Positions 1 to 64,000 of a stretch of DNA of 64,000 bases are shown here, one piece after another (position 1 is the first letter of the stretch; every line of letters begins with the position of its first letter). A program made the position numbers and the translations under genes. Under the pieces are notes generated by a model that was given only the letters and a program-made list of their open reading frames with translations, was not told the DNA's origin and did not search any database. The DNA is from Paraflavitalea soli (GTDB lineage: Bacteria > Bacteroidota > Bacteroidia > Chitinophagales > Chitinophagaceae), in NCBI RefSeq assembly GCF_003555545.1, contig NZ_CP032157.1:1864546-1928545 (forward strand), in the 5' to 3' direction.

Positions 1-1794
<1,794 letters not shown>

Positions 1795-1830
1795 CCAACA
1801 TGCCCCCCCACAACTATTGCTGAAAGTCTG

Positions 1831-2877
1831 TTACTTACAATGCACTTCCTTGTAATAAGCCGCTGCTTTGTCCACCGAGGCTTGCGACACATTGATCTGG
1901 CTGCTGCTTTCCCGGACCGAACGGGCGATAAGCGTTTTGTTCTGTTCGTAGGAAAGCGGCGTAAATAACTTCGATACATTCCCTTTTTGTGAGGATCCCA
2001 GGTTCAGCGCAGGCATAGTACCTGTACAACTAAGATCAATATCCCGGAGTGAGATTTGCTTGCGCTGCCGTTGCTGATCTGTAATACAATATACCTGCAG
2101 ATTGGTGATGTCGTACACAATGCTCCATTTCGTATAACCTGGTTGTGCTATTTTGTTGAGGATAGTAAAACCGTAATCGATAGGATCCTGGTTACTGTTG
2201 GTAGCCTGGTATTGATTGACCATACTGCAGGCCGTGGCAAACCGCTCCACCGAATTATCGAAGTTCCCTTGCTTTTTTGTATCCTTTACTTCCTTCACAG
2301 CTTCATCATATCGCGTATTCGTGAGCACAGGGTAGGTGAGGTCCTTACCCTGGTGCACGATCATTTTACCCATGATGAATTCGATCGTTGCAGCACGTCC
2401 CCTGGCATCCGCTACCAGGTAGTGCAGTGGTGCCGCATCGGCCCGGTCAATACGTAGTTTTTTATCCGTGGCGATCACCTCATCGATAGTGGAGCAATTG
2501 TCGAGCTGGTATTGTATCCACTGCAATTCATTCAGCGCAGCCCGTTTGTCCGCCTCCGGGTATACCGTTTCATTCAACCACATCAGTTCAACCACCAGCC
2601 CCTTTTCATTCATACCGCCGTGGGGAAACTCCTTGCCAAATTGGTTGAAGGTAATACTGCCATAAGCTGCCACCCAGGCCAGGGCTTTGTCGCCATCTTG
2701 TCCAAAGGAACTTTTGCTTACCCCTCTTGCATTGACCATTATCATACCATTGCCGCTTACCCAATCGTAATTACGACCAAAAACATGCCGGCCGTTTTTA
2801 CTCAGTAAAAAGGTGGAACAGGCAAAAGAGGTTCCTGTGAAGATCATCAACAGGAGGAGAGCGGCAACTTGCTTCAT
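1831..2877 (-). CDS. Exported linear amide C-N hydrolase (choloylglycine hydrolase / penicillin V acylase family)
   Basis: This 348-aa protein starts with a signal peptide (residues 1-19). It is followed directly by Cys20 in FACSTFLL, the nucleophile that becomes the mature N-terminus in Ntn hydrolases of this family. FGRNYDW (about 33-39) supplies the conserved Arg and Asp of the active site, and NEKGLVVELMWLNET fits the substrate loop. The family hydrolyses linear amide bonds (bile-salt conjugates, penicillin V, N-acyl homoserine lactones); the substrate here is unknown. Length matches the family. It converges on the rph-like gene with only 36 bp between them and has no close partner on its own strand. 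Confidence 0.85.
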   Translation of the reverse strand: MKQVAALLLLMIFTGTSFACSTFLLSKNGRHVFGRNYDWVSGNGMIMVNARGVSKSSFGQDGDKALAWVAAYGSITFNQFGKEFPHGGMNEKGLVVELMWLNETVYPEADKRAALNELQWIQYQLDNCSTIDEVIATDKKLRIDRADAAPLHYLVADARGRAATIEFIMGKMIVHQGKDLTYPVLTNTRYDEAVKEVKDTKKQGNFDNSVERFATACSMVNQYQATNSNQDPIDYGFTILNKIAQPGYTKWSIVYDITNLQVYCITDQQRQRKQISLRDIDLSCTGTMPALNLGSSQKGNVSKLFTPLSYEQNKTLIARSVRESSSQINVSQASVDKAAAYYKEVHCK

Positions 2878-3035
2878 ACTACAATTTACCAGATAAATAG
2901 GTGGTCACCAAACCAGCCTTTTTCTGGCTTACTCCCTATTGTACAGAAGTTGTGAAGTCTTGTAATTTAACTTCACTTTAACTATTTCTTTCGATCCTTG
3001 GCTAATTTAATCCGAAAGTATAATATTCCCTTGCA

Positions 3036-4403
3036 TCAGACTAATCGCCTCATGTGACTTATCTCTTTTGTGAGGTGTTTATCGAGGCAAAAGTTAAGAA
3101 TAACGATTCTCACAATGAATATAAAATGATTGATTCTAAATGTAGTACTATTAATAATTGGATCAAAGTCGCGTTGATTGGGTATACCTACCAGTGGCAA
3201 TGCTTTCCCGTGAACAATATCTGACCTAATATCATAAAAGTATCCTATCATATTTGTTATGCTATCATTCCCTTTAGTCAAATCTCCAGAATAATCCTTC
3301 ACCAATGTTAGTACCTTTTTTTTGATGCTAAATTTCTCTTGGCCACATTCTTTACATTTTTCAGAAGTTTTGTCAATAAGACATTCCAGGGAGGTAGCTA
3401 AAGCTATGATGCAGGAGTACAAATCACCATCTTCTTTCAAAATAGCTTGATTAAACCAATAAGTGCTATTAATCAAATTCTCATTCTCCATAGAAATAAA
3501 TTTATCCATGGCAAAATGCATACATTCGGGAGTGTATAAACTGTAGTCCTCGTAAATCATTGTAGAGTAGTAAGTAGCATTATCCACACTCCCTTCTGGG
3601 AAAATAGCTAGCTTTTCAAAAATAATATCATGATCTAACTCTCTATAATCTAATTTATCTAAAATTCTTTCGGGCAAAATAGTTGAATATCTTTTAAAGA
3701 AAAGCACATTATTGGGTGAATGAAATTCCCCAAGCCGTGATCGGCTAACAGTTCCATAGTGCTCACCACCACTAGTGTTCGCAATCTTTATAGTAATTAT
3801 TAAAACCGTGTTCATGAACCATAGAATCTCAGCAAGTTTTCTGTTTCTTCTGTCTCCATCAACTCGCTCGTGGCTAGAACCGAGATAAGAAAATTCTAAT
3901 ATAGCTGGACAATTCCGATTAATACACAGTTCATTTTTTTCAGCAACTGGCCTTAGAAGAGCAACGTTTCGATATCTTATGTACCTATCCTTTAAAAGCA
4001 CAGATGTAAATACAATCTCACTACTAAATTTAGAAACGTGTGCTAGCAAATTTGTTTCAACACTATTGATTATTTTTTTCATAATCACCAAGTCCTCGTA
4101 TTCAAAACTGAGCACTTTGCCTGCATTTGAATAAACTAATCTTAAGGCAGGACTGCTCCCTAATTCCTGTCCAGATCCGTAAACGATTTCTTTCTTATCT
4201 GACTGTATTGCCCAGTTATAAAAATCACTTATTATAATATGCAATTCATTAGGGTTGCACTCGTTAAGTTTTTGCAAGTATTTAGACTCAAGCTTCATAT
4301 ATAGGCTATTAAATCCTAGGCATTTTCTGAATACATTTACACTATGGATTATTCTGAGAATAAAACCCCTAAGAAGTTTTTTCACATTCTTTACCACTTT
4401 CAA
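3036..4403 (-). CDS. Uncharacterised protein with Apea-type HEPN C-terminus
   Basis: A 455-aa cytoplasmic protein with no signal peptide. The C-terminal part has a two-Cys-pair knuckle (CKECG) and then DIRSDIVHGKAL, the R-x(4-6)-H signature of HEPN domains of the Apea-like type. Many HEPN proteins are RNases or nucleotide-transfer partners in conflict systems, but this is not shown here. The N-terminal 250 residues are unfamiliar to me. Base composition is clearly richer in A+T than the neighbours, with many AAA, ATT and TTT codons, which suggests recent acquisition. It stands alone, with about 430 bp of equally AT-rich sequence upstream. Confidence 0.7.
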   Translation of the reverse strand: MKVVKNVKKLLRGFILRIIHSVNVFRKCLGFNSLYMKLESKYLQKLNECNPNELHIIISDFYNWAIQSDKKEIVYGSGQELGSSPALRLVYSNAGKVLSFEYEDLVIMKKIINSVETNLLAHVSKFSSEIVFTSVLLKDRYIRYRNVALLRPVAEKNELCINRNCPAILEFSYLGSSHERVDGDRRNRKLAEILWFMNTVLIITIKIANTSGGEHYGTVSRSRLGEFHSPNNVLFFKRYSTILPERILDKLDYRELDHDIIFEKLAIFPEGSVDNATYYSTMIYEDYSLYTPECMHFAMDKFISMENENLINSTYWFNQAILKEDGDLYSCIIALATSLECLIDKTSEKCKECGQEKFSIKKKVLTLVKDYSGDLTKGNDSITNMIGYFYDIRSDIVHGKALPLVGIPNQRDFDPIINSTTFRINHFIFIVRIVILNFCLDKHLTKEISHMRRLV

Positions 4404-4838
4404 TTATTATAATTAAATATACTAAATAGATTGAATCATAAACCTCCCCATCGTTAAAGTAACATGCAGCGAATGCCCTGAGCGCTCACTTGTCAAACGA
4501 ACCAGCTTGAAAGATCAACTATCCCGAAATGCGGCTATGGGGAAGAATGCTCCAACAAGGCAATCAAACCGAGTTGAACATATAATGATCTTCATGATTA
4601 GAATTTGAATTGCACAACGTACACTTCGATTAGATATCCGATAAATTTGCTGCCGCTTAAAGACAAGCATTTTTAATCGAAGTAAGACGACCATATAGTT
4701 GAACAACGATATATAATTACTTGCACCCATTCGCCTCACACCGTGGAAAAACCCAACCAATATCCGTATTTACACGCTTCGCCGCCCATCGCTTTTCGCT
4801 TACCTTGAGCAGGTCTTCCCATCAAAGACCCTTAAACT
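4404..4838. other. AT-rich intergenic stretch
   Basis: This region separates the HEPN-type gene from the protease operon. I see no convincing reading frame, hairpin terminator or repeat. The AT-rich composition fades at about 4700. It presumably holds divergent promoters for both sides, but I could not identify boxes. Confidence 0.5.
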
Positions 4839-5348
4839 ATGCCACTACCCGTTCCGCCCATACAACGGCAAAACCGAACCAAATGGTGCTGGGCCGCCTG
4901 CACCGTTTATGTGTGTACCCTATACAGGTCGCATCCCGGCATCACCCAGGGAAGTTTTGTTGCCCGCGCATTGAATAGGCCCATATGCCAAACCAATTTT
5001 CCGCATCCCGATTGCAACACCATGTTCGATATAGGTACTGCTTTCAATCTTGTTGGTCACCTGGCAGGCAGTCCGGTCGATGGCGCATTGTCTCCACAAG
5101 AGCTGACCGATCTGTTCAGGCAGGGCGGCAGGCCCATTGGTTGCCAGATCAGGTTCCCTGCACTGGGTCACGCCGTTGTGATCGCCGATATCAGGATAGA
5201 CACCGCAGGCCGCCTTTTCCTGGTAGTAGCCGATCCTGGCAGCGGCACCATCAATACCGTTCCCTACGAAATGTTCCGCACCAATTACCTCAGTATGGGT
5301 GGCCGCTGGATACGCACCTATTTAACACAACAACAAAATCAAAGTTAA
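4839..5348 (+). CDS. Papain-like (C39/AvrRpt2-type) cysteine protease
   Basis: This 169-aa protein carries the AvrRpt2/C39-like signature: Gln in the N-terminal QRQNRTKWCWAAC block, catalytic Cys17, His111 in ALGHAVVIADI and Asp132 in VVADPGSG. The order and spacing Cys-His-Asp fit a minimal papain fold, so it very likely cleaves peptides. There is no signal peptide, so it acts in the cytoplasm or is exported by another route. It is the first gene of a three-gene operon (10-bp gap to the next gene). Additional Cys residues (21, 26, 50, 59, 102) could form disulfides after export. Alternatives are a bacteriocin-leader peptidase-like domain or an injected effector. Confidence 0.75.
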   Translation: MPLPVPPIQRQNRTKWCWAACTVYVCTLYRSHPGITQGSFVARALNRPICQTNFPHPDCNTMFDIGTAFNLVGHLAGSPVDGALSPQELTDLFRQGGRPIGCQIRFPALGHAVVIADIRIDTAGRLFLVVADPGSGTINTVPYEMFRTNYLSMGGRWIRTYLTQQQNQS

Positions 5349-5358
5349 AAGGTAAGCT

Positions 5359-5898
5359 ATGCCGCTACAAACCATTGAACTACCGGCCAAACTGAATCTG
5401 CGCATTGCACGGCGCGTTTCCGCCCTTGTACGTCAGGGCATTCTTTCACCCGGTCCCGATCCCATCACAGAACACCAGGTATCATTCTGTATGGCCATTC
5501 AACTGGTCCCTAAACTCACAGGCAACCGGTTTTCATTCGGCAAAGCCGAAGGCCTCCGCGTTTTCATAAGTACAGGAAAGAAGATCATTGCCGCCGTGGA
5601 TTTTCTCTATGCCGGAAAAATAGTACGTCTTTCACATATTTACCAGGGCCCACCATTGGATCAGTTGGTGCGAACACTCGATCGCCTCAAGACCCTGTTT
5701 GCTGCAAAGCCGAATACTTATCATGCAGAGGTCTTATCCTTCCTGTTTGCACAGTCAATTTTGATATTGGTCCGCTCAGGCAAAAACCGTTCATTTTATC
5801 GCAGCAACGGAACTAAGGTAGACGAATTGACCATGGCAGCATTAAAACAGGAGATCGAAGACATTATCAGTATTCAACCTCTACCCGAAGAATTATAA
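5359..5898 (+). CDS. Unknown 179-aa protein of protease operon
   Basis: I do not recognise this protein. It is soluble-looking, with no signal peptide or membrane segment. A predicted mixed alpha/beta body includes a basic N-terminal helix (RIARRVSALVRQG) and an acidic C-terminal tail. It lies 10 bp after the protease gene and 12 bp before the exported 760-aa protein, so all three are almost certainly cotranscribed. An inhibitor, immunity or chaperone role for the protease is possible from position only. Confidence 0.75.
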   Translation: MPLQTIELPAKLNLRIARRVSALVRQGILSPGPDPITEHQVSFCMAIQLVPKLTGNRFSFGKAEGLRVFISTGKKIIAAVDFLYAGKIVRLSHIYQGPPLDQLVRTLDRLKTLFAAKPNTYHAEVLSFLFAQSILILVRSGKNRSFYRSNGTKVDELTMAALKQEIEDIISIQPLPEEL

Positions 5899-5910
5899 TA
5901 AAACACCTAT

Positions 5911-8193
5911 ATGCGATACCCATTTTACATCTTACTTTACCTTATCGTCTCTTGTTTTTCATCGGGTGCACAGCAGCAGTCCATCATATACGATGCCACG
6001 ACCATCATGAACGCCAAATATGGCTTATATGCATTACTGACCCCCTTGCCTGGTACAGCCGATGGAGGCGCTCCCTTTACAGCCCGCCACCCACTCAATG
6101 GAAAAGAATTCACCCCGCTGCCTGCAAAATTCAATATCGACAGCGCAAAGGCAGTGATCTATGAAGTCCTGCGCAGGAATGCCAACTTGCCCGTCGGAAG
6201 TACCCCCGCAGTCATCATGGCTGCCTATGCCGGCAATCCCTTCCTGAAAACCATTGACACCGACAATCCTGTTGCATTCAAACATGGTATCGACATAAAT
6301 GCTGTAACACCCTTTATCGTGTCCAATCTTTCAGGAGGCCTCGGTTCCAATATCCTGGGTAATATTGTCAATGGAACCGCCGACTTCCTGATCAAAAGAG
6401 CCCAGGAAGAAATTTCTATCAGTGTTTTCGAAAGACTAAAAGCCATCCTGGCCCAGTATCCCGAATTTGGCAAATTATTTCCCAACACCTGCGCCTTGAT
6501 TGAGCCCATCCCCGCTTATGAGTACAGCAGGGCGCTCCAGGCATTTAAAGCCGCCATAAAAGAAGATATGGAGGGGTTTATCGGGCATATAGGTTCCCTG
6601 TACGATATTCCAAGGTATCAGCTGCTCAACCAAAAAGTGCCTTCCCTCACCTTATTATTCAGCGCCTCTACAGTAATAGCAGAAGCGAATGGAGACAAGT
6701 CTTTTGCTGCAGGCGTTTCAGTACTCAGCCAGCAAAATTTCCTGCATGCATCCAATAACTATGCGGCAGTTATACAGACATTGGCAGTTATTTCAAACTC
6801 CCTCACCGATCAATCCCTCAATGACCCGCCCAATAAACCATTGAACTATATACACCCGCAATACATAGCAAAAGTTACGCACGACGACCCCGCCATGTTA
6901 GCCCTGCTGTCAAAAGTGTACCTGGGATTATTGTGGCAAAAAACACAAGCGATCACCTTTGTTACCAATGCCGGCAGCCAAACAGTAGCACAATTTCTTA
7001 ACCGGTGGAATCTGTCCCCGACCATTCAGGATGCATTGAATGTGGTCAACAAGATTGTTGCCTTGATGCAAACCGCAGAAGATGGATTGAAGGAAGTAAA
7101 GGCCTGGGAGCAAACTTCGGCCCAATTGACTGGCAAGAACCAGCTCAACACGAAAAGACTTACCTATTATGCCAACTTAGTGAGTGCGTTACTGGATCTG
7201 GCAATACTCTACAAGGACCCGGCCAAACCAGCTGTCAATACCCGGATCCAGGAGATCGCCACCTGGTTCCCGCAATTCACGACAGCCGTCATTACAATGG
7301 TCAAAAATTTTAGTGAAGAAGAATACAACCTCGGAATCGCAAAGCTGGCCGACGTCCTCACCATCCTATCCAATTACCTGGAAACAGTAGAAAAAAACAA
7401 AGCTGAAACGAAAGCCCTTTCAAGCGCTGTTAAACTATCCCTGGATGGCGAAAAAGCAGCATTTAACACACGGATCAATGCCATTGATGGAAAGATTAAC
7501 GCGATCACCCACACTGGCAACCCCGCCTTAGACCGGGAAAACGAAGCCCTGCGCCAGGAATACCTGGCAGAAAAACAGCTTATTCAAAAAAAGATAGAAG
7601 AGGTAGACGCCCAATTGGAAGACAAGCACCACCTGTTGTTTAAGTTACCTACCGTGATCAAATACGTCAACCTCCTCGCGGCTGTTTCAAAAGCCGAGAA
7701 CAGCGCAGCCGTTGAGAAATTGCTGGAAACATATGCATTACCTGCTGGCAGCTCCCGTATCAAAAAAGTAACGGATTTCAATATCGCCGTAAATGCCTAT
7801 GTAGGTGGGTTCTTCGGTCGCTCAGGTGTACCCGGAAGTGGTTTTACCAACCGCTATGGACTCACTGCGCCCATAGGCTTTTCAATGAGTCACGGCTTTT
7901 ACAAAGCGGGCAGCATAAGTGCCTTTTTGGGAGTATTTGATATTGGAGGAACCATCCGTTATAAACTCGACAACCAGGGTAAATACCAGCAGGATGTCAG
8001 TCTTGCCGGAATTGTTTCACCTGGTATCCATGCCGTGTATGGTTTCCCCTGGTACCTTCCTTTATCTGCAGGCATCGGTTGCCAGTGGGTTTCACCTGTA
8101 ACAGCAGATGCAGACAAAATAAGCCTGAAACCCTCGTTCAATGCCTTCCTGGCTGTCGATATTCCTTTATTCAATTTGACCCGGTCGAAATAA
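5911..8193 (+). CDS. Exported 760-aa protein with coiled coil and barrel-like C-terminus
   Basis: The signal peptide covers residues 1-20. The middle is helical; it includes a block around NIVNGTADFLIKRAQEEI and FGKLFPNTCALI (about 145-200), and a long coiled coil at about 510-590 rich in E, K and Q. The last 120 residues alternate polar and aromatic/hydrophobic residues, with many Gly and Tyr, and end in a short aromatic strand; this resembles an outer-membrane beta-barrel segment. I do not know a named family. It is the last gene of the operon with the cysteine protease and is followed by a strong terminator. It may be the membrane anchor or receptor of the system. Confidence 0.8.
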   Translation: MRYPFYILLYLIVSCFSSGAQQQSIIYDATTIMNAKYGLYALLTPLPGTADGGAPFTARHPLNGKEFTPLPAKFNIDSAKAVIYEVLRRNANLPVGSTPAVIMAAYAGNPFLKTIDTDNPVAFKHGIDINAVTPFIVSNLSGGLGSNILGNIVNGTADFLIKRAQEEISISVFERLKAILAQYPEFGKLFPNTCALIEPIPAYEYSRALQAFKAAIKEDMEGFIGHIGSLYDIPRYQLLNQKVPSLTLLFSASTVIAEANGDKSFAAGVSVLSQQNFLHASNNYAAVIQTLAVISNSLTDQSLNDPPNKPLNYIHPQYIAKVTHDDPAMLALLSKVYLGLLWQKTQAITFVTNAGSQTVAQFLNRWNLSPTIQDALNVVNKIVALMQTAEDGLKEVKAWEQTSAQLTGKNQLNTKRLTYYANLVSALLDLAILYKDPAKPAVNTRIQEIATWFPQFTTAVITMVKNFSEEEYNLGIAKLADVLTILSNYLETVEKNKAETKALSSAVKLSLDGEKAAFNTRINAIDGKINAITHTGNPALDRENEALRQEYLAEKQLIQKKIEEVDAQLEDKHHLLFKLPTVIKYVNLLAAVSKAENSAAVEKLLETYALPAGSSRIKKVTDFNIAVNAYVGGFFGRSGVPGSGFTNRYGLTAPIGFSMSHGFYKAGSISAFLGVFDIGGTIRYKLDNQGKYQQDVSLAGIVSPGIHAVYGFPWYLPLSAGIGCQWVSPVTADADKISLKPSFNAFLAVDIPLFNLTRSK

Positions 8194-8213
8194 AGACCTT
8201 ACCATACAGGATT

Positions 8214-8253
8214 AAAATGATCAACCCGGCTGACTGTCCGGGTTGATCATTTT
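8214..8253. terminator. Bidirectional 16-bp hairpin terminator
   Basis: Perfect 16-bp inverted repeat (AAAATGATCAACCCGG and its complement) around an 8-base loop, flanked by A and T runs on the two sides. It lies between the convergent ends of the 760-aa gene and the metallopeptidase-like gene and can stop transcripts from both. Confidence 0.9.
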
Positions 8254-8267
8254 ATTAAACCATTATG

Positions 8268-9467
8268 TTATTGCCTTCCCTCAGGTCCATACCCGCTTTG
8301 CTCCAGGAAGCGGCCAAAATCCGCGATCGTCAGCATATCTTTTACCGCCTGCTTTTTATCACTGGCCTTATTATAATAGGCTTCACATATCTTATACCCC
8401 ATATAATAACCTAGATCACCAGGTATCCCAGGTGGCGCAGTCCGGCTATTGTACAACCATTCCGAAACATCTTCACCATTCATTTGCTGTTTGAACCTTG
8501 TCCACAACGCCGCTTCATGCGCATTGCCATAAGCATGCTGCTGGTTATTGAGGTGATAGCCCAGTAGCAGCCAGGTAATAAGATCGGCAGCGCCTTCATT
8601 CACACTCTGGGCCAGCAGCGTATTGCTGGCTGCCGTTTGCTGCTCCACATGGATCAGTTCATGAATAAGTACACTGAATAGGGTAGAGGTATCTGTTAAT
8701 CCCATACGCTCTCTATCGCTTAGTGCCGCTTTGTTAACCGTATTGCTGTCACACAGAAATTCCGCCCCGATCAACTGTCCCGAATAACCGTCCGGAGTAC
8801 CCAGCGCCCCAAACACACCAATTGAAAAAGTAGTCGGTGGAAAGATGGCGGCTGGATATAAGGCTTTCAATTTCCGGGCCGCTTCGATCATACGGGGCGC
8901 CAGCCTGTGTAATTGCAAAGTAACAGGACGGATACTTTCAAAATACGTCTTGTGCGTTCTTATGGTTTCAACAATACGGCTCACCTGCGTCTTCATCCGC
9001 ACTTCAAACAAGGTGCGCAATCCCTGCGAACCCTTCATAATATATTCATCCATGATGAGCTTATCCGCGCCCGGTTTGTGCGCCTGGTCAAAGACCTTCC
9101 AGAAAGAAGCAATATCACTTGTCACTACCTGCATTTGGTTGGGATCTCCCAGCCCAGCTCTATTGGCCAGAATGCTTTTGCGCAGCGGCGCCCAATACCT
9201 TGTTTGCGTAATGAATTTGAGTTTGTTGTCCGTACACACAGCATTCGTATCGTACAGGTGTAAAGCGATCGCCTCCCTGATAAACCCGATTGCCGCGGCT
9301 GTATCCCCCGCCTGGGCCCTGGCGCCGGCAGCATTCAGGTATACAGAAGGTGTACGCAGGTAAAGCGCATGCTGATAATACAGAAGGTCCTTGTAATTAT
9401 AGGTGGTCGATTGTGCAAGTACCACTTGCACTTGTAACAGGCAGCAGATCAGCAGCAGTTTTTTCAT
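8268..9467 (-). CDS. Exported HELIH zinc-metallopeptidase-like protein (DUF2268-like)
   Basis: I set the start at the ATG at 9467 because it opens a clean signal peptide (MKKLLLICCLLQVQVVLAQ); a longer frame to 9602 would put 45 unlikely residues in front and overlap the divergent gene. The mature protein has HELIH at residues 269-273 and a downstream NEGAADLI. This is the H-E-x-x-H plus Glu layout of gluzincin peptidases, resembling predicted Zn proteases of the DUF2268 type. It probably acts in the periplasm. Substrate unknown. It is divergent from the GNAT gene with about 120 bp between the starts. Confidence 0.72.
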   Translation of the reverse strand: MKKLLLICCLLQVQVVLAQSTTYNYKDLLYYQHALYLRTPSVYLNAAGARAQAGDTAAAIGFIREAIALHLYDTNAVCTDNKLKFITQTRYWAPLRKSILANRAGLGDPNQMQVVTSDIASFWKVFDQAHKPGADKLIMDEYIMKGSQGLRTLFEVRMKTQVSRIVETIRTHKTYFESIRPVTLQLHRLAPRMIEAARKLKALYPAAIFPPTTFSIGVFGALGTPDGYSGQLIGAEFLCDSNTVNKAALSDRERMGLTDTSTLFSVLIHELIHVEQQTAASNTLLAQSVNEGAADLITWLLLGYHLNNQQHAYGNAHEAALWTRFKQQMNGEDVSEWLYNSRTAPPGIPGDLGYYMGYKICEAYYNKASDKKQAVKDMLTIADFGRFLEQSGYGPEGRQ

Positions 9468-9588
9468 CGTAACATACAGTTTAACCCAGCGAAAGTAAAA
9501 CAAAACAGCAGGTCTTACCAACTGTGCCCACGATAAAATGCGATATTGTACCTGTTTTATAAACACAACAGGAGTTATTTTTGTGCCT

Positions 9589-10062
9589 ATGGAATCAGGC
9601 ATTCAATTGATCAAAGCCGCCAGCCGGCAGGAGTTTGAAGATGGTAAAACATTGTTTCAGCAATATGCCCAATCACTCCATTTCGACCTGGGCTTCCAGC
9701 AGTTTGATAAAGAGCTCGACACCATTGCCACCAAATACAATGCCCCTGAAGGTGCACTCATACTGGCGTATGATAATGGCAAGCCAATCGCTTGTATAGC
9801 CGTCAGGCAGTTGGAAGATCAGGTAGCAGAGTTGAAAAGAATGTATGTAAACCCCGCCTGGAGGGGCCACCAACTGGGTCAGCGATTGCTGACAGCCGCC
9901 CTTACCGAAGCAAAAAAACTCCGTTACAGGTCCATCAGGCTCGATACCGTACCTGAAATGCAGTCCGCCATCAAACTATACCACGCATTTGGATTTGTGG
10001 TAATAGATCCTTACCGTTACAATCCCATGCCGGGCGCTATTTATATGGAAAAAACATTATAG
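9589..10062 (+). CDS. GNAT family N-acetyltransferase
   Basis: The 157-aa protein from the ATG at 9589 shows the acetyl-CoA-binding motif A: LKRMYVNPAWRGHQLGQRLL, with the R/Q-x-x-G-x-G/A type loop. The later ALTEAKKLRYRSIRLDT and LYHAFGF pieces are typical of GNAT folds. It transfers an acetyl group from acetyl-CoA to a small-molecule or protein amine; the substrate is unknown. A further in-frame ATG at 9538 exists, but the 9589 start gives a normal GNAT N-terminus. A TAnnTTTG-like box (9576-9583) is so close to this ATG that the mRNA might be nearly leaderless. Confidence 0.85.
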   Translation: MESGIQLIKAASRQEFEDGKTLFQQYAQSLHFDLGFQQFDKELDTIATKYNAPEGALILAYDNGKPIACIAVRQLEDQVAELKRMYVNPAWRGHQLGQRLLTAALTEAKKLRYRSIRLDTVPEMQSAIKLYHAFGFVVIDPYRYNPMPGAIYMEKTL

Positions 10063-10164
10063 CAATCCAGGCCCACAAGGACGCATTAACGATTGATAGA
10101 GATCAATTCTTTCGAAATAGAGGTAAATATCTGTATCATTGCGAATTCAACCAACCCTGCACCC

Positions 10165-10626
10165 ATGCGTTCAAAACAACTGTTAACCGCTATTTGCTTC
10201 CTGGCTTTACCCATTTTGGCCAGCGCCCAGGTATTGAGCCCCGTAAATTGGAACTTCTCATCCAAAAAGATCAACGCGCAAACCTGGCAGGTACAGATCA
10301 CCGCTACCATTCAATCAGGCTGGCACCTGTACGCACAGGAAGCAGGAGAGGGACCCGTACCCACTACTATTAAGTTCACCCAAAATCCATTGGTAACCGC
10401 CAGCGGAAAACTGAAAGAAGTAGGTAAGTTGCGTAAGTCATTCGACAGGAATTTCAATGCAGAGCTTAAATACTACGAGAACCAGGTATCCTTTGTACAA
10501 ACAGTCACCCTTGTAGGAAAAGCCGCCACCGATGTAAGAGGCTCTATAGAATTCATGGTTTGTAACGACCATGAATGCCTGCCCCCCAGGAAAGTAGACT
10601 TTAAGGTCGCCGTAGGAGGAAAATAG
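10165..10626 (+). CDS. Periplasmic DsbD N-terminal-like (disulfide bond corrector) domain protein
   Basis: The start at 10165 begins a signal peptide (residues 1-21, ending ASA). The mature 130 residues match the immunoglobulin-like DsbD alpha/DsbC_N domain: GWHLYAQEAGEGPVPTTIKF near 48-67, and VCNDHECLPP near the end, with the two Cys that carry reducing power in the domain. No membrane or thioredoxin part follows, so this is the stand-alone domain form common in Bacteroidota. It likely takes electrons from a DsbD-like membrane protein and passes them to periplasmic partners. It ends 5 bp from the convergent lipoprotein gene. Confidence 0.8.
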   Translation: MRSKQLLTAICFLALPILASAQVLSPVNWNFSSKKINAQTWQVQITATIQSGWHLYAQEAGEGPVPTTIKFTQNPLVTASGKLKEVGKLRKSFDRNFNAELKYYENQVSFVQTVTLVGKAATDVRGSIEFMVCNDHECLPPRKVDFKVAVGGK

Positions 10627-10631
10627 AACGA

Positions 10632-11153
10632 TCAGATCCCTTCAATAAACCCGATATGGATCCCTCGTAAGCAATCATCCTGGCATCCATCGGGTACATA
10701 ACCGCATAGAGAGATCATTCCGTTATTGTTGGCCTCAAAGTAGATCGATACTTTATCACGCTTCTGCAGCCAGTCATTCATGGCCTTGTCGTAGATCACA
10801 TCCAGTGTCACCGGAGCCGCCATCAGGTCGTGCGTGCCCAGTTGGGCCTCCGTTTCAGTCCACTCCTCCAGCACCGTGCTCACCCAGGCCGTACCATTGT
10901 GTTCAGATTTTTTGTATACGAAGGAACGACCAACCACCTTACCATTCCGCACAGTAATAATAGTTTCCGATCCAAAGCCCGTCCAGGATGAGGTGATCAC
11001 GCTGTAGCGATAAGAATTATGCGAGGAGTCCTTAAATGCCTTCCAGGCGAGATAACTGTTGGAAAAATCATTCGAATGCGATATCGTGTCTTTCTTACAG
11101 GAAATAACTACCAGAGTGAAGAGAAGAACAACAAGAGACTGAACTGTTTTCAT
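10632..11153 (-). CDS. DUF6174-like lipoprotein
   Basis: The 173-aa protein has a lipobox (VVISC, Cys19), so it is lipid-anchored. The body fits small DUF6174-type lipoproteins: a W-x-A-F helix, then NSYRYSVI, a strand with TIITVRNGKVVGRSF, and a C-terminal segment on the amount of residue modification (VTLDVIYDKAMNDWL). Function is unknown for the family. Three Cys near the C-terminus (CGYVPDGCQDDC) are likely disulfide-linked outside the cytoplasm. It ends almost flush with the DsbD-like gene and has no other partner. Confidence 0.7.
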   Translation of the reverse strand: MKTVQSLVVLLFTLVVISCKKDTISHSNDFSNSYLAWKAFKDSSHNSYRYSVITSSWTGFGSETIITVRNGKVVGRSFVYKKSEHNGTAWVSTVLEEWTETEAQLGTHDLMAAPVTLDVIYDKAMNDWLQKRDKVSIYFEANNNGMISLCGYVPDGCQDDCLRGIHIGFIEGI

Positions 11154-11338
11154 GTAAAAAGTTTTGGGTAACAGCCTCTTGACCCCTGCGCATTAAATTT
11201 CGTTGCACCGTTCCAATTGTTGCCATACCGGCACACGCATTTCCTTATCTTGTGTTATCAACTTATGACCTTTATACACATATTTAATAATCACCATCTA
11301 TTCTTAAGCACTATTCTTAACCCTCAAAATTTGATTGT

Positions 11339-11926
11339 ATGAAACTTTTTTTACGTTCTTTACCCCTGCTGTTATTGACAACAACTACCTTATTTCTTGC
11401 CTCCTGCGGCAAAGACGGCGATCCCGGTAAAGATGGCGCGCAAGGTCCTGCTGGTTCCAAAGGCGACAAAGGTGATAAGGGTGACCCCGGCGCCGTGGGA
11501 ACCGCCAATGTCATCTATTCCGCCTGGCTCGATGTACCGTACAAGCCCGATACCGTACACCTGGCAGGAGGCGGCATTGATACCATTGGATGGTATGCCA
11601 CCATCGATGCCCCCAAACTGTCCAAGACCCTGCTGGCAACCGGAGAGGTAAAAGTATATGTAAACCTCAATGAGTCTTCTGATCCTGTCATCGCCCCCTT
11701 GCCTTATGTAGACAATAGTGGCATCATTATTCGTTATATCGCCTATGAAAAAGCGATTGAGATTGATTCCAATATTGATGCAGGCACAATTCTTAGTGGA
11801 GGCAAAAAATACCAGCAATACCGTTACGTGCTAATCCCCGGCGGCACACAAGCACGCACCGCCACCGGGAGTGTCGATTGGAACAATTATAAATCAGTAC
11901 AGGCATTCCTCGGTCTGAAAGATTAA
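11339..11926 (+). CDS. Lipoprotein with short collagen-like repeat (paralogue of the gene at 62569-63099)
   Basis: The signal peptide ends in a lipobox (LASC). Directly after the lipid-bearing Cys come about ten Gly-X-Y triplets (GDPGKDGAQGPAG and further GDKGDKGDPG), enough for a short collagen-like stalk. A 130-aa globular domain follows, starting GTANVIYSAW and ending in QYRYVLIPGG. The paralogue 51 kb to the right shares both landmarks with fewer triplets. The protein is expected on the cell surface, with the stalk holding the domain away from the membrane. The function of the globular domain is unknown. Confidence 0.8.
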   Translation: MKLFLRSLPLLLLTTTTLFLASCGKDGDPGKDGAQGPAGSKGDKGDKGDPGAVGTANVIYSAWLDVPYKPDTVHLAGGGIDTIGWYATIDAPKLSKTLLATGEVKVYVNLNESSDPVIAPLPYVDNSGIIIRYIAYEKAIEIDSNIDAGTILSGGKKYQQYRYVLIPGGTQARTATGSVDWNNYKSVQAFLGLKD

Positions 11927-11950
11927 CGGTAGACTTGTCAAAGGGGGGTA

Positions 11951-12018
11951 TGCCCCGTTAGGGGCTACCGCTTTGTAGAGATTAATGTAAACAATTCCAT
12001 TTGCCCCATAGGGGCAAC
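11951..12018. repeat. Paired GGGGC hairpins with GGCTACCGCTTTGTAG word
   Basis: Two small palindromes (GCCCCGTTAGGGGC and TTGCCCCATAGGGGCAA) lie 30 bases apart. Between them is GGCTACCGCTTTGTAG, which recurs with one change at 28760-28775. It looks like a mobile intergenic repeat of the REP type. Confidence 0.6.
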
Positions 12019-12082
12019 CCTCTACGCAGCACTGATTTAAAGAAGCTTGCCGAAAGGCCATCAAAGCCACCAATTCTAAAAT

Positions 12083-12143
12083 AAAAAGGTTAACAGGAAG
12101 ATTAGCACCGCGCTTGTCAACCTGTTAACCTTTCAACTTTTTT
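12083..12143. terminator. Hairpin terminator between convergent genes
   Basis: AAAGGTTAACAGG pairs with CCTGTTAACCTTT across a 23-base loop. T-rich tails lie on both sides, so it can end both the collagen-like lipoprotein transcript and the leftward 12159-12581 gene. Confidence 0.75.
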
Positions 12144-12158
12144 AGCTTGTCAACCTCG

Positions 12159-12581
12159 TCAACCCATCCGCTCAATGCCCTGGCTTATGCCGCCCCTGAT
12201 CATCTTACCATACCCATCCTCAGGCAGGTATTGAATAAAGGATTGCGCCAGCCGGTAGTTTTCCCGCGCCGCAGCCAGGTTATTCAGGTCTTCATACCCT
12301 TTGGCGATATTGAGGTATAAGGAAGGAAAGCCTTCTTTGATATTGTCGTCCGTTACTTGTTGGGCATAACCCAATGCTCTTTCATCCCAGATCAGCTTTT
12401 CTGCTGGTGTGGGCTGTTGCCTGGCAATATAATGCGCGGCAATACACTTCTCCGTATCTGTTGTGGCCATATTCCAGGCATCACTAAAAGCCTGGCGGGC
12501 TTCCGCCTCTTGTCCAATGCCTTCCAGCATCATGCCGTCGGCACATTTCCTGACGATGGGGTTGTTGGTATCGAAAAACAT
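12159..12581 (-). CDS. TPR-like small protein
   Basis: Starting at the ATG at 12581 the protein has 140 residues. The longer frame to 12644 would read through a terminator hairpin and is unlikely. It is all helical, with repeated A-x(2)-Y/F-x-x-A packing (EAEARQAFSDAWNMA, ARENYRLAQSFI) typical of tetratricopeptide-like repeats. No signal peptide. Such proteins serve as scaffolds for partners; none can be named here. Confidence 0.65.
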   Translation of the reverse strand: MFFDTNNPIVRKCADGMMLEGIGQEAEARQAFSDAWNMATTDTEKCIAAHYIARQQPTPAEKLIWDERALGYAQQVTDDNIKEGFPSLYLNIAKGYEDLNNLAAARENYRLAQSFIQYLPEDGYGKMIRGGISQGIERMG

Positions 12582-12591
12582 AGCTGCTAAG

Positions 12592-12630
12592 ATAAAAAAA
12601 AAGCCCTCAACACCATTGGTTGAAGGCCTT
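12592..12630 (-). terminator. Intrinsic terminator of the leftward giant-protein cluster
   Basis: On the minus strand, AAGGCCTTCAAC pairs with GTTGAGGGCTT, followed by a run of nine T. It lies downstream of the T9SS-CTD gene (12751) and only about 10 bp in front of the start at 12581. Confidence 0.85.
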
Positions 12631-12710
12631 TTGAAAGAAACCACGATCCTGATTAGCCCTGTTAAACTTTTAAGTTAGCTGTAACAACTTTTTTTTCATC
12701 CGGACACTAT

Positions 12711-12742
12711 TGCTCGCAGCTCGAAGCTCGTCGCTCGAAGCC
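12711..12742. repeat. GCTCGAAGCTCG word repeat
   Basis: Degenerate tandem repetition of CTCG-x-AGCTCG words in the gap after the T9SS-CTD gene. Related strings occur at 25071-25104 and 63931-63960. Confidence 0.6.
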
Positions 12743-12750
12743 TGCTTTTC

Positions 12751-13809
12751 CTACTGCTTTACAAATGTCTTCACACCCCATACCGTCTTGCCATCCTCCA
12801 CCGACAGGAAATATTGCCCCTGCACCAGCGTCACCACGTTTAAGGTTGCCTTTCTGCCCGTACTGAGGTGATAATCCTTCTGCATCACCACGCGCCCCCG
12901 CGCATCCGTTATTTTTAGCAATACCTGGTTAGCCGCCACACTGCCACCAAAAGTTACCTGCAGTTCCTTCTCCACCGGGTTGGGCCATAATTGGATATTG
13001 TTATTACCCTGCTCATCGATACTCGCCACCTTGGTATCAGAATACTTAAACCGCTCATCGAGATCGATCTGTTTCAGCCGGTAATAATATTTAATGCCGC
13101 CCACTACGTCCCGGTCCACCCATTCATACGCGCCGCCCGCAAGCCCTTTACTGGCTACCGCGCCCAGCCGCTTGAAGTTCGAAGGGTTACCCTGTTCAGC
13201 GCGCTCCACCTCAAATCCCTTTGCATTGATCTCCTGGTCAGTAGCCCATTGCAGCACGATCGTGCGCTGCCGTGTCGTGGCGTCAAATCGCGTAAGATTG
13301 ATCGGCAGGGCCACCAGCGTGGCGCTGGCCATCACAGCCGGCGCAAAATCTGCCAGGCTCACCCCAAAATTGGGCTCCGTGGTCACATCAAACCCGGTAG
13401 CCACCACATCAAAAGTGCCTACTCCGCTGCCCGTCATCGTGTTGCGTACCGACAATATCTCTACCCAGGTGTTCAGCGTCCAGTTAGCCGGAAACAAATA
13501 GGGTGTTTGGTCTGCGTAGAAAGCCTGGAAATGATAAGCTCCCTGCGTTTTACGTGTGCCCGATTTGGCTACATGATACGTAGTGGTTAGCGTATTCTCC
13601 AGGTCTACATTGTAACTGGACAGCCACCGCAGACCAAATACCAGGTCCGTTACATAGTCCGCCGTAGTGGGGGGCGCACCGGCCGTGATCCGCATTTCCA
13701 CGCCTACCACACCGCCGCCTTTGTTTACCGCCCTGATTTCGTAAGTCTGGGCCGGCAGGCTGATAGCCGCCGCCAGGATCATAATTATTAGAAATAATTT
13801 ATTGCGCAT
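12751..13809 (-). CDS. T9SS type A sorting-domain protein, possible partner of the giant protein
   Basis: The signal peptide (1-20) is followed by a roughly 145-aa beta-rich domain (GGGVVGVEMRITAGAPP, TDLVFGLRWLSSYNV). Its size and strand pattern suit a cohesin-like sandwich. Residues about 175-270 are a fibronectin III-like linker (VLQWATDQEINAKGFEVER, YYYRLKQIDLDERFKYS). The last 80 residues are a T9SS C-terminal sorting domain (WPNPVEKELQVTF, ITDARGRVV, GQYFLSVEDG). It is therefore exported across the outer membrane and anchored at the surface. It starts 13 bp after the giant gene, so they are cotranscribed. The cohesin-like reading is an inference. Confidence 0.82.
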   Translation of the reverse strand: MRNKLFLIIMILAAAISLPAQTYEIRAVNKGGGVVGVEMRITAGAPPTTADYVTDLVFGLRWLSSYNVDLENTLTTTYHVAKSGTRKTQGAYHFQAFYADQTPYLFPANWTLNTWVEILSVRNTMTGSGVGTFDVVATGFDVTTEPNFGVSLADFAPAVMASATLVALPINLTRFDATTRQRTIVLQWATDQEINAKGFEVERAEQGNPSNFKRLGAVASKGLAGGAYEWVDRDVVGGIKYYYRLKQIDLDERFKYSDTKVASIDEQGNNNIQLWPNPVEKELQVTFGGSVAANQVLLKITDARGRVVMQKDYHLSTGRKATLNVVTLVQGQYFLSVEDGKTVWGVKTFVKQ

Positions 13810-13822
13810 CGTGTGTTATTGA

Positions 13823-16800
13823 TCAGTTGGGTAATTGTTGTAAGATCGTCCGGTTGGGCGTAGGCAAGCCTACCACACCAAGTATGATATTCTTGTCATT
13901 CACAGCCCCATTGTACTTCACCGATCCATCCATATTCACATCCGTACGGTGATACAGCGTCAGTACATTGTTGCTCGTGCCCATACCTACCTGAGCCAGC
14001 ACCGCATTCTTATCATTGTTGGTGCCATTATAGCTCACCGTACCATCGCCATTCGCATCACCGGCCCACAGCACCATTACACCCCCCAGGTTGTTGCGCG
14101 CATCCGTACCCCAGGTGGCCGTAGCCGGAGCACTAAAGTCGATCCCGGTAGCCGTGGTAGTATTGAGCGCTAGAGGCGCGGCCGTCATTACACCCAGGTG
14201 ATTGCGGTGGCGGATCGCGATATAATAATTACCATTCGGCATATTATTAAAGTATACAGGCGAACTGCCATCGAGGTCCACAATACTGCCATCGCGCAAC
14301 AGCAGCGCCGATCTGGCTGCTACTACCTGCGTAGGATCAGCAGGGTTGCGCAGCTCCAGCCATATCCAGTCTACCAGCGCTGTATTCCCCGTGATCGCCA
14401 GGCGCGCAAGCGGAATGCTGGCAGCCGGTGTACCTACACCCGTAAATCCAAGAACAGGGTAGGGATCAGTAAGCGGTACCAGTGTTTTCGCACGTAAGCT
14501 ATCCACCATCAGCCCCTGTGCCGCTACATACGGCCCTTGCAGGAAGGCCTTGGCCGATACGATCAGGCCGGCCGGTGCACTGCCCACGATCACCTTCACC
14601 ACATCCGTAGTGAACAGGTGCCCATCACTCACGATCAGCAGCAGGTCAAACGTCTTACCCTGGTCTGCCGCACTCACCCCAAAGCTCGGGTTGGCAAGGG
14701 TTGAATCGCTCAGTGTAATGCCTTCCGGCGCTATCCATTGGTAGGTCAGTACATCCCCATCAGGATCAGTAGAGGTTGATCCGTTCAGCAGTACCGTAGC
14801 CGGTGCAGTGACGTTGATATCATCACCCGCTTTCGCCACAGGCGCCCGGTTGGTAGACAATACCGTCCACGATACCATCACCGGGCCATTACCATACTGT
14901 CCGCTGCTGTATTTGCTAAAGGGTCTTGCATTAAAAGTTAATTGATAAATACCCGGCTCAAGACCCGTTGTGCGAATACCAGATACATTGTATACCGTAT
15001 CATTCAAAGCTGTAATGATCAATCCTGCAGTGGATAACCCGGCGCCATTCCTTGTCAGGCGCATGGCCGTATCCAGTCCCGCGGGACTTAACAGTTTAGT
15101 GGCAAATTTCAGCGGAAGCGTATCCACCTGCCGCGTCAATACAGCGCCACTTGTAAACTGCCATTGCGCAGTGAGCGGTACAGGGTCTACATACAATTGC
15201 ACCATCGCTGTATCGATACCGCCGTTTGCTCCTGTAGCTGTTACACGAATACCCGTATTACCACCATTTTGCAAACTGACCGGCACACTCACATTGCCAG
15301 CTGCTACATTCGCTTCCCTGCTCAGTACAACAGCGCCGCCAAGATCCGTTTGCTCGATCGTCACCTGCGAAGCATCCGCACTCAGGTCAAAGAGTACCCG
15401 CAGGGTATCACCCGATGTAATGCCATCCGTATTGGAGAAGCCCGCATCAGGCGTTACCCGTAGGTTGCTGATCGTGATCAGTGCCGACCGATCCACCGTC
15501 CAGTTCACCGTTTGTGTGCCCGTTCCAAAATTGCCCAGCGCATCTTTCACCAGCGCCATATTGATGCTGAAAGTATAATTACCATCCGGATACGTCAGCA
15601 TGCCGAAGTTGCCGGCTGTCCAGTGTTGCAGGTCTGTATTCGACAACTGTGAAATATTGAGCGGCTGTACGGCACCATTCCAGGTCAGGCTCACCGCTGC
15701 CGTATTGAAACCCGCTACGTTCTCATCAAACTCAATCGTAACAAATGGTATATGCTGTGCATCCAGCCCACCTGTAGCCAGTTTTTCCAGTTTCACCAGC
15801 GTAGGACCGGCATTATCTACCGTCAGCGTGATCGACTCAGTGGCCACACCTGCTACATGACTGGCCGATTGTATATTCGGCAGGTCTACCGTCAGTACAT
15901 AATTACCTGCTGTGGTCAGTATAGTACCGAGACCCGATAAGTAGAACAGCTTATGATCTGCCCGCACACTATCGATCACCAGGCTGCCGCTTTGCAGCAC
16001 ACCATTCTTAGTGATGGTGAAGCGCGCCGGCGTCACCGTAGCTACATCCATCGGCAGATTAAAGAGTACGTTCAGTGTATCGAAAGCTGCCGCAGTACGG
16101 CTGGCCGGTATCGCCAGGAAGGCTTCCACCGTCGGCACATTCAGGAACTGTGTCCAGGTTACTTGTTTGCCTGTTTCTCCCTTGATGCCATAGAGATCAC
16201 TGATCTCAGCTGCCTGCGCCGTAAAGCTATAGAAGCCATTGCCTGTTGTCACACCAGCCAGGTTTACTTTATAAGTAACAGAATCCATCTTCGTGATCAC
16301 CACACTATTGTCGATGATATTCGGTCCGCCCTGGAAGGTCAGCGTCAGGTCTTCCTTCGTAAAGCTGGCCCCATCGATCGCCTTATTGAATACCACCGTC
16401 AGCTCTTTCACTTGTGTGGCCGATACCTGTGCTGGCGCACCATTGATGCTTACAATCGCCGGTACCTCCAGGCTCTTGGGTTTCCATACCAGCGTGTAGG
16501 TCACCGCAGACTGTGTAGAGAAAGTATCTACAAAATGGAATTTATTCTCATACACCGGGGCCCTGCTCACGGGTAACGTCACAAAGGTCAGCCAGGCATT
16601 GTTGAGCGGTATCACCTGCCCATCACTGCGCGTTACACTTTCCAGTTCATATAATTTATTGCCCGGATCATCCAGCTTGATATAATTCCAGCCCGCCACA
16701 GAAGGCATTACCGTAAGTACATTCGTAAAGCCGGGACCTGATACAGGCCCATTGAAACTGCCCGAAGCCGCCGGACTTACCTTGGCCGTCTTATTGCCTT

Positions 16801-19800
16801 GCGAGAAGTACAGCATATCCGGTACATCATCCACATCAAAGAGATCGTTGACAAGGAAGTCCGTAATACCATCATCCAGGCTGCCATACACTTTCACACT
16901 TCGTGTCAGCTCATGCAGTTTGATACCTTTCACCAGGCTCAGGTCTGGATTACCAAAACTGTTCGCATGTACCACATTCGCTTCATAGCTTACAAACTTG
17001 CCCAGCAAAGAGCTCGTAAAGTACCACTGGCCAATCTTTGTAGAGAGCGCCGGCACCGTGCCAAAATTGATATCCGTTACACCCAGGTTCTTGGGCTGCC
17101 CCTGCAGGTTCGAACCGATCAGGTTGAAATTAATGGCCAGGCCCTTCTCGTTTTCGATGATCTTGGGTTGCGCCGAAGAGATCATCATGTTTACCGCAGG
17201 TCCATAACCCTGGTTCTCTACCATCACAGCCAGCTCAGCAGGCACTGATGGTTCAATAGCAGGATCCGTCAGCGGATCATCACCCAATATATTCCGTTGC
17301 ATAAAGTAATGCAGCATCAGGTTGGGGCTTGGGTTCACCGTCAATGGCACCTTCGAAAGCGGCATATCCACCATCCCCTTCGCATAAGGGTCCCAATACC
17401 GCACCGTACCGCTGAAGTTGTACACCTTCGGCACCGTTGGCGCCGCACCCGGCTCTGGTATGAAGAGGAATTTCACACTGCCCTTTTGTTGCGACGCGAT
17501 GATACCTGTACCCGTCACATTCGGCAGGTTGGTCAGACTCTTCGTTTGTATCTCAAACAGCCCGTTACTTGGTACACCGTTCTCATCAGTGATCTGCAAC
17601 GTCACACTCAGCGAATCCATTGCATCCGTCGGGTGACCGTTAAAGATCTCCAGCGTGCCTTCAAACGCTTCCCTGGTCATCGTCAGCGTTTGACTGAACT
17701 GTACTTTCACCGAAGCACATACAGTTGTCTTGCTTTGCTCTTCCAGTATCCGGTCCAGGTCCGCACGTACTTTTCTATACATGTCATCGATCGACTCATA
17801 TCCCCTGTCGATAGAAGTATTGTGCGCATCCACCAGCGAATCTGAATAACTCTTCACCTTCATCCAGTTGATGATATCAGGATACTGTGCATTGGGCGTC
17901 AGGATACCCTGACTGCGCGCATACACCGAAGTATTCCACCGCGCAAAGAACGCTTGTAACAAGGCCGGTGAAATATCATAGCCCGTCATCGCTGCCAGCA
18001 CCGTAGCCTGTTTGTCCGGGCGGATAGAATCCACATTAGATAAATAAGTACCGATCAATGGCTTCAGGTCCCGCCACGCATCATTATGAAGAATATCTCC
18101 CAAATACAGCTCAGACCATTTCTCACGCAGGTCATAAGCATGCATCACAAAATCAATGTCATCCCGTATCTGCAGGAACACCGCATTCAGTTGATCCGCA
18201 GCACTGCGTGCACTCGACTTATTCATCATGCGACCGCCAACATCCGTTCCCATGCAGCTCGTAATAGCCTCTTTAATGCTCATCGGGCATTTGATCCAAT
18301 CCGGTGTTGGATCAGGTGTGAAACACTGGATATAATCGATGATGCTGCCATTTACCAGTTTCGTTTTCGCAACACAGGTCATGATACCACCCACACCGCC
18401 GTCCGGCACACCACAGTCAAATGCTGCATCGATCATGTCAAGGATACACTTCATACAGCTCGACTTCTCATCCGTATAGGCTGGCGTATTCCCTGAGCCA
18501 CCACCACCGCCCGGCAGTTCACAATACAGGCAGGGAATATTGAAATATAGACCATTGCCGCCATAGGGCAGGCTGCCGCCACCCACTAAAGGCTCCGTAC
18601 CGCCTCCGGGAGGTCCCGAACAGACACGCCCTTTATAATTGATCAGCGTACCTACTTTTTGCCACAGTCCCGTAGACAGTTCACACTTGTACACATACAA
18701 TACAAACGTATAGTCTGAGCAGGTCATGCCGCCACTGCTGCCACGCGCACTCAGGCCCAGCGCAGCCAGCGAAGTGCCCATTTTGCCGCCAGGCAAGGGC
18801 ACCCCGCGCCGTTTCATGATCACCGGTATCTGAATGCTCTGCTGGGCATTGAGCGTACCCGCCACATAATTCGTCACAAATTCATATTCCACATCCTGCG
18901 TAGGCAGGTTGAGTTGTACATTTTCAGCTGCAATAAGACCATGATTCGTCAGCGTTACATTGAACGCATACGTTTCAGTACCCGATAAGGCCGGCATATC
19001 CTTCGGCATATCGATCGTCACCACCGGCATCGGCACATTCGTCTCAAACTGCGTTACCAGCGTCACATCATATTGGTCCTGGATCGCTGTAGGCTCTACC
19101 GTCCAGCTGAACGTGATCGCCTGGTAATTCAGGAACACACTCGTAGCCGTCGTATCACCCGGATTGATCGTGATCGTGCCATTATAAGGTAAATGCTTTT
19201 CTTTCTCTACTACAATACGGTGCTTGCCTTCAGGGATATTGCCCGCGGCAAACACTCCAGCAGCATCCGTATTGCCTTCTGCATATACATCACCTGTAAA
19301 ATAATTCCTGATCTGTACATGAGCGCCGCTCACCTTCGGAGCATCCGCCGCATAGAATGTAAATTGATTCGTCACCGTTACTTTCACCGCACCTTTCGAT
19401 TCCGCTTTTTTCTCAAAGCTGAAAGGCACACTAAAGCTGTTGCCATTTTGCACTGCAATGCCCACACTGCCCGTAATGGGATAGTTAAAAGGCACTTCCG
19501 GCAGCGCCTTGAACTTCAGTACCACGATGGTCGTATCGCCCGGGCCAATAGCCGGCAAGGCAAGCGGGGTCACACTGCTCAGCCAGTTCACCTGCGGCAG
19601 GTTGATATTGATAGCGCCCGTGCTGCCTGCCCCCTTATTCACCAGCATCAACGTAGCCAGGCGCTCGCCAATGCTTTGCGATACCGTCACATCGATCTTC
19701 GTGATATCTGACACCACATAGGCCTGCTGGGCCTGACAGAAGTAGAATACACTATTCACAGCCTGCACAATGCCTTCTGTAGCCACCGCCTGTAAATTGA

Positions 19801-22800
19801 CGGCCTCGAAATAATTACCGGTTGTTAAAGCCTTGCCCACAACCGTGTAATGCAGGTCAGCACTGGCATTGCCCGCCAGCAGCGCGATCGTGTCATAACG
19901 GATCACCGCCCCATTGGGTAGGCTCACCGCCTTCAGCGTAAAGTTGGCCAGGCTCTTATTGCTCAGGTTCTTTACCGGCAGGTTGCCACGCAGCGTATCA
20001 TTCAAAAATACTTTGTACTGCACGGGGTTATTGTTATTGATCAGCACACCCAGGATATCAAAATTATCCTGCTCTGCAGTAGCACCAAGGCCAGGGAAGC
20101 ATGCACCCACTATATAGTGGCCCGCCTCATTGCCCAGCGGCTCAAACTGCGTGCTATAATGTCCCGCTGCATCGGTCGTTGCGCTCAGCACACGCCGCAG
20201 ACCGTTCGTGATCACATATACCTCTACTTTCGTATTGCCAGCCACCGCGCCATTCGTCTTGGTAGCTACACCAGTTACCGGAATATTTACTCCTTTAAAG
20301 AAATAAGCCCCATCCACCACAGCCGTAGCTGTATAATCAGGACTCACCACCACTTGCACAGGCTGCGAAGTATTGTTGGTCGTCAACAACTCTTCCATAT
20401 CCTGGTCCGGGTTCACCTCATAGATCAGCTTCCAGTTGCCCGGCAGGTTCGGCATCTGCACCGCATTCACCACCTGCGCACTTTGGCCCGCAGGTATAGC
20501 AGCAGCAATGATGTCTTCCGATACCAGTGTATCTGCCAGGTCAAACACATCATCTTTGGAAAGATAACCGCGCACCTTAATGCCGCCCGGAGCCGTAGAG
20601 AAACCAGTATTTGTCACTGTTAACTGGTAATTGAAGAGGCTCATCGCCTGCACCGTTGCATTGGTAAGTTTTGCCAGCGGCACTTGCAGGTCCGGCTTAT
20701 TACGGTCCGATACCATCACCCACACCGAGCCCGTAGCAAATCCATTGGCTGTAGCATGGAAATACACCTGCTGGTTACCATCCGCTACATTATCATTGAT
20801 CGTCGTCACCGGCACATCTACATAAGACTGACCGGCAGCGATCACCACCGAAGGTGGCACAGTAGCCTCATTCGTATTCGAAGAGGTAAGGTTCACCAGC
20901 ATGCCGGATGTAGTAGCCGTATTGCGCGTCACTCGGATCGTACCCGCATTACTCAATCCCTCCGGCAACGTCAGTACCGGAGCTGTCAATGTCAGCGTTT
21001 GTCCATCATTATCACTAATAGTAATATTCGTAGATACAGAGCCGGCTGTTGAAGGAGGCGCGCTGCAACCACAGCTGTTCACAAATACAGCCGCAGTGAT
21101 CACTACTACACGTTCTCCATCCGCCAGCGTATTATCGATAACACCTACATTAAACGTCTTTTCATTTTCATTGGCTGCCAGCGAGATCGTAGCAGGCATT
21201 ACCAGTGTATTAGGTGCACTGGCCGATAAATTCACACTAAAGGCCGCATTCGTACTGCCGGCAGTACGACGCAACGTAGCCTTTGTGGCATAAGCCCCTG
21301 CTCCTTCAGAAATAAGATTGCTTAGCAATACCAGCTCCAGGTTGGGCAGGTCATCATCCTGCACCGTGATCGTACCGGTGGCCGCCGTATGATTGGCCGC
21401 ACCCGCATTGATATTCACCGGCACCGCAATCTCTGGTATATTGTCCTGCGCCAGCGTCACCGGCACATCCACAAACAGCGCGCCGGCAGGTATCGTCACA
21501 GAAGCCGGTACCGGGAACCGTGCCTGGTTATCTGAAGTAAGGAATACCGATAGCGAAGCTGCAGAGCTCAGGTTCGTGCTCACCCGGAAATTCACCGTAT
21601 TGCCTTCCATCACAGTGGCCGGCAGGTTCGTGATCGTCAGGCTCGCCTGGTCATTGTCCAGCACCTGTAATGTTACTTTCCCTGCTCCATAGCCCGCAGC
21701 ACTCGCTTGTATACTATCATTCAAATTGCCATCCAGCGCCGCATTGTCAGGAGCCGCCACGGTAAACGTGGTGCCCGCCTGACCGGCAGGAACGGTCACC
21801 GTAGCCGGTAAGGTAAACCGCGTTGGGTTCGATACCGCCAGGTTTACCGTCAATGCTGCGTTGATAGCCCCCGTTCTTTTCACAGATCCTGTCACCACAG
21901 GACCGCCCTCCGTCAGTTGATTGGAAGAAAGCTCCAGGCTCAGCAATTTGCTGGTGCTCCACGGAGTTGCCTGCACACCGGTATTATTGGCTGTAGCCCC
22001 GGGAGTTTCCTGCACCGTAGCGCCGGGTACCAGTTCCACCACAAACACACCCTGCGCACCAATGTCAAACAAAGCAGGAATGGTTACCGCCACACTGCGG
22101 TTCACCGATCCCCCTCCGGCAAGTATGGCCCCATTCGTATAATTGACCGATTGTATCAATGTCCTGTTTCCGCCAGCCGCCGACTGCATATAGATACGCT
22201 CTGTCCAGTCAGATGGAGAAGAGCCCGTGCCCACATTAGCCACCGTCCAGTTGATCGTAATCACATCATTAGGCCCAACAGTCGTAGCAGCAGATGCCAC
22301 ACCCTGCACCGCCAGGTCAGGCGTTTGTACTACTACAAAGGTATCCGTCACCTCAGCAGCTGCCAGCCAATTGCTATTACCCGCCTGGTTCACCTTGACT
22401 ACCACCGTACCCGCATTCACGATCGTAACCGTGTCGCCCGATAGCGTAGCAATGCCTGCCGGGTTTGTCACCAGTGCCAGGCTCACAGGCAAACCAGAAG
22501 AGGCATTCACCATTAATTTAAAAGGAGCACTGCCCACAGCCTTATCGGGCGTAGCTCCCAGCGAAATAGTTTGTGCTGCCTTTTGGATTGTAAGATCCGC
22601 GCTGTCCTTACCGGCATAATTGGGATGACTGATCGTAGCCACTACCTTATACACACCCGCATTCGCCGGCGCGCCAGGCACGCCATTGAAGGTCAGGCTC
22701 ACAGGTAATCCTGCCGGATTGGTAGTAACAGTTGGTGTTCTCTGCGTGCCATTGTATACCTGTACCAGGTTGCTGAAGCTCAGCGTGGCAGCGATCGGTG

Positions 22801-24883
22801 TCACTATAATACTGATCTGCGTGGTGGCTTCATTATAATTCTCATTACCCGCCTGGAAAGCCCGCACCACAATAGTGCCCGCACCATTGATCACCAGCGT
22901 ATCGTGTTTCAAAGTACCCGGACCACTCAATACCGTATAAGTAATAGGAAGACCCGAAGTCGTAGTTGCCTGCAGCACCACTTCACTGCTGCTGCCAAAT
23001 AATATATCAGGCACAGCAGGGAAAGTGATCGTCTGGTTTTGTCGTTCACCCACAAATACCACCGGGTTCGATTGTGGTCCCGCACCGCAACTATTCGTAT
23101 AGCTCACCGTGTAGCTGCCTTCATCCGCCGCATTCAGCGTATTGCCCGTGGCTCCGTTAATGGCTCCGCCATTCTTGTACCACTGGTAGCCCGTAGCGCT
23201 GTCTGCAGGCGTATAGGCAGGCGTACTCAGCGTACGTCCGCTGGTATTGACCACCGGCTTCGTTTGCGGCGCCCTGCCAAATAAAAATACATTAAAGTTC
23301 ACCGATGCACTGCCGCATGTATTCGATACAGTGAGGCTTAACACGTGAGGTCCGCCCGCTGTCCAATGGGCTACCGCTGTTCCCGCCGTAGTATCCAGCG
23401 TGCCGCCGCCATCCACCGTCCACACATATTTATACTCCGGTCCACTGAGATTATTGACCGTATACGTTTGATCCCCTACGCAGCTATTCGCAGCACCATT
23501 AATGCTGAAGTTGGCCGGCGTGCGCATGATGCGCAGCGCCGTACCATTCGCGCCGCTGGTATCATTGGGCGAACTGCCAATTACCCGGATACGATACCCA
23601 TTGCCCGCGCCTATTTGGGCGGGGATGATGGCATCGATCGTATCGGAATTAAGCCCCGTCAGGGTGCCGATATTGGTCGGATTGCCAAAGTTGCCATTGG
23701 CATCCGACAACTGTGCTGTAAATATATTGTTGCTGCCGAAAGGCGCATTCACCGCAAACGGTACCGCTACAGGACCGCCCGCACACAGCGGACCCGTAAT
23801 ATCGCCAATCGTAATAATGAGTTCAGTAGGAGGCTCTACCTTGAAGCTGCCCAGGTTGGTCAGGCTCCAGGCGCCCTTCGCATCGATGGCGCGCAGGTAG
23901 AGTTGGTGATTGCCCACAGACACAGTAGCCATGTCGAGCGCAAAGTTGATATTATTGAGGTCTATGCCCGGTGTCACCGGTACATTGGTACCCTGGCCAA
24001 ATCCAGGGTCCGTATCTACAAAGTATTCCAGCTTCACAATATTCGAAGGCGTATTATTGCCAGTCACAGCTGCTTCTTTGTAGAAGCTGAGGTTATTCGT
24101 AATCGTCCATTTACCATACGCATCTTTAAAGCGCGTATACAGGCGGTGGAAACCCGCAGTAAGCGAGGTTATATCAGCCGTAAAAGCAATCGTTGACAGG
24201 TCGATGCCTGGCGTTACAGGTATATTCACACCACCGCCAAAACCGGGATCGGTATCAAAATAATATTCTCCCTGCACTACATTGGGCAGGGTGCCGGAAG
24301 GACCAGCCAGGTTCTCTTTATAGAACATCCGGGTATTGGTCTGGCTCCAGGTACCATCCGCATTTTTAAACCGTACATACAAACGGTGAAAACCGGCTCC
24401 ATAGCCGGTAATATCAAAAGCAAAAGATACATTCGAAAGATCCAGTCCCGGTGTCAGGGGAATCCCTGTACCCCTGCCAAAACCAGGGTCCCCATCTACA
24501 TAGTACTCACCGGCCACAACACTCGACAGGGAACCGTTTGCTGTGGTAAAGTCTTCTTTGTAAAAAGAACGCACATTCGTCAACGACCATCCGCCTTTAG
24601 TTACCGGCGTTCCGTTTTCTGTCACCTGGTAAGGAGGAATAAAACCGCGTGTATACAGATTGTGGAAGCCCGCCGTCAAAGCATTGATGTTTACCTGGAA
24701 ACTCGCTGTTACATCCACACCCGGGGTTACCAGCACCGTGGTGCCGTTGCCTGGCCCGGGGTCCGTATCCATAAAATATTCAACCTTGGTCACCGATTGC
24801 GCCTGGACTTCCGTCCACACACACAATCCCAGGATGAAAATGGCAATCGTATATTTATACGCCTGTTGTAGTAAGGTTCGCAT
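13823..24883 (-). CDS. Giant 3686-residue surface protein with CARDB, Calx-beta, Ig-like, PKD and dockerin-like modules
   Basis: Signal peptide 1-29. Residues 30-350 hold four tandem 80-aa repeats (EYYVDTDPGFGxG ... AGFHxLYxRFK ... FYKE). After PKD/Ig-like parts comes an MBG-like domain (698-767). Then come a CARDB domain (about 855-970), Calx-beta-type repeats (about 980-1395, e.g. TITNLPATVMEGN) and a second CARDB (1400-1510). A carboxypeptidase-regulatory-like domain lies at about 1835-1912, and a Cys-rich Gly loop region at about 2050-2220. Bacterial Ig-like repeats span about 2800-3300, and a PKD-like domain 3345-3435 (STDPDGDVLTYQW). The end (3607-3686) has two calcium-loop motifs, GDANGDGTVSYNG and DVNMDGSVKYNG, as in dockerins. 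No T9SS CTD is seen. An adhesin or scaffold role is likely. It is not interrupted by any frameshift. Confidence 0.9.
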   Translation of the reverse strand: MRTLLQQAYKYTIAIFILGLCVWTEVQAQSVTKVEYFMDTDPGPGNGTTVLVTPGVDVTASFQVNINALTAGFHNLYTRGFIPPYQVTENGTPVTKGGWSLTNVRSFYKEDFTTANGSLSSVVAGEYYVDGDPGFGRGTGIPLTPGLDLSNVSFAFDITGYGAGFHRLYVRFKNADGTWSQTNTRMFYKENLAGPSGTLPNVVQGEYYFDTDPGFGGGVNIPVTPGIDLSTIAFTADITSLTAGFHRLYTRFKDAYGKWTITNNLSFYKEAAVTGNNTPSNIVKLEYFVDTDPGFGQGTNVPVTPGIDLNNINFALDMATVSVGNHQLYLRAIDAKGAWSLTNLGSFKVEPPTELIITIGDITGPLCAGGPVAVPFAVNAPFGSNNIFTAQLSDANGNFGNPTNIGTLTGLNSDTIDAIIPAQIGAGNGYRIRVIGSSPNDTSGANGTALRIMRTPANFSINGAANSCVGDQTYTVNNLSGPEYKYVWTVDGGGTLDTTAGTAVAHWTAGGPHVLSLTVSNTCGSASVNFNVFLFGRAPQTKPVVNTSGRTLSTPAYTPADSATGYQWYKNGGAINGATGNTLNAADEGSYTVSYTNSCGAGPQSNPVVFVGERQNQTITFPAVPDILFGSSSEVVLQATTTSGLPITYTVLSGPGTLKHDTLVINGAGTIVVRAFQAGNENYNEATTQISIIVTPIAATLSFSNLVQVYNGTQRTPTVTTNPAGLPVSLTFNGVPGAPANAGVYKVVATISHPNYAGKDSADLTIQKAAQTISLGATPDKAVGSAPFKLMVNASSGLPVSLALVTNPAGIATLSGDTVTIVNAGTVVVKVNQAGNSNWLAAAEVTDTFVVVQTPDLAVQGVASAATTVGPNDVITINWTVANVGTGSSPSDWTERIYMQSAAGGNRTLIQSVNYTNGAILAGGGSVNRSVAVTIPALFDIGAQGVFVVELVPGATVQETPGATANNTGVQATPWSTSKLLSLELSSNQLTEGGPVVTGSVKRTGAINAALTVNLAVSNPTRFTLPATVTVPAGQAGTTFTVAAPDNAALDGNLNDSIQASAAGYGAGKVTLQVLDNDQASLTITNLPATVMEGNTVNFRVSTNLSSAASLSVFLTSDNQARFPVPASVTIPAGALFVDVPVTLAQDNIPEIAVPVNINAGAANHTAATGTITVQDDDLPNLELVLLSNLISEGAGAYATKATLRRTAGSTNAAFSVNLSASAPNTLVMPATISLAANENEKTFNVGVIDNTLADGERVVVITAAVFVNSCGCSAPPSTAGSVSTNITISDNDGQTLTLTAPVLTLPEGLSNAGTIRVTRNTATTSGMLVNLTSSNTNEATVPPSVVIAAGQSYVDVPVTTINDNVADGNQQVYFHATANGFATGSVWVMVSDRNKPDLQVPLAKLTNATVQAMSLFNYQLTVTNTGFSTAPGGIKVRGYLSKDDVFDLADTLVSEDIIAAAIPAGQSAQVVNAVQMPNLPGNWKLIYEVNPDQDMEELLTTNNTSQPVQVVVSPDYTATAVVDGAYFFKGVNIPVTGVATKTNGAVAGNTKVEVYVITNGLRRVLSATTDAAGHYSTQFEPLGNEAGHYIVGACFPGLGATAEQDNFDILGVLINNNNPVQYKVFLNDTLRGNLPVKNLSNKSLANFTLKAVSLPNGAVIRYDTIALLAGNASADLHYTVVGKALTTGNYFEAVNLQAVATEGIVQAVNSVFYFCQAQQAYVVSDITKIDVTVSQSIGERLATLMLVNKGAGSTGAININLPQVNWLSSVTPLALPAIGPGDTTIVVLKFKALPEVPFNYPITGSVGIAVQNGNSFSVPFSFEKKAESKGAVKVTVTNQFTFYAADAPKVSGAHVQIRNYFTGDVYAEGNTDAAGVFAAGNIPEGKHRIVVEKEKHLPYNGTITINPGDTTATSVFLNYQAITFSWTVEPTAIQDQYDVTLVTQFETNVPMPVVTIDMPKDMPALSGTETYAFNVTLTNHGLIAAENVQLNLPTQDVEYEFVTNYVAGTLNAQQSIQIPVIMKRRGVPLPGGKMGTSLAALGLSARGSSGGMTCSDYTFVLYVYKCELSTGLWQKVGTLINYKGRVCSGPPGGGTEPLVGGGSLPYGGNGLYFNIPCLYCELPGGGGGSGNTPAYTDEKSSCMKCILDMIDAAFDCGVPDGGVGGIMTCVAKTKLVNGSIIDYIQCFTPDPTPDWIKCPMSIKEAITSCMGTDVGGRMMNKSSARSAADQLNAVFLQIRDDIDFVMHAYDLREKWSELYLGDILHNDAWRDLKPLIGTYLSNVDSIRPDKQATVLAAMTGYDISPALLQAFFARWNTSVYARSQGILTPNAQYPDIINWMKVKSYSDSLVDAHNTSIDRGYESIDDMYRKVRADLDRILEEQSKTTVCASVKVQFSQTLTMTREAFEGTLEIFNGHPTDAMDSLSVTLQITDENGVPSNGLFEIQTKSLTNLPNVTGTGIIASQQKGSVKFLFIPEPGAAPTVPKVYNFSGTVRYWDPYAKGMVDMPLSKVPLTVNPSPNLMLHYFMQRNILGDDPLTDPAIEPSVPAELAVMVENQGYGPAVNMMISSAQPKIIENEKGLAINFNLIGSNLQGQPKNLGVTDINFGTVPALSTKIGQWYFTSSLLGKFVSYEANVVHANSFGNPDLSLVKGIKLHELTRSVKVYGSLDDGITDFLVNDLFDVDDVPDMLYFSQGNKTAKVSPAASGSFNGPVSGPGFTNVLTVMPSVAGWNYIKLDDPGNKLYELESVTRSDGQVIPLNNAWLTFVTLPVSRAPVYENKFHFVDTFSTQSAVTYTLVWKPKSLEVPAIVSINGAPAQVSATQVKELTVVFNKAIDGASFTKEDLTLTFQGGPNIIDNSVVITKMDSVTYKVNLAGVTTGNGFYSFTAQAAEISDLYGIKGETGKQVTWTQFLNVPTVEAFLAIPASRTAAAFDTLNVLFNLPMDVATVTPARFTITKNGVLQSGSLVIDSVRADHKLFYLSGLGTILTTAGNYVLTVDLPNIQSASHVAGVATESITLTVDNAGPTLVKLEKLATGGLDAQHIPFVTIEFDENVAGFNTAAVSLTWNGAVQPLNISQLSNTDLQHWTAGNFGMLTYPDGNYTFSINMALVKDALGNFGTGTQTVNWTVDRSALITISNLRVTPDAGFSNTDGITSGDTLRVLFDLSADASQVTIEQTDLGGAVVLSREANVAAGNVSVPVSLQNGGNTGIRVTATGANGGIDTAMVQLYVDPVPLTAQWQFTSGAVLTRQVDTLPLKFATKLLSPAGLDTAMRLTRNGAGLSTAGLIITALNDTVYNVSGIRTTGLEPGIYQLTFNARPFSKYSSGQYGNGPVMVSWTVLSTNRAPVAKAGDDINVTAPATVLLNGSTSTDPDGDVLTYQWIAPEGITLSDSTLANPSFGVSAADQGKTFDLLLIVSDGHLFTTDVVKVIVGSAPAGLIVSAKAFLQGPYVAAQGLMVDSLRAKTLVPLTDPYPVLGFTGVGTPAASIPLARLAITGNTALVDWIWLELRNPADPTQVVAARSALLLRDGSIVDLDGSSPVYFNNMPNGNYYIAIRHRNHLGVMTAAPLALNTTTATGIDFSAPATATWGTDARNNLGGVMVLWAGDANGDGTVSYNGTNNDKNAVLAQVGMGTSNNVLTLYHRTDVNMDGSVKYNGAVNDKNIILGVVGLPTPNRTILQQLPN

Positions 24884-24997
24884 ATTGATTGTTGGTCAGA
24901 AAGGACCCGTTTTACGGGTTATCAATTGAATGGCGGGACCACCCCCAATGGGTATCCCCATTCGATTTAGATCAGTAAACAAATGTCAGGCTGCTTA

Positions 24998-25054
24998 AGG
25001 GTGGGTCGCCCTCCAGGGGCGGCTCACCCTCGACCAATGAAGCTTGTCGAAGCC
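24998..25054. repeat. REP-like hairpin plus CTTGTCGAAG word
   Basis: AGGGTGGGTCGCCCT faces AGGGGCGGCTCACCCT, an imperfect hairpin that recurs almost unchanged at 60169-60201. Just beyond it is AAGCTTGTCGAAGCC, also found beside the second copy. It lies between the beta-helix gene and the giant gene. Confidence 0.75.
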
Positions 25055-25070
25055 CGCTGTCTGCGTTAAA

Positions 25071-25104
25071 AGCGCTCGCAGCTCGTAGCTCATAGCTCGC
25101 TGCT
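25071..25104. repeat. GCTCGCAGCTCG word repeat
   Basis: Near-tandem AGCTCGnAGCTC words directly behind the end of the beta-helix gene, related to 12711-12742 and 63931-63960. Confidence 0.55.
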
Positions 25105-25111
25105 TGCCTCC

Positions 25112-26185
25112 CTAATTCCCCGCCGACTTCACTTTCACCTTTACGTCGATCGGGTCCGTATTGCTGCCGATCGGTTGTATTTCGAAGGAGTAGATGGCCG
25201 GCATAGGCGGCATGCCAGCCAGTATGTAAGCATTCTGACCACTAAACATGCCACAGTCAATGGGGTTCTGCGCCGTACTGCCATAACCTGCACCAATAGC
25301 CGGTGATCCTGCTTTTAATTTCCATTGTCCTTCTGCAGTTGGGTTTGTCGTTGCACCCACAAACACATTGGCCATGATCACATTCTCCTGGTTGCCATTG
25401 GCATTGCCAAACTGAGAGGCGCTGGCCATATTATTGGAGTAAAGATTGCCCGTACCTTCAAACTGGCCGAATACCATAATGTTGTTCGTGAAATTGCTGT
25501 TGCTGGCGCCTACTTTACCACGCCGGAAGATATTGTTCTGTACCAGCAGGATGGCGTTTGCATGTGCTGCCAGGCAATAAGAGGTCGTGCCATCGCCCCC
25601 CCAGGCTTCAAAACAAATATAATTATTGGTGATCAGTACACCGGTAGAAGCATAACTCACCGCTATTTTCACACCATAATTCTGAGATATGATCACATTG
25701 TTGATGGGAATATTGCTGTTGTTACTGCGGTAATACAGGTTGATGGTGCCAATACTATAATCGGGAATGACGCCATTTTGAGTAGAGAACCTATTGCGGC
25801 GGATAAGGATATCATCTGAAAATATGTTAATGCCATTGCCCTGGAAATCGATCCCCATGACCAATGACCCTTCCGATCCCACATTGAATGCAATACCAGC
25901 CAATTTGCCTGAATGCTGGAGGGCCTGGCTATTGGGATTTTCATCGAGGAAAAAGCCTGGCCCCAGTATCGTTAGTTTTTTGCCAATAGTGGCGCCCCCA
26001 TAAGAATAAGGCGAACCTTCAATGTGCAAGGTATCGCCCGGGGCAGCGCCGTTAACCGCGCTCTGCAGGTCGGTGAAATCGGCGGCCACACCAGCGTTGT
26101 TGTTCACCCGCCAGATCTTTGCCAGGCTGTCTTGACTGTTCAGTAAAAGGCACAGTAATGCCAATAGAGTAGTTGCTCTTCTCAT
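25112..26185 (-). CDS. Exported right-handed beta-helix protein
   Basis: The signal peptide is at 1-22. FTDLQSAVNGAAPGDTLHIEG (about 37-57) is the usual entry of pectate-lyase-like parallel beta-helices. The following strings of short strands (NNVIISQNYGVKIAV, GVLITNNYICFEAWG, ANAILLVQNNIF, SNFTNNIMVFG) show the coil-by-coil Asn ladder. The C-terminus breaks into an extended strand (IDVKVKVKSAG) with no T9SS domain visible. No lyase catalytic residues can be assigned, so carbohydrate binding is as likely as cleavage. It lies 228 bp upstream of the giant gene on the same strand, with a REP-like hairpin between, so cotranscription is uncertain. Confidence 0.78.
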   Translation of the reverse strand: MRRATTLLALLCLLLNSQDSLAKIWRVNNNAGVAADFTDLQSAVNGAAPGDTLHIEGSPYSYGGATIGKKLTILGPGFFLDENPNSQALQHSGKLAGIAFNVGSEGSLVMGIDFQGNGINIFSDDILIRRNRFSTQNGVIPDYSIGTINLYYRSNNSNIPINNVIISQNYGVKIAVSYASTGVLITNNYICFEAWGGDGTTSYCLAAHANAILLVQNNIFRRGKVGASNSNFTNNIMVFGQFEGTGNLYSNNMASASQFGNANGNQENVIMANVFVGATTNPTAEGQWKLKAGSPAIGAGYGSTAQNPIDCGMFSGQNAYILAGMPPMPAIYSFEIQPIGSNTDPIDVKVKVKSAGN

Positions 26186-26435
26186 AATTGAAAAAAGTGA
26201 AGGTTAAATAATATAGCTTTAGAAAATTGGTTGTTGATCCAATGGTACTTTATAGGAGAGGACTTCCAATAGGCCAGGAGCAGGGACTCCTCCATCACAT
26301 ACACCTCCTTTTCTACAGACTGCAATATAGTCCGACGAACGGGGCGCGCATATCCTGTTTTTAGGGGATATTTTGTCGAAAGTCAATAATTACCAGTTAG
26401 TGGTACATCATTATCCAAAATAGCCATATTTCTCC

Positions 26436-27506
26436 TTAAACCAGCAGGGAAGGATTGCAGGCAAATTCTTCAAAAGAATATTTCGTATAGTTTACGCAAC
26501 CTCCCAGGAATCGTCGGTAACGGTACATCTCTTCCTTTATAGCAGGCTCCTTTTTACCATCATAGTTATTAACCACACTCACTTTGAATGGTTTGCCCGG
26601 CTTCCGGTTTTTCTGTATGCGTTTAATGAGGTATTTTACATGAATATCCGCATCGGGAAATGAATAACCACAAAATACCAGGTGCTCAGCTTCCAGGAGA
26701 TGTGCTTCCGTTTTGTTCCAAACCTGGCTCAGAAATACATTCGAAAGGTTCTTATAAAAAGTAGGTGGAACTATAATAGGCGCATAAAAAGTGCCACATG
26801 TAGGACACCCTGACTGATCTGGGTCAGTAATAAGGTCTGAAACTCCTTTTTGATAAGGAGTTAACCGTAGATTGTTACAGGTAGGGCAGAATAACCAGTT
26901 GAGCGATCCATGGATCTTAAACAACTTAATACTTTCTTCTCCCTGCCTGGCCAGAAAACCTTGATTGGAATTCACAAAATCAAAACCATAATTGATCTTT
27001 TCTCTACCACGTTCTGCCTGATCCAGCAGCGCATTGTCACATAGAATATCATAGTTGGTAGTCACAAAAAAAATATCTTTCAACTTCCGTAATCGCGCTA
27101 ATTGATTGACCAGTTCCCTATGCAACCTGGCGCGGCGACGTAATTTCTCCTGGAGAATATCTGCCATCAGAAACACCAGGTAGATCCTTAAATAATTGAT
27201 CCTGCCACTATTGGATGTCAGGTTCAATAAAGGGAAATTCCTGAACGACTGGTTGTTCTGGTCGGCCAGGTCAAGAATGCCAAGCGCCTCTTCAAAGGTC
27301 GGAAATTCAATTCCCTCCATACGCTTATTCACCTTGATGCCAAACATCTGGTCAAAAAATCTCGCCAATTCTTTTTCATGGTCTTTACGCCGCCCTCCGC
27401 GCTTTTTGATCATCTCGAAATAGTCCTTAAAAAGGCTCCCTTGCGAAGAAGCTCCTTCCGCAGCCGAGGCGCCGGCTCCCAGGAAAATGGCAGTTTTTTC
27501 TGACAT
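26436..27506 (-). CDS. SIR2-like domain protein
   Basis: The start at 27506 (MSEKTAIF) puts the Rossmann motif FLGAGAS at residues 8-14. TTNYD, LFKIHGSLNWLFCPTC, a second CPTC (together a four-Cys zinc knuckle) and FCGYSFPDADIH are all SIR2-fold landmarks, with the His of KIHGS in the catalytic place. SIR2-like proteins of this kind bind NAD and either deacylate proteins or break down NAD in antiphage defence. No partner defence gene is beside it, and no extra effector domain is present. Length is normal for a stand-alone SIR2_2-type protein. Base composition is slightly more AT-rich than its surroundings. Confidence 0.82.
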   Translation of the reverse strand: MSEKTAIFLGAGASAAEGASSQGSLFKDYFEMIKKRGGRRKDHEKELARFFDQMFGIKVNKRMEGIEFPTFEEALGILDLADQNNQSFRNFPLLNLTSNSGRINYLRIYLVFLMADILQEKLRRRARLHRELVNQLARLRKLKDIFFVTTNYDILCDNALLDQAERGREKINYGFDFVNSNQGFLARQGEESIKLFKIHGSLNWLFCPTCNNLRLTPYQKGVSDLITDPDQSGCPTCGTFYAPIIVPPTFYKNLSNVFLSQVWNKTEAHLLEAEHLVFCGYSFPDADIHVKYLIKRIQKNRKPGKPFKVSVVNNYDGKKEPAIKEEMYRYRRFLGGCVNYTKYSFEEFACNPSLLV

Positions 27507-27690
27507 AATCAACGGTTTGTAGGTTGTAACAAAGATGAATGGCCATTGCCTGCAAAACGACCGCTAAAACACCTTTTCTTGCTGACCGTTTAGCTTAGCC
27601 GCCCAGTTGAATATGCTCCTGCGCCAAACCATTAATAGTGCACCAGACTGGGTATCGAAAGCTAAGGAGATCGTATAATTGGTTACCGGC

Positions 27691-28263
27691 TTAGTTCCTG
27701 CTTTTTGTCCGCAGTTCTCCCAGCAGTTTTTCCATTCCACCCGCTGCCAGCAAGGGCCGCACCTGGTCATCACGGATGCTCTCCATCATGGAATCACCCA
27801 ATATCGTCACATCAGTCAGTTTCCAGCCGTTGGTCGTCTTCCCTAAAATATATTTCAACTTCATCTCCTGCATCTTTAAAGGATGTTTAATAAAGATGGT
27901 AGAGCCTACCTGCGCCCGGGTGCCTTCAACCTTTGGCGTCTCATAGGCGATAGAGCTTAACTCTTTGAAGTTTTCCCGTATCCGGGGAAAGGCGATCTTC
28001 GAAAACACCGTTTGGAACAAACTGTTAAATTCAGTCAGTTGCTCCTTGGTGGCCTTACCGTAATAGTCCCCCAGTAAATAACGGCTTACACTATTCATAT
28101 CCACCTGCTTAAATACTTGTCCGTCATTGCCCTTGCGGATAAGGGTTACTACAGTCTTGACTGGTTTTGAAGCATCCTCCGCTGGCCTGGACTGGCCTTT
28201 CACCACCAACGCAGTGAGCAGGAAAATAAGATAGCTGGCTGAATACTTGGAAAGAGAAAGCAT
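27691..28263 (-). CDS. MlaC-like phospholipid-binding periplasmic protein
   Basis: Signal peptide 1-23, then the helical MlaC/Ttg2D layout. DMNSVSRYLLGDYYGKATKEQLTEF resembles the F-x-x-L/R-Y-G-x-x-W-x-x-a-T-x-E-Q motif, followed by YILGKTTNGWKLTDVTILGDSM, the V-x-Y-x-W-x-x-x-D-V-x-x-x-G-V-S counterpart. MlaC proteins carry phospholipids between the outer and inner membrane. The rest of the Mla ABC system is not in this window. The gene appears single, with about 180 bp to the SIR2-like gene downstream. Confidence 0.72.
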   Translation of the reverse strand: MLSLSKYSASYLIFLLTALVVKGQSRPAEDASKPVKTVVTLIRKGNDGQVFKQVDMNSVSRYLLGDYYGKATKEQLTEFNSLFQTVFSKIAFPRIRENFKELSSIAYETPKVEGTRAQVGSTIFIKHPLKMQEMKLKYILGKTTNGWKLTDVTILGDSMMESIRDDQVRPLLAAGGMEKLLGELRTKSRN

Positions 28264-28324
28264 AATAGGGGCTTATTGATAATTATTAATAACTTAGGGA
28301 CTCTCCCTTAAAAATACTTAAATA

Positions 28325-28705
28325 ATGATCATCCTCCCCATATTTGGAGCCGTCTTCATGCTGATTCCACTCGTCTTTCTGTTCAAATGGCGGAAGATGA
28401 ACAATACCGGCATCAGGACCGAAGGAACGATCGTTGAATTTCAGCGCAGAAAGAATGCACGATCTGCCTTTCCCGTAGTCACCTTTCAGACCATCGGCAA
28501 TATATCCATTACAAAAGTGCCCGATTTCTCTTCTTTTCCCACCAAGGTCAAAGTAGGGGATAAGGTCAGCATCATTTACAATCCAGACGATCCCAATGAT
28601 TTTATAGTGGAAAGTGGCCCCGGTCGCAGCATAGCTTTCCTCCTCATCGGCCTCGCCCTCATCATTATTTGGGGAGCCTTGAAATGGAAACAAATAGAAT
28701 TTTAA
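28325..28705 (+). CDS. DUF3592-type membrane protein
   Basis: This 126-aa protein has an N-terminal membrane helix (residues 2-19) and a C-terminal one (about 105-122). Between them a small beta domain contains GTIVEFQRRK, the F-P-V-V-T-F-Q strand and VGDKVSIIYNPDDPNDF, the classic DUF3592 signature. Function of the family is unknown. It is divergent from the MlaC-like gene with about 60 bp between the starts, so the two may share a promoter region. Confidence 0.75.
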   Translation: MIILPIFGAVFMLIPLVFLFKWRKMNNTGIRTEGTIVEFQRRKNARSAFPVVTFQTIGNISITKVPDFSSFPTKVKVGDKVSIIYNPDDPNDFIVESGPGRSIAFLLIGLALIIIWGALKWKQIEF

Positions 28706-28737
28706 ACACTTATCAAGCGTATATTTTGCCCCATAGA

Positions 28738-28775
28738 GCTTGTCCCGCAACAGGCGGGAGGCTGCCGCTTTGTAG
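28738..28775. repeat. Short hairpin with GGCTGCCGCTTTGTAG word
   Basis: CCCGC and GCGGG form a small hairpin before GGCTGCCGCTTTGTAG, which matches 11963-11978 except for one base. Confidence 0.55.
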
Positions 28776-28878
28776 CACATCGTATACGGTTACCCGCAGA
28801 AAGACAAACTTTAGTTAAAACCTACCAGGATCATCATTAAAAATATTGAATGGATATCCATCCAGCATTTATTTATTT

Positions 28879-28909
28879 TACTTTGCACATATCCGGTAGT
28901 CTACCGGAT
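28879..28909 (+). promoter_or_regulatory. -7-like box and perfect palindrome before the duplicated esterase-like gene
   Basis: TACTTTG (28879-28885) resembles the TAnnTTTG -7 box of Bacteroidota. Six bases on lies ATCCGGTAGTCTACCGGAT, a perfect 8-bp dyad around a 3-base centre. It could be an operator or a 5' mRNA hairpin for the gene starting at 28950. Confidence 0.5.
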
Positions 28910-28949
28910 ACGTGTAAACCATTAACCTTAACTAAAAACGTTTGCTCCT

Positions 28950-30797
28950 ATGGCAAAAATTATCCTCATTCCCCTGCTATTGCTGTGTACTTTTACCTTC
29001 GCTCAACCATCAGGTTATGTCCCCGGCACCCAGGTCTGCTGGACGATCAATGGCATACAACATGGTTATTTTAAAGCCGCCGGCAATGGCGAACGCCATA
29101 TCCTGCTTTCTTTCACCGGCTGGGGTGAAACAAACTGCTCCAATTACCAGACCAATGCGCCCCAAAACCTCCTCAGGGATAACGGCATTAACTGGGATGG
29201 CCGCACCGTGCGCGCACCTGGCGACACCATCGTGTGGGAGATACTCACTGTACCCCAACATAATGACAACTATATGGAGCCCTACGCAAGAGCCATTGAT
29301 ACTTTCTTTGCGAAGATTGCCCCCATCGACACCAGCAACCACGCCCGCTTCCATGTATCAGGTCTTAGCCACGGCGTAGGACGATTCTGGAATTATTTGT
29401 CCAACGCCCAAAGCCACAATAGTCCCTACCGCCACATCTTCTCTACCACCATCAGCTTATCAGGCCAGCAACAGGATTCCGCCATGCTCGCCAACACCTC
29501 GCGCAACAAACGCAACTGGGTATGGGTGGGAGTGGACGATAATGGCCAAACCCATCCCAATCTTTCCTTATACAATTACAATAATATGGCCCAGCCCAAA
29601 CGTTGGACACTTCAGCAAAGTACACCTACTTCCACCGCTGGCCACAACAGCACCACCTGGGATAGCTGCCATTCCCTCAAAGGGGTCGATACCACCACCA
29701 ACACCTGGCTCTGGATGGTAGCCAAACCCGATACCGCTACACCACCACCATTATGCCCCGGTTCCGGGGGACCCGCCAATTATGTGCCCGGCACCCAGGT
29801 CAGCTGGACATTCAACGGCCGCCAGCACGGCTACTTTCGTGCACCAGGCTGCGGCGAACGCCATATCCTCGTAGCCTTCACCGGCGATGCCATTATCGAT
29901 ACCACCAATTATCAGATATATGCACCCCAGAAACTATTTGAAGATGCCGGTATCAACTGGAATGGCCGCACCGTACGCGGCGCTGGCGATACCATTGTAT
30001 GGGAAGTACTCACCATTCCCAACAATGCCAATTACTGGCTGGAAGCCTACACCAATGATATTGGCTATTTTCTGGAGCATATCGAAACCATCGACACCAG
30101 CAACCACAATCGTTTCCATATAGCCGGCGTTAGCCATGGAGTGGGAAGAATGTGGGGGTACCTCACCAACGACCAGAACAATACCAGCCCATACCGCAAC
30201 ATCTTCTCAACCACCATTGGTGTGTCCACCACCTGGTCCAATATTTACAGCAAGATCAGCGCATACAGTGTGGGCAAACGCCATTGGGTATGGCATGGCG
30301 CCAGCGATGCCAATAGCAGCACACCTCCATCAGCTTCTACCGACCATTACAATGCCCTCAATGGCGATAAGCGCATCACCCTCCAAACAGGTGGCGGACA
30401 CAATGCCATTACCTGGGATAGCTGCTTTTCCCTGCTGGGCAGCGACAGCAGCAACAACCGGTGGTTATGGATGGTCACGCCGCCTGCTAGTGGGCTGCGC
30501 AGCTTTACCACCAATCCTGCGCCCGGTAAAGCCACTGAAAATGCAGCAGCTGGCAACGGCGAACTGAAAGCCTGGCCCAACCCTGCTACCACCAGCGCCC
30601 GCCTCAGTTGGAACGGCAAAGCGGGCGTCGCTTACCGCATCACCGTATCTGATGCCGCAGGCAGGATAAGAAAAACCCTCGCCGGTGTACAGGGCAATAC
30701 CCACACGCTCGACCTGTCCACTGTCACCAAAGGATGGCTGTTTGTACGTGTAGAAGGAGGAGGAGAGCAGTTTAGGCTCAAACTGATGAAAGAGTAA
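28950..30797 (+). CDS. T9SS-exported protein with two tandem esterase-like domains
   Basis: Signal peptide 1-19. Two copies of a roughly 240-aa domain follow, at about 23-260 and 278-512, sharing YVPGTQV, GERHIL, INWDGRTVR and IDTSNHARFH in order. Each has a nucleophile-elbow motif G-x-S-H-G (Ser140 in VSGLSHGVGR, Ser395 in IAGVSHGVGR) and a late GHNxxTWD (His232 and His484). This is the Ser and His of an alpha/beta-hydrolase triad. A T9SS type A sorting domain (WPNPATTSARLSW, VSDAAGRI, GWLFVRVEG) covers about 545-615. It is a surface or secreted protein, probably an esterase or depolymerase; the substrate is unknown. Confidence 0.8.
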   Translation: MAKIILIPLLLLCTFTFAQPSGYVPGTQVCWTINGIQHGYFKAAGNGERHILLSFTGWGETNCSNYQTNAPQNLLRDNGINWDGRTVRAPGDTIVWEILTVPQHNDNYMEPYARAIDTFFAKIAPIDTSNHARFHVSGLSHGVGRFWNYLSNAQSHNSPYRHIFSTTISLSGQQQDSAMLANTSRNKRNWVWVGVDDNGQTHPNLSLYNYNNMAQPKRWTLQQSTPTSTAGHNSTTWDSCHSLKGVDTTTNTWLWMVAKPDTATPPPLCPGSGGPANYVPGTQVSWTFNGRQHGYFRAPGCGERHILVAFTGDAIIDTTNYQIYAPQKLFEDAGINWNGRTVRGAGDTIVWEVLTIPNNANYWLEAYTNDIGYFLEHIETIDTSNHNRFHIAGVSHGVGRMWGYLTNDQNNTSPYRNIFSTTIGVSTTWSNIYSKISAYSVGKRHWVWHGASDANSSTPPSASTDHYNALNGDKRITLQTGGGHNAITWDSCFSLLGSDSSNNRWLWMVTPPASGLRSFTTNPAPGKATENAAAGNGELKAWPNPATTSARLSWNGKAGVAYRITVSDAAGRIRKTLAGVQGNTHTLDLSTVTKGWLFVRVEGGGEQFRLKLMKE

Positions 30798-30818
30798 TAC
30801 TTGCGTACCAATAAATAC

Positions 30819-30868
30819 GGGCCGGCAAATCGGCATCCATCAGGAAGTCATTTGCTGGCCCTGTTTAA
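30819..30868 (+). terminator. Hairpin terminator
   Basis: GGGCCGGCAAAT pairs with ATTTGCTGGCCC (one G-T pair) across a 19-base loop, followed by TGTTTAATTT. It is 20 bp behind the stop of the esterase-like gene. Confidence 0.7.
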
Positions 30869-30953
30869 TTTAAATATCTCTGTAAAGGGATGGTAGTCTA
30901 ACTGAAAAAGAGTAAGCCAACACCTGACTATAAATACTAACTCTTTAAAAATA

Positions 30954-31538
30954 TCACCGCAACTGCTTCCTGATCCGGCTCAGCGATTGCTGCGTTATGC
31001 CCAGGTAAGAAGCAATATCACTCAGTGATACCCGTAAGGCGATCTCCGGTTGCCGCAACAGGAACTTCTTATACCGGGCAGTGGCATCTTCTCCCATCAG
31101 TGCATGCCGCAGTTGGATCTTATCCAGCAACCCCTGCTGCGTAATGTCCCCGATAAGCCCCTTAAAATAGGGAATGATCCCATACAGCGCATGAAGTTGC
31201 TCCCTGGTAAACACGATCAGCTGCGTATCACAAGCCGCAATGATGTTCTCCTGCGACGGCCGGTTATGCGTAAGGCTGTCCAGGATCGTACAAAACTGGT
31301 TATTCTTCAGAAAGAATTGCGTCACTGCCTTCCCGCTGTCATTGATCGTCACGATCTTTAAAATGCCATCACAAACAAAGTACAGCTCCCGCGCTGTCTT
31401 GCCTTCCGCCAACAACACTTCTCCTTCTTTCACTGAAGCAAAACGGATATGCCCACGGATAATACCCCGGTCACCCAAAGGAATATCTTTGAATAATTGC
31501 AGGTAACTGATCAACTGGTCAAATGCTTTTGATTCCAT
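30954..31538 (-). CDS. Crp/Fnr family transcriptional regulator
   Basis: A 194-aa protein (start at 31538; an ATG two codons earlier at 31544 also exists). It has a cyclic-nucleotide-binding-like barrel: IRFASVKEGEVLLAEGKTARELYFVCDGILKIV is the classical core. A long C-helix and a short winged-helix end (SLSDIASYLGITQQSLSRIRKQ) bind DNA. It lacks the full Arg-Ser phosphate cassette of Crp, as is common in Bacteroidota members. It starts 39 bp after the SDR gene on the same strand, so it may control or be co-expressed with it. Confidence 0.88.
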   Translation of the reverse strand: MESKAFDQLISYLQLFKDIPLGDRGIIRGHIRFASVKEGEVLLAEGKTARELYFVCDGILKIVTINDSGKAVTQFFLKNNQFCTILDSLTHNRPSQENIIAACDTQLIVFTREQLHALYGIIPYFKGLIGDITQQGLLDKIQLRHALMGEDATARYKKFLLRQPEIALRVSLSDIASYLGITQQSLSRIRKQLR

Positions 31539-31577
31539 AACCATCCCAAGTTAGTCTATTCAGCGCGATCGGCTCCC

Positions 31578-32318
31578 TTACACCAACACTGTTCCTCCAT
31601 CCACTACCAGCGACTGCCCCGTACAAAACGCCTGCTGCATCAGGTACACAAAAGCCTTTGCAATATCGGCCGCTTCCCCCACACGCTTCACCGGCAGCCT
31701 ATTGCCTACCGAAGTATACAATTGATCCCGGTCTTCTGCAGACAAACTATCCCACAAGTTCGTTCTCACTACCCCCGGCGATACAAGGTTCACCCGTATC
31801 GGCGCCAATTCTACCGCCATAGCCCGCATAAAACCCTCCATGGCCCCGCAAATGCTCGCCCCCAGCGACCAGCCCGCACCCGGGCGCAAACTGGCAATAC
31901 CACCTGTCAGACATATCGAACCACCCGCATTGATCAGCGGCGCTGCATATTTCACTGCCGCAAAAGCCCCCCAGTAACGCAAGGTGAAATAGTCCCGCGC
32001 TTGTGGGATATTCGTAGCAGCCAGCATGGCCAGGCTGATATTTTCCCCCGCCGTATACACCAGGTGATCAAACTGCCCTGTCCTGCTAAAAAATTGGCGG
32101 ATCATCACCTCGTCAGCAAGATTGACCACATGCCCCTCACTGCCAGCAGGCAATTCCTGCAAAGCCTTGTTCACCCGCTGCTGATTACTGGAGGCCACTA
32201 CTACACGTGCCCCTTGTTCAGCAGCCGCAATGGCCGTAGCCAATCCCAATCCCGAAGTACCGCCCAGGATCACCACCCGGGCATCCTGCAATCCATGTTT
32301 GTTCTGTTGCTTGTCCAT
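31578..32318 (-). CDS. SDR-family oxidoreductase-like protein lacking the YxxxK pair
   Basis: The 246-aa protein has the Rossmann motif GGTSGLG (19-25), the NAG-like YTAGEN (88-93) and the PGVVRTNLW loop after the active site. The place of the catalytic Tyr-x-x-x-Lys, however, reads GWSLGASICGAMEGF (about 149-163), with no Tyr or Lys at the expected spacing; Ser143 is the only candidate of the triad. It may bind NAD(P) without the usual proton relay or use other residues. The gene leads a two-gene unit with the Crp-like regulator. Confidence 0.82.
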   Translation of the reverse strand: MDKQQNKHGLQDARVVILGGTSGLGLATAIAAAEQGARVVVASSNQQRVNKALQELPAGSEGHVVNLADEVMIRQFFSRTGQFDHLVYTAGENISLAMLAATNIPQARDYFTLRYWGAFAAVKYAAPLINAGGSICLTGGIASLRPGAGWSLGASICGAMEGFMRAMAVELAPIRVNLVSPGVVRTNLWDSLSAEDRDQLYTSVGNRLPVKRVGEAADIAKAFVYLMQQAFCTGQSLVVDGGTVLV

Positions 32319-32500
32319 TTGCTAAATATTAGAACACAAAGGTCTCCCAGGTTTATCGGTCCTTATTTACCATTTGGTAAAAAGCGAATGGAGCCCGCAA
32401 CCTCCACACACTTTAATCCCATTCTAATATCGCTCTAATCCGCCCCTTAGAGTGATCACTGTACTTGCTGCGCGGCCATAGGCACGGCAATTGCTGTTGA

Positions 32501-32563
32501 TCGGCTACAGCTAACAGCCACAGGCTAAAACCTAACCGCTAATAGCTAATTGCTAATACCTTA
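32501..32563. repeat. GCTAATAGCTAATT word repeat
   Basis: A run of degenerate words (GCTAACAGC, GCTAAAACCTAACC, GCTAATAGCTAATTGCTAAT) ends 6 bp before the ClC start. The same family occurs at 40711-40822. Confidence 0.6.
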
Positions 32564-32569
32564 TTTATA

Positions 32570-33973
32570 ATGTCCGTCCTCCATAAATTACGCCACTACG
32601 TCAAAAAGTATTTTGACCGCATCAGCAATGAACGGCTCAAGACAAACCTCCTGCAGGCATTGCCCTTCTGGTTCGCTGCCCTCATAGCAGGCCTGGTGGC
32701 CGTATTTTATGCTAAACTCTTTTCCTGGGCAGAAGACATCACCCATTACATACTCCTCCACGGCAAGGTCTTCCTTTTCATCATTACCCCTGCCTGCTTT
32801 CTGATCGCCTGGTGGCTCGTACACCGCTTTGCTCCCTTTGCCGCAGGAAGCGGTATACCCCAGGTCATGGCCTCTATAGAACTCGCTACCCCAAAACACC
32901 ATGATAAGGTCGATAAACTACTTAGCCTGAAGATCATTTGTATTAAAATATTGTCTAGCCTCCTGATGGTCGCGGGTGGTGGCATTGTCGGAAGGGAAGG
33001 CCCCACCATACAGATCTCAGCCTCTATTTTTCGCACCATCAACCGTTGGCTCCCCGCCTGGTGGCCGAAGATTTCCAAGCGTAATATGATCATGACCGGC
33101 GCCGCAGCCGGACTGGCCGCCGCCTTTAATACACCACTGGGAGGTATCGTATTTGCCGTTGAAGAACTCACCAAAACACATATCAGCTACTTCAAGACCG
33201 CCCTCTTTTCCGCCATCATTATCGCTGGCCTCACTGCTCAGGCATTGTTAGGTCCTTATCTATACCTCGGTTTCCCCGACGTGGACAGCCAAACATATAC
33301 CATCCTTTTTTGGGTCATCCTGGTCGCTATCATTACCGGCTTACTCGGCAGCATCATGTCTAAGATAATCGTCGCCATCATCCGGTGGAAATCCACCTTT
33401 ACACGCCAACGCCAAACCATCCTGTATTTACTCGCCTGCGGTCTCCTGGTGGCCACAGCAGGCTATTTCATGCATGCCAGCGCCATAGGCTCCGGCAAAG
33501 AGATCATGACCCAAACCCTGTTCACCGGCGACAAACAAGTCCCCTGGTACCTGCCACTCATGCGCATCGAAGGGTTGATCGCCTCCTTTACCAGTGGGGC
33601 CGCAGGCGGCGTTTTTGCACCCTCCCTTAGCGCTGGCGCCAGCATTGGCTCCATGGTTTCCGGATGGCATACCTTCTCTCCACAGGATACCAATATCCTC
33701 ATCCTTGCCGGCATGGCCGGATTCCTCACCGGCGTTACCCGTACCCCCTTTACCTCCGCAATCCTGGTGCTCGAAATGACCAACCGCCACAGCATTATCT
33801 TTCACCTCATGCTGGCTGGTATGATAGCCAGTCTCGCGGCCCTCATCATCGACAGGCATTCCTTTTACGATCACCTCAAAATTAATTACCTGAAAAAAGT
33901 GCTCCACGAAGAAGCCCCGGCAAACTCCTCATCCACAGACCCACACAAACCGCGGGAGCAGGAAGCCTCCTGA
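32570..33973 (+). CDS. ClC-family chloride channel/antiporter
   Basis: The 467-aa integral membrane protein shows all three ClC selectivity motifs: GSGIP at 93-97, GREGP at 141-145 with the gating Glu143, and GGVFAPSLSAGASIG at about 345-360. Ten or more hydrophobic helices are visible. It has no C-terminal CBS domains. The gating Glu is kept in both channels and H+/Cl- antiporters; a second proton glutamate is not obvious, so the type cannot be settled. It moves chloride or another halide across the inner membrane. Confidence 0.92.
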   Translation: MSVLHKLRHYVKKYFDRISNERLKTNLLQALPFWFAALIAGLVAVFYAKLFSWAEDITHYILLHGKVFLFIITPACFLIAWWLVHRFAPFAAGSGIPQVMASIELATPKHHDKVDKLLSLKIICIKILSSLLMVAGGGIVGREGPTIQISASIFRTINRWLPAWWPKISKRNMIMTGAAAGLAAAFNTPLGGIVFAVEELTKTHISYFKTALFSAIIIAGLTAQALLGPYLYLGFPDVDSQTYTILFWVILVAIITGLLGSIMSKIIVAIIRWKSTFTRQRQTILYLLACGLLVATAGYFMHASAIGSGKEIMTQTLFTGDKQVPWYLPLMRIEGLIASFTSGAAGGVFAPSLSAGASIGSMVSGWHTFSPQDTNILILAGMAGFLTGVTRTPFTSAILVLEMTNRHSIIFHLMLAGMIASLAALIIDRHSFYDHLKINYLKKVLHEEAPANSSSTDPHKPREQEAS

Positions 33974-34089
33974 CAACCGCGCACGCGCCTTACCCTCCAT
34001 GACTTTTCCCGTTAAAAGACCCTTTTTCACCCCTCAGGCTTCCGGTAGCTTTGGGATGCATTAGCAATAACCTCATTTAAAACAGCCTT

Positions 34090-34938
34090 ATGTTTGCCAA
34101 TACCGGAACCATTTCATTCATACTCTACAGTGTTTTTATCGGTATCACCGTCATAGCCCTTTTCGTGGCCTTTTATATCATACTCAAAGGAAAGGTCGAT
34201 GCAGCCAAGCTCGATAAAATGATAGAGCTCTTTAAATATGCTATTGTATCCGTAGCTATTGCCACCGTCACGCTCGTGGTATCCGACATGTTCAAAGAAA
34301 GAGAACAGGACGTAAAAGAGTTGGAATACTTCGACCGTTATGTCGATGATGTAGAGAAAGTAGATGGCATTGAACAACGCTTCCAATTATCCAAATACCT
34401 GTCCATCGTAGCACCCAGCGGAGAGATGAAAAAGTCATGGAGCAATTACCATGATACCATTAAGATCGAATATGCAGAATACCTTCGGGATAAAAGAGAA
34501 AAAGCCAAACTCGATACCATTAGCCACCCCACAATTGAACAGGAACAACGGAAAGAACAGTTACAGGAAAAAATAAATATAAAGCAAGGTCCACTTGTCT
34601 CAACAGGCGCCTCCGCTTCCCTCACCCCAAGGGTCTACCTTCAGATACCGGAGGAATCACAGCGTCCCCTGGCCGCTACCGTCCAGTCTGTATTGCGCAA
34701 TGAAAATTTTGTTGCACCCGGTATTGAAAATGTGGGCAAAAACCCGCGCACCCTTATTCCCGCCGCTACCGAAGTCCGGTATTATCGCGAAGAAGAGCTC
34801 GATCAGGCCCTTCGCCTCATTACCCTGTTAAAGAGCATGAACCTTGGTCTGAAGATCAACGATACCCCACAAAAAGTGCCCGGCACAGGCAGGGGCACCC
34901 GGCCCGGCCACTACGAAATATGGTTTTCCAGGTCCTGA
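34090..34938 (+). CDS. Membrane-anchored coiled-coil protein, unknown
   Basis: A 282-aa protein with two N-terminal membrane helices (about 8-30 and 48-68). A charged helical region follows (68-175), with EKAKLDTISHPTIEQEQRKE likely coiled. The C-terminal 90 residues (PRVYLQIPEESQRPLAATV, ATEVRYYREEELDQALRLI) resemble small alpha/beta domains such as LytR_C. No enzyme motif is present. It is followed by about 480 bp without a gene that I trust. Confidence 0.72.
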   Translation: MFANTGTISFILYSVFIGITVIALFVAFYIILKGKVDAAKLDKMIELFKYAIVSVAIATVTLVVSDMFKEREQDVKELEYFDRYVDDVEKVDGIEQRFQLSKYLSIVAPSGEMKKSWSNYHDTIKIEYAEYLRDKREKAKLDTISHPTIEQEQRKEQLQEKINIKQGPLVSTGASASLTPRVYLQIPEESQRPLAATVQSVLRNENFVAPGIENVGKNPRTLIPAATEVRYYREEELDQALRLITLLKSMNLGLKINDTPQKVPGTGRGTRPGHYEIWFSRS

Positions 34939-35055
34939 GCATCATGGTACGTGTCACTTCGCACCAGTTCTCCTTCATCCATTAAATCCAAAAAATCTTG
35001 GTTCATCGTAGATTTCCTATTGACATTGTAGAGGGAGAGCAGTAGTTTTAGTGTA

Positions 35056-35182
35056 GTTAATCAAATGATAGCGTTTCAAACAATCCAATTCCGGTAAGAC
35101 CACCCAATACCTAAGTAAAACCAGCCAACAAAAGGCGATCCGTACCCTATAAGACCAACAAGAACCTTATCATTTGATCAAC
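35056..35182. repeat. Inverted-repeat-bounded 127-bp segment
   Basis: GTTAATCAAATGATA (35056-35070) is mirrored by TATCATTTGATCAAC (35168-35182), 14 of 15 positions, around about 97 bases with no open frame. It could be a remnant of a small non-autonomous element or an arm pair of a structured RNA. Confidence 0.5.
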
Positions 35183-35256
35183 AGTTTAAGATCCATTATC
35201 CAGTCCAATGTCTCTGAAAACCAGGTTAAGTGATTCTGATCCCGTCCAAAATGATT

Positions 35257-35282
35257 GAGCCCCTCCCGGAGGGGCTTTTTTT
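35257..35282 (+). terminator. Strong intrinsic terminator
   Basis: AGCCCCTCC and GGAGGGGCT form a 9-bp stem with almost no loop, followed by seven T. No good gene ends just before it, so it may end a non-coding transcript or the 34090-34938 message. Confidence 0.85.
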
Positions 35283-35422
35283 ATGGATATTGCGGTCCAA
35301 CCCTTCTTCCTCCTTAGTGACTTACATGCAGCAAACGTTGCTGTGTGGTAAAGTTTGGAAGAAGGTAGAAGTAGAAGCTTCGTATCCCGGTCGTGCAGCC
35401 GCATTACAGGAAAGGCGACGTG

Positions 35423-35587
35423 ATGAAAGCAACCATCATAGACAGCGAAGTACCCAACACCTGTAAAGAGCGATTGATCAAAAAACTGCTCACTATAAAA
35501 GGTTGGCAACCTGCACAAAACAAAGGGAAACCGGTATGTAGTATTTACCGCTGGTATATTGCCTGTATGCGCTGGGTAGTGGAATAA
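35423..35587 (+). CDS. Possible small basic protein (54 aa)
   Basis: A short frame beginning MKATIIDSEVPNT has a purine-rich AGGAAAGG about ten bases upstream and ends before the convergent DUF4241 gene. It is basic, with two Cys and an aromatic C-terminus (YRWYIACMRWVVE). No family is recognised and it may be spurious. Confidence 0.35.
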   Translation: MKATIIDSEVPNTCKERLIKKLLTIKGWQPAQNKGKPVCSIYRWYIACMRWVVE

Positions 35588-35635
35588 TGCACCTGTCTGA
35601 AGGATATCACTGGGTCATAAGGTTCATTACCTCCA

Positions 35636-36421
35636 TTAAAGCCTCCACCAGGCAACCAGTCCAAAGTCAGTCAATAGCTGACATGCACGTCCACCCTTAT
35701 CAAAACCAATATAAGTGGCATAACACCCATCTCCATAGCCCGTGGTAAAAGTAGCCAGGTTATGCCCTTCAAACTCGTGCATATAACCCCGGCGAATCAA
35801 TTTTTCGTCTTCAATAAAAACCGCCTCCCAGTCAGATGCCTTCTTTTGATTGAAATAGTAATTGGCGACTGAGTCTATGAACAGGCCAATGCCCGCATCT
35901 ACGCCATAGCAATAAATACTGGTATCCTTGATCGAAATGGGCCTTTGTCCTTTCTTTAAAGCATACTCCCAACGCACAATGGGGTTTTCAGAAAAAACGA
36001 TCCTGCTGAAAGCAACCCTTTCATCATCTTTGGTTTTAGCCAGCGCCAGATGAACGGGAAAACGACCAATGGGAAACAGCTCCGTAAAGGGCGAGGCATC
36101 ATGCATCACAATAGGGTCCCCCGCAATGATCTTTCCACTTTCAATTTTAATACTACCAACATCGTATTTGTAAAAAGTGTAGGCCATTTCTCCTTGCAAT
36201 ACCTTGGTGCCCGCTATAAACGCCGCCTCAAAAACGGGCGGGAGCGTGGTTCCCTGAAAAGAAGTGGTGACCACAGGCTTGGAGGTGTCAGCTTCCTCCA
36301 GTACAGCCTCCGCCACCCCAAGTCGTGGTTGATCATAACTCATACAGGAAGCCAAAAACACCAGTAGAAAAATAGCAGAGACTGTTAATGTCCTATATTC
36401 AATCCTGTTGCACCCATACAT
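35636..36421 (-). CDS. DUF4241-like lipoprotein
   Basis: Starting at 36421 the protein has a signal with lipobox (LASC, Cys26). It then runs through the DUF4241 layout: SGKIIAGDPIVM, FPIGRFPVHLALAK, ERVAFSRIVF and VDAGIGLFIDSV in order, then GDGCYATYIGFDKGG and a final WW. DUF4241 proteins are of unknown role and often found near toxin or immunity loci. The start lies 23 bp inside the end of the upstream gene, so the two are translationally coupled. An in-frame ATG further up (36478) would spoil the signal peptide. Confidence 0.75.
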   Translation of the reverse strand: MYGCNRIEYRTLTVSAIFLLVFLASCMSYDQPRLGVAEAVLEEADTSKPVVTTSFQGTTLPPVFEAAFIAGTKVLQGEMAYTFYKYDVGSIKIESGKIIAGDPIVMHDASPFTELFPIGRFPVHLALAKTKDDERVAFSRIVFSENPIVRWEYALKKGQRPISIKDTSIYCYGVDAGIGLFIDSVANYYFNQKKASDWEAVFIEDEKLIRRGYMHEFEGHNLATFTTGYGDGCYATYIGFDKGGRACQLLTDFGLVAWWRL

Positions 36422-37553
36422 ATTTACCTTGTTTAAAGTATAAGATACCTCCACCGCCGCCTTCCTCTTCATGCACAAAAATACCGTCTTGCTCTAGTCT
36501 GATCTTTTTGTTGTCTGGCACCTGCTGCTCACCAACTATCTCCCCATCAACAACATTGTTGAAGATCACCTCCCCTTTCTTAATCACCGCCAACTGGCCC
36601 ACCCATTGAAGGTCTTCAAATAGGCCGCCCACATCCTCCCCATTTTTCAGCACGAAAGATGGCCCGCCGCCATGTTTTATGTATAATGCAACAGCACCCG
36701 TTACACCATGTTTTACCAAGATAACCGTATCCAATTGTACGTCAGCATTAAAATGTCCCGTCACCATATAGGGCTGGTGCGTGGAAGATATTTTATAGAC
36801 AGTATCGATGCCATAGACCGTTGCAGCAACAGCAGGATAATCATAATACCGCGCAAATATTTTTCCACCTCGTTTATCAGCTAGGAAGACTACATTTTCG
36901 ACACCTTCTCCCACAGGCTGAACCAGTAAACACTCCTTGTTAAGTTCAAACAACACAGCAGTACTTGTCTTTCGAAATATATCCAGGTCATTGTAGCGGT
37001 TCACTTCCAACAACAAGGGTTGCCCGGGTTCGTCGAAGGAAACAGTATCCCCCGACTGAAAATAATGTAGGCGTTTACCCTGACCGATATAGCCTGCCAC
37101 TTCTTCCCTGGTAGGATATCCCCCTTTATAAACATCATTTTGAGGCCCCAGTAGCCTCGTCCAGAATCGTACTGCCCAATTGTTCGGCGTTTGTTTAAAG
37201 GGTTCTGTTTCCATCACTACACAACCCGAGGTGCTGTACCAGACACGCAGATCAGGATCAAGATTGTAAAATTCTTCATCAGGCAGCCCAAATGTTTCGA
37301 TGGTAGCCTTCCCCTGAAAATACGCACTACTACCCGCCACAAAGCTCAACAGGGGTACAATCACCCAGGCAGAGACAAGCAACAGCCACCATTTTAGCTT
37401 CGTTCGTTTAATGAATAGATAAAGCAATGCGCCACACCAAATGGCCAGCCCTATCAGCACCGGGAAATAAACGATAAACGCCAGCCACGATACAGCAACT
37501 GCTGTCCCAAAGACTGTCCAGATTAGCGCAGTAGGTTTTGAAGAATTTATCAT
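36399..37553 (-). CDS. Unknown 384-aa membrane-anchored protein
   Basis: Two or three membrane helices at the N-terminus (about 9-33, 36-50, 56-75) place it in the inner membrane. The other 300 residues look beta-rich and extracytoplasmic (LRVWYSTSGCVVMETEP, RYNDLDIFRKTSTAVLFEL, KIFARYYDYPAVAATVYG). I do not recognise it. The C-terminus is Gly-rich (EEEGGGGGILYF). It overlaps the DUF4241-like gene by 23 bp and is probably its partner. Confidence 0.75.
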   Translation of the reverse strand: MINSSKPTALIWTVFGTAVAVSWLAFIVYFPVLIGLAIWCGALLYLFIKRTKLKWWLLLVSAWVIVPLLSFVAGSSAYFQGKATIETFGLPDEEFYNLDPDLRVWYSTSGCVVMETEPFKQTPNNWAVRFWTRLLGPQNDVYKGGYPTREEVAGYIGQGKRLHYFQSGDTVSFDEPGQPLLLEVNRYNDLDIFRKTSTAVLFELNKECLLVQPVGEGVENVVFLADKRGGKIFARYYDYPAVAATVYGIDTVYKISSTHQPYMVTGHFNADVQLDTVILVKHGVTGAVALYIKHGGGPSFVLKNGEDVGGLFEDLQWVGQLAVIKKGEVIFNNVVDGEIVGEQQVPDNKKIRLEQDGIFVHEEEGGGGGILYFKQGKYVWVQQD

Positions 37554-37677
37554 GTCGGAGGGGAGGGGTAGGTGTGTTATATTTGCTCAGACACCAATAT
37601 ACATAAGTTTCAATAATTAATACCACCAGGTCGGCCCAACCGGTGCCCTGCAATCCACAAGCAAGCCTGCACTCTCT

Positions 37678-38301
37678 TTAGCCCTCTTTTCTGCAGGTAA
37701 TGAAAAAGAAAGGATAATTCTCCGTTACTTCAGAGATGTCATATAATCCCGCCGCTCCAAATTCCGCTTGGATCGACGCCCGGTCGTAAAAGAACAACTT
37801 AACCCCGCCAAACATTTCATAGCGGTCTTTACTGATAAGCTGCCCTTGCCCGTAGGTAGGAGCCGCTTTCGAAATGACCACAAAGACCATATAACCATTT
37901 TCGGCAAGTTGATCATAGCAGTCCCTGATTAGCTTCGCTCTTTCGCTGCTGTCCAGCAAATGGATCAACGCATAGCAAAATAACCCATCATATACATTGT
38001 CATCAAATGGCATATCCGTTACAGAACCATGATGTATGATCATACCTGTTCCGTAATGCTTTCGGGCCATTTCAATAGCTGTCTTTGAGATCTCGATCCC
38101 GGTTACTGCCATTCCGTTGTCCAGAAAAAGCTGCGCATTCCGCCCATAACCAATGCCTGGAATGAGGATGTTTTTTATGGATTGCTGGACGAAAAGATCT
38201 TTCGCCAATACGGCAGACTTTGATGGCTCAAAGCCCCACATTTCCTGTTTTTCGTTGAAAGCTGATTCCCAAAATTCCGGGCGATCCGTAGTATTGTCCA
38301 T
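37678..38301 (-). CDS. Class I SAM-dependent methyltransferase
   Basis: From the ATG at 38301 (MDNTTDRPEFW) the 207-aa protein shows motif I ILIPGIGYGRNA, the acidic end of strand 2 (VTGIEIS), motif II/III DMPFDDNVYDGLFCYAL and a late NGYMVFVV strand. The EFWESAFNEKQEMWGFEPS start resembles thiopurine/tellurite-type small-molecule methyltransferases. The substrate is unknown. A start 24 bases upstream is possible. It stands alone. Confidence 0.85.
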   Translation of the reverse strand: MDNTTDRPEFWESAFNEKQEMWGFEPSKSAVLAKDLFVQQSIKNILIPGIGYGRNAQLFLDNGMAVTGIEISKTAIEMARKHYGTGMIIHHGSVTDMPFDDNVYDGLFCYALIHLLDSSERAKLIRDCYDQLAENGYMVFVVISKAAPTYGQGQLISKDRYEMFGGVKLFFYDRASIQAEFGAAGLYDISEVTENYPFFFITCRKEG

Positions 38302-38353
38302 GGCTAAATCCTGCTTTTGCAACAAAGTTACAGAATCTAAACTTGTCCGTTAT

Positions 38354-38512
38354 TTACCAAAATGTCAGGATCGATACCGTCGCAATAAATCCGATCACCA
38401 TCGCCGCCTGGTAATAACACCAAAATACACTCATGCTGTTCTCCTGCTCATAACGGGCAATGCAGATGATAAAACCTATTACCGGTAACCAGTACAACAG
38501 TTTATTATCCAT
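38354..38512 (-). CDS. Small membrane protein (52 aa)
   Basis: This short frame codes for MDNKLLYWLPVIGFIICIA, a hydrophilic turn (RYEQENSM), then FWCYYQAAMVIGFIATVSIL, giving two membrane-helix-like segments. It sits in the gap upstream of the methyltransferase gene on the same strand, 52 bp from that start. An AAGGA-like ribosome site lies about ten bases upstream. Two-helix proteins of this size are often missed by annotation pipelines. No family is known to me. Confidence 0.6.
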   Translation of the reverse strand: MDNKLLYWLPVIGFIICIARYEQENSMSVFWCYYQAAMVIGFIATVSILTFW

Positions 38513-38754
38513 ACAACAAGCATTTCCTTAAAGTTAAGGCATTGTTGATAAATCGTACTAAACTTACCGGACAGCCCCAAAACTCCAAATCCAGGCCAGG
38601 ATCCGGGCGCTAATTACGGTAAGGCATAACCAGCTTTCCAATACGAATACTTATGCCCCGCAGTTTTAAGGACTTGCCACTTATTTATCCCCTGTGTTTT
38701 CCACAAGCAACATTTCACCTGCTTCATCCCCGAACTACTTGCAGCAGGAACCCC

Positions 38755-38762
38755 TACATTTG
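38755..38762 (+). promoter_or_regulatory. TACATTTG -7-like box
   Basis: TACATTTG matches the Bacteroidota TAnnTTTG consensus and lies 46 bp before the ATG of the pentapeptide pseudogene. A clear -33 TTTG at the right distance was not found. Confidence 0.35.
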
Positions 38763-38807
38763 CCACCGCAATAACCCGCAGTACCAAACAGTGTAAACTT
38801 TTTTCAA

Positions 38808-39271
38808 ATGGGCAGCGATAAAGAAGATGTAATACACAACAATAAGAAATTTGAGAACATCAGTTATTCAAAAACATCACCCTCCGTAATACAAAGGCCG
38901 TAGGCATCATGTGGACGGAAGCCGAAAGCCCCTTTACCATTACTGCTTCCAACAGCCGTTTAAGCTACTCTGGCTTTTATGGAAAGAAATTGAAAAAGAT
39001 CCGCCTCACCCATTGTATCGCCGATGAGGTAGACTTCACCGACTGCGACCTTACCCAGGCCGTATTCACGGGCACCGATTTCCGCGGCGCCACTTTCTCC
39101 AATACCATCCTCACCAAGGCCGACTTTGTAGGCGCCCTCAACTATGCCATCGATCCCAGGACCAACAAACTCACCGGCGCAAGATTTTCCTTGCCAGAAG
39201 CCCTTTCCTTCCTCTATTGCCTCGGCATCGAACTCGTCGATCCCGATGATCATATCCCAATCCAACCATAG
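38808..39271 (+). pseudogene. Decayed pentapeptide-repeat protein gene
   Basis: A 32-codon opening frame from 38808 (MGSDKEDVIHNNKKFENIS) resembles the start of a pentapeptide protein but stops at 38906. The C-terminal half then runs in another frame, open from 38855 (FKNITLRNTKAVGIM ... DFTDCDLTQAVFTGTDFRG ... GARFSLPEALSFL) to 39271. The A(D/N)LxF-type repeats and the FSLPEAL tail are those of Bacteroidota pentapeptide proteins of about 190 aa. About 45-55 middle residues are absent and the frame is shifted, so a deletion plus frameshift is the simplest reading. A shortened protein starting at 38909 (120 aa) might still be made. Confidence 0.7.
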
Positions 39272-39323
39272 CCGTTACCTCCGGCCCCAGGTATAAGAAT
39301 TGCAACATATGCCCTAAAAAGCC

Positions 39324-39560
39324 ATGTTTTCACCACATAAAATAGAAGATTACAAGCAGTTCCAACTCTGGGCAGTAAGATCAGATGACAGCGACGCCTG
39401 CTACATTCGCATCAAAGACAAAGATGATACCGGGGATAATTTTAAGATACTTCTTAAGACCGTCGATTGCAGTTTCGTGGAAGGAGACCATGCTGCCAGG
39501 CAGAAAGCCCTGGTGGAAGTAAAGAAATATATCGATAACAATCTGATGACTGACCGCTAA
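39324..39560 (+). CDS. Small unknown protein (78 aa)
   Basis: Starts MFSPHKIEDYKQFQLW and ends KKYIDNNLMTDR. Acidic, soluble, mixed alpha/beta, with codon use like its neighbours. No motif is recognised. It begins 52 bp behind the pentapeptide pseudogene on the same strand. Confidence 0.55.
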   Translation: MFSPHKIEDYKQFQLWAVRSDDSDACYIRIKDKDDTGDNFKILLKTVDCSFVEGDHAARQKALVEVKKYIDNNLMTDR

Positions 39561-39618
39561 CACAATAGTTCATGTAATTAATCCCTACATACATTATAAA
39601 CATCGGAGCATTATTGCC

Positions 39619-40362
39619 TCATTGGTTTTCCGTCACCCCCACAATCACCCCAAAATCCCCATCCGTCTGTACCCAGTTCCTGGAGGGTAAATACATCCGC
39701 GACACAAACCCGTCCAGGTACAAAGCATCCTTACAACCCAGCCTTTTAAAATAAGTAGCAAAATCATAAAAATTGATCGGCTCCTTCGACATCGCAAAGA
39801 CAACCTGATTGCCAGGCAGTATGCCCACGCCATTCCGGATATTCAGGTTGGCCGAGCCCTCCTTAAAGGCCGGATGGATCTGTCCGTCAATCACCAGCAT
39901 AGGCCCCGACTGCGTAGCATATTTTATTTTCCCCTGATTCTTGTAAGTCGCCGTAGGGCAAATGCCCGGCACATTGTCTGCGGTCAGGAAAAATACCCCG
40001 TTCGGTTCCAGGTAAAAATTGCCGTTCCCTTTGGAAGTATTGATCCCCCTTACCGTTTTTCCCTGCTCCACATACAGACCCAGCGGGGAACGATCCTCCA
40101 TATACATGCCTCCATTCATGGCAAAGACCAAAGTCTCGTGTTTCCCGTCGAGCCAGTTTTTCAGGTTCCCGATGCTCTTGAAAGCCACCTGCTGCTCATC
40201 CCGCCAATACAACTTGATCCCTTGCTTTTGGGGATCAACAGTATAGCTTACAAATCGATCATCTGCAGGTGCGGCCGTTTGAGCAAACACAAATAACTGA
40301 ACAGCCCCGGCCAACAGCACGCCAGCCATTAAAAAGCCCATGGATCTATGCATAAAGTTCAT
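39619..40362 (-). CDS. Phosphodiester glycosidase family protein (NAGPA/DUF2233-like), exported
   Basis: The signal peptide (1-28) is followed by the NAGPA-like layout: FAMNGGMYMEDRSPLGLYVEQGK near 80-102, EPNGVFFLTADN, SGPMLVIDGQIHPAF, NIRNGVGILPGNQVVFAMS, CKDALYLDGFVSRMYLP and FGVIVGV. NAGPA hydrolyses the phosphodiester-linked GlcNAc in lysosomal targeting; bacterial members act on surface or periplasmic sugars and often appear as YigE-like proteins. Acts in the periplasm or outside. Downstream it converges on the small 39324 gene. Start could be the fourth codon. Confidence 0.85.
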   Translation of the reverse strand: MNFMHRSMGFLMAGVLLAGAVQLFVFAQTAAPADDRFVSYTVDPQKQGIKLYWRDEQQVAFKSIGNLKNWLDGKHETLVFAMNGGMYMEDRSPLGLYVEQGKTVRGINTSKGNGNFYLEPNGVFFLTADNVPGICPTATYKNQGKIKYATQSGPMLVIDGQIHPAFKEGSANLNIRNGVGILPGNQVVFAMSKEPINFYDFATYFKRLGCKDALYLDGFVSRMYLPSRNWVQTDGDFGVIVGVTENQ

Positions 40363-40423
40363 ATGATTACTAAAGATTCAATGCCTCTTATTTTCCATAA
40401 AGTCTCCCATCCCAGTTCAGACA

Positions 40424-40455
40424 AACAAAAACCCTGCTCCGATGAGCAGGGCTTT
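40424..40455 (-). terminator. Intrinsic terminator
   Basis: CCCTGCTC / GAGCAGGG stem with a 4-base loop; on the minus strand it ends in a T run. It would end a short leftward transcript starting to its right, which supports the small frame at 40488-40649. Confidence 0.75.
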
Positions 40456-40487
40456 ATCATATCTCTGATAAGAGAAACAGTTTTTAT

Positions 40488-40649
40488 TTACCCTCCGGAT
40501 ACCCGGAAGCTGACGCGCAGACAAAATTGCCCGCAACGATGCCGCCGCTTTCCGGCCAGGCGATGATCGTTTATAACCAGCAGCCAAATCCTGGCTTCTG
40601 CCTCCCTGTTTTTATCCCGTTCTTCCTCTCGTAAATGTTCCGCAGCCAT
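40488..40649 (-). CDS. Possible small protein (53 aa) before a terminator
   Basis: The frame begins MAAEHLREEERDKNREAEA, a charged amphipathic helix, then IWLLVINDHRLAGKRRH and a basic Cys-containing tail. It is placed 33 bp before an intrinsic terminator on its own strand. No family is known and no good ribosome site is seen, so it may be chance. Confidence 0.35.
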   Translation of the reverse strand: MAAEHLREEERDKNREAEARIWLLVINDHRLAGKRRHRCGQFCLRVSFRVSGG

Positions 40650-40710
40650 TCAACTTAGATTCAGATCCGGGAAACAAAGGATCAATACCAGTGGCAATAG
40701 CCCTCAGTTG

Positions 40711-40822
40711 ACAGCTAAAAACCAATCAGTCAACCGCCAATCGCTATACCTTAACAGCGAAAGTCTAAACCCAAAACACAACTGCTAACTCCTAAAACCT
40801 AACACCTAAAAGCTAACAGCCT
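40711..40822. repeat. CTAAAACCTAACACC word repeat
   Basis: Degenerate strings of CTAAC/CTAAA words (GCTAACTCCTAAAACC, TAACACCTAAAAGC) like those at 32501-32563. No gene fits here. Confidence 0.55.
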
Positions 40823-40990
40823 TTTCATCCGCAAGTGTTGCACAACACTTAGTAATTTCCATCAACCAGGCTTAGGGGCCCCGTCCACCTGGTCGATTGC
40901 TTTGGTAACTGTTCACAACAAACGTACGACATCCTGGTACCCGTTTCCAAATGTCTGATTGTCGATTTCGTCTATTTTGTATAAAATGTA

Positions 40991-41020
40991 AAAAATCGAC
41001 GTAATGTGCGTCGATTTTTT
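40991..41020. terminator. Symmetric AAAAATCGACG hairpin
   Basis: AAAAATCGACG and CGTCGATTTTT flank a 7-base loop. A T run follows on the plus strand and also on the minus strand. It may be a bidirectional terminator with no gene attached on either side. Confidence 0.7.
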
Positions 41021-41186
41021 ACAAAAATTACAAAATTAACCAAACCAGCCATGCCACTTTTGAATTTGGCATAGTGCATGTTGTGTGTGTGTTGCTAAGA
41101 GCCAGCGGAAGTCAGGTGACAGAATCAGGCTGCCAGAAAATCCCCTTGTACTACAACATACAAAGTATTCGATATCTCTCAAAAAG

Positions 41187-41239
41187 TTATAGAGCTCTTA
41201 TAGAGCTATTATAGAGCAGTTATAGAGCTCTTATAGAGG
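41187..41239. repeat. Five tandem TTATAGAGC repeats with an 11-bp period
   Basis: TTATAGAGC begins at 41187, 41198, 41209, 41220 and 41231 (last copy TTATAGAGG), an exact 11-bp spacing with two variable bases. One helical turn per unit suggests a phased binding array or slippage product. A related CATAGAGC lies at about 41306. Confidence 0.85.
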
Positions 41240-41347
41240 CCCATGTAGTAGTATTTACCTGGGATTTCGCTGGGGATACTATAAGGCCCTTTACAGGTAA
41301 GCCATAGAGCGCCCTTATGGCTTGGGAACATTCCCGCGCAAACTTAA

Positions 41348-41760
41348 CCAGCACCCTTCCTGCATTACCTCGATTCCCTAAGAGGAACCACCCGGTCAAA
41401 TGGACGTGATCTATGGATAGAGGCCGAATCCTTCACCAGCCTGGGCAGTTGGACAAGAGAGTGGGAGAGTGGCGACAAAGTAATAAAGGGACAATCCTCC
41501 TTTGTACCGGGCCGCGATAGCTTGTCCCTCACAGCTTCCACAACCATTGCAGTTGACTCCGCCGCCACCTATGCCTTGTGGGTCCGCTCCCGCGACTATG
41601 CCACCGCTCCCGGCACCCGCAAGTTCAAAGTGCTCATCAATGGTGCCCAGGCAATCCAGACCTTCGGCGATCACCTCGTCACGACCGCCTTCTCCTCACC
41701 ACCGACTCCACCTTTAGCCCCCACGGCATCGGTGGCCCCGCCAATACTATTACCCGATAG
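41348..41760 (+). pseudogene. Remnant of a WIEAESF beta-sandwich domain
   Basis: In one frame I read GRDLWIEAESFTSLGSW (about 41402-41452) and then a stretch with TYALWVRSRDYATAPG and KFKVLINGAQAIQTFG to about 41666. A different frame continues LLLTTDSTFSPHG to a stop at 41758-41760. The order fits the sugar-binding-type N-terminal module of FAD-dependent oxidoreductase or heparinase-like proteins, which closes with LTTD. A deletion or frameshift separates the two parts. No signal peptide or catalytic part is left. Confidence 0.6.
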
Positions 41761-41796
41761 CCGGGTACTTGTGCAATCAAAGCAAATGTGTATTCA

Positions 41797-41827
41797 TTGC
41801 CGATTATCGACTGCCGATTGCCGACTA
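41797..41827. repeat. TGCCGATTATCGACTGCCGATT word repeat
   Basis: Near-tandem TGCCGATT and CGACTGCCGATTGCC, almost the same as 54076-54106. Here it touches the stop end of the leftward AraC gene; the second copy is 68 bp in front of another AraC gene. Confidence 0.65.
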
Positions 41828-42661
41828 CACAAACTCCCTCCTGTATTCACTCGGCGTCTGCGCCTTCACCTCTTTAAACTGCTTGCTGAAGTGCGCCCAG
41901 CTCTTATACCCGCTTTCATAACACACTTCCAGGATTGGCTTACTCGTACTCGTCAGCAGCTTGCAGGCATGACTGATCCGTAGATCCCGGATAAAATCAA
42001 AATACGTCTTTTTGATATTCTTCTTGAAGAAGCGGCAAAAGGTAGGGATCGTCATATTCGCCACGCCGGCAATTTCTTCCAGCGTTACCGGCTCCAGGAA
42101 ATGCTTGAAAGAATAGTCGATGATCTTTTCTATCGCCGGGTTTACCGCCACTGCCGGATCATGGAAATCCTCTGTGAGTATTTTATATTGCGTGGAAGTG
42201 CCGATCGTATGCAGGCACTGGAATAATTGCAATAGCTTATCAATACCCCGGGCCTCGTGTAATGCATGCATCGCCGGCACGATCCCTTTCTTCAGCCTCT
42301 TTTGCAACAGGAGCCCGTTGTTCTTCTTCAACAACGTTTGGATCGCCTTCATCTCCGGCATTTGCAGGAAACCAGGCCCCCAGCAATCACCTGTAAAATG
42401 CACCACCAATACCGAACATACCATCGAGGGATGATGCTTCCGGAACCAGTGCGGCAGGTTGCCCGCAATGAAAAACACATCATGCATTTTGTAATCACAC
42501 ACATGGTCACCGATCAGCGCCGTACCATGCCCCTTCAGGATCGTGATCAGTTCATACTCCGGATGCTTATGCCAGTTCGTCTCAAAATGAGGCGTCTCAT
42601 ATACCCGGCACGCAAAGCTCTGGTTGGTATCCGGCTCCACTTTCTGAATAAGCGTCTTCAC
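41825..42661 (-). CDS. AraC family regulator, likely of xylose genes
   Basis: The 278-aa protein has an N-terminal cupin (ETNWHKHPEYELITILKGHGTALIGDH). A C-terminal double helix-turn-helix follows (LEEIAGVANMTIPTFCRFFKKN and ILEVCYESGYKSWAHFSKQFKE), ending TPSEYRREFV as full-length AraC proteins do. It is transcribed away from xylA with 147 bp between the starts, which makes direct control of xylA and the GH43 gene by xylose or xylo-oligosaccharides the likeliest job. Its cupin His residues fit a sugar pocket. Confidence 0.9.
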   Translation of the reverse strand: MKTLIQKVEPDTNQSFACRVYETPHFETNWHKHPEYELITILKGHGTALIGDHVCDYKMHDVFFIAGNLPHWFRKHHPSMVCSVLVVHFTGDCWGPGFLQMPEMKAIQTLLKKNNGLLLQKRLKKGIVPAMHALHEARGIDKLLQLFQCLHTIGTSTQYKILTEDFHDPAVAVNPAIEKIIDYSFKHFLEPVTLEEIAGVANMTIPTFCRFFKKNIKKTYFDFIRDLRISHACKLLTSTSKPILEVCYESGYKSWAHFSKQFKEVKAQTPSEYRREFV

Positions 42662-42808
42662 AAGTAAATAGAAAGGATTTTATCAGCCTTTTGCCATAAA
42701 TGTACCCACAATTGATAAGATAGCATATTTTCTTTTAAATTTAGCGGTTGTAAAGCGCCCCGGATCGGCCAATATTTGCAGTACCTATAAAAACATAAAA
42801 ACGATTAT

Positions 42809-44137
42809 ATGAAAATTGTGACTGGTGCTACCGAATTCTTCAAAGGAATTCCCGCCATTAAGTATGAAGGCTTGCAAACCGACAATCCATTGGCCTACCG
42901 CTGGTATGATGAGAACAAAGTCGTGGCCGGCAAACCCATGAAAGACTGGCTCCGCTTCGCTGTAGCCTATTGGCACTCATTCGTCGGTTCAGGTGCCGAT
43001 CCCTTCGGAGAAGCTACCCACCTCTTTCCCTGGGATGTGAAGAAAGACCCCATCGAAAAAGCCAAAGACAAGGCCGATGCCGCCTTCGAATTCATCACCA
43101 AACTCGGCCTCCCTTATTATTGCTTCCACGATGTCGATGTAGTGGAGTATTCCAACGATGTCAACGACAACGACAAAAGACTCGACACCCTCACACAGTA
43201 TTTGAAGGAAAAACAGGCCGCCAGTGGCGTGAAGCTCCTCTGGGGTACTGCCAATCTCTTCTCACACCGTCGCTACATGAACGGCGCTGCCACCAACCCC
43301 GACTTCCATGTACTCACCCATGCTGCTGCACAGGTCAAGGCTGCCCTGGATTCCACCATTGCGCTCGGCGGTGAGAACTATGTATTCTGGGGTGGTCGTG
43401 AAGGCTACATGAGCCTCCTCAATACCAATATGAAGAAAGAGAAAGAACACCTTGCCCGCTTCCTGCATGCATCTAAAGACTATGCCCGCAAGAATGGCTT
43501 CAAAGGCACTTTCTTCATCGAGCCCAAACCTTGCGAACCCACCAAACACCAATACGATTACGACGCAGAGACCGTAATTGGCTTCCTGCGCCAGTACGAC
43601 CTCCTCAACGATTTCAAGCTCAACCTGGAGGTCAACCACGCCACCCTGGCCGGTCACACCTTCCAGCATGAACTACAGGTGGCTGTCGATGCAGGTTTAT
43701 TGGGCTCCATGGATGCCAACCGCGGCGATTACCAGAATGGATGGGATACCGACCAGTTTCCCACCAATCTCAATGAGCTCACCGAAACCATGCTCATCAT
43801 CCTCGAAGGAGGTGGCTTCAAAGGCGGTGGTATCAACTTCGACGCCAAGATCCGTCGCAACTCCACCGATCCCGATGATCTCTTCCATGCACACATCGGC
43901 GGCATAGATACTTTTGCCCGCGCACTCATTACTGCCGACAATATCCTGCAGAAGAGCGCGTACAAAAAGATCCGCCAGGACCGCTACAGCTCTTACGACA
44001 GTGCAGAAGCCAAAGCGTTCGAAGAAGGCAAGTCAACCCTCGAAGACCTCCGCGCTTATGCAGTCAAGAACGGTGAACCAGCCACGCGCAGCGGTAAACA
44101 GGAATACATTGAAAACATCATCAACAATTACCTGTAA
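42809..44137 (+). CDS. xylA: Xylose isomerase
   Basis: This 442-aa cytoplasmic enzyme converts D-xylose to D-xylulose. It shows YCFHDVDVV with His107 and Asp110 and the FFIEPKPCEPTKHQYD metal Glu. LEVNHATLAGHTFQHEL and GGGINFDAKIRRNSTDP carry the second metal set. Size is that of the class II (group II) enzymes. The GH43 gene starts 2 bp after its stop, so they are cotranscribed. No xylulokinase or transporter follows in this window. Regulation is likely through the divergent AraC gene. Confidence 0.97.
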   Translation: MKIVTGATEFFKGIPAIKYEGLQTDNPLAYRWYDENKVVAGKPMKDWLRFAVAYWHSFVGSGADPFGEATHLFPWDVKKDPIEKAKDKADAAFEFITKLGLPYYCFHDVDVVEYSNDVNDNDKRLDTLTQYLKEKQAASGVKLLWGTANLFSHRRYMNGAATNPDFHVLTHAAAQVKAALDSTIALGGENYVFWGGREGYMSLLNTNMKKEKEHLARFLHASKDYARKNGFKGTFFIEPKPCEPTKHQYDYDAETVIGFLRQYDLLNDFKLNLEVNHATLAGHTFQHELQVAVDAGLLGSMDANRGDYQNGWDTDQFPTNLNELTETMLIILEGGGFKGGGINFDAKIRRNSTDPDDLFHAHIGGIDTFARALITADNILQKSAYKKIRQDRYSSYDSAEAKAFEEGKSTLEDLRAYAVKNGEPATRSGKQEYIENIINNYL

Positions 44138-44139
44138 AG

Positions 44140-45237
44140 ATGAAAAAGCTAACGATTTTACCCCTGGCTGTTTCAGCAGCCCTTGCCATCACCGGTTGCA
44201 ATGACAGTGGCCATACCGAGCCCGAAAAGGCCGACGCCAAACCCATGCCCACCGATTCCACCGGCATGGACCGCTACCTGTCACAGCCCCTGGTCAGTAA
44301 TATCTACACCGCCGACCCTTCCGCTCATGTATTCAATGGTCGAATCTATGTCTATCCCTCCCATGATACCGCTACCGGTACACCTGAGAACGACAATGGC
44401 GATCATTTCAACATGATGGATTACCACATCCTGTCCATGGATGCCGTAGGTGGTCCCGTTACCGATCACGGCGTAGCCCTCGATATCAAAAATATCCCCT
44501 GGGCAGGCCGGCAGCTATGGGCCCCCGATGCAGCTTTCGCCAATGGCACTTATTACTTGTATTTCCCCGTGAAAGACAAGCAGGATGTGTTCAGGATAGG
44601 CGTGGCCACCAGTGCCAAACCGGAAGGGCCCTTCGTAGCAGAGAAAGAGCCCATCAAGGGAGCCTATTCCATAGACCCCACCGTCTTTAAGGACGACGAT
44701 GGTAAGTATTACATGTATTTCGGTGGTATCTGGGGCGGACAGCTCCAGCGCTGGAACAACAACAAATACGATTCCGCTGGCAAACTGCGCAAGCCTGATG
44801 AGCTTGCTATCCTGCCACGCATCGCCCGCCTGTCCGCCGATATGAAATCCTTTGCAGAGCCTGTGAAGGAAATAAAGATCCTCGACAGCGCCGGCAATTT
44901 GTTCAAGGAAGCCAACAACGATAAGCGTTTCTTCGAGGCCGCCTGGATGCACAAGTACAAGGGCAAGTACTATTTCTCGTATTCCACGGGTGATACCCAC
45001 AACCTCGTATACGCTACCGGTGACAATCCTTATGGTCCTTTCACCTACAGGGGTATTTTTCTCTATCCCGTGGAAGGCTGGACCAACCACCATTCCATTA
45101 TTGAAAAGGATGGCAAATGGTTCCTCTTTTACCACGATGTACAACTCTCCGGCAAGACCCACCTCCGCAATGTAAAGGTCACCGAACTGAAGTACAACGA
45201 AGATGGCACCATCCAGCCCATCCACGCACAGAAATAA
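44140..45237 (+). CDS. Glycoside hydrolase family 43 lipoprotein
   Basis: The lipobox AITGC (Cys20) anchors the protein. The five-bladed-propeller family signature is complete: base Asp59 in YTADPSAH, pKa modulator Asp179 in SIDPTVF, and acid Glu266 in RFFEAAWM. The family removes arabinose or xylose from plant polymers (arabinofuranosidase/xylosidase). Paired with xylA in one operon, it would release pentose at the cell surface or in the periplasm, which xylA then feeds into metabolism. A terminator follows closely. Confidence 0.92.
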   Translation: MKKLTILPLAVSAALAITGCNDSGHTEPEKADAKPMPTDSTGMDRYLSQPLVSNIYTADPSAHVFNGRIYVYPSHDTATGTPENDNGDHFNMMDYHILSMDAVGGPVTDHGVALDIKNIPWAGRQLWAPDAAFANGTYYLYFPVKDKQDVFRIGVATSAKPEGPFVAEKEPIKGAYSIDPTVFKDDDGKYYMYFGGIWGGQLQRWNNNKYDSAGKLRKPDELAILPRIARLSADMKSFAEPVKEIKILDSAGNLFKEANNDKRFFEAAWMHKYKGKYYFSYSTGDTHNLVYATGDNPYGPFTYRGIFLYPVEGWTNHHSIIEKDGKWFLFYHDVQLSGKTHLRNVKVTELKYNEDGTIQPIHAQK

Positions 45238-45261
45238 GTAGAAAGCGCACTATTAATAGAA

Positions 45262-45300
45262 AAACGCCTCCTGTCATTGATGACAGGAGGCGTTTCTTTT
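45262..45300 (+). terminator. Strong intrinsic terminator of the xylA-GH43 operon
   Basis: AAACGCCTCCTGTCA pairs fully with TGACAGGAGGCGTTT around TTGA, followed by CTTTTT. It lies 25 bp after the GH43 stop. Confidence 0.92.
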
Positions 45301-45719
45301 TCCAAAAAACAAAAACCCTCCAGCTACTCGCCAGAGGGTCAATGATCTTCTACGATAAATTTCTACAGAGGTCAGAAAAAAGTCACAGGTGTACTATTTA
45401 CGGGTCGTTGGGGTCAGGGGTTGATTGGTGATCAACAGGATATGGACGACTCTTTGGACTTTACAGGACTTATAATTGAACAGCGTTTTGATGCTGTAAA
45501 ATTGCCCTCATTCCGCCTTCCAAACAAATCCCTTGACCTGTTTTCACTCCATTTCGGTAATTCACACTACATCCCGTAAGGGAATTTACTTACCGACTAT
45601 GGAGTACAACCCAGGAACAATCGTATTCTTGTCTACCTAACAACTAACCACCAAAAGGCCCCACCTAACAAACACATTCCCTGTATTCCTTCTGAATTCT
45701 GTATTCTATATGCTGTATG
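45301..45719. other. Intergenic with second hairpin and word repeat
   Basis: A short ACCCTC/GAGGGT hairpin at 45315-45339 with an A run on its left could end a leftward transcript. From 45680 the words CTGTATTCC, TGTATTCTATATGC run into the end of the leftward 45720 gene, related to 47801-47868. I see no gene. Confidence 0.5.
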
Positions 45720-46829
45720 CTACTTCTTCAAGTACTTCTCCACACCCGGCCCAATCGCCTGCAGCGCCTTCGTATTTTCCTCCAACACCTTATACGCAGC
45801 CGCATTGATGCGGTCCATAGGAATACTCTTCCACTGTTGCATGTCTTTTTCAAATGCACGCCCCATCACCGCCTTCGATAGATCCCTGATAGCACAATAG
45901 TTCGCCACCGAATGCCCGTTTTCACTATCGTAATTCGCATTCATGATAAAGAATTCGATCAACTGGTAAAGACTTTGATTCGCCAGACTCAATTCAGTAA
46001 GTTTAGCCCGGTACTCCAGGTCAGCACTGCTTTTAAGTTTGGGAAATAAGCGATAGTCATCAAAATGCCTGCCTTCATGAGCCAGGTAACTGATCGTAAA
46101 ACGCTCACTCGTCAGGTCATAAGCCTTGCGTACACAAAACAAAGCCTCGTCAGTAGCCCAGCCACCTGGAAACAATTTACCAAGCGTCGCATATTCTTCC
46201 CAGCCCAGCGTAATGAAATCATCCATGAACACCACTTTTACAGTGAGGCGATCCTTGTTGACCGCGAAAGAATACGTTGTATCCTTTTCAGTCCGCCATA
46301 CCAACAGATCGTACAAACGACCTGTCTTGCCGATCCCATTCGTGGCATGCAGCCCTTTACTGGCTATATACTGCCCGAAATAAGCATCTACACTGTCATC
46401 GGCGATCGCCTGTCCCTTCCGTCCGGGAACGGTATTACCAAGGAACTCCTTTACCTCCGACAAAAAACCAGACTCATACTTCGTAGAAGCATCCAGCAAC
46501 GAAGCCCGCCAATACCGGTGAAAGATCGCCAGCAGCGGATCAATAGCTGACTTCTTCGATGCCAGGAAATCACTGCTGTCCACCCCATACTTAAATCGCC
46601 GGTCAAATGCTTCCTTGAATTGAGCATCTTTGGCAGACACTTTCTTTCCTTTTTCCCAGTCCAGTAAAGGCAGGGCAGCACCCACACGCCCATCAAGACA
46701 ATAACCAAAAATCGTTTTATAATCAGGTTTGATACTGTCACTTGGAGGAGCCTGTGCAGTAGAAGAGGAGGGGAGTAAACCCATACAACCCAGTAATACC
46801 AATACACTTGTCAGTTGACGGATGCCCAT
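45720..46829 (-). CDS. Exported HEGRH-motif putative metalloprotease
   Basis: Signal peptide 1-25. The mature 345 residues include SYLAHEGRHFDDYRLFP with His251, Glu252 and His255, matching H-E-x-x-H, and a downstream DLEYRAKLTEL that could give the third ligand. Helical flanks (KSAIDPLLAIFHRYWRAS) surround it. No family I know has exactly this set. A zinc peptidase of the periplasm or surface is the best guess. It is upstream-to-downstream tandem with an AraC gene transcribed the same way (55-bp gap). Confidence 0.7.
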   Translation of the reverse strand: MGIRQLTSVLVLLGCMGLLPSSSTAQAPPSDSIKPDYKTIFGYCLDGRVGAALPLLDWEKGKKVSAKDAQFKEAFDRRFKYGVDSSDFLASKKSAIDPLLAIFHRYWRASLLDASTKYESGFLSEVKEFLGNTVPGRKGQAIADDSVDAYFGQYIASKGLHATNGIGKTGRLYDLLVWRTEKDTTYSFAVNKDRLTVKVVFMDDFITLGWEEYATLGKLFPGGWATDEALFCVRKAYDLTSERFTISYLAHEGRHFDDYRLFPKLKSSADLEYRAKLTELSLANQSLYQLIEFFIMNANYDSENGHSVANYCAIRDLSKAVMGRAFEKDMQQWKSIPMDRINAAAYKVLEENTKALQAIGPGVEKYLKK

Positions 46830-46883
46830 GGCGCTTTTTTGTTGTAAAGAACGCCCCTAAAACCTGAAGCCAATTGTACCAGA

Positions 46884-47678
46884 TTAACTTTTCACCAAAA
46901 CCCTGAACTTTTGAGGAGCTATTTTATACATAGACTTAAACGAGCGCACAAAATGAGGATCATCATAAAAACCATTCCGGAATGCAATATCACTTATCGG
47001 AAGATCCGTATGCAGCAATAAAAAAAGCGCCCGCGAGAGTTTCACCTGTAGCTGGTATTCCCCGATCGTGACACCTTTCCTCTCTTTAAAGGCCCGGGCC
47101 ATATACACCCGGTGCACATTTACCCGGCCCGATAGCGATTCCAGCGAATGGAATACATCCAGTTCATTATCCAGGATGCTTATCACTTTCTCCAGCCACG
47201 GCTGCGTTCCCCTGGCCAGCGACACCTGGTTGAGATCAAAGACCCAATCACTGATCAGTTCAAAGGCCAGGTCTTCCGTACCATTATTCTTGAAGTTCAC
47301 CAACAACTTATACAGCGAGGGAAATAGGCCTGCTTTATAATGATGAAAGCTATCCGGCAACTTCACCGTTGTTTCAAAAGCCTCCTGCCAGCCTAACTTA
47401 AATTCAATATTGAAACACTTTCCGCCTCCTTGCCTGAATTCATTCTGGTGGTTATATCCCGCAGGCCTCAACAAAACATCTCCTTGCAGGATACCATGAC
47501 TATCCCGGCTGCCCTTTTCTACATATTGACCGTTTAGCAGGATGCTCACATACCCATTGTCATGATAATGCTTATCGATCACCTTATAGGGTTCATAATC
47601 CGTAATGCACAAATGAAAAAGGCTATTTTCATTTGCCTGCAATTTCTTTCCCCAATATTCTCCTTGTTTTAAATTCAT
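46884..47678 (-). CDS. AraC family transcriptional regulator
   Basis: 264 aa with a cupin N-terminus (DKHYHDNGYVSILLNGQY, then DVLLRPAGYNHQNEF). The C-terminus is a double HTH (LESLSGRVNVHRVYMARAFKE and DIAFRNGFYDDPHFVRSFKSM, ending APQKFRVLV). It is complete. It lies directly in front of the HEGRH protein gene on the same strand and divergent from the serine hydrolase gene (start 47894), so one of these is its likely target. Confidence 0.88.
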   Translation of the reverse strand: MNLKQGEYWGKKLQANENSLFHLCITDYEPYKVIDKHYHDNGYVSILLNGQYVEKGSRDSHGILQGDVLLRPAGYNHQNEFRQGGGKCFNIEFKLGWQEAFETTVKLPDSFHHYKAGLFPSLYKLLVNFKNNGTEDLAFELISDWVFDLNQVSLARGTQPWLEKVISILDNELDVFHSLESLSGRVNVHRVYMARAFKERKGVTIGEYQLQVKLSRALFLLLHTDLPISDIAFRNGFYDDPHFVRSFKSMYKIAPQKFRVLVKS

Positions 47679-47800
47679 GGCTCAATCCACTAAGGTATTC
47701 TAAATACACCAATACCCGCTAAAGTCCTTCAACACCCTTCACCATATCCCCAACAGCCAATGCTGACCCAGGTTTGCAACGCTGGTCCATACGCAGAAGC

Positions 47801-47868
47801 CTGTATTCTTCTGTATCCTGTATTCTATATTCTGTATTCTATATTCTGTATTCTATATTCTGCATTCC
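47801..47868. repeat. TGTATTCTATATTC tandem words
   Basis: CTGTATTCTATATTC repeated about four times with small changes, immediately in front of the serine hydrolase. The longer frame through this repeat (from 47774) would encode a Tyr/Ser/Ile-rich string and is not a real start. A related run is at 45680-45720. Confidence 0.75.
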
Positions 47869-47893
47869 TAAAAAAAATCGTTATCTTCTCTTC

Positions 47894-49537
47894 ATGAAAC
47901 ACCTCCTTATCTGCCTGCTCTTCCCCGCCAGCCTCCTGGCACAAACCTTACCCGATTCCCTCACCAGTAAGATCGATTCCATCTTTAAATTATATACCCC
48001 CGCCTCGCCCGGTTGTGCAGTGGCCGTCACCAGGAACGGTACAGTCGTGTTTCAGAAAGGATACGGAATGGCCAACCTCGAATACGCCATTCCCGTCACC
48101 CCCAATACCATATTCCACATAGCTTCCGAATCCAAGCAATACACCGCTTTTTGTATCCTGTTGCTCGAAAAAGAGGGTAAGCTATCCCTCGATGATGATA
48201 TCCGCAAATACCTGAGCTATGTGCCCGACTTCGGCCATAAGATCACCATCCGACATCTCATCTACCATACCAGCGGCCTGCGCGACCAATGGCAATTACT
48301 CGCCAATGCCGGCTGGCAGCTCGATGATGTCATTACCCAGGACCATATCATCAAACTCGTATCCAAACAACAGGCACTGAATTTTAACCCCGGCGATGAA
48401 TGGCTCTATTGCAATACCGGCTATACACTCCTGGCCGAAATAGTACAAAAAGCAAGCGGACTCACCCTTCGCCAATACGCCGATAAGAATATCTTTCAAC
48501 CATTAGGCATGAAGGATACCCACTTCCACGACAACTACCAGGAGATCGTTCCCGGGCGGGCCTATTCCTATAACTTCCTCCGGCAGGGCAAGTACCAGCA
48601 TGCCGTACTCAGTTACTCCACCGTGGGCGCCACCAGTTTATTTACCACCGTTCTTGATGAAGCCAAATGGCTCAACAACTATGAGACCGGTACAGTAGGA
48701 GGGAAGGACCTTATCGCAAAAATGTACCAGCAGGGTTTATTGAATGATGGCAGAAAACTGAATTATGCCTTTGCCCTCAATTTGGGTAAATACAAAGGCT
48801 GGCAACAGATCAGCCATGGCGGTGCAGATGCCGGCTTCCGTACCAACGCCTGCCGCTTTCCCGAAAAAGACCTTGGCATCATCGTGTTTAGCAATTTCGG
48901 GTCAGCCGATGTAGGCAGGTTGACCAACCTCATTGCTGATGTATTCATTACCGATACCAAAGAAGAGCCCAAACCCACAGACACCTATTTCACCGACAGT
49001 ACCTTCCTTAAGAAAATAACAGGCAGGTTCTATTCAGAGCGCGGTGATCTCGCAGAGTTTATTTGGCAAAAGGGCGTACTCAACAGGCGTAACCCCAATG
49101 GATTTACCGCCGAACTAAAACTGGTTAAAGTAGACAACAACCGGTTCAAAACACCCGGTGGAGCCGTATACATATTCGATGACAAGAACACCAGGGCCGA
49201 TTCCATTACAGAATTCAAAATAGAACTGCCCAATACCATACAGATACTGAAGCGCCAGCCTGCCACTGCCCCAGCCATCACCGAAGAGTTTGCGGGCAAA
49301 TACTTCAGCCCCGAAACAGAAGCCTTTTACTACATCACTTTTAAAGACGGCCAGCTATCCCTGGAGCACCACAAGTATCCTGCCGTACTATTAAAGAACA
49401 TCGCACCCGACCAGTTCAACAGCCCCCATTGGTGGATGAACCATATCCGCTTCATCCGCGACAAAAAAGGAAAGCCCACCGCCTTTGAAGTAAACGCCGG
49501 CAGGGTATTCCACCTGCGGTACGACAAAGTGAAATAG
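47894..49537 (+). CDS. Exported serine hydrolase, beta-lactamase class C/DD-peptidase-like
   Basis: The start at 47894 gives a clean signal peptide (MKHLLICLLFPASLLAQ). The active-site triad of the SxxK fold is present: Ser78-x-x-Lys81 in IASESKQY, Tyr-x-Asn in WLYCNTGYTLL, and the His-Gly-Gly in SHGGADAGFRTN. After the 350-aa catalytic domain a roughly 180-aa beta-rich tail follows (AEFIWQKGVLNRR ... FRLR region), as in many Bacteroidota relatives. It probably cleaves small peptides or esters outside the cytoplasm. True beta-lactamase activity is not implied. Confidence 0.88.
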   Translation: MKHLLICLLFPASLLAQTLPDSLTSKIDSIFKLYTPASPGCAVAVTRNGTVVFQKGYGMANLEYAIPVTPNTIFHIASESKQYTAFCILLLEKEGKLSLDDDIRKYLSYVPDFGHKITIRHLIYHTSGLRDQWQLLANAGWQLDDVITQDHIIKLVSKQQALNFNPGDEWLYCNTGYTLLAEIVQKASGLTLRQYADKNIFQPLGMKDTHFHDNYQEIVPGRAYSYNFLRQGKYQHAVLSYSTVGATSLFTTVLDEAKWLNNYETGTVGGKDLIAKMYQQGLLNDGRKLNYAFALNLGKYKGWQQISHGGADAGFRTNACRFPEKDLGIIVFSNFGSADVGRLTNLIADVFITDTKEEPKPTDTYFTDSTFLKKITGRFYSERGDLAEFIWQKGVLNRRNPNGFTAELKLVKVDNNRFKTPGGAVYIFDDKNTRADSITEFKIELPNTIQILKRQPATAPAITEEFAGKYFSPETEAFYYITFKDGQLSLEHHKYPAVLLKNIAPDQFNSPHWWMNHIRFIRDKKGKPTAFEVNAGRVFHLRYDKVK

Positions 49538-49678
49538 CAAACAGATAAAGGCTGATCAATCTTAGTCCAAACATTCATTTTGGCTTCAACATCCTCCGCT
49601 TTGACTTATTGCCGCTTATCGATTCTACTGACTTTTGTGTTGTCAACATCACGACAATAAAAATTATAAACAGACAGT

Positions 49679-50515
49679 ATGAAAACGATCTTCATTACCG
49701 GCGCATCCGCCGGCCTGGGCAAGGCAACCGCTAAACTATTCCAGTCAAAAGGCTGGCACGTCATCGCCACCATGCGGGCTCCCGAAAAAGAGACCGAGCT
49801 CAGTCAGTTACCCAATGTCACCCTATTGCCCCTGGATGTGACCAATTCCCTACAGATCACAAAAACCGTACAGGAAGCCATCAGCCGGCGCCACATCGAT
49901 GTTGTATTCAACAACGCCGGTTACGGACTCATAGGCCCCCTCGAATCCTATACCGAAGAGCAGGTAAGAAGTCAGTTTGAAACCAATTTCTTTGGCGTCA
50001 TCTGGGTCACCCAGGCATTTATTCCGTATTTCAAACAAAGACAACAGGGCCTCTTTATCACCACCACTTCATTATGCGGCCTCGTTACCTATCCCCTTTG
50101 TTCCATCTACAATGCCTCCAAATGGGCCCTTGAAGGGTGGAGCGAAAGCATGTCCTACGAACTCGCACAATTTGGCATCGGAATTAAAACCATAGCCCCC
50201 GGAGGCATCAAAAGCAATTACATGAACGTAATGAAAATAGCACAGAACGAAGCCTACGATCCACTAATGAAAAGAATGACCGAAGGTTTTACCGACGGCA
50301 CCCTTATGGAATTTACCGAAGCAGAGAACATAGCAGCCGTCGTATACCAGTCCGCAACCGATCAGCAGAACAAACACACATACCCTGCCGGCAAGGATGC
50401 AGAAAGGATTTATTCCAAAAGACTCGAAGAAGGCCCCGAAATATACAGGAAACGCATCAGCCATTACCTCCGGCTCGAAAGCCCATATAGCGAACCGGCC
50501 ACACAAATGCAGTAA
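49679..50515 (+). CDS. Short-chain dehydrogenase/reductase
   Basis: A 278-aa classical SDR: GASAGLG at 8-14, NNAGYG, the catalytic Ser and YNASKWALEG (Tyr-x-x-x-Lys), PGGIKSNY. Binds NAD(P)H in the cytoplasm. It is followed after 38 bp by an AraC gene on the same strand that may control it. The substrate is unknown. Compare with the SDR at 31578-32318, which lacks these catalytic residues. Confidence 0.9.
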   Translation: MKTIFITGASAGLGKATAKLFQSKGWHVIATMRAPEKETELSQLPNVTLLPLDVTNSLQITKTVQEAISRRHIDVVFNNAGYGLIGPLESYTEEQVRSQFETNFFGVIWVTQAFIPYFKQRQQGLFITTTSLCGLVTYPLCSIYNASKWALEGWSESMSYELAQFGIGIKTIAPGGIKSNYMNVMKIAQNEAYDPLMKRMTEGFTDGTLMEFTEAENIAAVVYQSATDQQNKHTYPAGKDAERIYSKRLEEGPEIYRKRISHYLRLESPYSEPATQMQ

Positions 50516-50553
50516 TTTGCAGAAGATCTATACCAGCAATTTGATCAATTTTA

Positions 50554-51480
50554 ATGTATGTGCCGATGAAACCAGCTCAACAGCCTGTCGTATTCGATTC
50601 CATCTCCGCATTGCACCGCGCATTGGGTTTACCCAAACCCTTGCACCCACTCATCAGCCTTGTCGATTACAGCAATATCAAGGCAGAGACCTCGGAACTC
50701 GAAAAAGGAATGCTATTTAATTTTTATAAGGTTTCTTACAAACAGCATTTCAATGGCAAAGTGAAGTACGGACAAAATTATTATGATTTTGAGGAGGGGG
50801 GACTGTCATTTGTCGCCCCTCATCAACTCATTGCAGCAACCGACCCTGTGGCTGACTACAGCGGCTATACATTACTCTTCCATCCCGACCTCATCAGCCA
50901 ATATCCTTTGGGAAAGAACATACAGCGGTACAATTTCTTTACCTATTCCGCCAATGAGGCACTGTTCCTGTCCGAAAAAGAAAAGAATGTCATCATCGGC
51001 ATTTTTAAGAACATAGCTATGGAATTGGAGTCTGCCATTGACCAGCATAGCCAGGAGGTGCTCGTTTCACAAATAGAACTATTGCTCAACTATAGTAAAC
51101 GTTATTACAGCAGACAATTTATTACCCGCCAGGCAGCCAGTAATGAACTGCTTATAAAAATGGAAGCCCTGCTATCAGACTATTTCGATACCGGCAAAAC
51201 ACTCTCTACCGGCTTGCCAACCGTTCAACAGTTAGCTGAGCAACTCCATGTTACACCACATTATTTGGGAGATATGTTGCGTACATTGACCGGTCAGAAT
51301 ACACAGCAGCATATCCACAATAAGCTCATTGAAAAAGCAAAGCAAATGCTAAGCGGCACCTCACTCTCTGTGTCCGAGATAGCCTTTACCCTCGGCTTCG
51401 AACATCCTCAATCTTTCAACAAAATTTTCAAACGCAAAACCAGCTTATCACCCATGGAATTCAGACAATCTTTCAACTAA
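50554..51480 (+). CDS. AraC family transcriptional regulator
   Basis: 308 aa from 50554 (a second ATG lies at 50566). The N-terminal half is a cupin-like effector domain seen in Bacteroidota regulators near oxidoreductases (FDSISALHRALGLPKPLHPLI, GLSFVAPHQLI). The C-terminal HTH pair is complete: VQQLAEQLHVTPHYLGDMLRT and VSEIAFTLGFEHPQSFNKIFK, ending MEFRQSFN. It belongs in one unit with the SDR 38 bp upstream. Confidence 0.88.
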   Translation: MYVPMKPAQQPVVFDSISALHRALGLPKPLHPLISLVDYSNIKAETSELEKGMLFNFYKVSYKQHFNGKVKYGQNYYDFEEGGLSFVAPHQLIAATDPVADYSGYTLLFHPDLISQYPLGKNIQRYNFFTYSANEALFLSEKEKNVIIGIFKNIAMELESAIDQHSQEVLVSQIELLLNYSKRYYSRQFITRQAASNELLIKMEALLSDYFDTGKTLSTGLPTVQQLAEQLHVTPHYLGDMLRTLTGQNTQQHIHNKLIEKAKQMLSGTSLSVSEIAFTLGFEHPQSFNKIFKRKTSLSPMEFRQSFN

Positions 51481-51494
51481 TCCTACCCATGCTC

Positions 51495-52553
51495 CTAAGG
51501 TATCACCTTCCGCTCCCGCAGTTCATCAAATAACCTATAGAACATCTCCTCCGTATCCACATACTCATGAAAACCCATCCGCCTGGCCTTGCTGCCATCC
51601 GCAAAGAAGTCATAGTCCCAGGAGAACACAAAGTCCCCAAATCCCCAGTTGGATAACTGCGCGTAGGAATGCGACGCCAGCCCATATCGTTCCTGCATAC
51701 CTTGCCACAAAGGCCCTTTATCAGCCATCACCGATTGCAATGGCATGTGCAGCGGAGGCGCTACATCCAGACCAAAATATTGCGCCAGCCTGGGCCACAA
51801 TTCATTCCACCGGAACAGATCACCATTCGTAATATTAAAAGCCTGGTTGGCAGCAGCAGCATTCGTGGCCGCCCATACCGTAGCCTTGGCCAGCAGCCCC
51901 GCATCTGTCATTTCCATCAGCTTGTCATAAGCCCCTGGCTTGCCGGGAAAACGCAAAGGCAATCCAAGCTCTTTGGAGATTGAAGCATATACCGCAATGC
52001 TCAATGCCAGGTTCATGGGATTGCCCAAAGCTGTACCACCTACCACCGAAGGACGAATGGCCGACCAGCTCCAGCTTTTACCCGCCTGCTTCCTTTCTAA
52101 ATATTGTTGCTGGTCCACATTGAATTCCGGCGGCATATGCCCTGCATCACTTTCCCTGGCCGGCGTTTTAAAAGGCCCCAGATGCGCTCCGTACACCTTA
52201 TAACCCTGCATCAGGCTAATATGCTGCAGTCCTTTCGCAATCGGTTCCACCGCTTCCACCGCATTCACCAGCATCGCCAGGTTGGGAGCCATCAGTTCCG
52301 CCCAGCTGGGGCGATCCTGGTAAGCTGAATAGAAAATATGCGTTACTCCTGTCAGATGCGACAATTGCTCCTTGCTTTGCGCCGCATCCAGCAAATCCAC
52401 CCCTATATGCTGCAATCCCGGTTTATCTACTCCGCCTTTCCGCGAAAGGCCGATCACCTCCCAATTGCCCAATGATAATAAATGCTCCACCAGGTTCGTC
52501 CCAATTACCCCATTTGCGCCCACTACCAGTGCCGTTTGCTTGATATTATCCAT
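51495..52553 (-). CDS. PRISE-like SDR reductase
   Basis: 352-aa extended SDR with GANGVIG (13-19), the long loop VYGAHLGPFKTPARESD and the WSAIRPSVVGG stretch of the progesterone-5beta-reductase/iridoid-synthase-like (PRISE) group. In that group the catalytic Tyr lies in N-F-Y-Y; here the same spot reads EFNVDQQQYL, so catalysis may be altered. Third gene of a leftward operon with Dabb and deacetylase genes (5-bp and 15-bp gaps). It probably reduces an enone or related small molecule. Confidence 0.8.
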   Translation of the reverse strand: MDNIKQTALVVGANGVIGTNLVEHLLSLGNWEVIGLSRKGGVDKPGLQHIGVDLLDAAQSKEQLSHLTGVTHIFYSAYQDRPSWAELMAPNLAMLVNAVEAVEPIAKGLQHISLMQGYKVYGAHLGPFKTPARESDAGHMPPEFNVDQQQYLERKQAGKSWSWSAIRPSVVGGTALGNPMNLALSIAVYASISKELGLPLRFPGKPGAYDKLMEMTDAGLLAKATVWAATNAAAANQAFNITNGDLFRWNELWPRLAQYFGLDVAPPLHMPLQSVMADKGPLWQGMQERYGLASHSYAQLSNWGFGDFVFSWDYDFFADGSKARRMGFHEYVDTEEMFYRLFDELRERKVIP

Positions 52554-52558
52554 AATAA

Positions 52559-52969
52559 TTATTGTTTTTGTTGTTGAGAAGAATGACTCACTTCCGTTTC
52601 ATAATCCACCACGATCATATCCGCCAATAGGGGTTTGATCTGTTCCCGGATAAGCCGCTGGTGCTCCGGGTGCACATAAAAGTTTTTCAAAGCCGCAGCA
52701 TTGGCAAAGGTCATCACTACACCATGCGAATATCCTTTCGATCTTTCTGAGAAATTCTGACCACCAGTCACCGCCACTATACCAGGTATCACCTTGCCAA
52801 TACCCCGGATGCTGTTCAGCAGTCCCGCTATCTGCTCAGCGCTGGCATCCGCCTTGAATTGAAACAATACCATGTGAACTACCGGGTGAGTACTGTCCGC
52901 AGCAGTTGCCGAAGTATCCGGCGACCAGCCGCAGATCATAACCAGTATAACTAATCCGATCTTTTTCAT
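52559..52969 (-). CDS. Exported Dabb (A/B barrel) domain protein
   Basis: Signal peptide 1-23, then a single Dabb domain: HPVVHMVLFQFKADASAEQ, PGIVAVTGGQNFSERSKGYSHGVVMTF and YVHPEHQRLIREQIKPLL are its landmarks. Dabb proteins form dimeric barrels and either bind or modify small aromatic compounds. It is the middle gene of the operon. An exported location fits the Tat-like signal of the upstream deacetylase. Confidence 0.85.
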   Translation of the reverse strand: MKKIGLVILVMICGWSPDTSATAADSTHPVVHMVLFQFKADASAEQIAGLLNSIRGIGKVIPGIVAVTGGQNFSERSKGYSHGVVMTFANAAALKNFYVHPEHQRLIREQIKPLLADMIVVDYETEVSHSSQQQKQ

Positions 52970-52984
52970 ATGAATGAGTTTGAG

Positions 52985-53995
52985 TTATAAATGTGTATTT
53001 CCGGCAAGGCCGCTTTTTTCCGCCACTTCCCGTACTACCTGCGGAGTGATGCCGGGAGTTGCCAGCGCATGCTGTGCCAGCTCATCCTTCCGGGCAAACC
53101 ATACCCCTTCATGTTGCTGCGCATACCGCAGGAACCGCTCTATCACCCGCACCCGCGAAGCATGCCCCGATATCCGGTCATGGAAACTGATCAGCATCAT
53201 ACGCCGGCGCGTAGCCCCTTCTTCATACAACTGGTCAAATTCATCCTTCAGCTGCTGCTCATAATCCTGCGGAGAAAATCCGGGGAAATCATAAGAGCCG
53301 ATATCATTCATATGGATCGTATAAGGCATCGTCACAAAAGGTTTCCCGTTCAGGTCCTGCACATATGGCTCATCCCGGCTCAGATCATTATTGTGGTACA
53401 CAAAGCCCAATTCCTGCAGCAGGCTCAATGTGTGAACACTGCCCCGCATCCAGTAACAATCATAACCGGCTGGCATAACACCCGTAGCTTTGAAAATACT
53501 TTGTTGTACACTTTGTATCCAGGCCCGCTCATCCGCCTTCGACAATTGGTATTGCCAGCTCCATAGTTTCCCATGCGCCGCAGCTTCATGTCCCCGCCGT
53601 ACAATCTCCCGGGCCAATTGCGGATTTTTGTCTACCGCTTGCCCCACCATAAAAGAGGTCACCTTTATCTGGTATTTGTCAAACAGGTCCAGCAACCTGG
53701 GAATACCTTCCTGCACTCCATAATCGAAATACGAATTCGTAGCGAGGTCAGGATACCCTTGTTTGATAGGTACCGGTATCAATCCTGAAGCGCCACTGAT
53801 TGGTTGGCCACCCGCCTCAAACTGCAGCGAAATAGAAATCGCCAACCTGGCATTGTTGGGCCAGAAAGCCTTTTCCGCCACCCTGCCAGCCTCCATTTCC
53901 TGTCGGGTACTTTGCCCCGTTGTTCCTTTTAAGGAGGGCATCGCCAGTCCCGCGGCCCCCAATGATCCTGTCGTTAAAAATGCTCTTCTGTCCAT
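52985..53995 (-). CDS. Tat-exported polysaccharide deacetylase-like protein
   Basis: The N-terminus (MDRRAFLTTGSLGAAGLAM) is a Tat signal with twin Arg. The NodB-like body has the first motif in altered form (AISISLQFEAGG) and the second, RGHEAAAHGKLW, with the metal His pair. LISFHDRISGH near the end supplies the last His. It resembles the PuuE-type group that acts on small amides more than chitin. It leads the leftward three-gene operon, divergent from the AraC gene at 54174. Confidence 0.82.
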   Translation of the reverse strand: MDRRAFLTTGSLGAAGLAMPSLKGTTGQSTRQEMEAGRVAEKAFWPNNARLAISISLQFEAGGQPISGASGLIPVPIKQGYPDLATNSYFDYGVQEGIPRLLDLFDKYQIKVTSFMVGQAVDKNPQLAREIVRRGHEAAAHGKLWSWQYQLSKADERAWIQSVQQSIFKATGVMPAGYDCYWMRGSVHTLSLLQELGFVYHNNDLSRDEPYVQDLNGKPFVTMPYTIHMNDIGSYDFPGFSPQDYEQQLKDEFDQLYEEGATRRRMMLISFHDRISGHASRVRVIERFLRYAQQHEGVWFARKDELAQHALATPGITPQVVREVAEKSGLAGNTHL

Positions 53996-54075
53996 GGTAT
54001 ATATTTAAGTAAGTTTCAGTTCCAACATGCCAGGGCAGCACCTCGAAGCATAACTTGTCCCACTCCGCGGGACGC

Positions 54076-54106
54076 ATTGCCGATTGTCGACTGCCGATTG
54101 CCGTCC
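54076..54106. repeat. TGCCGATTGTCGACTGCCGATT word repeat
   Basis: Second copy of the family seen at 41797-41827, lying in the divergent promoter gap between the deacetylase operon and an AraC gene. Confidence 0.65.
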
Positions 54107-54173
54107 CACAAAGTTGCCCCCAACTCCCCATGCTTATTGGTATAATTCCGCTACATTTTTGTACCTTTTCTGC

Positions 54174-54956
54174 ATGAAACGCTACCACCAGTACCAGCCC
54201 TTATTAATCTCCGACTTCGAGGTAGATGAATGGCACCATCCCGTTCACAGCCACAACCACTATGAACTTATCTATATAAAAAAGGGGAGGGGAACCCACA
54301 CCATCAACCAGGTCCCTTATCCTTACAAAGCAGGCAACGTTTTCCTCCTCGGGCCCGACGATGAGCATTATTTTCAGATCACCGCAGCTACCCGGTTTAT
54401 ATACCTGAAGTTTAATGATCCTTATAAGTACAAGGACCTCAGCGGCGCCGGTTATAGCTGGCAAAAACTCGAGTACCTGATCAAGAGCCGCGAAACACAC
54501 GCAGCCGGATTTGCATTGACATCCGCCGACCAACTTATCACCAGTCAACTCTTCCAGGTAGTCGCTGCATTAAAGGAAGATACCAACCACAATGAGCCCC
54601 TCATCTGGCTCCAGCTCCTGGCCATCGCCACCGTATTACAAAGGAATATGCCCGAACTCAGGACCGATACCAACAGATCACGCGACATGCAGGCTGTATT
54701 CTGTTATTTGCACAAACACATTTATACCCCCGAACACCTGAGGGCCACCGCTATTGCAGCCAACTTCAACATGACTGCCGATTACATCGGTCCCTGGTTT
54801 AAGAGGAATACAGGCATCACACTCAGGGAATATATCCACGATTACCGCAAGGTCCTGATCAATCAGCGGATCGCCAGCAGACAATACAGCTTAAAAGAAA
54901 TTGCCGCCGAATTTGGCCTCACCGATGAAAGCCATGTGAAGAAGATTGTGGCATAA
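54174..54956 (+). CDS. AraC family regulator, C-terminally shortened
   Basis: Starting at 54174 (MKRYHQYQPLL; the longer frame runs through the word repeat). The cupin is complete (HHPVHSHNHYELIYIKKGRGTH in part, DDEHYFQI). The first HTH is complete (ATAIAANFNMTADYIGPWFKRN), but the second stops at LTDESHVKKIVA. A full protein would run about 15 residues further through the F-x-x-x-x-G-x-T-P end. The loss removes part of the last helix and may weaken DNA binding. Divergent from the deacetylase operon. Confidence 0.8.
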   Translation: MKRYHQYQPLLISDFEVDEWHHPVHSHNHYELIYIKKGRGTHTINQVPYPYKAGNVFLLGPDDEHYFQITAATRFIYLKFNDPYKYKDLSGAGYSWQKLEYLIKSRETHAAGFALTSADQLITSQLFQVVAALKEDTNHNEPLIWLQLLAIATVLQRNMPELRTDTNRSRDMQAVFCYLHKHIYTPEHLRATAIAANFNMTADYIGPWFKRNTGITLREYIHDYRKVLINQRIASRQYSLKEIAAEFGLTDESHVKKIVA

Positions 54957-55065
54957 GGTAATCTCAACGCGGTAGAATGGGTGAAAAAACGGTATGTTTC
55001 CCTTGCCCCTAAGTCTAATTTTATGAAGTAGCACAGCCCCCAACCTTCATAAAATCAGACATACA

Positions 55066-56373
55066 ATGAAAAAAGTTCCTGCTGGTACCTGGATCGTAAT
55101 GCTCCTGTCCGTTCTCTTCCTCGGCGGTATGATCATTTACTGGTACAACTATAATGCAAAAGCAACCATTGCCGACCTGCAAAAAGATATGAAAACCTTG
55201 GTAGACACCTCAGTGATACTACCCAAAGCGAAAGTGTCAAATGCAGTCCGCATAGAGCAAAAACTGACTAATAAAGATGTAACAGCCCCCCTCAACCTGG
55301 CCTGCTCAGATTTTTTCAAAGCCTGGAACAACAAATTAACAAAGGCTCAGGCCGACACTTTTAGGACCCGGATAGATACACAGGCCGGGATACTCAAATT
55401 CGCCTATGCAGCCCGCTCAGGCAACCAGTTACTGGCCGTACTATTGATCTCAGTGATCGTGATCACCTTCTTTTGTCTGGCATTTTTTACCAATCTCCTC
55501 CGCGATCCACAGGGCAGCACTTCCAATACCACCCAGCTGCAAATTGAAAAAGCCTTCTGGGAATCCATGGACAATGACCCTGAAAAAGCCTCCCCGCCAT
55601 TCTCCCTGTCCCGCACCCAATTGGCCGTTTGGATCACCATCATCAGTTCTGTATACCTGTATGCCATTTTATGGGACAAGCGAAACATTGGCGAGATCAA
55701 CAATACCGCCTTATTATTGATGGGTATCTCAGCCGGCACTTTTGCCGTAGGCGCCATTATGGACACTACCGAGATCGAGCAGGGTGTAGTAAGGCACCAG
55801 GAAGCCCAGCCCTCCATTAATTTCTTTCGCGATCTCCTGACAGACAACAACGGCATTTCTGTCCATCGCTTTCAAAACGTCGTCTGGACAATAGTGTCCA
55901 TTATGGTCTACTTTTACCGCTACAGCAATCCGCCCGACCATAACTTTAATAACCTGCCAACCCTCGATACTACACTCCTGGCCCTCACCGGTATCAGCAA
56001 TGCCACCTATCTTACCCTCAAGACCAGGGAGAATGTTTCCCTGAAAAAACCAGTCACCCTCAATATAAAATTGCTGCTGGACGACAGCGTTGCCGAAAAA
56101 GCAGCAATATTGGCTACTGCCGAAGGACTGAACAAGGCAGTGATCAACATCATCACCAGCATAGGAGAGGAGATACATGCAATGCCCAACCCGGCAGATG
56201 CCAAAGACACATTCATCGCAAAGGTTGAACCTGATAAATTCCAAAAAATAGAAGCTACCTGGCAAGGGAAGGACGCTATGGCGGGCATTAAATTGAATGG
56301 ATCCTTTGCTGCCATCATCAAAGACACACCCGAAGAGCAGACAATAGAAATTACCCTGAAAAAGCAACAATAA
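55066..56373 (+). CDS. Multi-helix membrane protein of unknown function
   Basis: 435 aa with about six membrane segments (about 8-26, 123-143, 186-205, 218-234, 270-288, 303-315). The first soluble part (30-120) is helical. After FSLSRTQLAVWI, where such proteins share an S-x-T/R-Q-x-x-W start, come NNTALLLMGISAGTFAVGA and HRFQNVVWTIVSIMVYFY. The last 115 residues form a soluble beta-rich tail (KKPVTLNIKLLLDD, IEATWQGKDAMAGIKLNG). No known domain. It is 11 bp ahead of the GH25-like gene and thus cotranscribed. Confidence 0.78.
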   Translation: MKKVPAGTWIVMLLSVLFLGGMIIYWYNYNAKATIADLQKDMKTLVDTSVILPKAKVSNAVRIEQKLTNKDVTAPLNLACSDFFKAWNNKLTKAQADTFRTRIDTQAGILKFAYAARSGNQLLAVLLISVIVITFFCLAFFTNLLRDPQGSTSNTTQLQIEKAFWESMDNDPEKASPPFSLSRTQLAVWITIISSVYLYAILWDKRNIGEINNTALLLMGISAGTFAVGAIMDTTEIEQGVVRHQEAQPSINFFRDLLTDNNGISVHRFQNVVWTIVSIMVYFYRYSNPPDHNFNNLPTLDTTLLALTGISNATYLTLKTRENVSLKKPVTLNIKLLLDDSVAEKAAILATAEGLNKAVINIITSIGEEIHAMPNPADAKDTFIAKVEPDKFQKIEATWQGKDAMAGIKLNGSFAAIIKDTPEEQTIEITLKKQQ

Positions 56374-56384
56374 ATACTACCTCC

Positions 56385-57170
56385 ATGATTACCACCTTAA
56401 CAGGCCGCTGTATGTACATCTGGAAATTGAAGCCCGTGCTCACTAATGAAATGAGTATTCCCAATTTTGTACAGCGTGCCAAAAAAGCAAAACTCAGCAG
56501 CGTATGGATCAAAGTGGCCGAAGGAGCCGATCCCTACCAAAACATTACAGGCGCAATGAAAGAACAGTTCATACAGACTGCCGCCAAGCTCAACGAGGCT
56601 GGTATTAAAGTATGGGGATGGCATGTGCCTTACTGTAAGACAAGTGCTGATGCCAAAAAAGAAGCCGCCCTGGTAGCCAAGATCTGTAAAGACTTTAAGC
56701 TCGAAGGCATTTTAATGGACGCAGAGTCCGAGCCCACTTTCTTCAAAGGCGATGCCACTACCGCCAATGTATATGCAAGCGCGTTGAAAGAAGCCCTCAA
56801 TGCACAAGGAAAAGGACTGGCCATTTCCAGTCACGATGTGCCACGTAATTTCCCCGGCTTTCCGTTTGATAAGTTTGCACAGCATGCCACCGTCAACGCG
56901 CCACAGGTGTATTACGGAGCAAGTTCCAGCGTAGAGAACAGGCTGGACAAAGCCATCAATGCCAATAGCCATCTGCACATACCCTTTGTACCCGTAGGAG
57001 CCGGCTGGTTGGGAGATGGAGGAGGATGCAGCAGCGCTTCTGCCTGTGCCGAAAGAGCCATTGCCTTTATGAAACTCGTGAAGAACAACAATTTCCCCGG
57101 CTATTCCTTCTGGCATTGGCAGGGAGCGCCGGCTAAATTGTGGGAAGTGTTGTTTTCTGAGCCCGTATAA
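56385..57170 (+). CDS. GH25-like TIM-barrel hydrolase
   Basis: 261 aa, no signal peptide. Strand-by-strand TIM-barrel pattern: SSVWIKVAEG (38-47), IKVWGWHVPY (74-83), GILMDAESEP (108-117), ISSHDVPRN, APQVYYGAS, VPVGAGW and SFWHWQG. The D-x-E in LMDAESEP (Asp112, Glu114) mirrors the catalytic pair of GH25 lysozymes, so peptidoglycan is a possible substrate. Lack of a signal peptide points to release by lysis, injection or another route. It is the second gene of a two-gene operon with the membrane protein before it. Confidence 0.65.
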   Translation: MITTLTGRCMYIWKLKPVLTNEMSIPNFVQRAKKAKLSSVWIKVAEGADPYQNITGAMKEQFIQTAAKLNEAGIKVWGWHVPYCKTSADAKKEAALVAKICKDFKLEGILMDAESEPTFFKGDATTANVYASALKEALNAQGKGLAISSHDVPRNFPGFPFDKFAQHATVNAPQVYYGASSSVENRLDKAINANSHLHIPFVPVGAGWLGDGGGCSSASACAERAIAFMKLVKNNNFPGYSFWHWQGAPAKLWEVLFSEPV

Positions 57171-57173
57171 GTT

Positions 57174-57314
57174 CTTCTTTGTCATCTCGAACGAAGTACC
57201 CCTCCCTTCCTTGTTCATTTCGAAACCCCTTCCTTGTCATCGACTCCCCCTTCTTTGTCATTTCGCCCCCCCTTCTTTGTCATTTCGAACGCAGCGCAGC
57301 GGAGTGAGAAATCC
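57174..57314. repeat. CTTTGTCATTTCGAACG repeat cluster
   Basis: Four to five variant copies of TTCTTTGTCATTTCGAA with C-rich spacers. The last continues into GCAGCGCAGCGGAGTGAGAAATC, a form known to recur in Bacteroidota intergenic regions. Confidence 0.7.
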
Positions 57315-57367
57315 GCTATCCAGGCAATCGCCTCTAAGCAAACGCACTGCCGGCTGCCAATTCACGT

Positions 57368-57430
57368 CTACATAAACTTCGACGGCGATACCCCAAACTC
57401 TTTCTTAAACGCCACCGCTGCACCTGCATC
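57368..57430 (-). pseudogene. C-terminal remnant of an AraC regulator
   Basis: Reading leftward, the frame AAVAFKKEFGVSPSKFM ends in a stop at 57368. This is the canonical last helix and F-G-x-S-P-x-x-F end of AraC proteins, with nothing recognisable before it. It is a likely leftover of a regulator once located here beside the pectinesterase gene. Confidence 0.5.
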
Positions 57431-57601
57431 CCGGCATGATATAGTTGTAGATTATTATTTGAGAACAAAGCTGCAGGCATCATCATCGCGCGAATAAAAG
57501 CGTCAATTCTAAATTCTTGCTGAAACAGCCATCCATCACAGGAAAGCGCAGGATGGACACTCCCGCCGCACACATTATTTTCAATGCTTTAACTTCACCA
57601 C

Positions 57602-58609
57602 ATGTTGAAATCGATTGCCTTCCTGATGTTCGTCCTGACGCTTACCCACACCTATGCGCAAAACCCCGAATACCCACCTACTGTCACCGTGGCGCAGGAT
57701 GGCAGCGGCAATTACAAGACCATTCAGGAAGCCATCAATTCCGTACGCGACCTCGCCTATCAACGCGTTACCATCCATATTAAGAAAGGCGTATACCACG
57801 AAAAAGTAGTCGTGCCTTCCTGGAAAACCAGGATCACCCTACTGGGTGAGAATAAAGACAGCACCATCATCACCGGCAATGATTTTTCCGGTAAACCCTT
57901 GCCCGGGGGAAAAGACAGGGTAGGCAGAGATAAATTTTCGACCTATACGTCCTATACCTTGCTCATAGAAGGAAATGATTTCATAGCAGAGAACCTCACC
58001 ATCGAAAATACAGCCGGCAGGGTAGGACAGGCCGTGGCCCTCCACGTAGAAGCCGATAGGGTCATCATCAGGAACTGTCGTATCATCGGCAACCAGGATA
58101 CCCTCTATGCCGCCAAAGAAAACAGCCGTCAGTATTACCAGGATTGTTACATAGAAGGCACTACCGATTTCATCTTTGGCGAGGCCATCGCCCTCTTTAA
58201 GAACTGTACCATTAAGAACCTCGTCAATTCCTACCTTACTGCCGCAGCCACCAGGCAGCAACAGCCATTTGGATACGTATTCATCGATTGCAAACTGATC
58301 GCCGATACAGCCGCCCGCAAGGTCTTCCTCGGCCGTCCCTGGCGGCCCTATGCCAAAACCGTATTCATCCATTGTGAAATGGGCAGCCATATCAACCCCC
58401 AGGGCTGGGATCCCTGGAAAGGGGATAGCATGTTTCCTGATAAAGAAAAAACAATCTTTTACGCAGAATATGAAAGCAGCGGCCCCGGGGCCAATCCCAC
58501 AGCCAGGGTAGCGTGGTCAAGACAACTTTCAGCCAAAGAAGCCCGTCAATACACTATCCCAAACATTTTAGGAGGCCGGGATCGTTGGGACCCTCTAAAC
58601 CTTCATTGA
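57602..58609 (+). CDS. Pectinesterase (CE8), exported
   Basis: Signal peptide 1-19. The beta-helix CE8 core is complete: GSGNYKTIQEAIN (35-47), GQAVALHVEADR, GNQDTLY with the first catalytic Asp, EGTTDFIFGEAIALF with the second, and VFLGRPWRPYAK with the substrate Arg. The enzyme removes methyl groups from pectin galacturonate. Alone here; no pectate lyase or SusCD pair beside it. A decayed AraC regulator lies upstream. Confidence 0.95.
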   Translation: MLKSIAFLMFVLTLTHTYAQNPEYPPTVTVAQDGSGNYKTIQEAINSVRDLAYQRVTIHIKKGVYHEKVVVPSWKTRITLLGENKDSTIITGNDFSGKPLPGGKDRVGRDKFSTYTSYTLLIEGNDFIAENLTIENTAGRVGQAVALHVEADRVIIRNCRIIGNQDTLYAAKENSRQYYQDCYIEGTTDFIFGEAIALFKNCTIKNLVNSYLTAAATRQQQPFGYVFIDCKLIADTAARKVFLGRPWRPYAKTVFIHCEMGSHINPQGWDPWKGDSMFPDKEKTIFYAEYESSGPGANPTARVAWSRQLSAKEARQYTIPNILGGRDRWDPLNLH

Positions 58610-58774
58610 TCAGTAGCTAAACATCGTTCATATATTTTTCGGCTAAAGCCGTATTCACCCCGGTAAAATGACTCAATTACACCCGTTTTACTAGAATTTT
58701 TAGCATAAGTTTGCGTCCCGGAACAAAGCTGTTACTTAAACCGCCAGTCGGGATTCCTGTTTCAACTCAACTTT

Positions 58775-60055
58775 ATGCAAAAATCGAACAAGGCAGCCAT
58801 TGGATTTATTTTCGTTACACTACTCATTGATGTAATGGGATGGGGATTGATCATTCCCGTGATGGCCGATCTGATAGCACAGCTAAAAGGGATACCTGTC
58901 AACGAAGCCAGTACTTATGGCGCCCTCTTACTGTCCGTTTTTGCCATCACACAATTTGTATTTGCACCCGTTATCGGTAACCTCAGCGACAGATTTGGCC
59001 GCAGGCCCATCCTGTTGTTCTCCTTATTAGGCTTTGGTATTGATTACATCGTATTGGCCCTCGCACCTTCCTACGGATGGTTATTCCTTGGGCGCGTGAT
59101 CGCCGGCATTACAGGCGCCAGCTTTACCACAGCTACTGCCTACATTGCAGATGTGAGTACCGACGAAACCACCCGCGCCAAGAATTTTGGTATGATCGGC
59201 GCAGCCTTTGGTTTAGGCTTTGTACTCGGGCCTGCACTGGGCGCATTCCTGGCCACCTGGGGTATCAGGGCGCCTTTTTATGCAGCCGCAGCCCTTTGCC
59301 TGATCAACTGTTTATATGGATATTTCCTGCTTCCCGAATCACTAAGCAAAGAGAACCGCCGCCCCTTCGATTGGAAACGTGCCAATCCCTTCGGCTCCCT
59401 TAAATTCCTTACCAGGCACCCCGAGATCGGTGGTCTTGCATTCAGTTTTTTCCTCATCTATCTCGGCAGCCAGTCCGTACAGGGCAACTGGAATTTCTTT
59501 ACCATTTACCGCTTTGGGTGGACCGAAAAAATGGTGGGTATTTCCCTCGCAGTAGTAGGGGTGTTGGTAGGCGCCGTACAAGGTGGTCTCACCAGGGTCG
59601 TTAATCCTAAGATTGGTAATGAGAAGAGCATCTACCTTGGCCTTTCATTGTATACATTGGGATTGATCCTTTTTGCCTTCGCTACACAAACCTGGATGAT
59701 GTTTGCTTTCCTCATTCCATATTGCCTCGGCGGTATCTGTGGACCTTCTTTGCAATCTGTTATATCAGGTCACGTGCCTTCCAATCAGCAGGGCGAACTG
59801 CAGGGAGCACTCACCAGCCTCATGAGTCTTACCACTATCATCGGGCCACTCATCATGAACGGCACCTTTGCATATTTCACCTCCGGCAAAGCACCCTTTC
59901 ATATGCCGGGTATACATTTTCTGATCGGAGCAGCCTGTATGCTGCTGAGCATCTTTATCACCTACAAAGTATTGACAAAGGAAAAGAAAGAACATCCCGA
60001 ACTCAAAGAAGTAATTGCCGGCAAAGGCAAACTGACCGACACCCCCGTGCATTAA
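58775..60055 (+). CDS. MFS transporter, TetA-like (TCR/Tet group)
   Basis: 426 aa with twelve membrane segments, the motif A loop GNLSDRFGRRPILL after the second helix and the TCR/Tet-type start (IDVMGWGLIIPVMADL). LGRVIAGITGAS and LGPALGAFLATWG are motif B and C type (drug/H+ antiport). It exports a drug or metabolite. Actual tetracycline resistance would need tests. Long, well-conserved frame, no partner beside it. Confidence 0.9.
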   Translation: MQKSNKAAIGFIFVTLLIDVMGWGLIIPVMADLIAQLKGIPVNEASTYGALLLSVFAITQFVFAPVIGNLSDRFGRRPILLFSLLGFGIDYIVLALAPSYGWLFLGRVIAGITGASFTTATAYIADVSTDETTRAKNFGMIGAAFGLGFVLGPALGAFLATWGIRAPFYAAAALCLINCLYGYFLLPESLSKENRRPFDWKRANPFGSLKFLTRHPEIGGLAFSFFLIYLGSQSVQGNWNFFTIYRFGWTEKMVGISLAVVGVLVGAVQGGLTRVVNPKIGNEKSIYLGLSLYTLGLILFAFATQTWMMFAFLIPYCLGGICGPSLQSVISGHVPSNQQGELQGALTSLMSLTTIIGPLIMNGTFAYFTSGKAPFHMPGIHFLIGAACMLLSIFITYKVLTKEKKEHPELKEVIAGKGKLTDTPVH

Positions 60056-60060
60056 GCAGT

Positions 60061-60110
60061 CACCCTAAGCCTGTCGAAGACGGCTGTCAGGCTGAGCTTG
60101 TCGAAGCCGG
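60061..60110. repeat. AGCCTGTCGAAG / GAGCTTGTCGAAG repeats
   Basis: Two copies of the word GAGCTTGTCGAAG behind the MFS gene, related to the one at 25040-25054. This word is widespread between bacterial genes. Confidence 0.6.
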
Positions 60111-60165
60111 CTAAGAAAGCCTGTCAAAGATTTTCCAGAGAGGAAAAACGTCGGTAAATTCTTTG

Positions 60166-60204
60166 CTCAGGGTGGGTCGCCCTTTTAGGGCGGCTCACCC
60201 TGAG
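60166..60204. repeat. REP-like hairpin, second copy
   Basis: CTCAGGGTGGGTCGCCC and GGGCGGCTCACCCTGAG make a long imperfect stem. It is the match of 24998-25030 with a different loop. Confidence 0.75.
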
Positions 60205-60286
60205 TAAAGCAACCCTCTCTAAATACGTGAAAAACACCCTTTTGCCCCCCACACCGGCAGCTTAATTTTATTGGCAAACAAGTAAT

Positions 60287-61939
60287 ATGGATGCCAACAA
60301 ATGGATAAGCGTAGACAATGATCAGCCTCTTGCCCTCGTAGCAGGTTTTGCAGCTGCAGCAGGTATCGATACCAGCCAGTACCCCATCACCAACTTTAAG
60401 ATCGAACAGAAAATACTGGATTTTAAAAGCAACAACACCGTCAATGTTGGCCCCTTTGTAAATGGAAATGCCAATATTAAAAACTTCACTACCCAGTACC
60501 AGGTCGTTTTGTATTCCAACAGGTCAGAGGTGATCACCGATCCCGATGGCAACCAGATACACAAACGATATGGTTATGGTTTTGGCTTCCTGCTCGATGT
60601 AAAGGACATCAACACCAAACTCAACCTCAACTTCAGCATCGTGGCTGCCAGCGCCGCCCTCAACCTCGCCAAAGCCGGCTATTCGGTGAAGGTTTATGGC
60701 GTGGACAATGCCCAGCTGGGCCAGCACCTGCCCTCCAATGTGGGCGACTTCAGCAGCAATACCTATAAAAGTCTCCAGAAATTTATACAGGCAGCCAAAG
60801 ACTACCTCGCAGCCAATACTATTACCAAACTCTATGGCATTGAAAATTTAAAGCGCATCAACATCGAAGCAGAGAACAACGATGCCAGGTCAATCTATTA
60901 TTCCGCAAAGCAGGTAGCTGATGGCATTACACTCAACAAAGCTGTTATCGAAGCCAGAAGCAAATTTGGTGATGGCATCAACGAGAATATCCTGCAGTTT
61001 ATCTACACCTACTTTGGTATTACAGATGCCTACACCGAACCTACCGGCGATCAAAAGAAGAATGCCGGCAAATGGATCGAAGGCAAATACAACAAGATTG
61101 CAGAGTTCAGCAATACCAATAGCAGTTGGATAGCTGTCGATCCGGCCACCGACAATGGCAAATTTACAGTGCTGGCAGGACTGCCGGATGCCGATAACTA
61201 CCAGCCACATGCCAAACCGGCCAACTGGGCTACAGATGCCAAAACGCTCGATGATACATTCTCCGAGGTAAGTACCGACTTTTCCTCCTCGTTGAAACTC
61301 GCTTCCATAGCCGACACCTCCGGCAAATTCAACACCATCACCATTACCAGGAATATTTCCATGTACATGGATGTGCACGATAATCCCGCCCCGGGCAGCA
61401 AAGTGGTAGAAACAAGATATGGGGTAGGCCTCCGGCTTAGCCTGCGCATTTCAGGTATCGAATTCGGCACCAAAATAAACTATGCGACCATTGGTGCTGC
61501 CAGCGAAATGGGCCACGCTTCCGTAGAATATGAGATCGTCGGCATGGGGTTCTCTGATGCAGCCATGCTGAAAGATTTTCCCGGACCACAGGATATCAAC
61601 CAGGATACCATGACCCAGATCAATACAGCTTTCAACACCCTGAAAAATAAACTTTTCACCATGGATGTTTCCGCCTTCCAGCCACAACCTTATATGATCA
61701 GGGTCAATGAGCCGGAAAAGGTCGACAATACACTCGCCGCACAGGGATTTGTATTTAGCATGCGGCAGATTGCCGATCGCAACAGGCTGGGCGAAGCCAT
61801 TCAACAGGCAACAGCACTCGGCATAAAAAAACAGTACGTGCTGGATACCTACAAAAAGCAATGCAACATCACCGATGAAGACGATAAACCCTCACCCGGC
61901 CAGAAAAAAGACGCCCGCAAATGGCTCGATTTTGAATAA
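60287..61939 (+). CDS. Internally duplicated protein of unknown function
   Basis: 550 aa, no signal peptide. Two halves share landmarks. KRYGYGFGFLLDVKDINTKL (about 97-116) matches TRYGVGLRLSLRISGIEF. SAALNLAKAGYSVKVYG matches GHASVEYEIVGMG. A helix with SLQKFIQAAKDYL matches INTAFNTLKNKL. Each half ends in FGITDAYTEPTGDQKKNAGKW and CNITDEDDKPSPGQKKDARKW. I know no family. The GQKKDARKW end looks like a docking or targeting tag. It is 17 bp before the NlpC/P60-like gene and forms an operon with it. Confidence 0.8.
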   Translation: MDANKWISVDNDQPLALVAGFAAAAGIDTSQYPITNFKIEQKILDFKSNNTVNVGPFVNGNANIKNFTTQYQVVLYSNRSEVITDPDGNQIHKRYGYGFGFLLDVKDINTKLNLNFSIVAASAALNLAKAGYSVKVYGVDNAQLGQHLPSNVGDFSSNTYKSLQKFIQAAKDYLAANTITKLYGIENLKRINIEAENNDARSIYYSAKQVADGITLNKAVIEARSKFGDGINENILQFIYTYFGITDAYTEPTGDQKKNAGKWIEGKYNKIAEFSNTNSSWIAVDPATDNGKFTVLAGLPDADNYQPHAKPANWATDAKTLDDTFSEVSTDFSSSLKLASIADTSGKFNTITITRNISMYMDVHDNPAPGSKVVETRYGVGLRLSLRISGIEFGTKINYATIGAASEMGHASVEYEIVGMGFSDAAMLKDFPGPQDINQDTMTQINTAFNTLKNKLFTMDVSAFQPQPYMIRVNEPEKVDNTLAAQGFVFSMRQIADRNRLGEAIQQATALGIKKQYVLDTYKKQCNITDEDDKPSPGQKKDARKWLDFE

Positions 61940-61956
61940 CCACTAAATAGAATTGT

Positions 61957-62478
61957 ATGGCATGGTCAGACCTCATTGCTACCTGCGGTACGCAGCAAAC
62001 AATGCAAAGAGCGAAAAGCGCTTTAAAACACAATACCATTTATAAATTGGGAAAAGGAGGCTTCGATCCCACAAAGCCAATGACCCTCCAATGCGATTGC
62101 TCAGGATTCATAGCCTGGGCCATTGGTATTCCCCGTGAGCTGCCACCCAAAAGCAACAAATGGCTAAGCACCGATCAGTATTGGGCCGGAGGCAAACCCG
62201 TTAAAGCCGGTTTGTTCACCCAAAAAGACCTGGCCAGTGAAGCAACCATTGGCGACCTCCTTGTATATCCCGACAGTGGCGGCCACCAGGGACATATATC
62301 TGTGATCAGTGCTATAAAGAACAGCAAGCCCAGCCTCATCATCCATTGTTCCAGTGGCAACTTTAAGAATTTCGGTGATGCCATCCGCGAAACCGATCCC
62401 TCCATTTTCCTGGCAGGCAATCACAAGACAAGGTTGATGAGGATAAACTACGACCTGTTTAAAAACATGGTGAAATAA
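61957..62478 (+). CDS. NlpC/P60-like cysteine peptidase
   Basis: 173 aa, no signal peptide. The catalytic Cys48 is in LQCDCSGFIAWAIG (the D-C-S-G core of NlpC/P60), His113 in GGHQGHISVI, and a third polar residue in IIHCSSGNFK (His130). The family cuts the gamma-D-Glu-diamino acid link of peptidoglycan stems or related amides. It is the second gene of the operon with the duplicated protein. Absence of a signal peptide suggests export through another partner or a cytoplasmic substrate. Confidence 0.78.
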   Translation: MAWSDLIATCGTQQTMQRAKSALKHNTIYKLGKGGFDPTKPMTLQCDCSGFIAWAIGIPRELPPKSNKWLSTDQYWAGGKPVKAGLFTQKDLASEATIGDLLVYPDSGGHQGHISVISAIKNSKPSLIIHCSSGNFKNFGDAIRETDPSIFLAGNHKTRLMRINYDLFKNMVK

Positions 62479-62490
62479 AAAAGCATTGTA

Positions 62491-62537
62491 TTCGCTAAGC
62501 GTGCGCCGCCTTTCAAAGACGGCCCACGCTTAGCGAA
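62491..62537. repeat. 13-bp stem REP-like hairpin
   Basis: TTCGCTAAGCGTG and CACGCTTAGCGAA flank an inner GCCG/CGGC pair. No T run follows, so a REP-like element rather than a simple terminator, between convergent genes. Confidence 0.65.
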
Positions 62538-62568
62538 AGGCCGTGCCGAATGGAACCTGTCAATATCT

Positions 62569-63099
62569 TTATTCCGGTATTCCGTAGGTCCGGCACACTT
62601 CTTCATACGATTGCCTGGCTACCCGTGCACCGGCTTTATTACCGCCTGGGATGATGATATACCGGAACTGGTGCTGCGTGGCTATACTTGTATAAATATT
62701 CCTGTCATTCACAAACCGTATCTGCAGGTTACCGGGCGAAAGCCGGGCGCTCCAGGTATCAGTGGTCACGCCTCCTTGATTATAAGTAATTTCGATCGGC
62801 ATCTGCTGCACCGTATTGGCAGGCCAGACGGAAGGGTTATACCCCAACAATTTGCCATACGTCAACACAGAACCACTGTCCAGTACTTGTTGCGTAATAG
62901 CAGGCGCCGCTTTATTGTATTTGAATCCCCAAATACCAAATACGGTGTCCTTAATATAAGGATTGGGTGTGAACCATTCGGAATAAATAACATTGGCTGT
63001 TCCCGCGGGTCCAGCTGGACCCGTATCCCCTTTTTTACAACCCACGATGGCCAGCCCAAGGGCAAGGGCACCGATCAAATGCATACGAATTTGTTTCAT
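62569..63099 (-). CDS. Lipoprotein with short collagen-like repeat (paralogue of 11339-11926)
   Basis: 176 aa with lipobox (IVGC). After it follow only about four Gly-X-Y triplets (GDTGPAGPAG) and then GTANVIYSEW, as in the paralogue, and a globular domain ending FRYIIIPGG. It has Trp-rich and strand-rich middle parts (AITQQVLDSGSVLTYGKLLGY). Surface localisation is likely. A terminator-like hairpin of the REP type lies behind it. Confidence 0.8.
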   Translation of the reverse strand: MKQIRMHLIGALALGLAIVGCKKGDTGPAGPAGTANVIYSEWFTPNPYIKDTVFGIWGFKYNKAAPAITQQVLDSGSVLTYGKLLGYNPSVWPANTVQQMPIEITYNQGGVTTDTWSARLSPGNLQIRFVNDRNIYTSIATQHQFRYIIIPGGNKAGARVARQSYEEVCRTYGIPE

Positions 63100-63172
63100 A
63101 CCACAAAACTATCCGGCATTCAGATGTCAGCCTATCACTCAAATGGACTATTACGCATCACCTATTATGTGT

Positions 63173-63205
63173 ATATAAAAAAATCACCGGCAGAAAGCCG
63201 GTGAT
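63173..63205 (-). terminator. Intrinsic terminator
   Basis: ATCACCGGC / GCCGGTGAT around AGAAA. On the minus strand a T run follows (the A run at 63177-63182). It ends the leftward 63232-63696 gene. Confidence 0.88.
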
Positions 63206-63231
63206 CTCACCTAATGTATAAACCTCTATTC

Positions 63232-63696
63232 TTATGAAAACAAACTGCTCAATTGTTGTTTGCTCTGTTGAAACCAGCTAAGAGTAGGTTTCACGCCGGT
63301 ATCAAAATAATCGATTGTACGGATCTTCACACAGATCGCTACCAGGTCCTTGTTCTCCTCGTTATTACCCGTCAGTCCATTTACTTTAGCCACATTATCT
63401 ACAATCGAAGCTGTACCCTTGATCTTTATATAATAACTGATACCTTTTTTGAAGAAGTCCAGTTTGGCAGGCAATTCCTGGTCAAACTCAGTAAGCGCCT
63501 GCGTAGGCCGTTGGATCAGGAACCAGATGCGGTTCTGATCATCCACCTGTACATTGTTGATCACATGTACGGGCAATTTCAACAGAGATTCATTTTCAGT
63601 AAAGAACAAAGCCGATCCCAATGCCAGGATCTGTTGCTTGATCAGGTTAGCAGATTCCAATGTCTCCGGTTGATTGTAAAACTTTGTGGTGGTCAT
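63232..63696 (-). CDS. Pyridoxamine-5'-phosphate oxidase-like (general stress) protein
   Basis: 154 aa with a split-barrel FMN-binding-like pattern. LLKLPVHVINNVQVDDQNRIW, FLIQRPTQALTEFDQ and SYYIKIKGTASIVDN are the three strand groups of the PNPOx-like stress proteins of this size. The signature Arg residues for FMN phosphate are weak. It may bind FMN or F420-like cofactor in the cytoplasm. It has its own terminator. Confidence 0.65.
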   Translation of the reverse strand: MTTTKFYNQPETLESANLIKQQILALGSALFFTENESLLKLPVHVINNVQVDDQNRIWFLIQRPTQALTEFDQELPAKLDFFKKGISYYIKIKGTASIVDNVAKVNGLTGNNEENKDLVAICVKIRTIDYFDTGVKPTLSWFQQSKQQLSSLFS

Positions 63697-64000
63697 GTCC
63701 TTTGTCTTTTTTAACTGTCCAGGTTAATGTTTTGAATCGTATTGCTTGAGAACATGCCAAACAATTCAAGGGCCGTACCAAAATGCAGATGATTGCAAAT
63801 GAAGCTATTATGAGGTCTGCCTGAAAAAAGACTTTCCCAATTCAGGACAGCTTTTCCAAAAAACCGCACATTGAGCCTGGAAAGAGGGCATAAGCAGCAA
63901 GTCCAGGACCAGGAACTTAACACAAACCTGTCTTCGCTCGCTGCTCGGCGCTCGAAGCTTTCTTCCCTTGTAAACCTTCTCCTTTTTTCATTGTTCTCCT
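63697..64000. other. End of window, no secure gene
   Basis: A 70-codon leftward frame (63711-63923) reads SLFSGRPHNSFICNHLHFG, with Cys-rich start and no homology I know; I do not trust it. At 63931-63960 is the third GCTCGCTGCTCG word run. No promoter or RNA is recognised. Confidence 0.4.

Follow-up and report, generated by a model that had tools for sequence, protein, structure and literature searches.

The two genes considered here adjoin each other on the reverse strand of the window, by which we mean the whole stretch of 64,000 nucleotides of the Paraflavitalea soli genome that was analysed. The earlier note on this DNA reported a protein of 3686 amino acids and, 13 nt after its gene, a gene for a small protein; both are present as described, and the small open reading frame has 352 amino acids. 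The features of the locus, in coordinates of the window and each with the basis of its assignment, are as follows.

13823..24883, reverse strand: giant protein, 3686 aa, a predicted surface protein (open reading frame; Pfam domains MBG, CARDB, PKD and PEGA)
24797..24883, reverse strand: putative signal peptide at residues 1-29 of the giant (translation, by eye)
14084..14569, reverse strand: predicted X-type module of the giant, residues ~3439-3600 (conservation in a 68-row alignment; AF2 model; match to X-dockerin chains)
13826..14083, reverse strand: dockerin-like module of the giant, residues 3601-3686 (two calcium-type loops; structure match; three relatives pass PF00404)
14012..14059, reverse strand: calcium-type loop 1, DANGDGTVSYNGTNND, residues 3609-3624 (motif scan)
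13895..13942, reverse strand: calcium-type loop 2, DVNMDGSVKYNGAVND, residues 3648-3663 (motif scan)
13810..13822, reverse strand: intergenic gap of 13 nt between the giant and the small gene (sequence)
12751..13809, reverse strand: small candidate anchor protein, 352 aa (open reading frame)
13750..13809, reverse strand: putative signal peptide at residues 1-20 of the small protein (by eye)
13315..13749, reverse strand: cohesin-like domain, residues 21-165 (AF2 model matching cohesins; same domain family beside other tails)
12991..13308, reverse strand: spacer domain, residues 168-273, fibronectin-III-like by eye (sequence only; no Pfam match)
12754..12990, reverse strand: T9SS type A sorting domain (CTD), residues 274-352 (PF18962, TIGR04183)

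The canonical dockerin loop has 12 residues, with an acidic residue at position 12. Two calcium-loop units had been proposed at the end of the giant protein, and the loop motif D-x-[ND]-x-[DN]-G-x-[VIL] indeed occurs exactly twice in its whole length, at residues 3609 and 3648, both within the last 80 residues; composition shuffles of the protein hold a mean of 0.06 copies of the motif, with two copies in the last 87 residues in 0 of 2000 shuffles. Both loops are non-canonical, with Gly at position 12 and Asn-Asp at positions 15-16, and the tail family also includes relatives with canonical-looking loops. The Dockerin_1 model of Pfam (PF00404) scores 10.4 bits on the giant's tail, below its cut-off of 22.9, and the tail is therefore named dockerin-like on the basis of fold and family links; three of ten scanned relatives pass the model (34.9, 24.2 and 32.2 bits). 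A conserved X-type module of about 160 residues, absent from the earlier note, precedes both loops, and the tail is thus an X-dockerin pair and not a lone dockerin. Pfam detects neither a cohesin nor an enzyme domain in the giant. At its other end (window positions 23834-24796, reverse strand), about four repeats of about 85 aa with the pattern EYFxDxDPGxGxG can be seen by eye, and these have no Pfam match.

By its C-terminus the small protein is an ordinary T9SS type A cargo, whereas in the giant neither Pfam nor NCBIfam detects a sorting domain at E-values up to 1, just as the earlier note had it. The CTD that the note assigned to the small gene is recognized by PF18962 with 39.4 bits (cut-off 27) and by TIGR04183 with 30.2 bits (cut-off 23), and the genome encodes the T9SS proteins PorU (sortase) and SprA (pore), so that export of the small protein by this system is predicted. 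No Pfam family reaches its cut-off on the N-terminal domain of the small protein. The Pfam cohesin family (PF00963) does not match this domain alone even at an E-value of 10, and is absent among the 16 families matched by 80 scanned partners of tail proteins (E 0.01); since PF00963 is not matched, the domain is called cohesin-like by its fold.

The AF2 model of residues 3439-3686 of the giant has a pLDDT of 96, and X-dockerin chains are the top structure matches for it, aligned across the entire model. A helix follows each of the calcium-type loops (H186-194 and H225-233 in model numbering). The tail is thereby predicted to have the overall fold of a type II X-dockerin, an X-module with a dockerin, and to carry two tandem dockerin-type loop repeats with putative calcium binding. 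The AF2 model of the small protein's N-terminal domain is of moderate confidence (pLDDT 67, with residues 118-152 under 50). For this model, every Foldseek row down to number 24 and every VIA row down to number 20 is a cohesin-bearing chain, in comparisons that cover the families present in the Foldseek and VIA results, and no Foldseek E-value is below 0.001; the closest folds are those of non-cellulosomal cohesins (for example, PDB identifiers 2jh2, 2w1n and 2vo8). Together these matches suggest a cohesin beta-sandwich fold. The earlier guess of a cohesin, made from size alone, thus gains backing from the model, and that of a dockerin from the structure matches and from the relatives that pass Dockerin_1. 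Sequence profiles reach less far: an earlier tail profile, searched against PDB sequences, gave dockerins in 12 of 14 rows at E-values up to 10 (best 5.8e-4), but probably by leaning on two canonical-loop rows, because a profile built from the tails of the window and related loci, mostly of the long-loop type, found no dockerin among PDB sequences. The partner profile found nothing relevant there.

A tail gene is followed by a small gene with a T9SS signal in all three cases in the Paraflavitalea soli genome and in all four cases in the four remaining genomes of the genus. At an E-value of 1e-10, tails are found in 85 of 298 genomes of the order and in 71 of 394 genomes of the family. Gene surroundings, taken for many though not all of the tail-bearing genomes, show that 79 of 139 distinct tail genes from the whole-genome searches directly precede a gene for a sorting-domain protein (gap -101 to 195 nt), and 78 of these 79 neighbours are of at most 480 aa. 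The remaining 60 tails are followed by another tail gene, in arrays (16), by an open reading frame that runs off the stretch (13), by a contig edge (6) or by no gene or some other gene (25). None of 71 control open reading frames at the same loci is followed by a sorting-domain protein. Curated models also recognize the partners, with PF18962 matching 78 (E 0.01) and TIGR04183 matching 77 (E 0.001) of the 80 scanned. A diverged pair of cohesin-like domain and X-dockerin is found repeatedly in the order, at a level that standard domain models narrowly miss. The expectation that the two genes stay adjacent in relatives holds for the paralogues, the genus and the wider order, but fails at most loci of a contig set that consists mostly of Flavobacteriales MAGs, where a sorting-domain neighbour follows 8 of 102 tails as against 1 of 151 controls, and where five of the eight neighbours are of 594-684 aa, unlike the small anchors. 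Most tails in that set stand without a private anchor.

Several individual loci deserve mention. In genome G184 (L170 12045-12965 and L172 3693-4613), two separate arrays of tail proteins end in giants whose last 300 residues are identical, and an identical anchor of 306 aa follows each of these giants. At G202:C1:70434-71255 (loci L144 and L190), an open frame of 8240 aa closes with a tail, and a sorting-domain protein of 283 aa comes after it. At L187 (1-3162), the paired anchor is followed by a gene for another large protein that also starts with a cohesin-like domain, and at L074, L104, L175, L047 and L052 the cohesin-like domain right after the tail is the N-terminus of a longer open-ended frame and not a small anchor. 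Both genes of the L038 pair are in one frame across two TAA codons, as in an NCBI table 6 reading. A tail and a cohesin-like open reading frame also occur in a MAG labelled Thiotrichaceae (L101, gammaproteobacterial), by misbinning or transfer. Among ten further tail proteins, seven have no Pfam match (E 0.001), one matches only a dockerin and two carry other domains.

Co-divergence of the two proteins was assessed from pairwise alignment distances for five domains (X, dockerin, cohesin-like, spacer and CTD) in 81 pairs. This set leaves out partners of more than 480 aa and loci L039-L116, and includes two neighbours below the CTD threshold that were added by hand (L158 and L161) as well as L235, which runs off its contig and was outside the 80 scanned partners; the partner domains were cut at fixed offsets from the ends and not at modelled borders. 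The correlation between dockerin and cohesin-like domain (0.452) is the highest of the ten combinations, though the two reside on separate proteins. It exceeds the same-protein correlations of dockerin with X-module (0.416) and of cohesin-like domain with CTD (0.176), and the other cross-protein correlations (X-module with cohesin-like domain, 0.216; dockerin with spacer, 0.15; dockerin with CTD, 0.044), with the reservation that saturation of the CTD distances, if present, would depress the CTD correlations in the full set. When X-module and CTD are held, dockerin and cohesin-like domain still correlate at 0.41 (0 of 500 permutations), while X-module and cohesin-like domain fall to 0.02 with dockerin and CTD held. 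Omission of ten canonical-loop pairs leaves the dockerin-cohesin value at 0.455, and it keeps first rank (0.326) when 39 mutually distant representatives are compared. The bootstrap interval for its excess over the correlation of X-module and cohesin-like domain is 0.14-0.32. Nearest neighbours by dockerin and by cohesin-like domain agree in 42 of 81 pairs, again the top of the ten combinations. A within-genome swap test is near chance (16 of 26 from dockerin to cohesin-like domain, 13 of 26 in reverse), and many of the paralogues in it are recent copies. The predicted binding of the tail to the cohesin-like domain gains indirect support from domain-specific co-divergence.

The numbers of tails and of cohesin-like domains differ widely among genomes. 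Paraflavitalea soli has three tails and three anchors, in private pairs. A cellulosome would comprise a multi-cohesin scaffold and dockerin-bearing enzymes, whereas each of these three tails has one small anchor adjoining. Tail matches stand against cohesin-like domains as 43 to 2 in G525, 23 to 5 in G410, 100 to 0 in G139 and 63 to 0 in G333, and the cohesin-like profile found no domain in five of ten genomes searched (G120, G133, G139, G184 and G333), but these zeros mean little because the profile also missed known partners, namely the third one in Paraflavitalea soli and the paired anchors of G184. Two modes can be observed, private pairs in some genomes and many tails with few detected sockets in others. 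Many of the tail matches in G139, G133 and G333 span the X-module yet cover the dockerin incompletely or not at all, and this, with the scarcity of cohesin-like domains, implies that the tail may have another use in the genomes with 43-100 tail matches. There, it may serve one-to-many display or a sorting role.

We propose that the two proteins probably form a two-part surface fixture, in which a small cohesin-like protein anchored through T9SS holds the X-dockerin of the giant. The small protein would be exported by T9SS, retained at the surface through its sorting domain, and would there present its single cohesin-like domain. The giant, with a Sec-type signal peptide, no sorting domain and a C-terminal X-dockerin, would be fixed to the cell by docking into this domain, probably with calcium. 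It could cross the outer membrane either bound to its partner through T9SS, as a piggyback passenger, or by a separate route with docking outside. According to one study, CTD-bearing T9SS cargo is either set free or, in the case of a subset, attached through anionic lipopolysaccharide (PMC11285876).

Other explanations overlap with one another and with this proposal, and their odds need not sum to one. The adjacency could be a mere operon of surface proteins that make no contact, with co-divergence arising because rapidly evolving domains were inherited together. The domains of a pair do all have one history in common, X-module and cohesin-like domain are themselves correlated, and in 13 within-genome comparisons every domain pair is positive, with cohesin-like domain and CTD (0.94) above dockerin and cohesin-like domain (0.88); the possible saturation of CTD distances also fits such an account. 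However, shared inheritance should tie the dockerin to the CTD and the spacer as well, yet over the 81 pairs it follows them at 0.04 and 0.15 as against 0.45 for the cohesin-like domain, and the order is the same among the 39 distant representatives, which makes an operon without contact quite improbable. We regard as more improbable still a functional pair whose contact lies elsewhere, such as between the repeats of the giant and the spacer of its partner, with fold matches that are generically Ig-like and EF-hand-like. Cohesin-bearing chains fill the leading rows of both structure searches for the one protein, X-dockerin, the other half of the classical pair, tops the matches for the other, and the correlation of spacer with dockerin is 0.02 when the other domains are held.

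The X-dockerin tail might instead itself be a sorting or anchoring signal for outer-membrane machinery, with the neighbour as merely co-regulated cargo. The dozens of tail matches per genome with few or no cohesin-like partners in G525, G139 and G333 are in line with such a signal, although the zeros among these counts carry the reservation given above. So is position, as all 139 whole-genome tails kept lie within 60 residues of the protein end, in a set without frames truncated on that side, and QLP is the terminal sequence of many. We consider this explanation unlikely, and docking of the tail into the small protein's cohesin-like domain remains our preferred reading.

In clostridia, type II cohesin/X-dockerin clasps fasten scaffoldins to the cell, with S-layer modules as the anchor. 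In those clasps (PDB identifiers 2b59, 4u3s and 5m0y), as in the present pair, a very large protein has at its C-terminal end an X-module adjoining a two-loop dockerin, and the cohesin-fold partner sits on a protein with its own cell-surface anchor. The present pair differs in having a T9SS sorting domain in place of S-layer modules, loops longer than the canonical ones, a single cohesin-like domain per small partner that Pfam misses, and a giant without a Pfam cohesin or enzyme domain. To our knowledge, Clostridium perfringens has no T9SS. Its cohesins, to which the small protein's domain is closest, likewise exemplify the cohesin fold outside cellulosomes but are part of Gram-positive glycoside hydrolases. 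The closest prior idea, as given in a passage of its source, is a scaffold of 3755 aa predicted by InterProScan in Candidatus Stygibacter (Cloacimonadota), with tandem cohesins, a CTD and several enzymes (PMC8542988). That system also has dockerin-bearing secreted partners, whereas here a small single-cohesin anchor goes with one neighbouring giant, in another phylum and with domains below standard detection. For the Bacteroidota, passages of other papers state that cohesin, dockerin or scaffoldin proteins are absent from Bacteroidetes genomes (PMC5831590) or from two cellulolytic species (PMC6247017), and list Pfam dockerins in a few Bacteroidales cells (PMC10266427). In titles, abstract starts and passages of the open-licence literature, we found no account of a cohesin/dockerin pair with T9SS in this phylum.

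The pair would account for the retention on the cell of giant proteins that have no T9SS signal, and would represent an overlooked way of fixing very large proteins. More tentatively, and with somewhat less than an even chance in our estimate, cohesin/X-dockerin adaptors may be widespread and overlooked in Bacteroidota, with small T9SS cargo carrying in trans those proteins whose size or other features make a sorting domain unsuitable, in private one-to-one pairs in some lineages and, in others, through one or few shared sockets that serve dozens of docked proteins. If docking occurs in the periplasm, export would be of the piggyback kind. The pair would allow a direct test of whether a protein in complex with T9SS cargo can be exported through that system. 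The 81 naturally matched candidate docking pairs also offer material for engineering.

Two further genes lie near the pair in the window. On the forward strand, positions 11339-11926 encode a small protein with a collagen-like stretch just under the Pfam cut-off, and on the reverse strand, positions 26436-27512 encode a SIR2-like protein (PF13289), possibly a defence gene.
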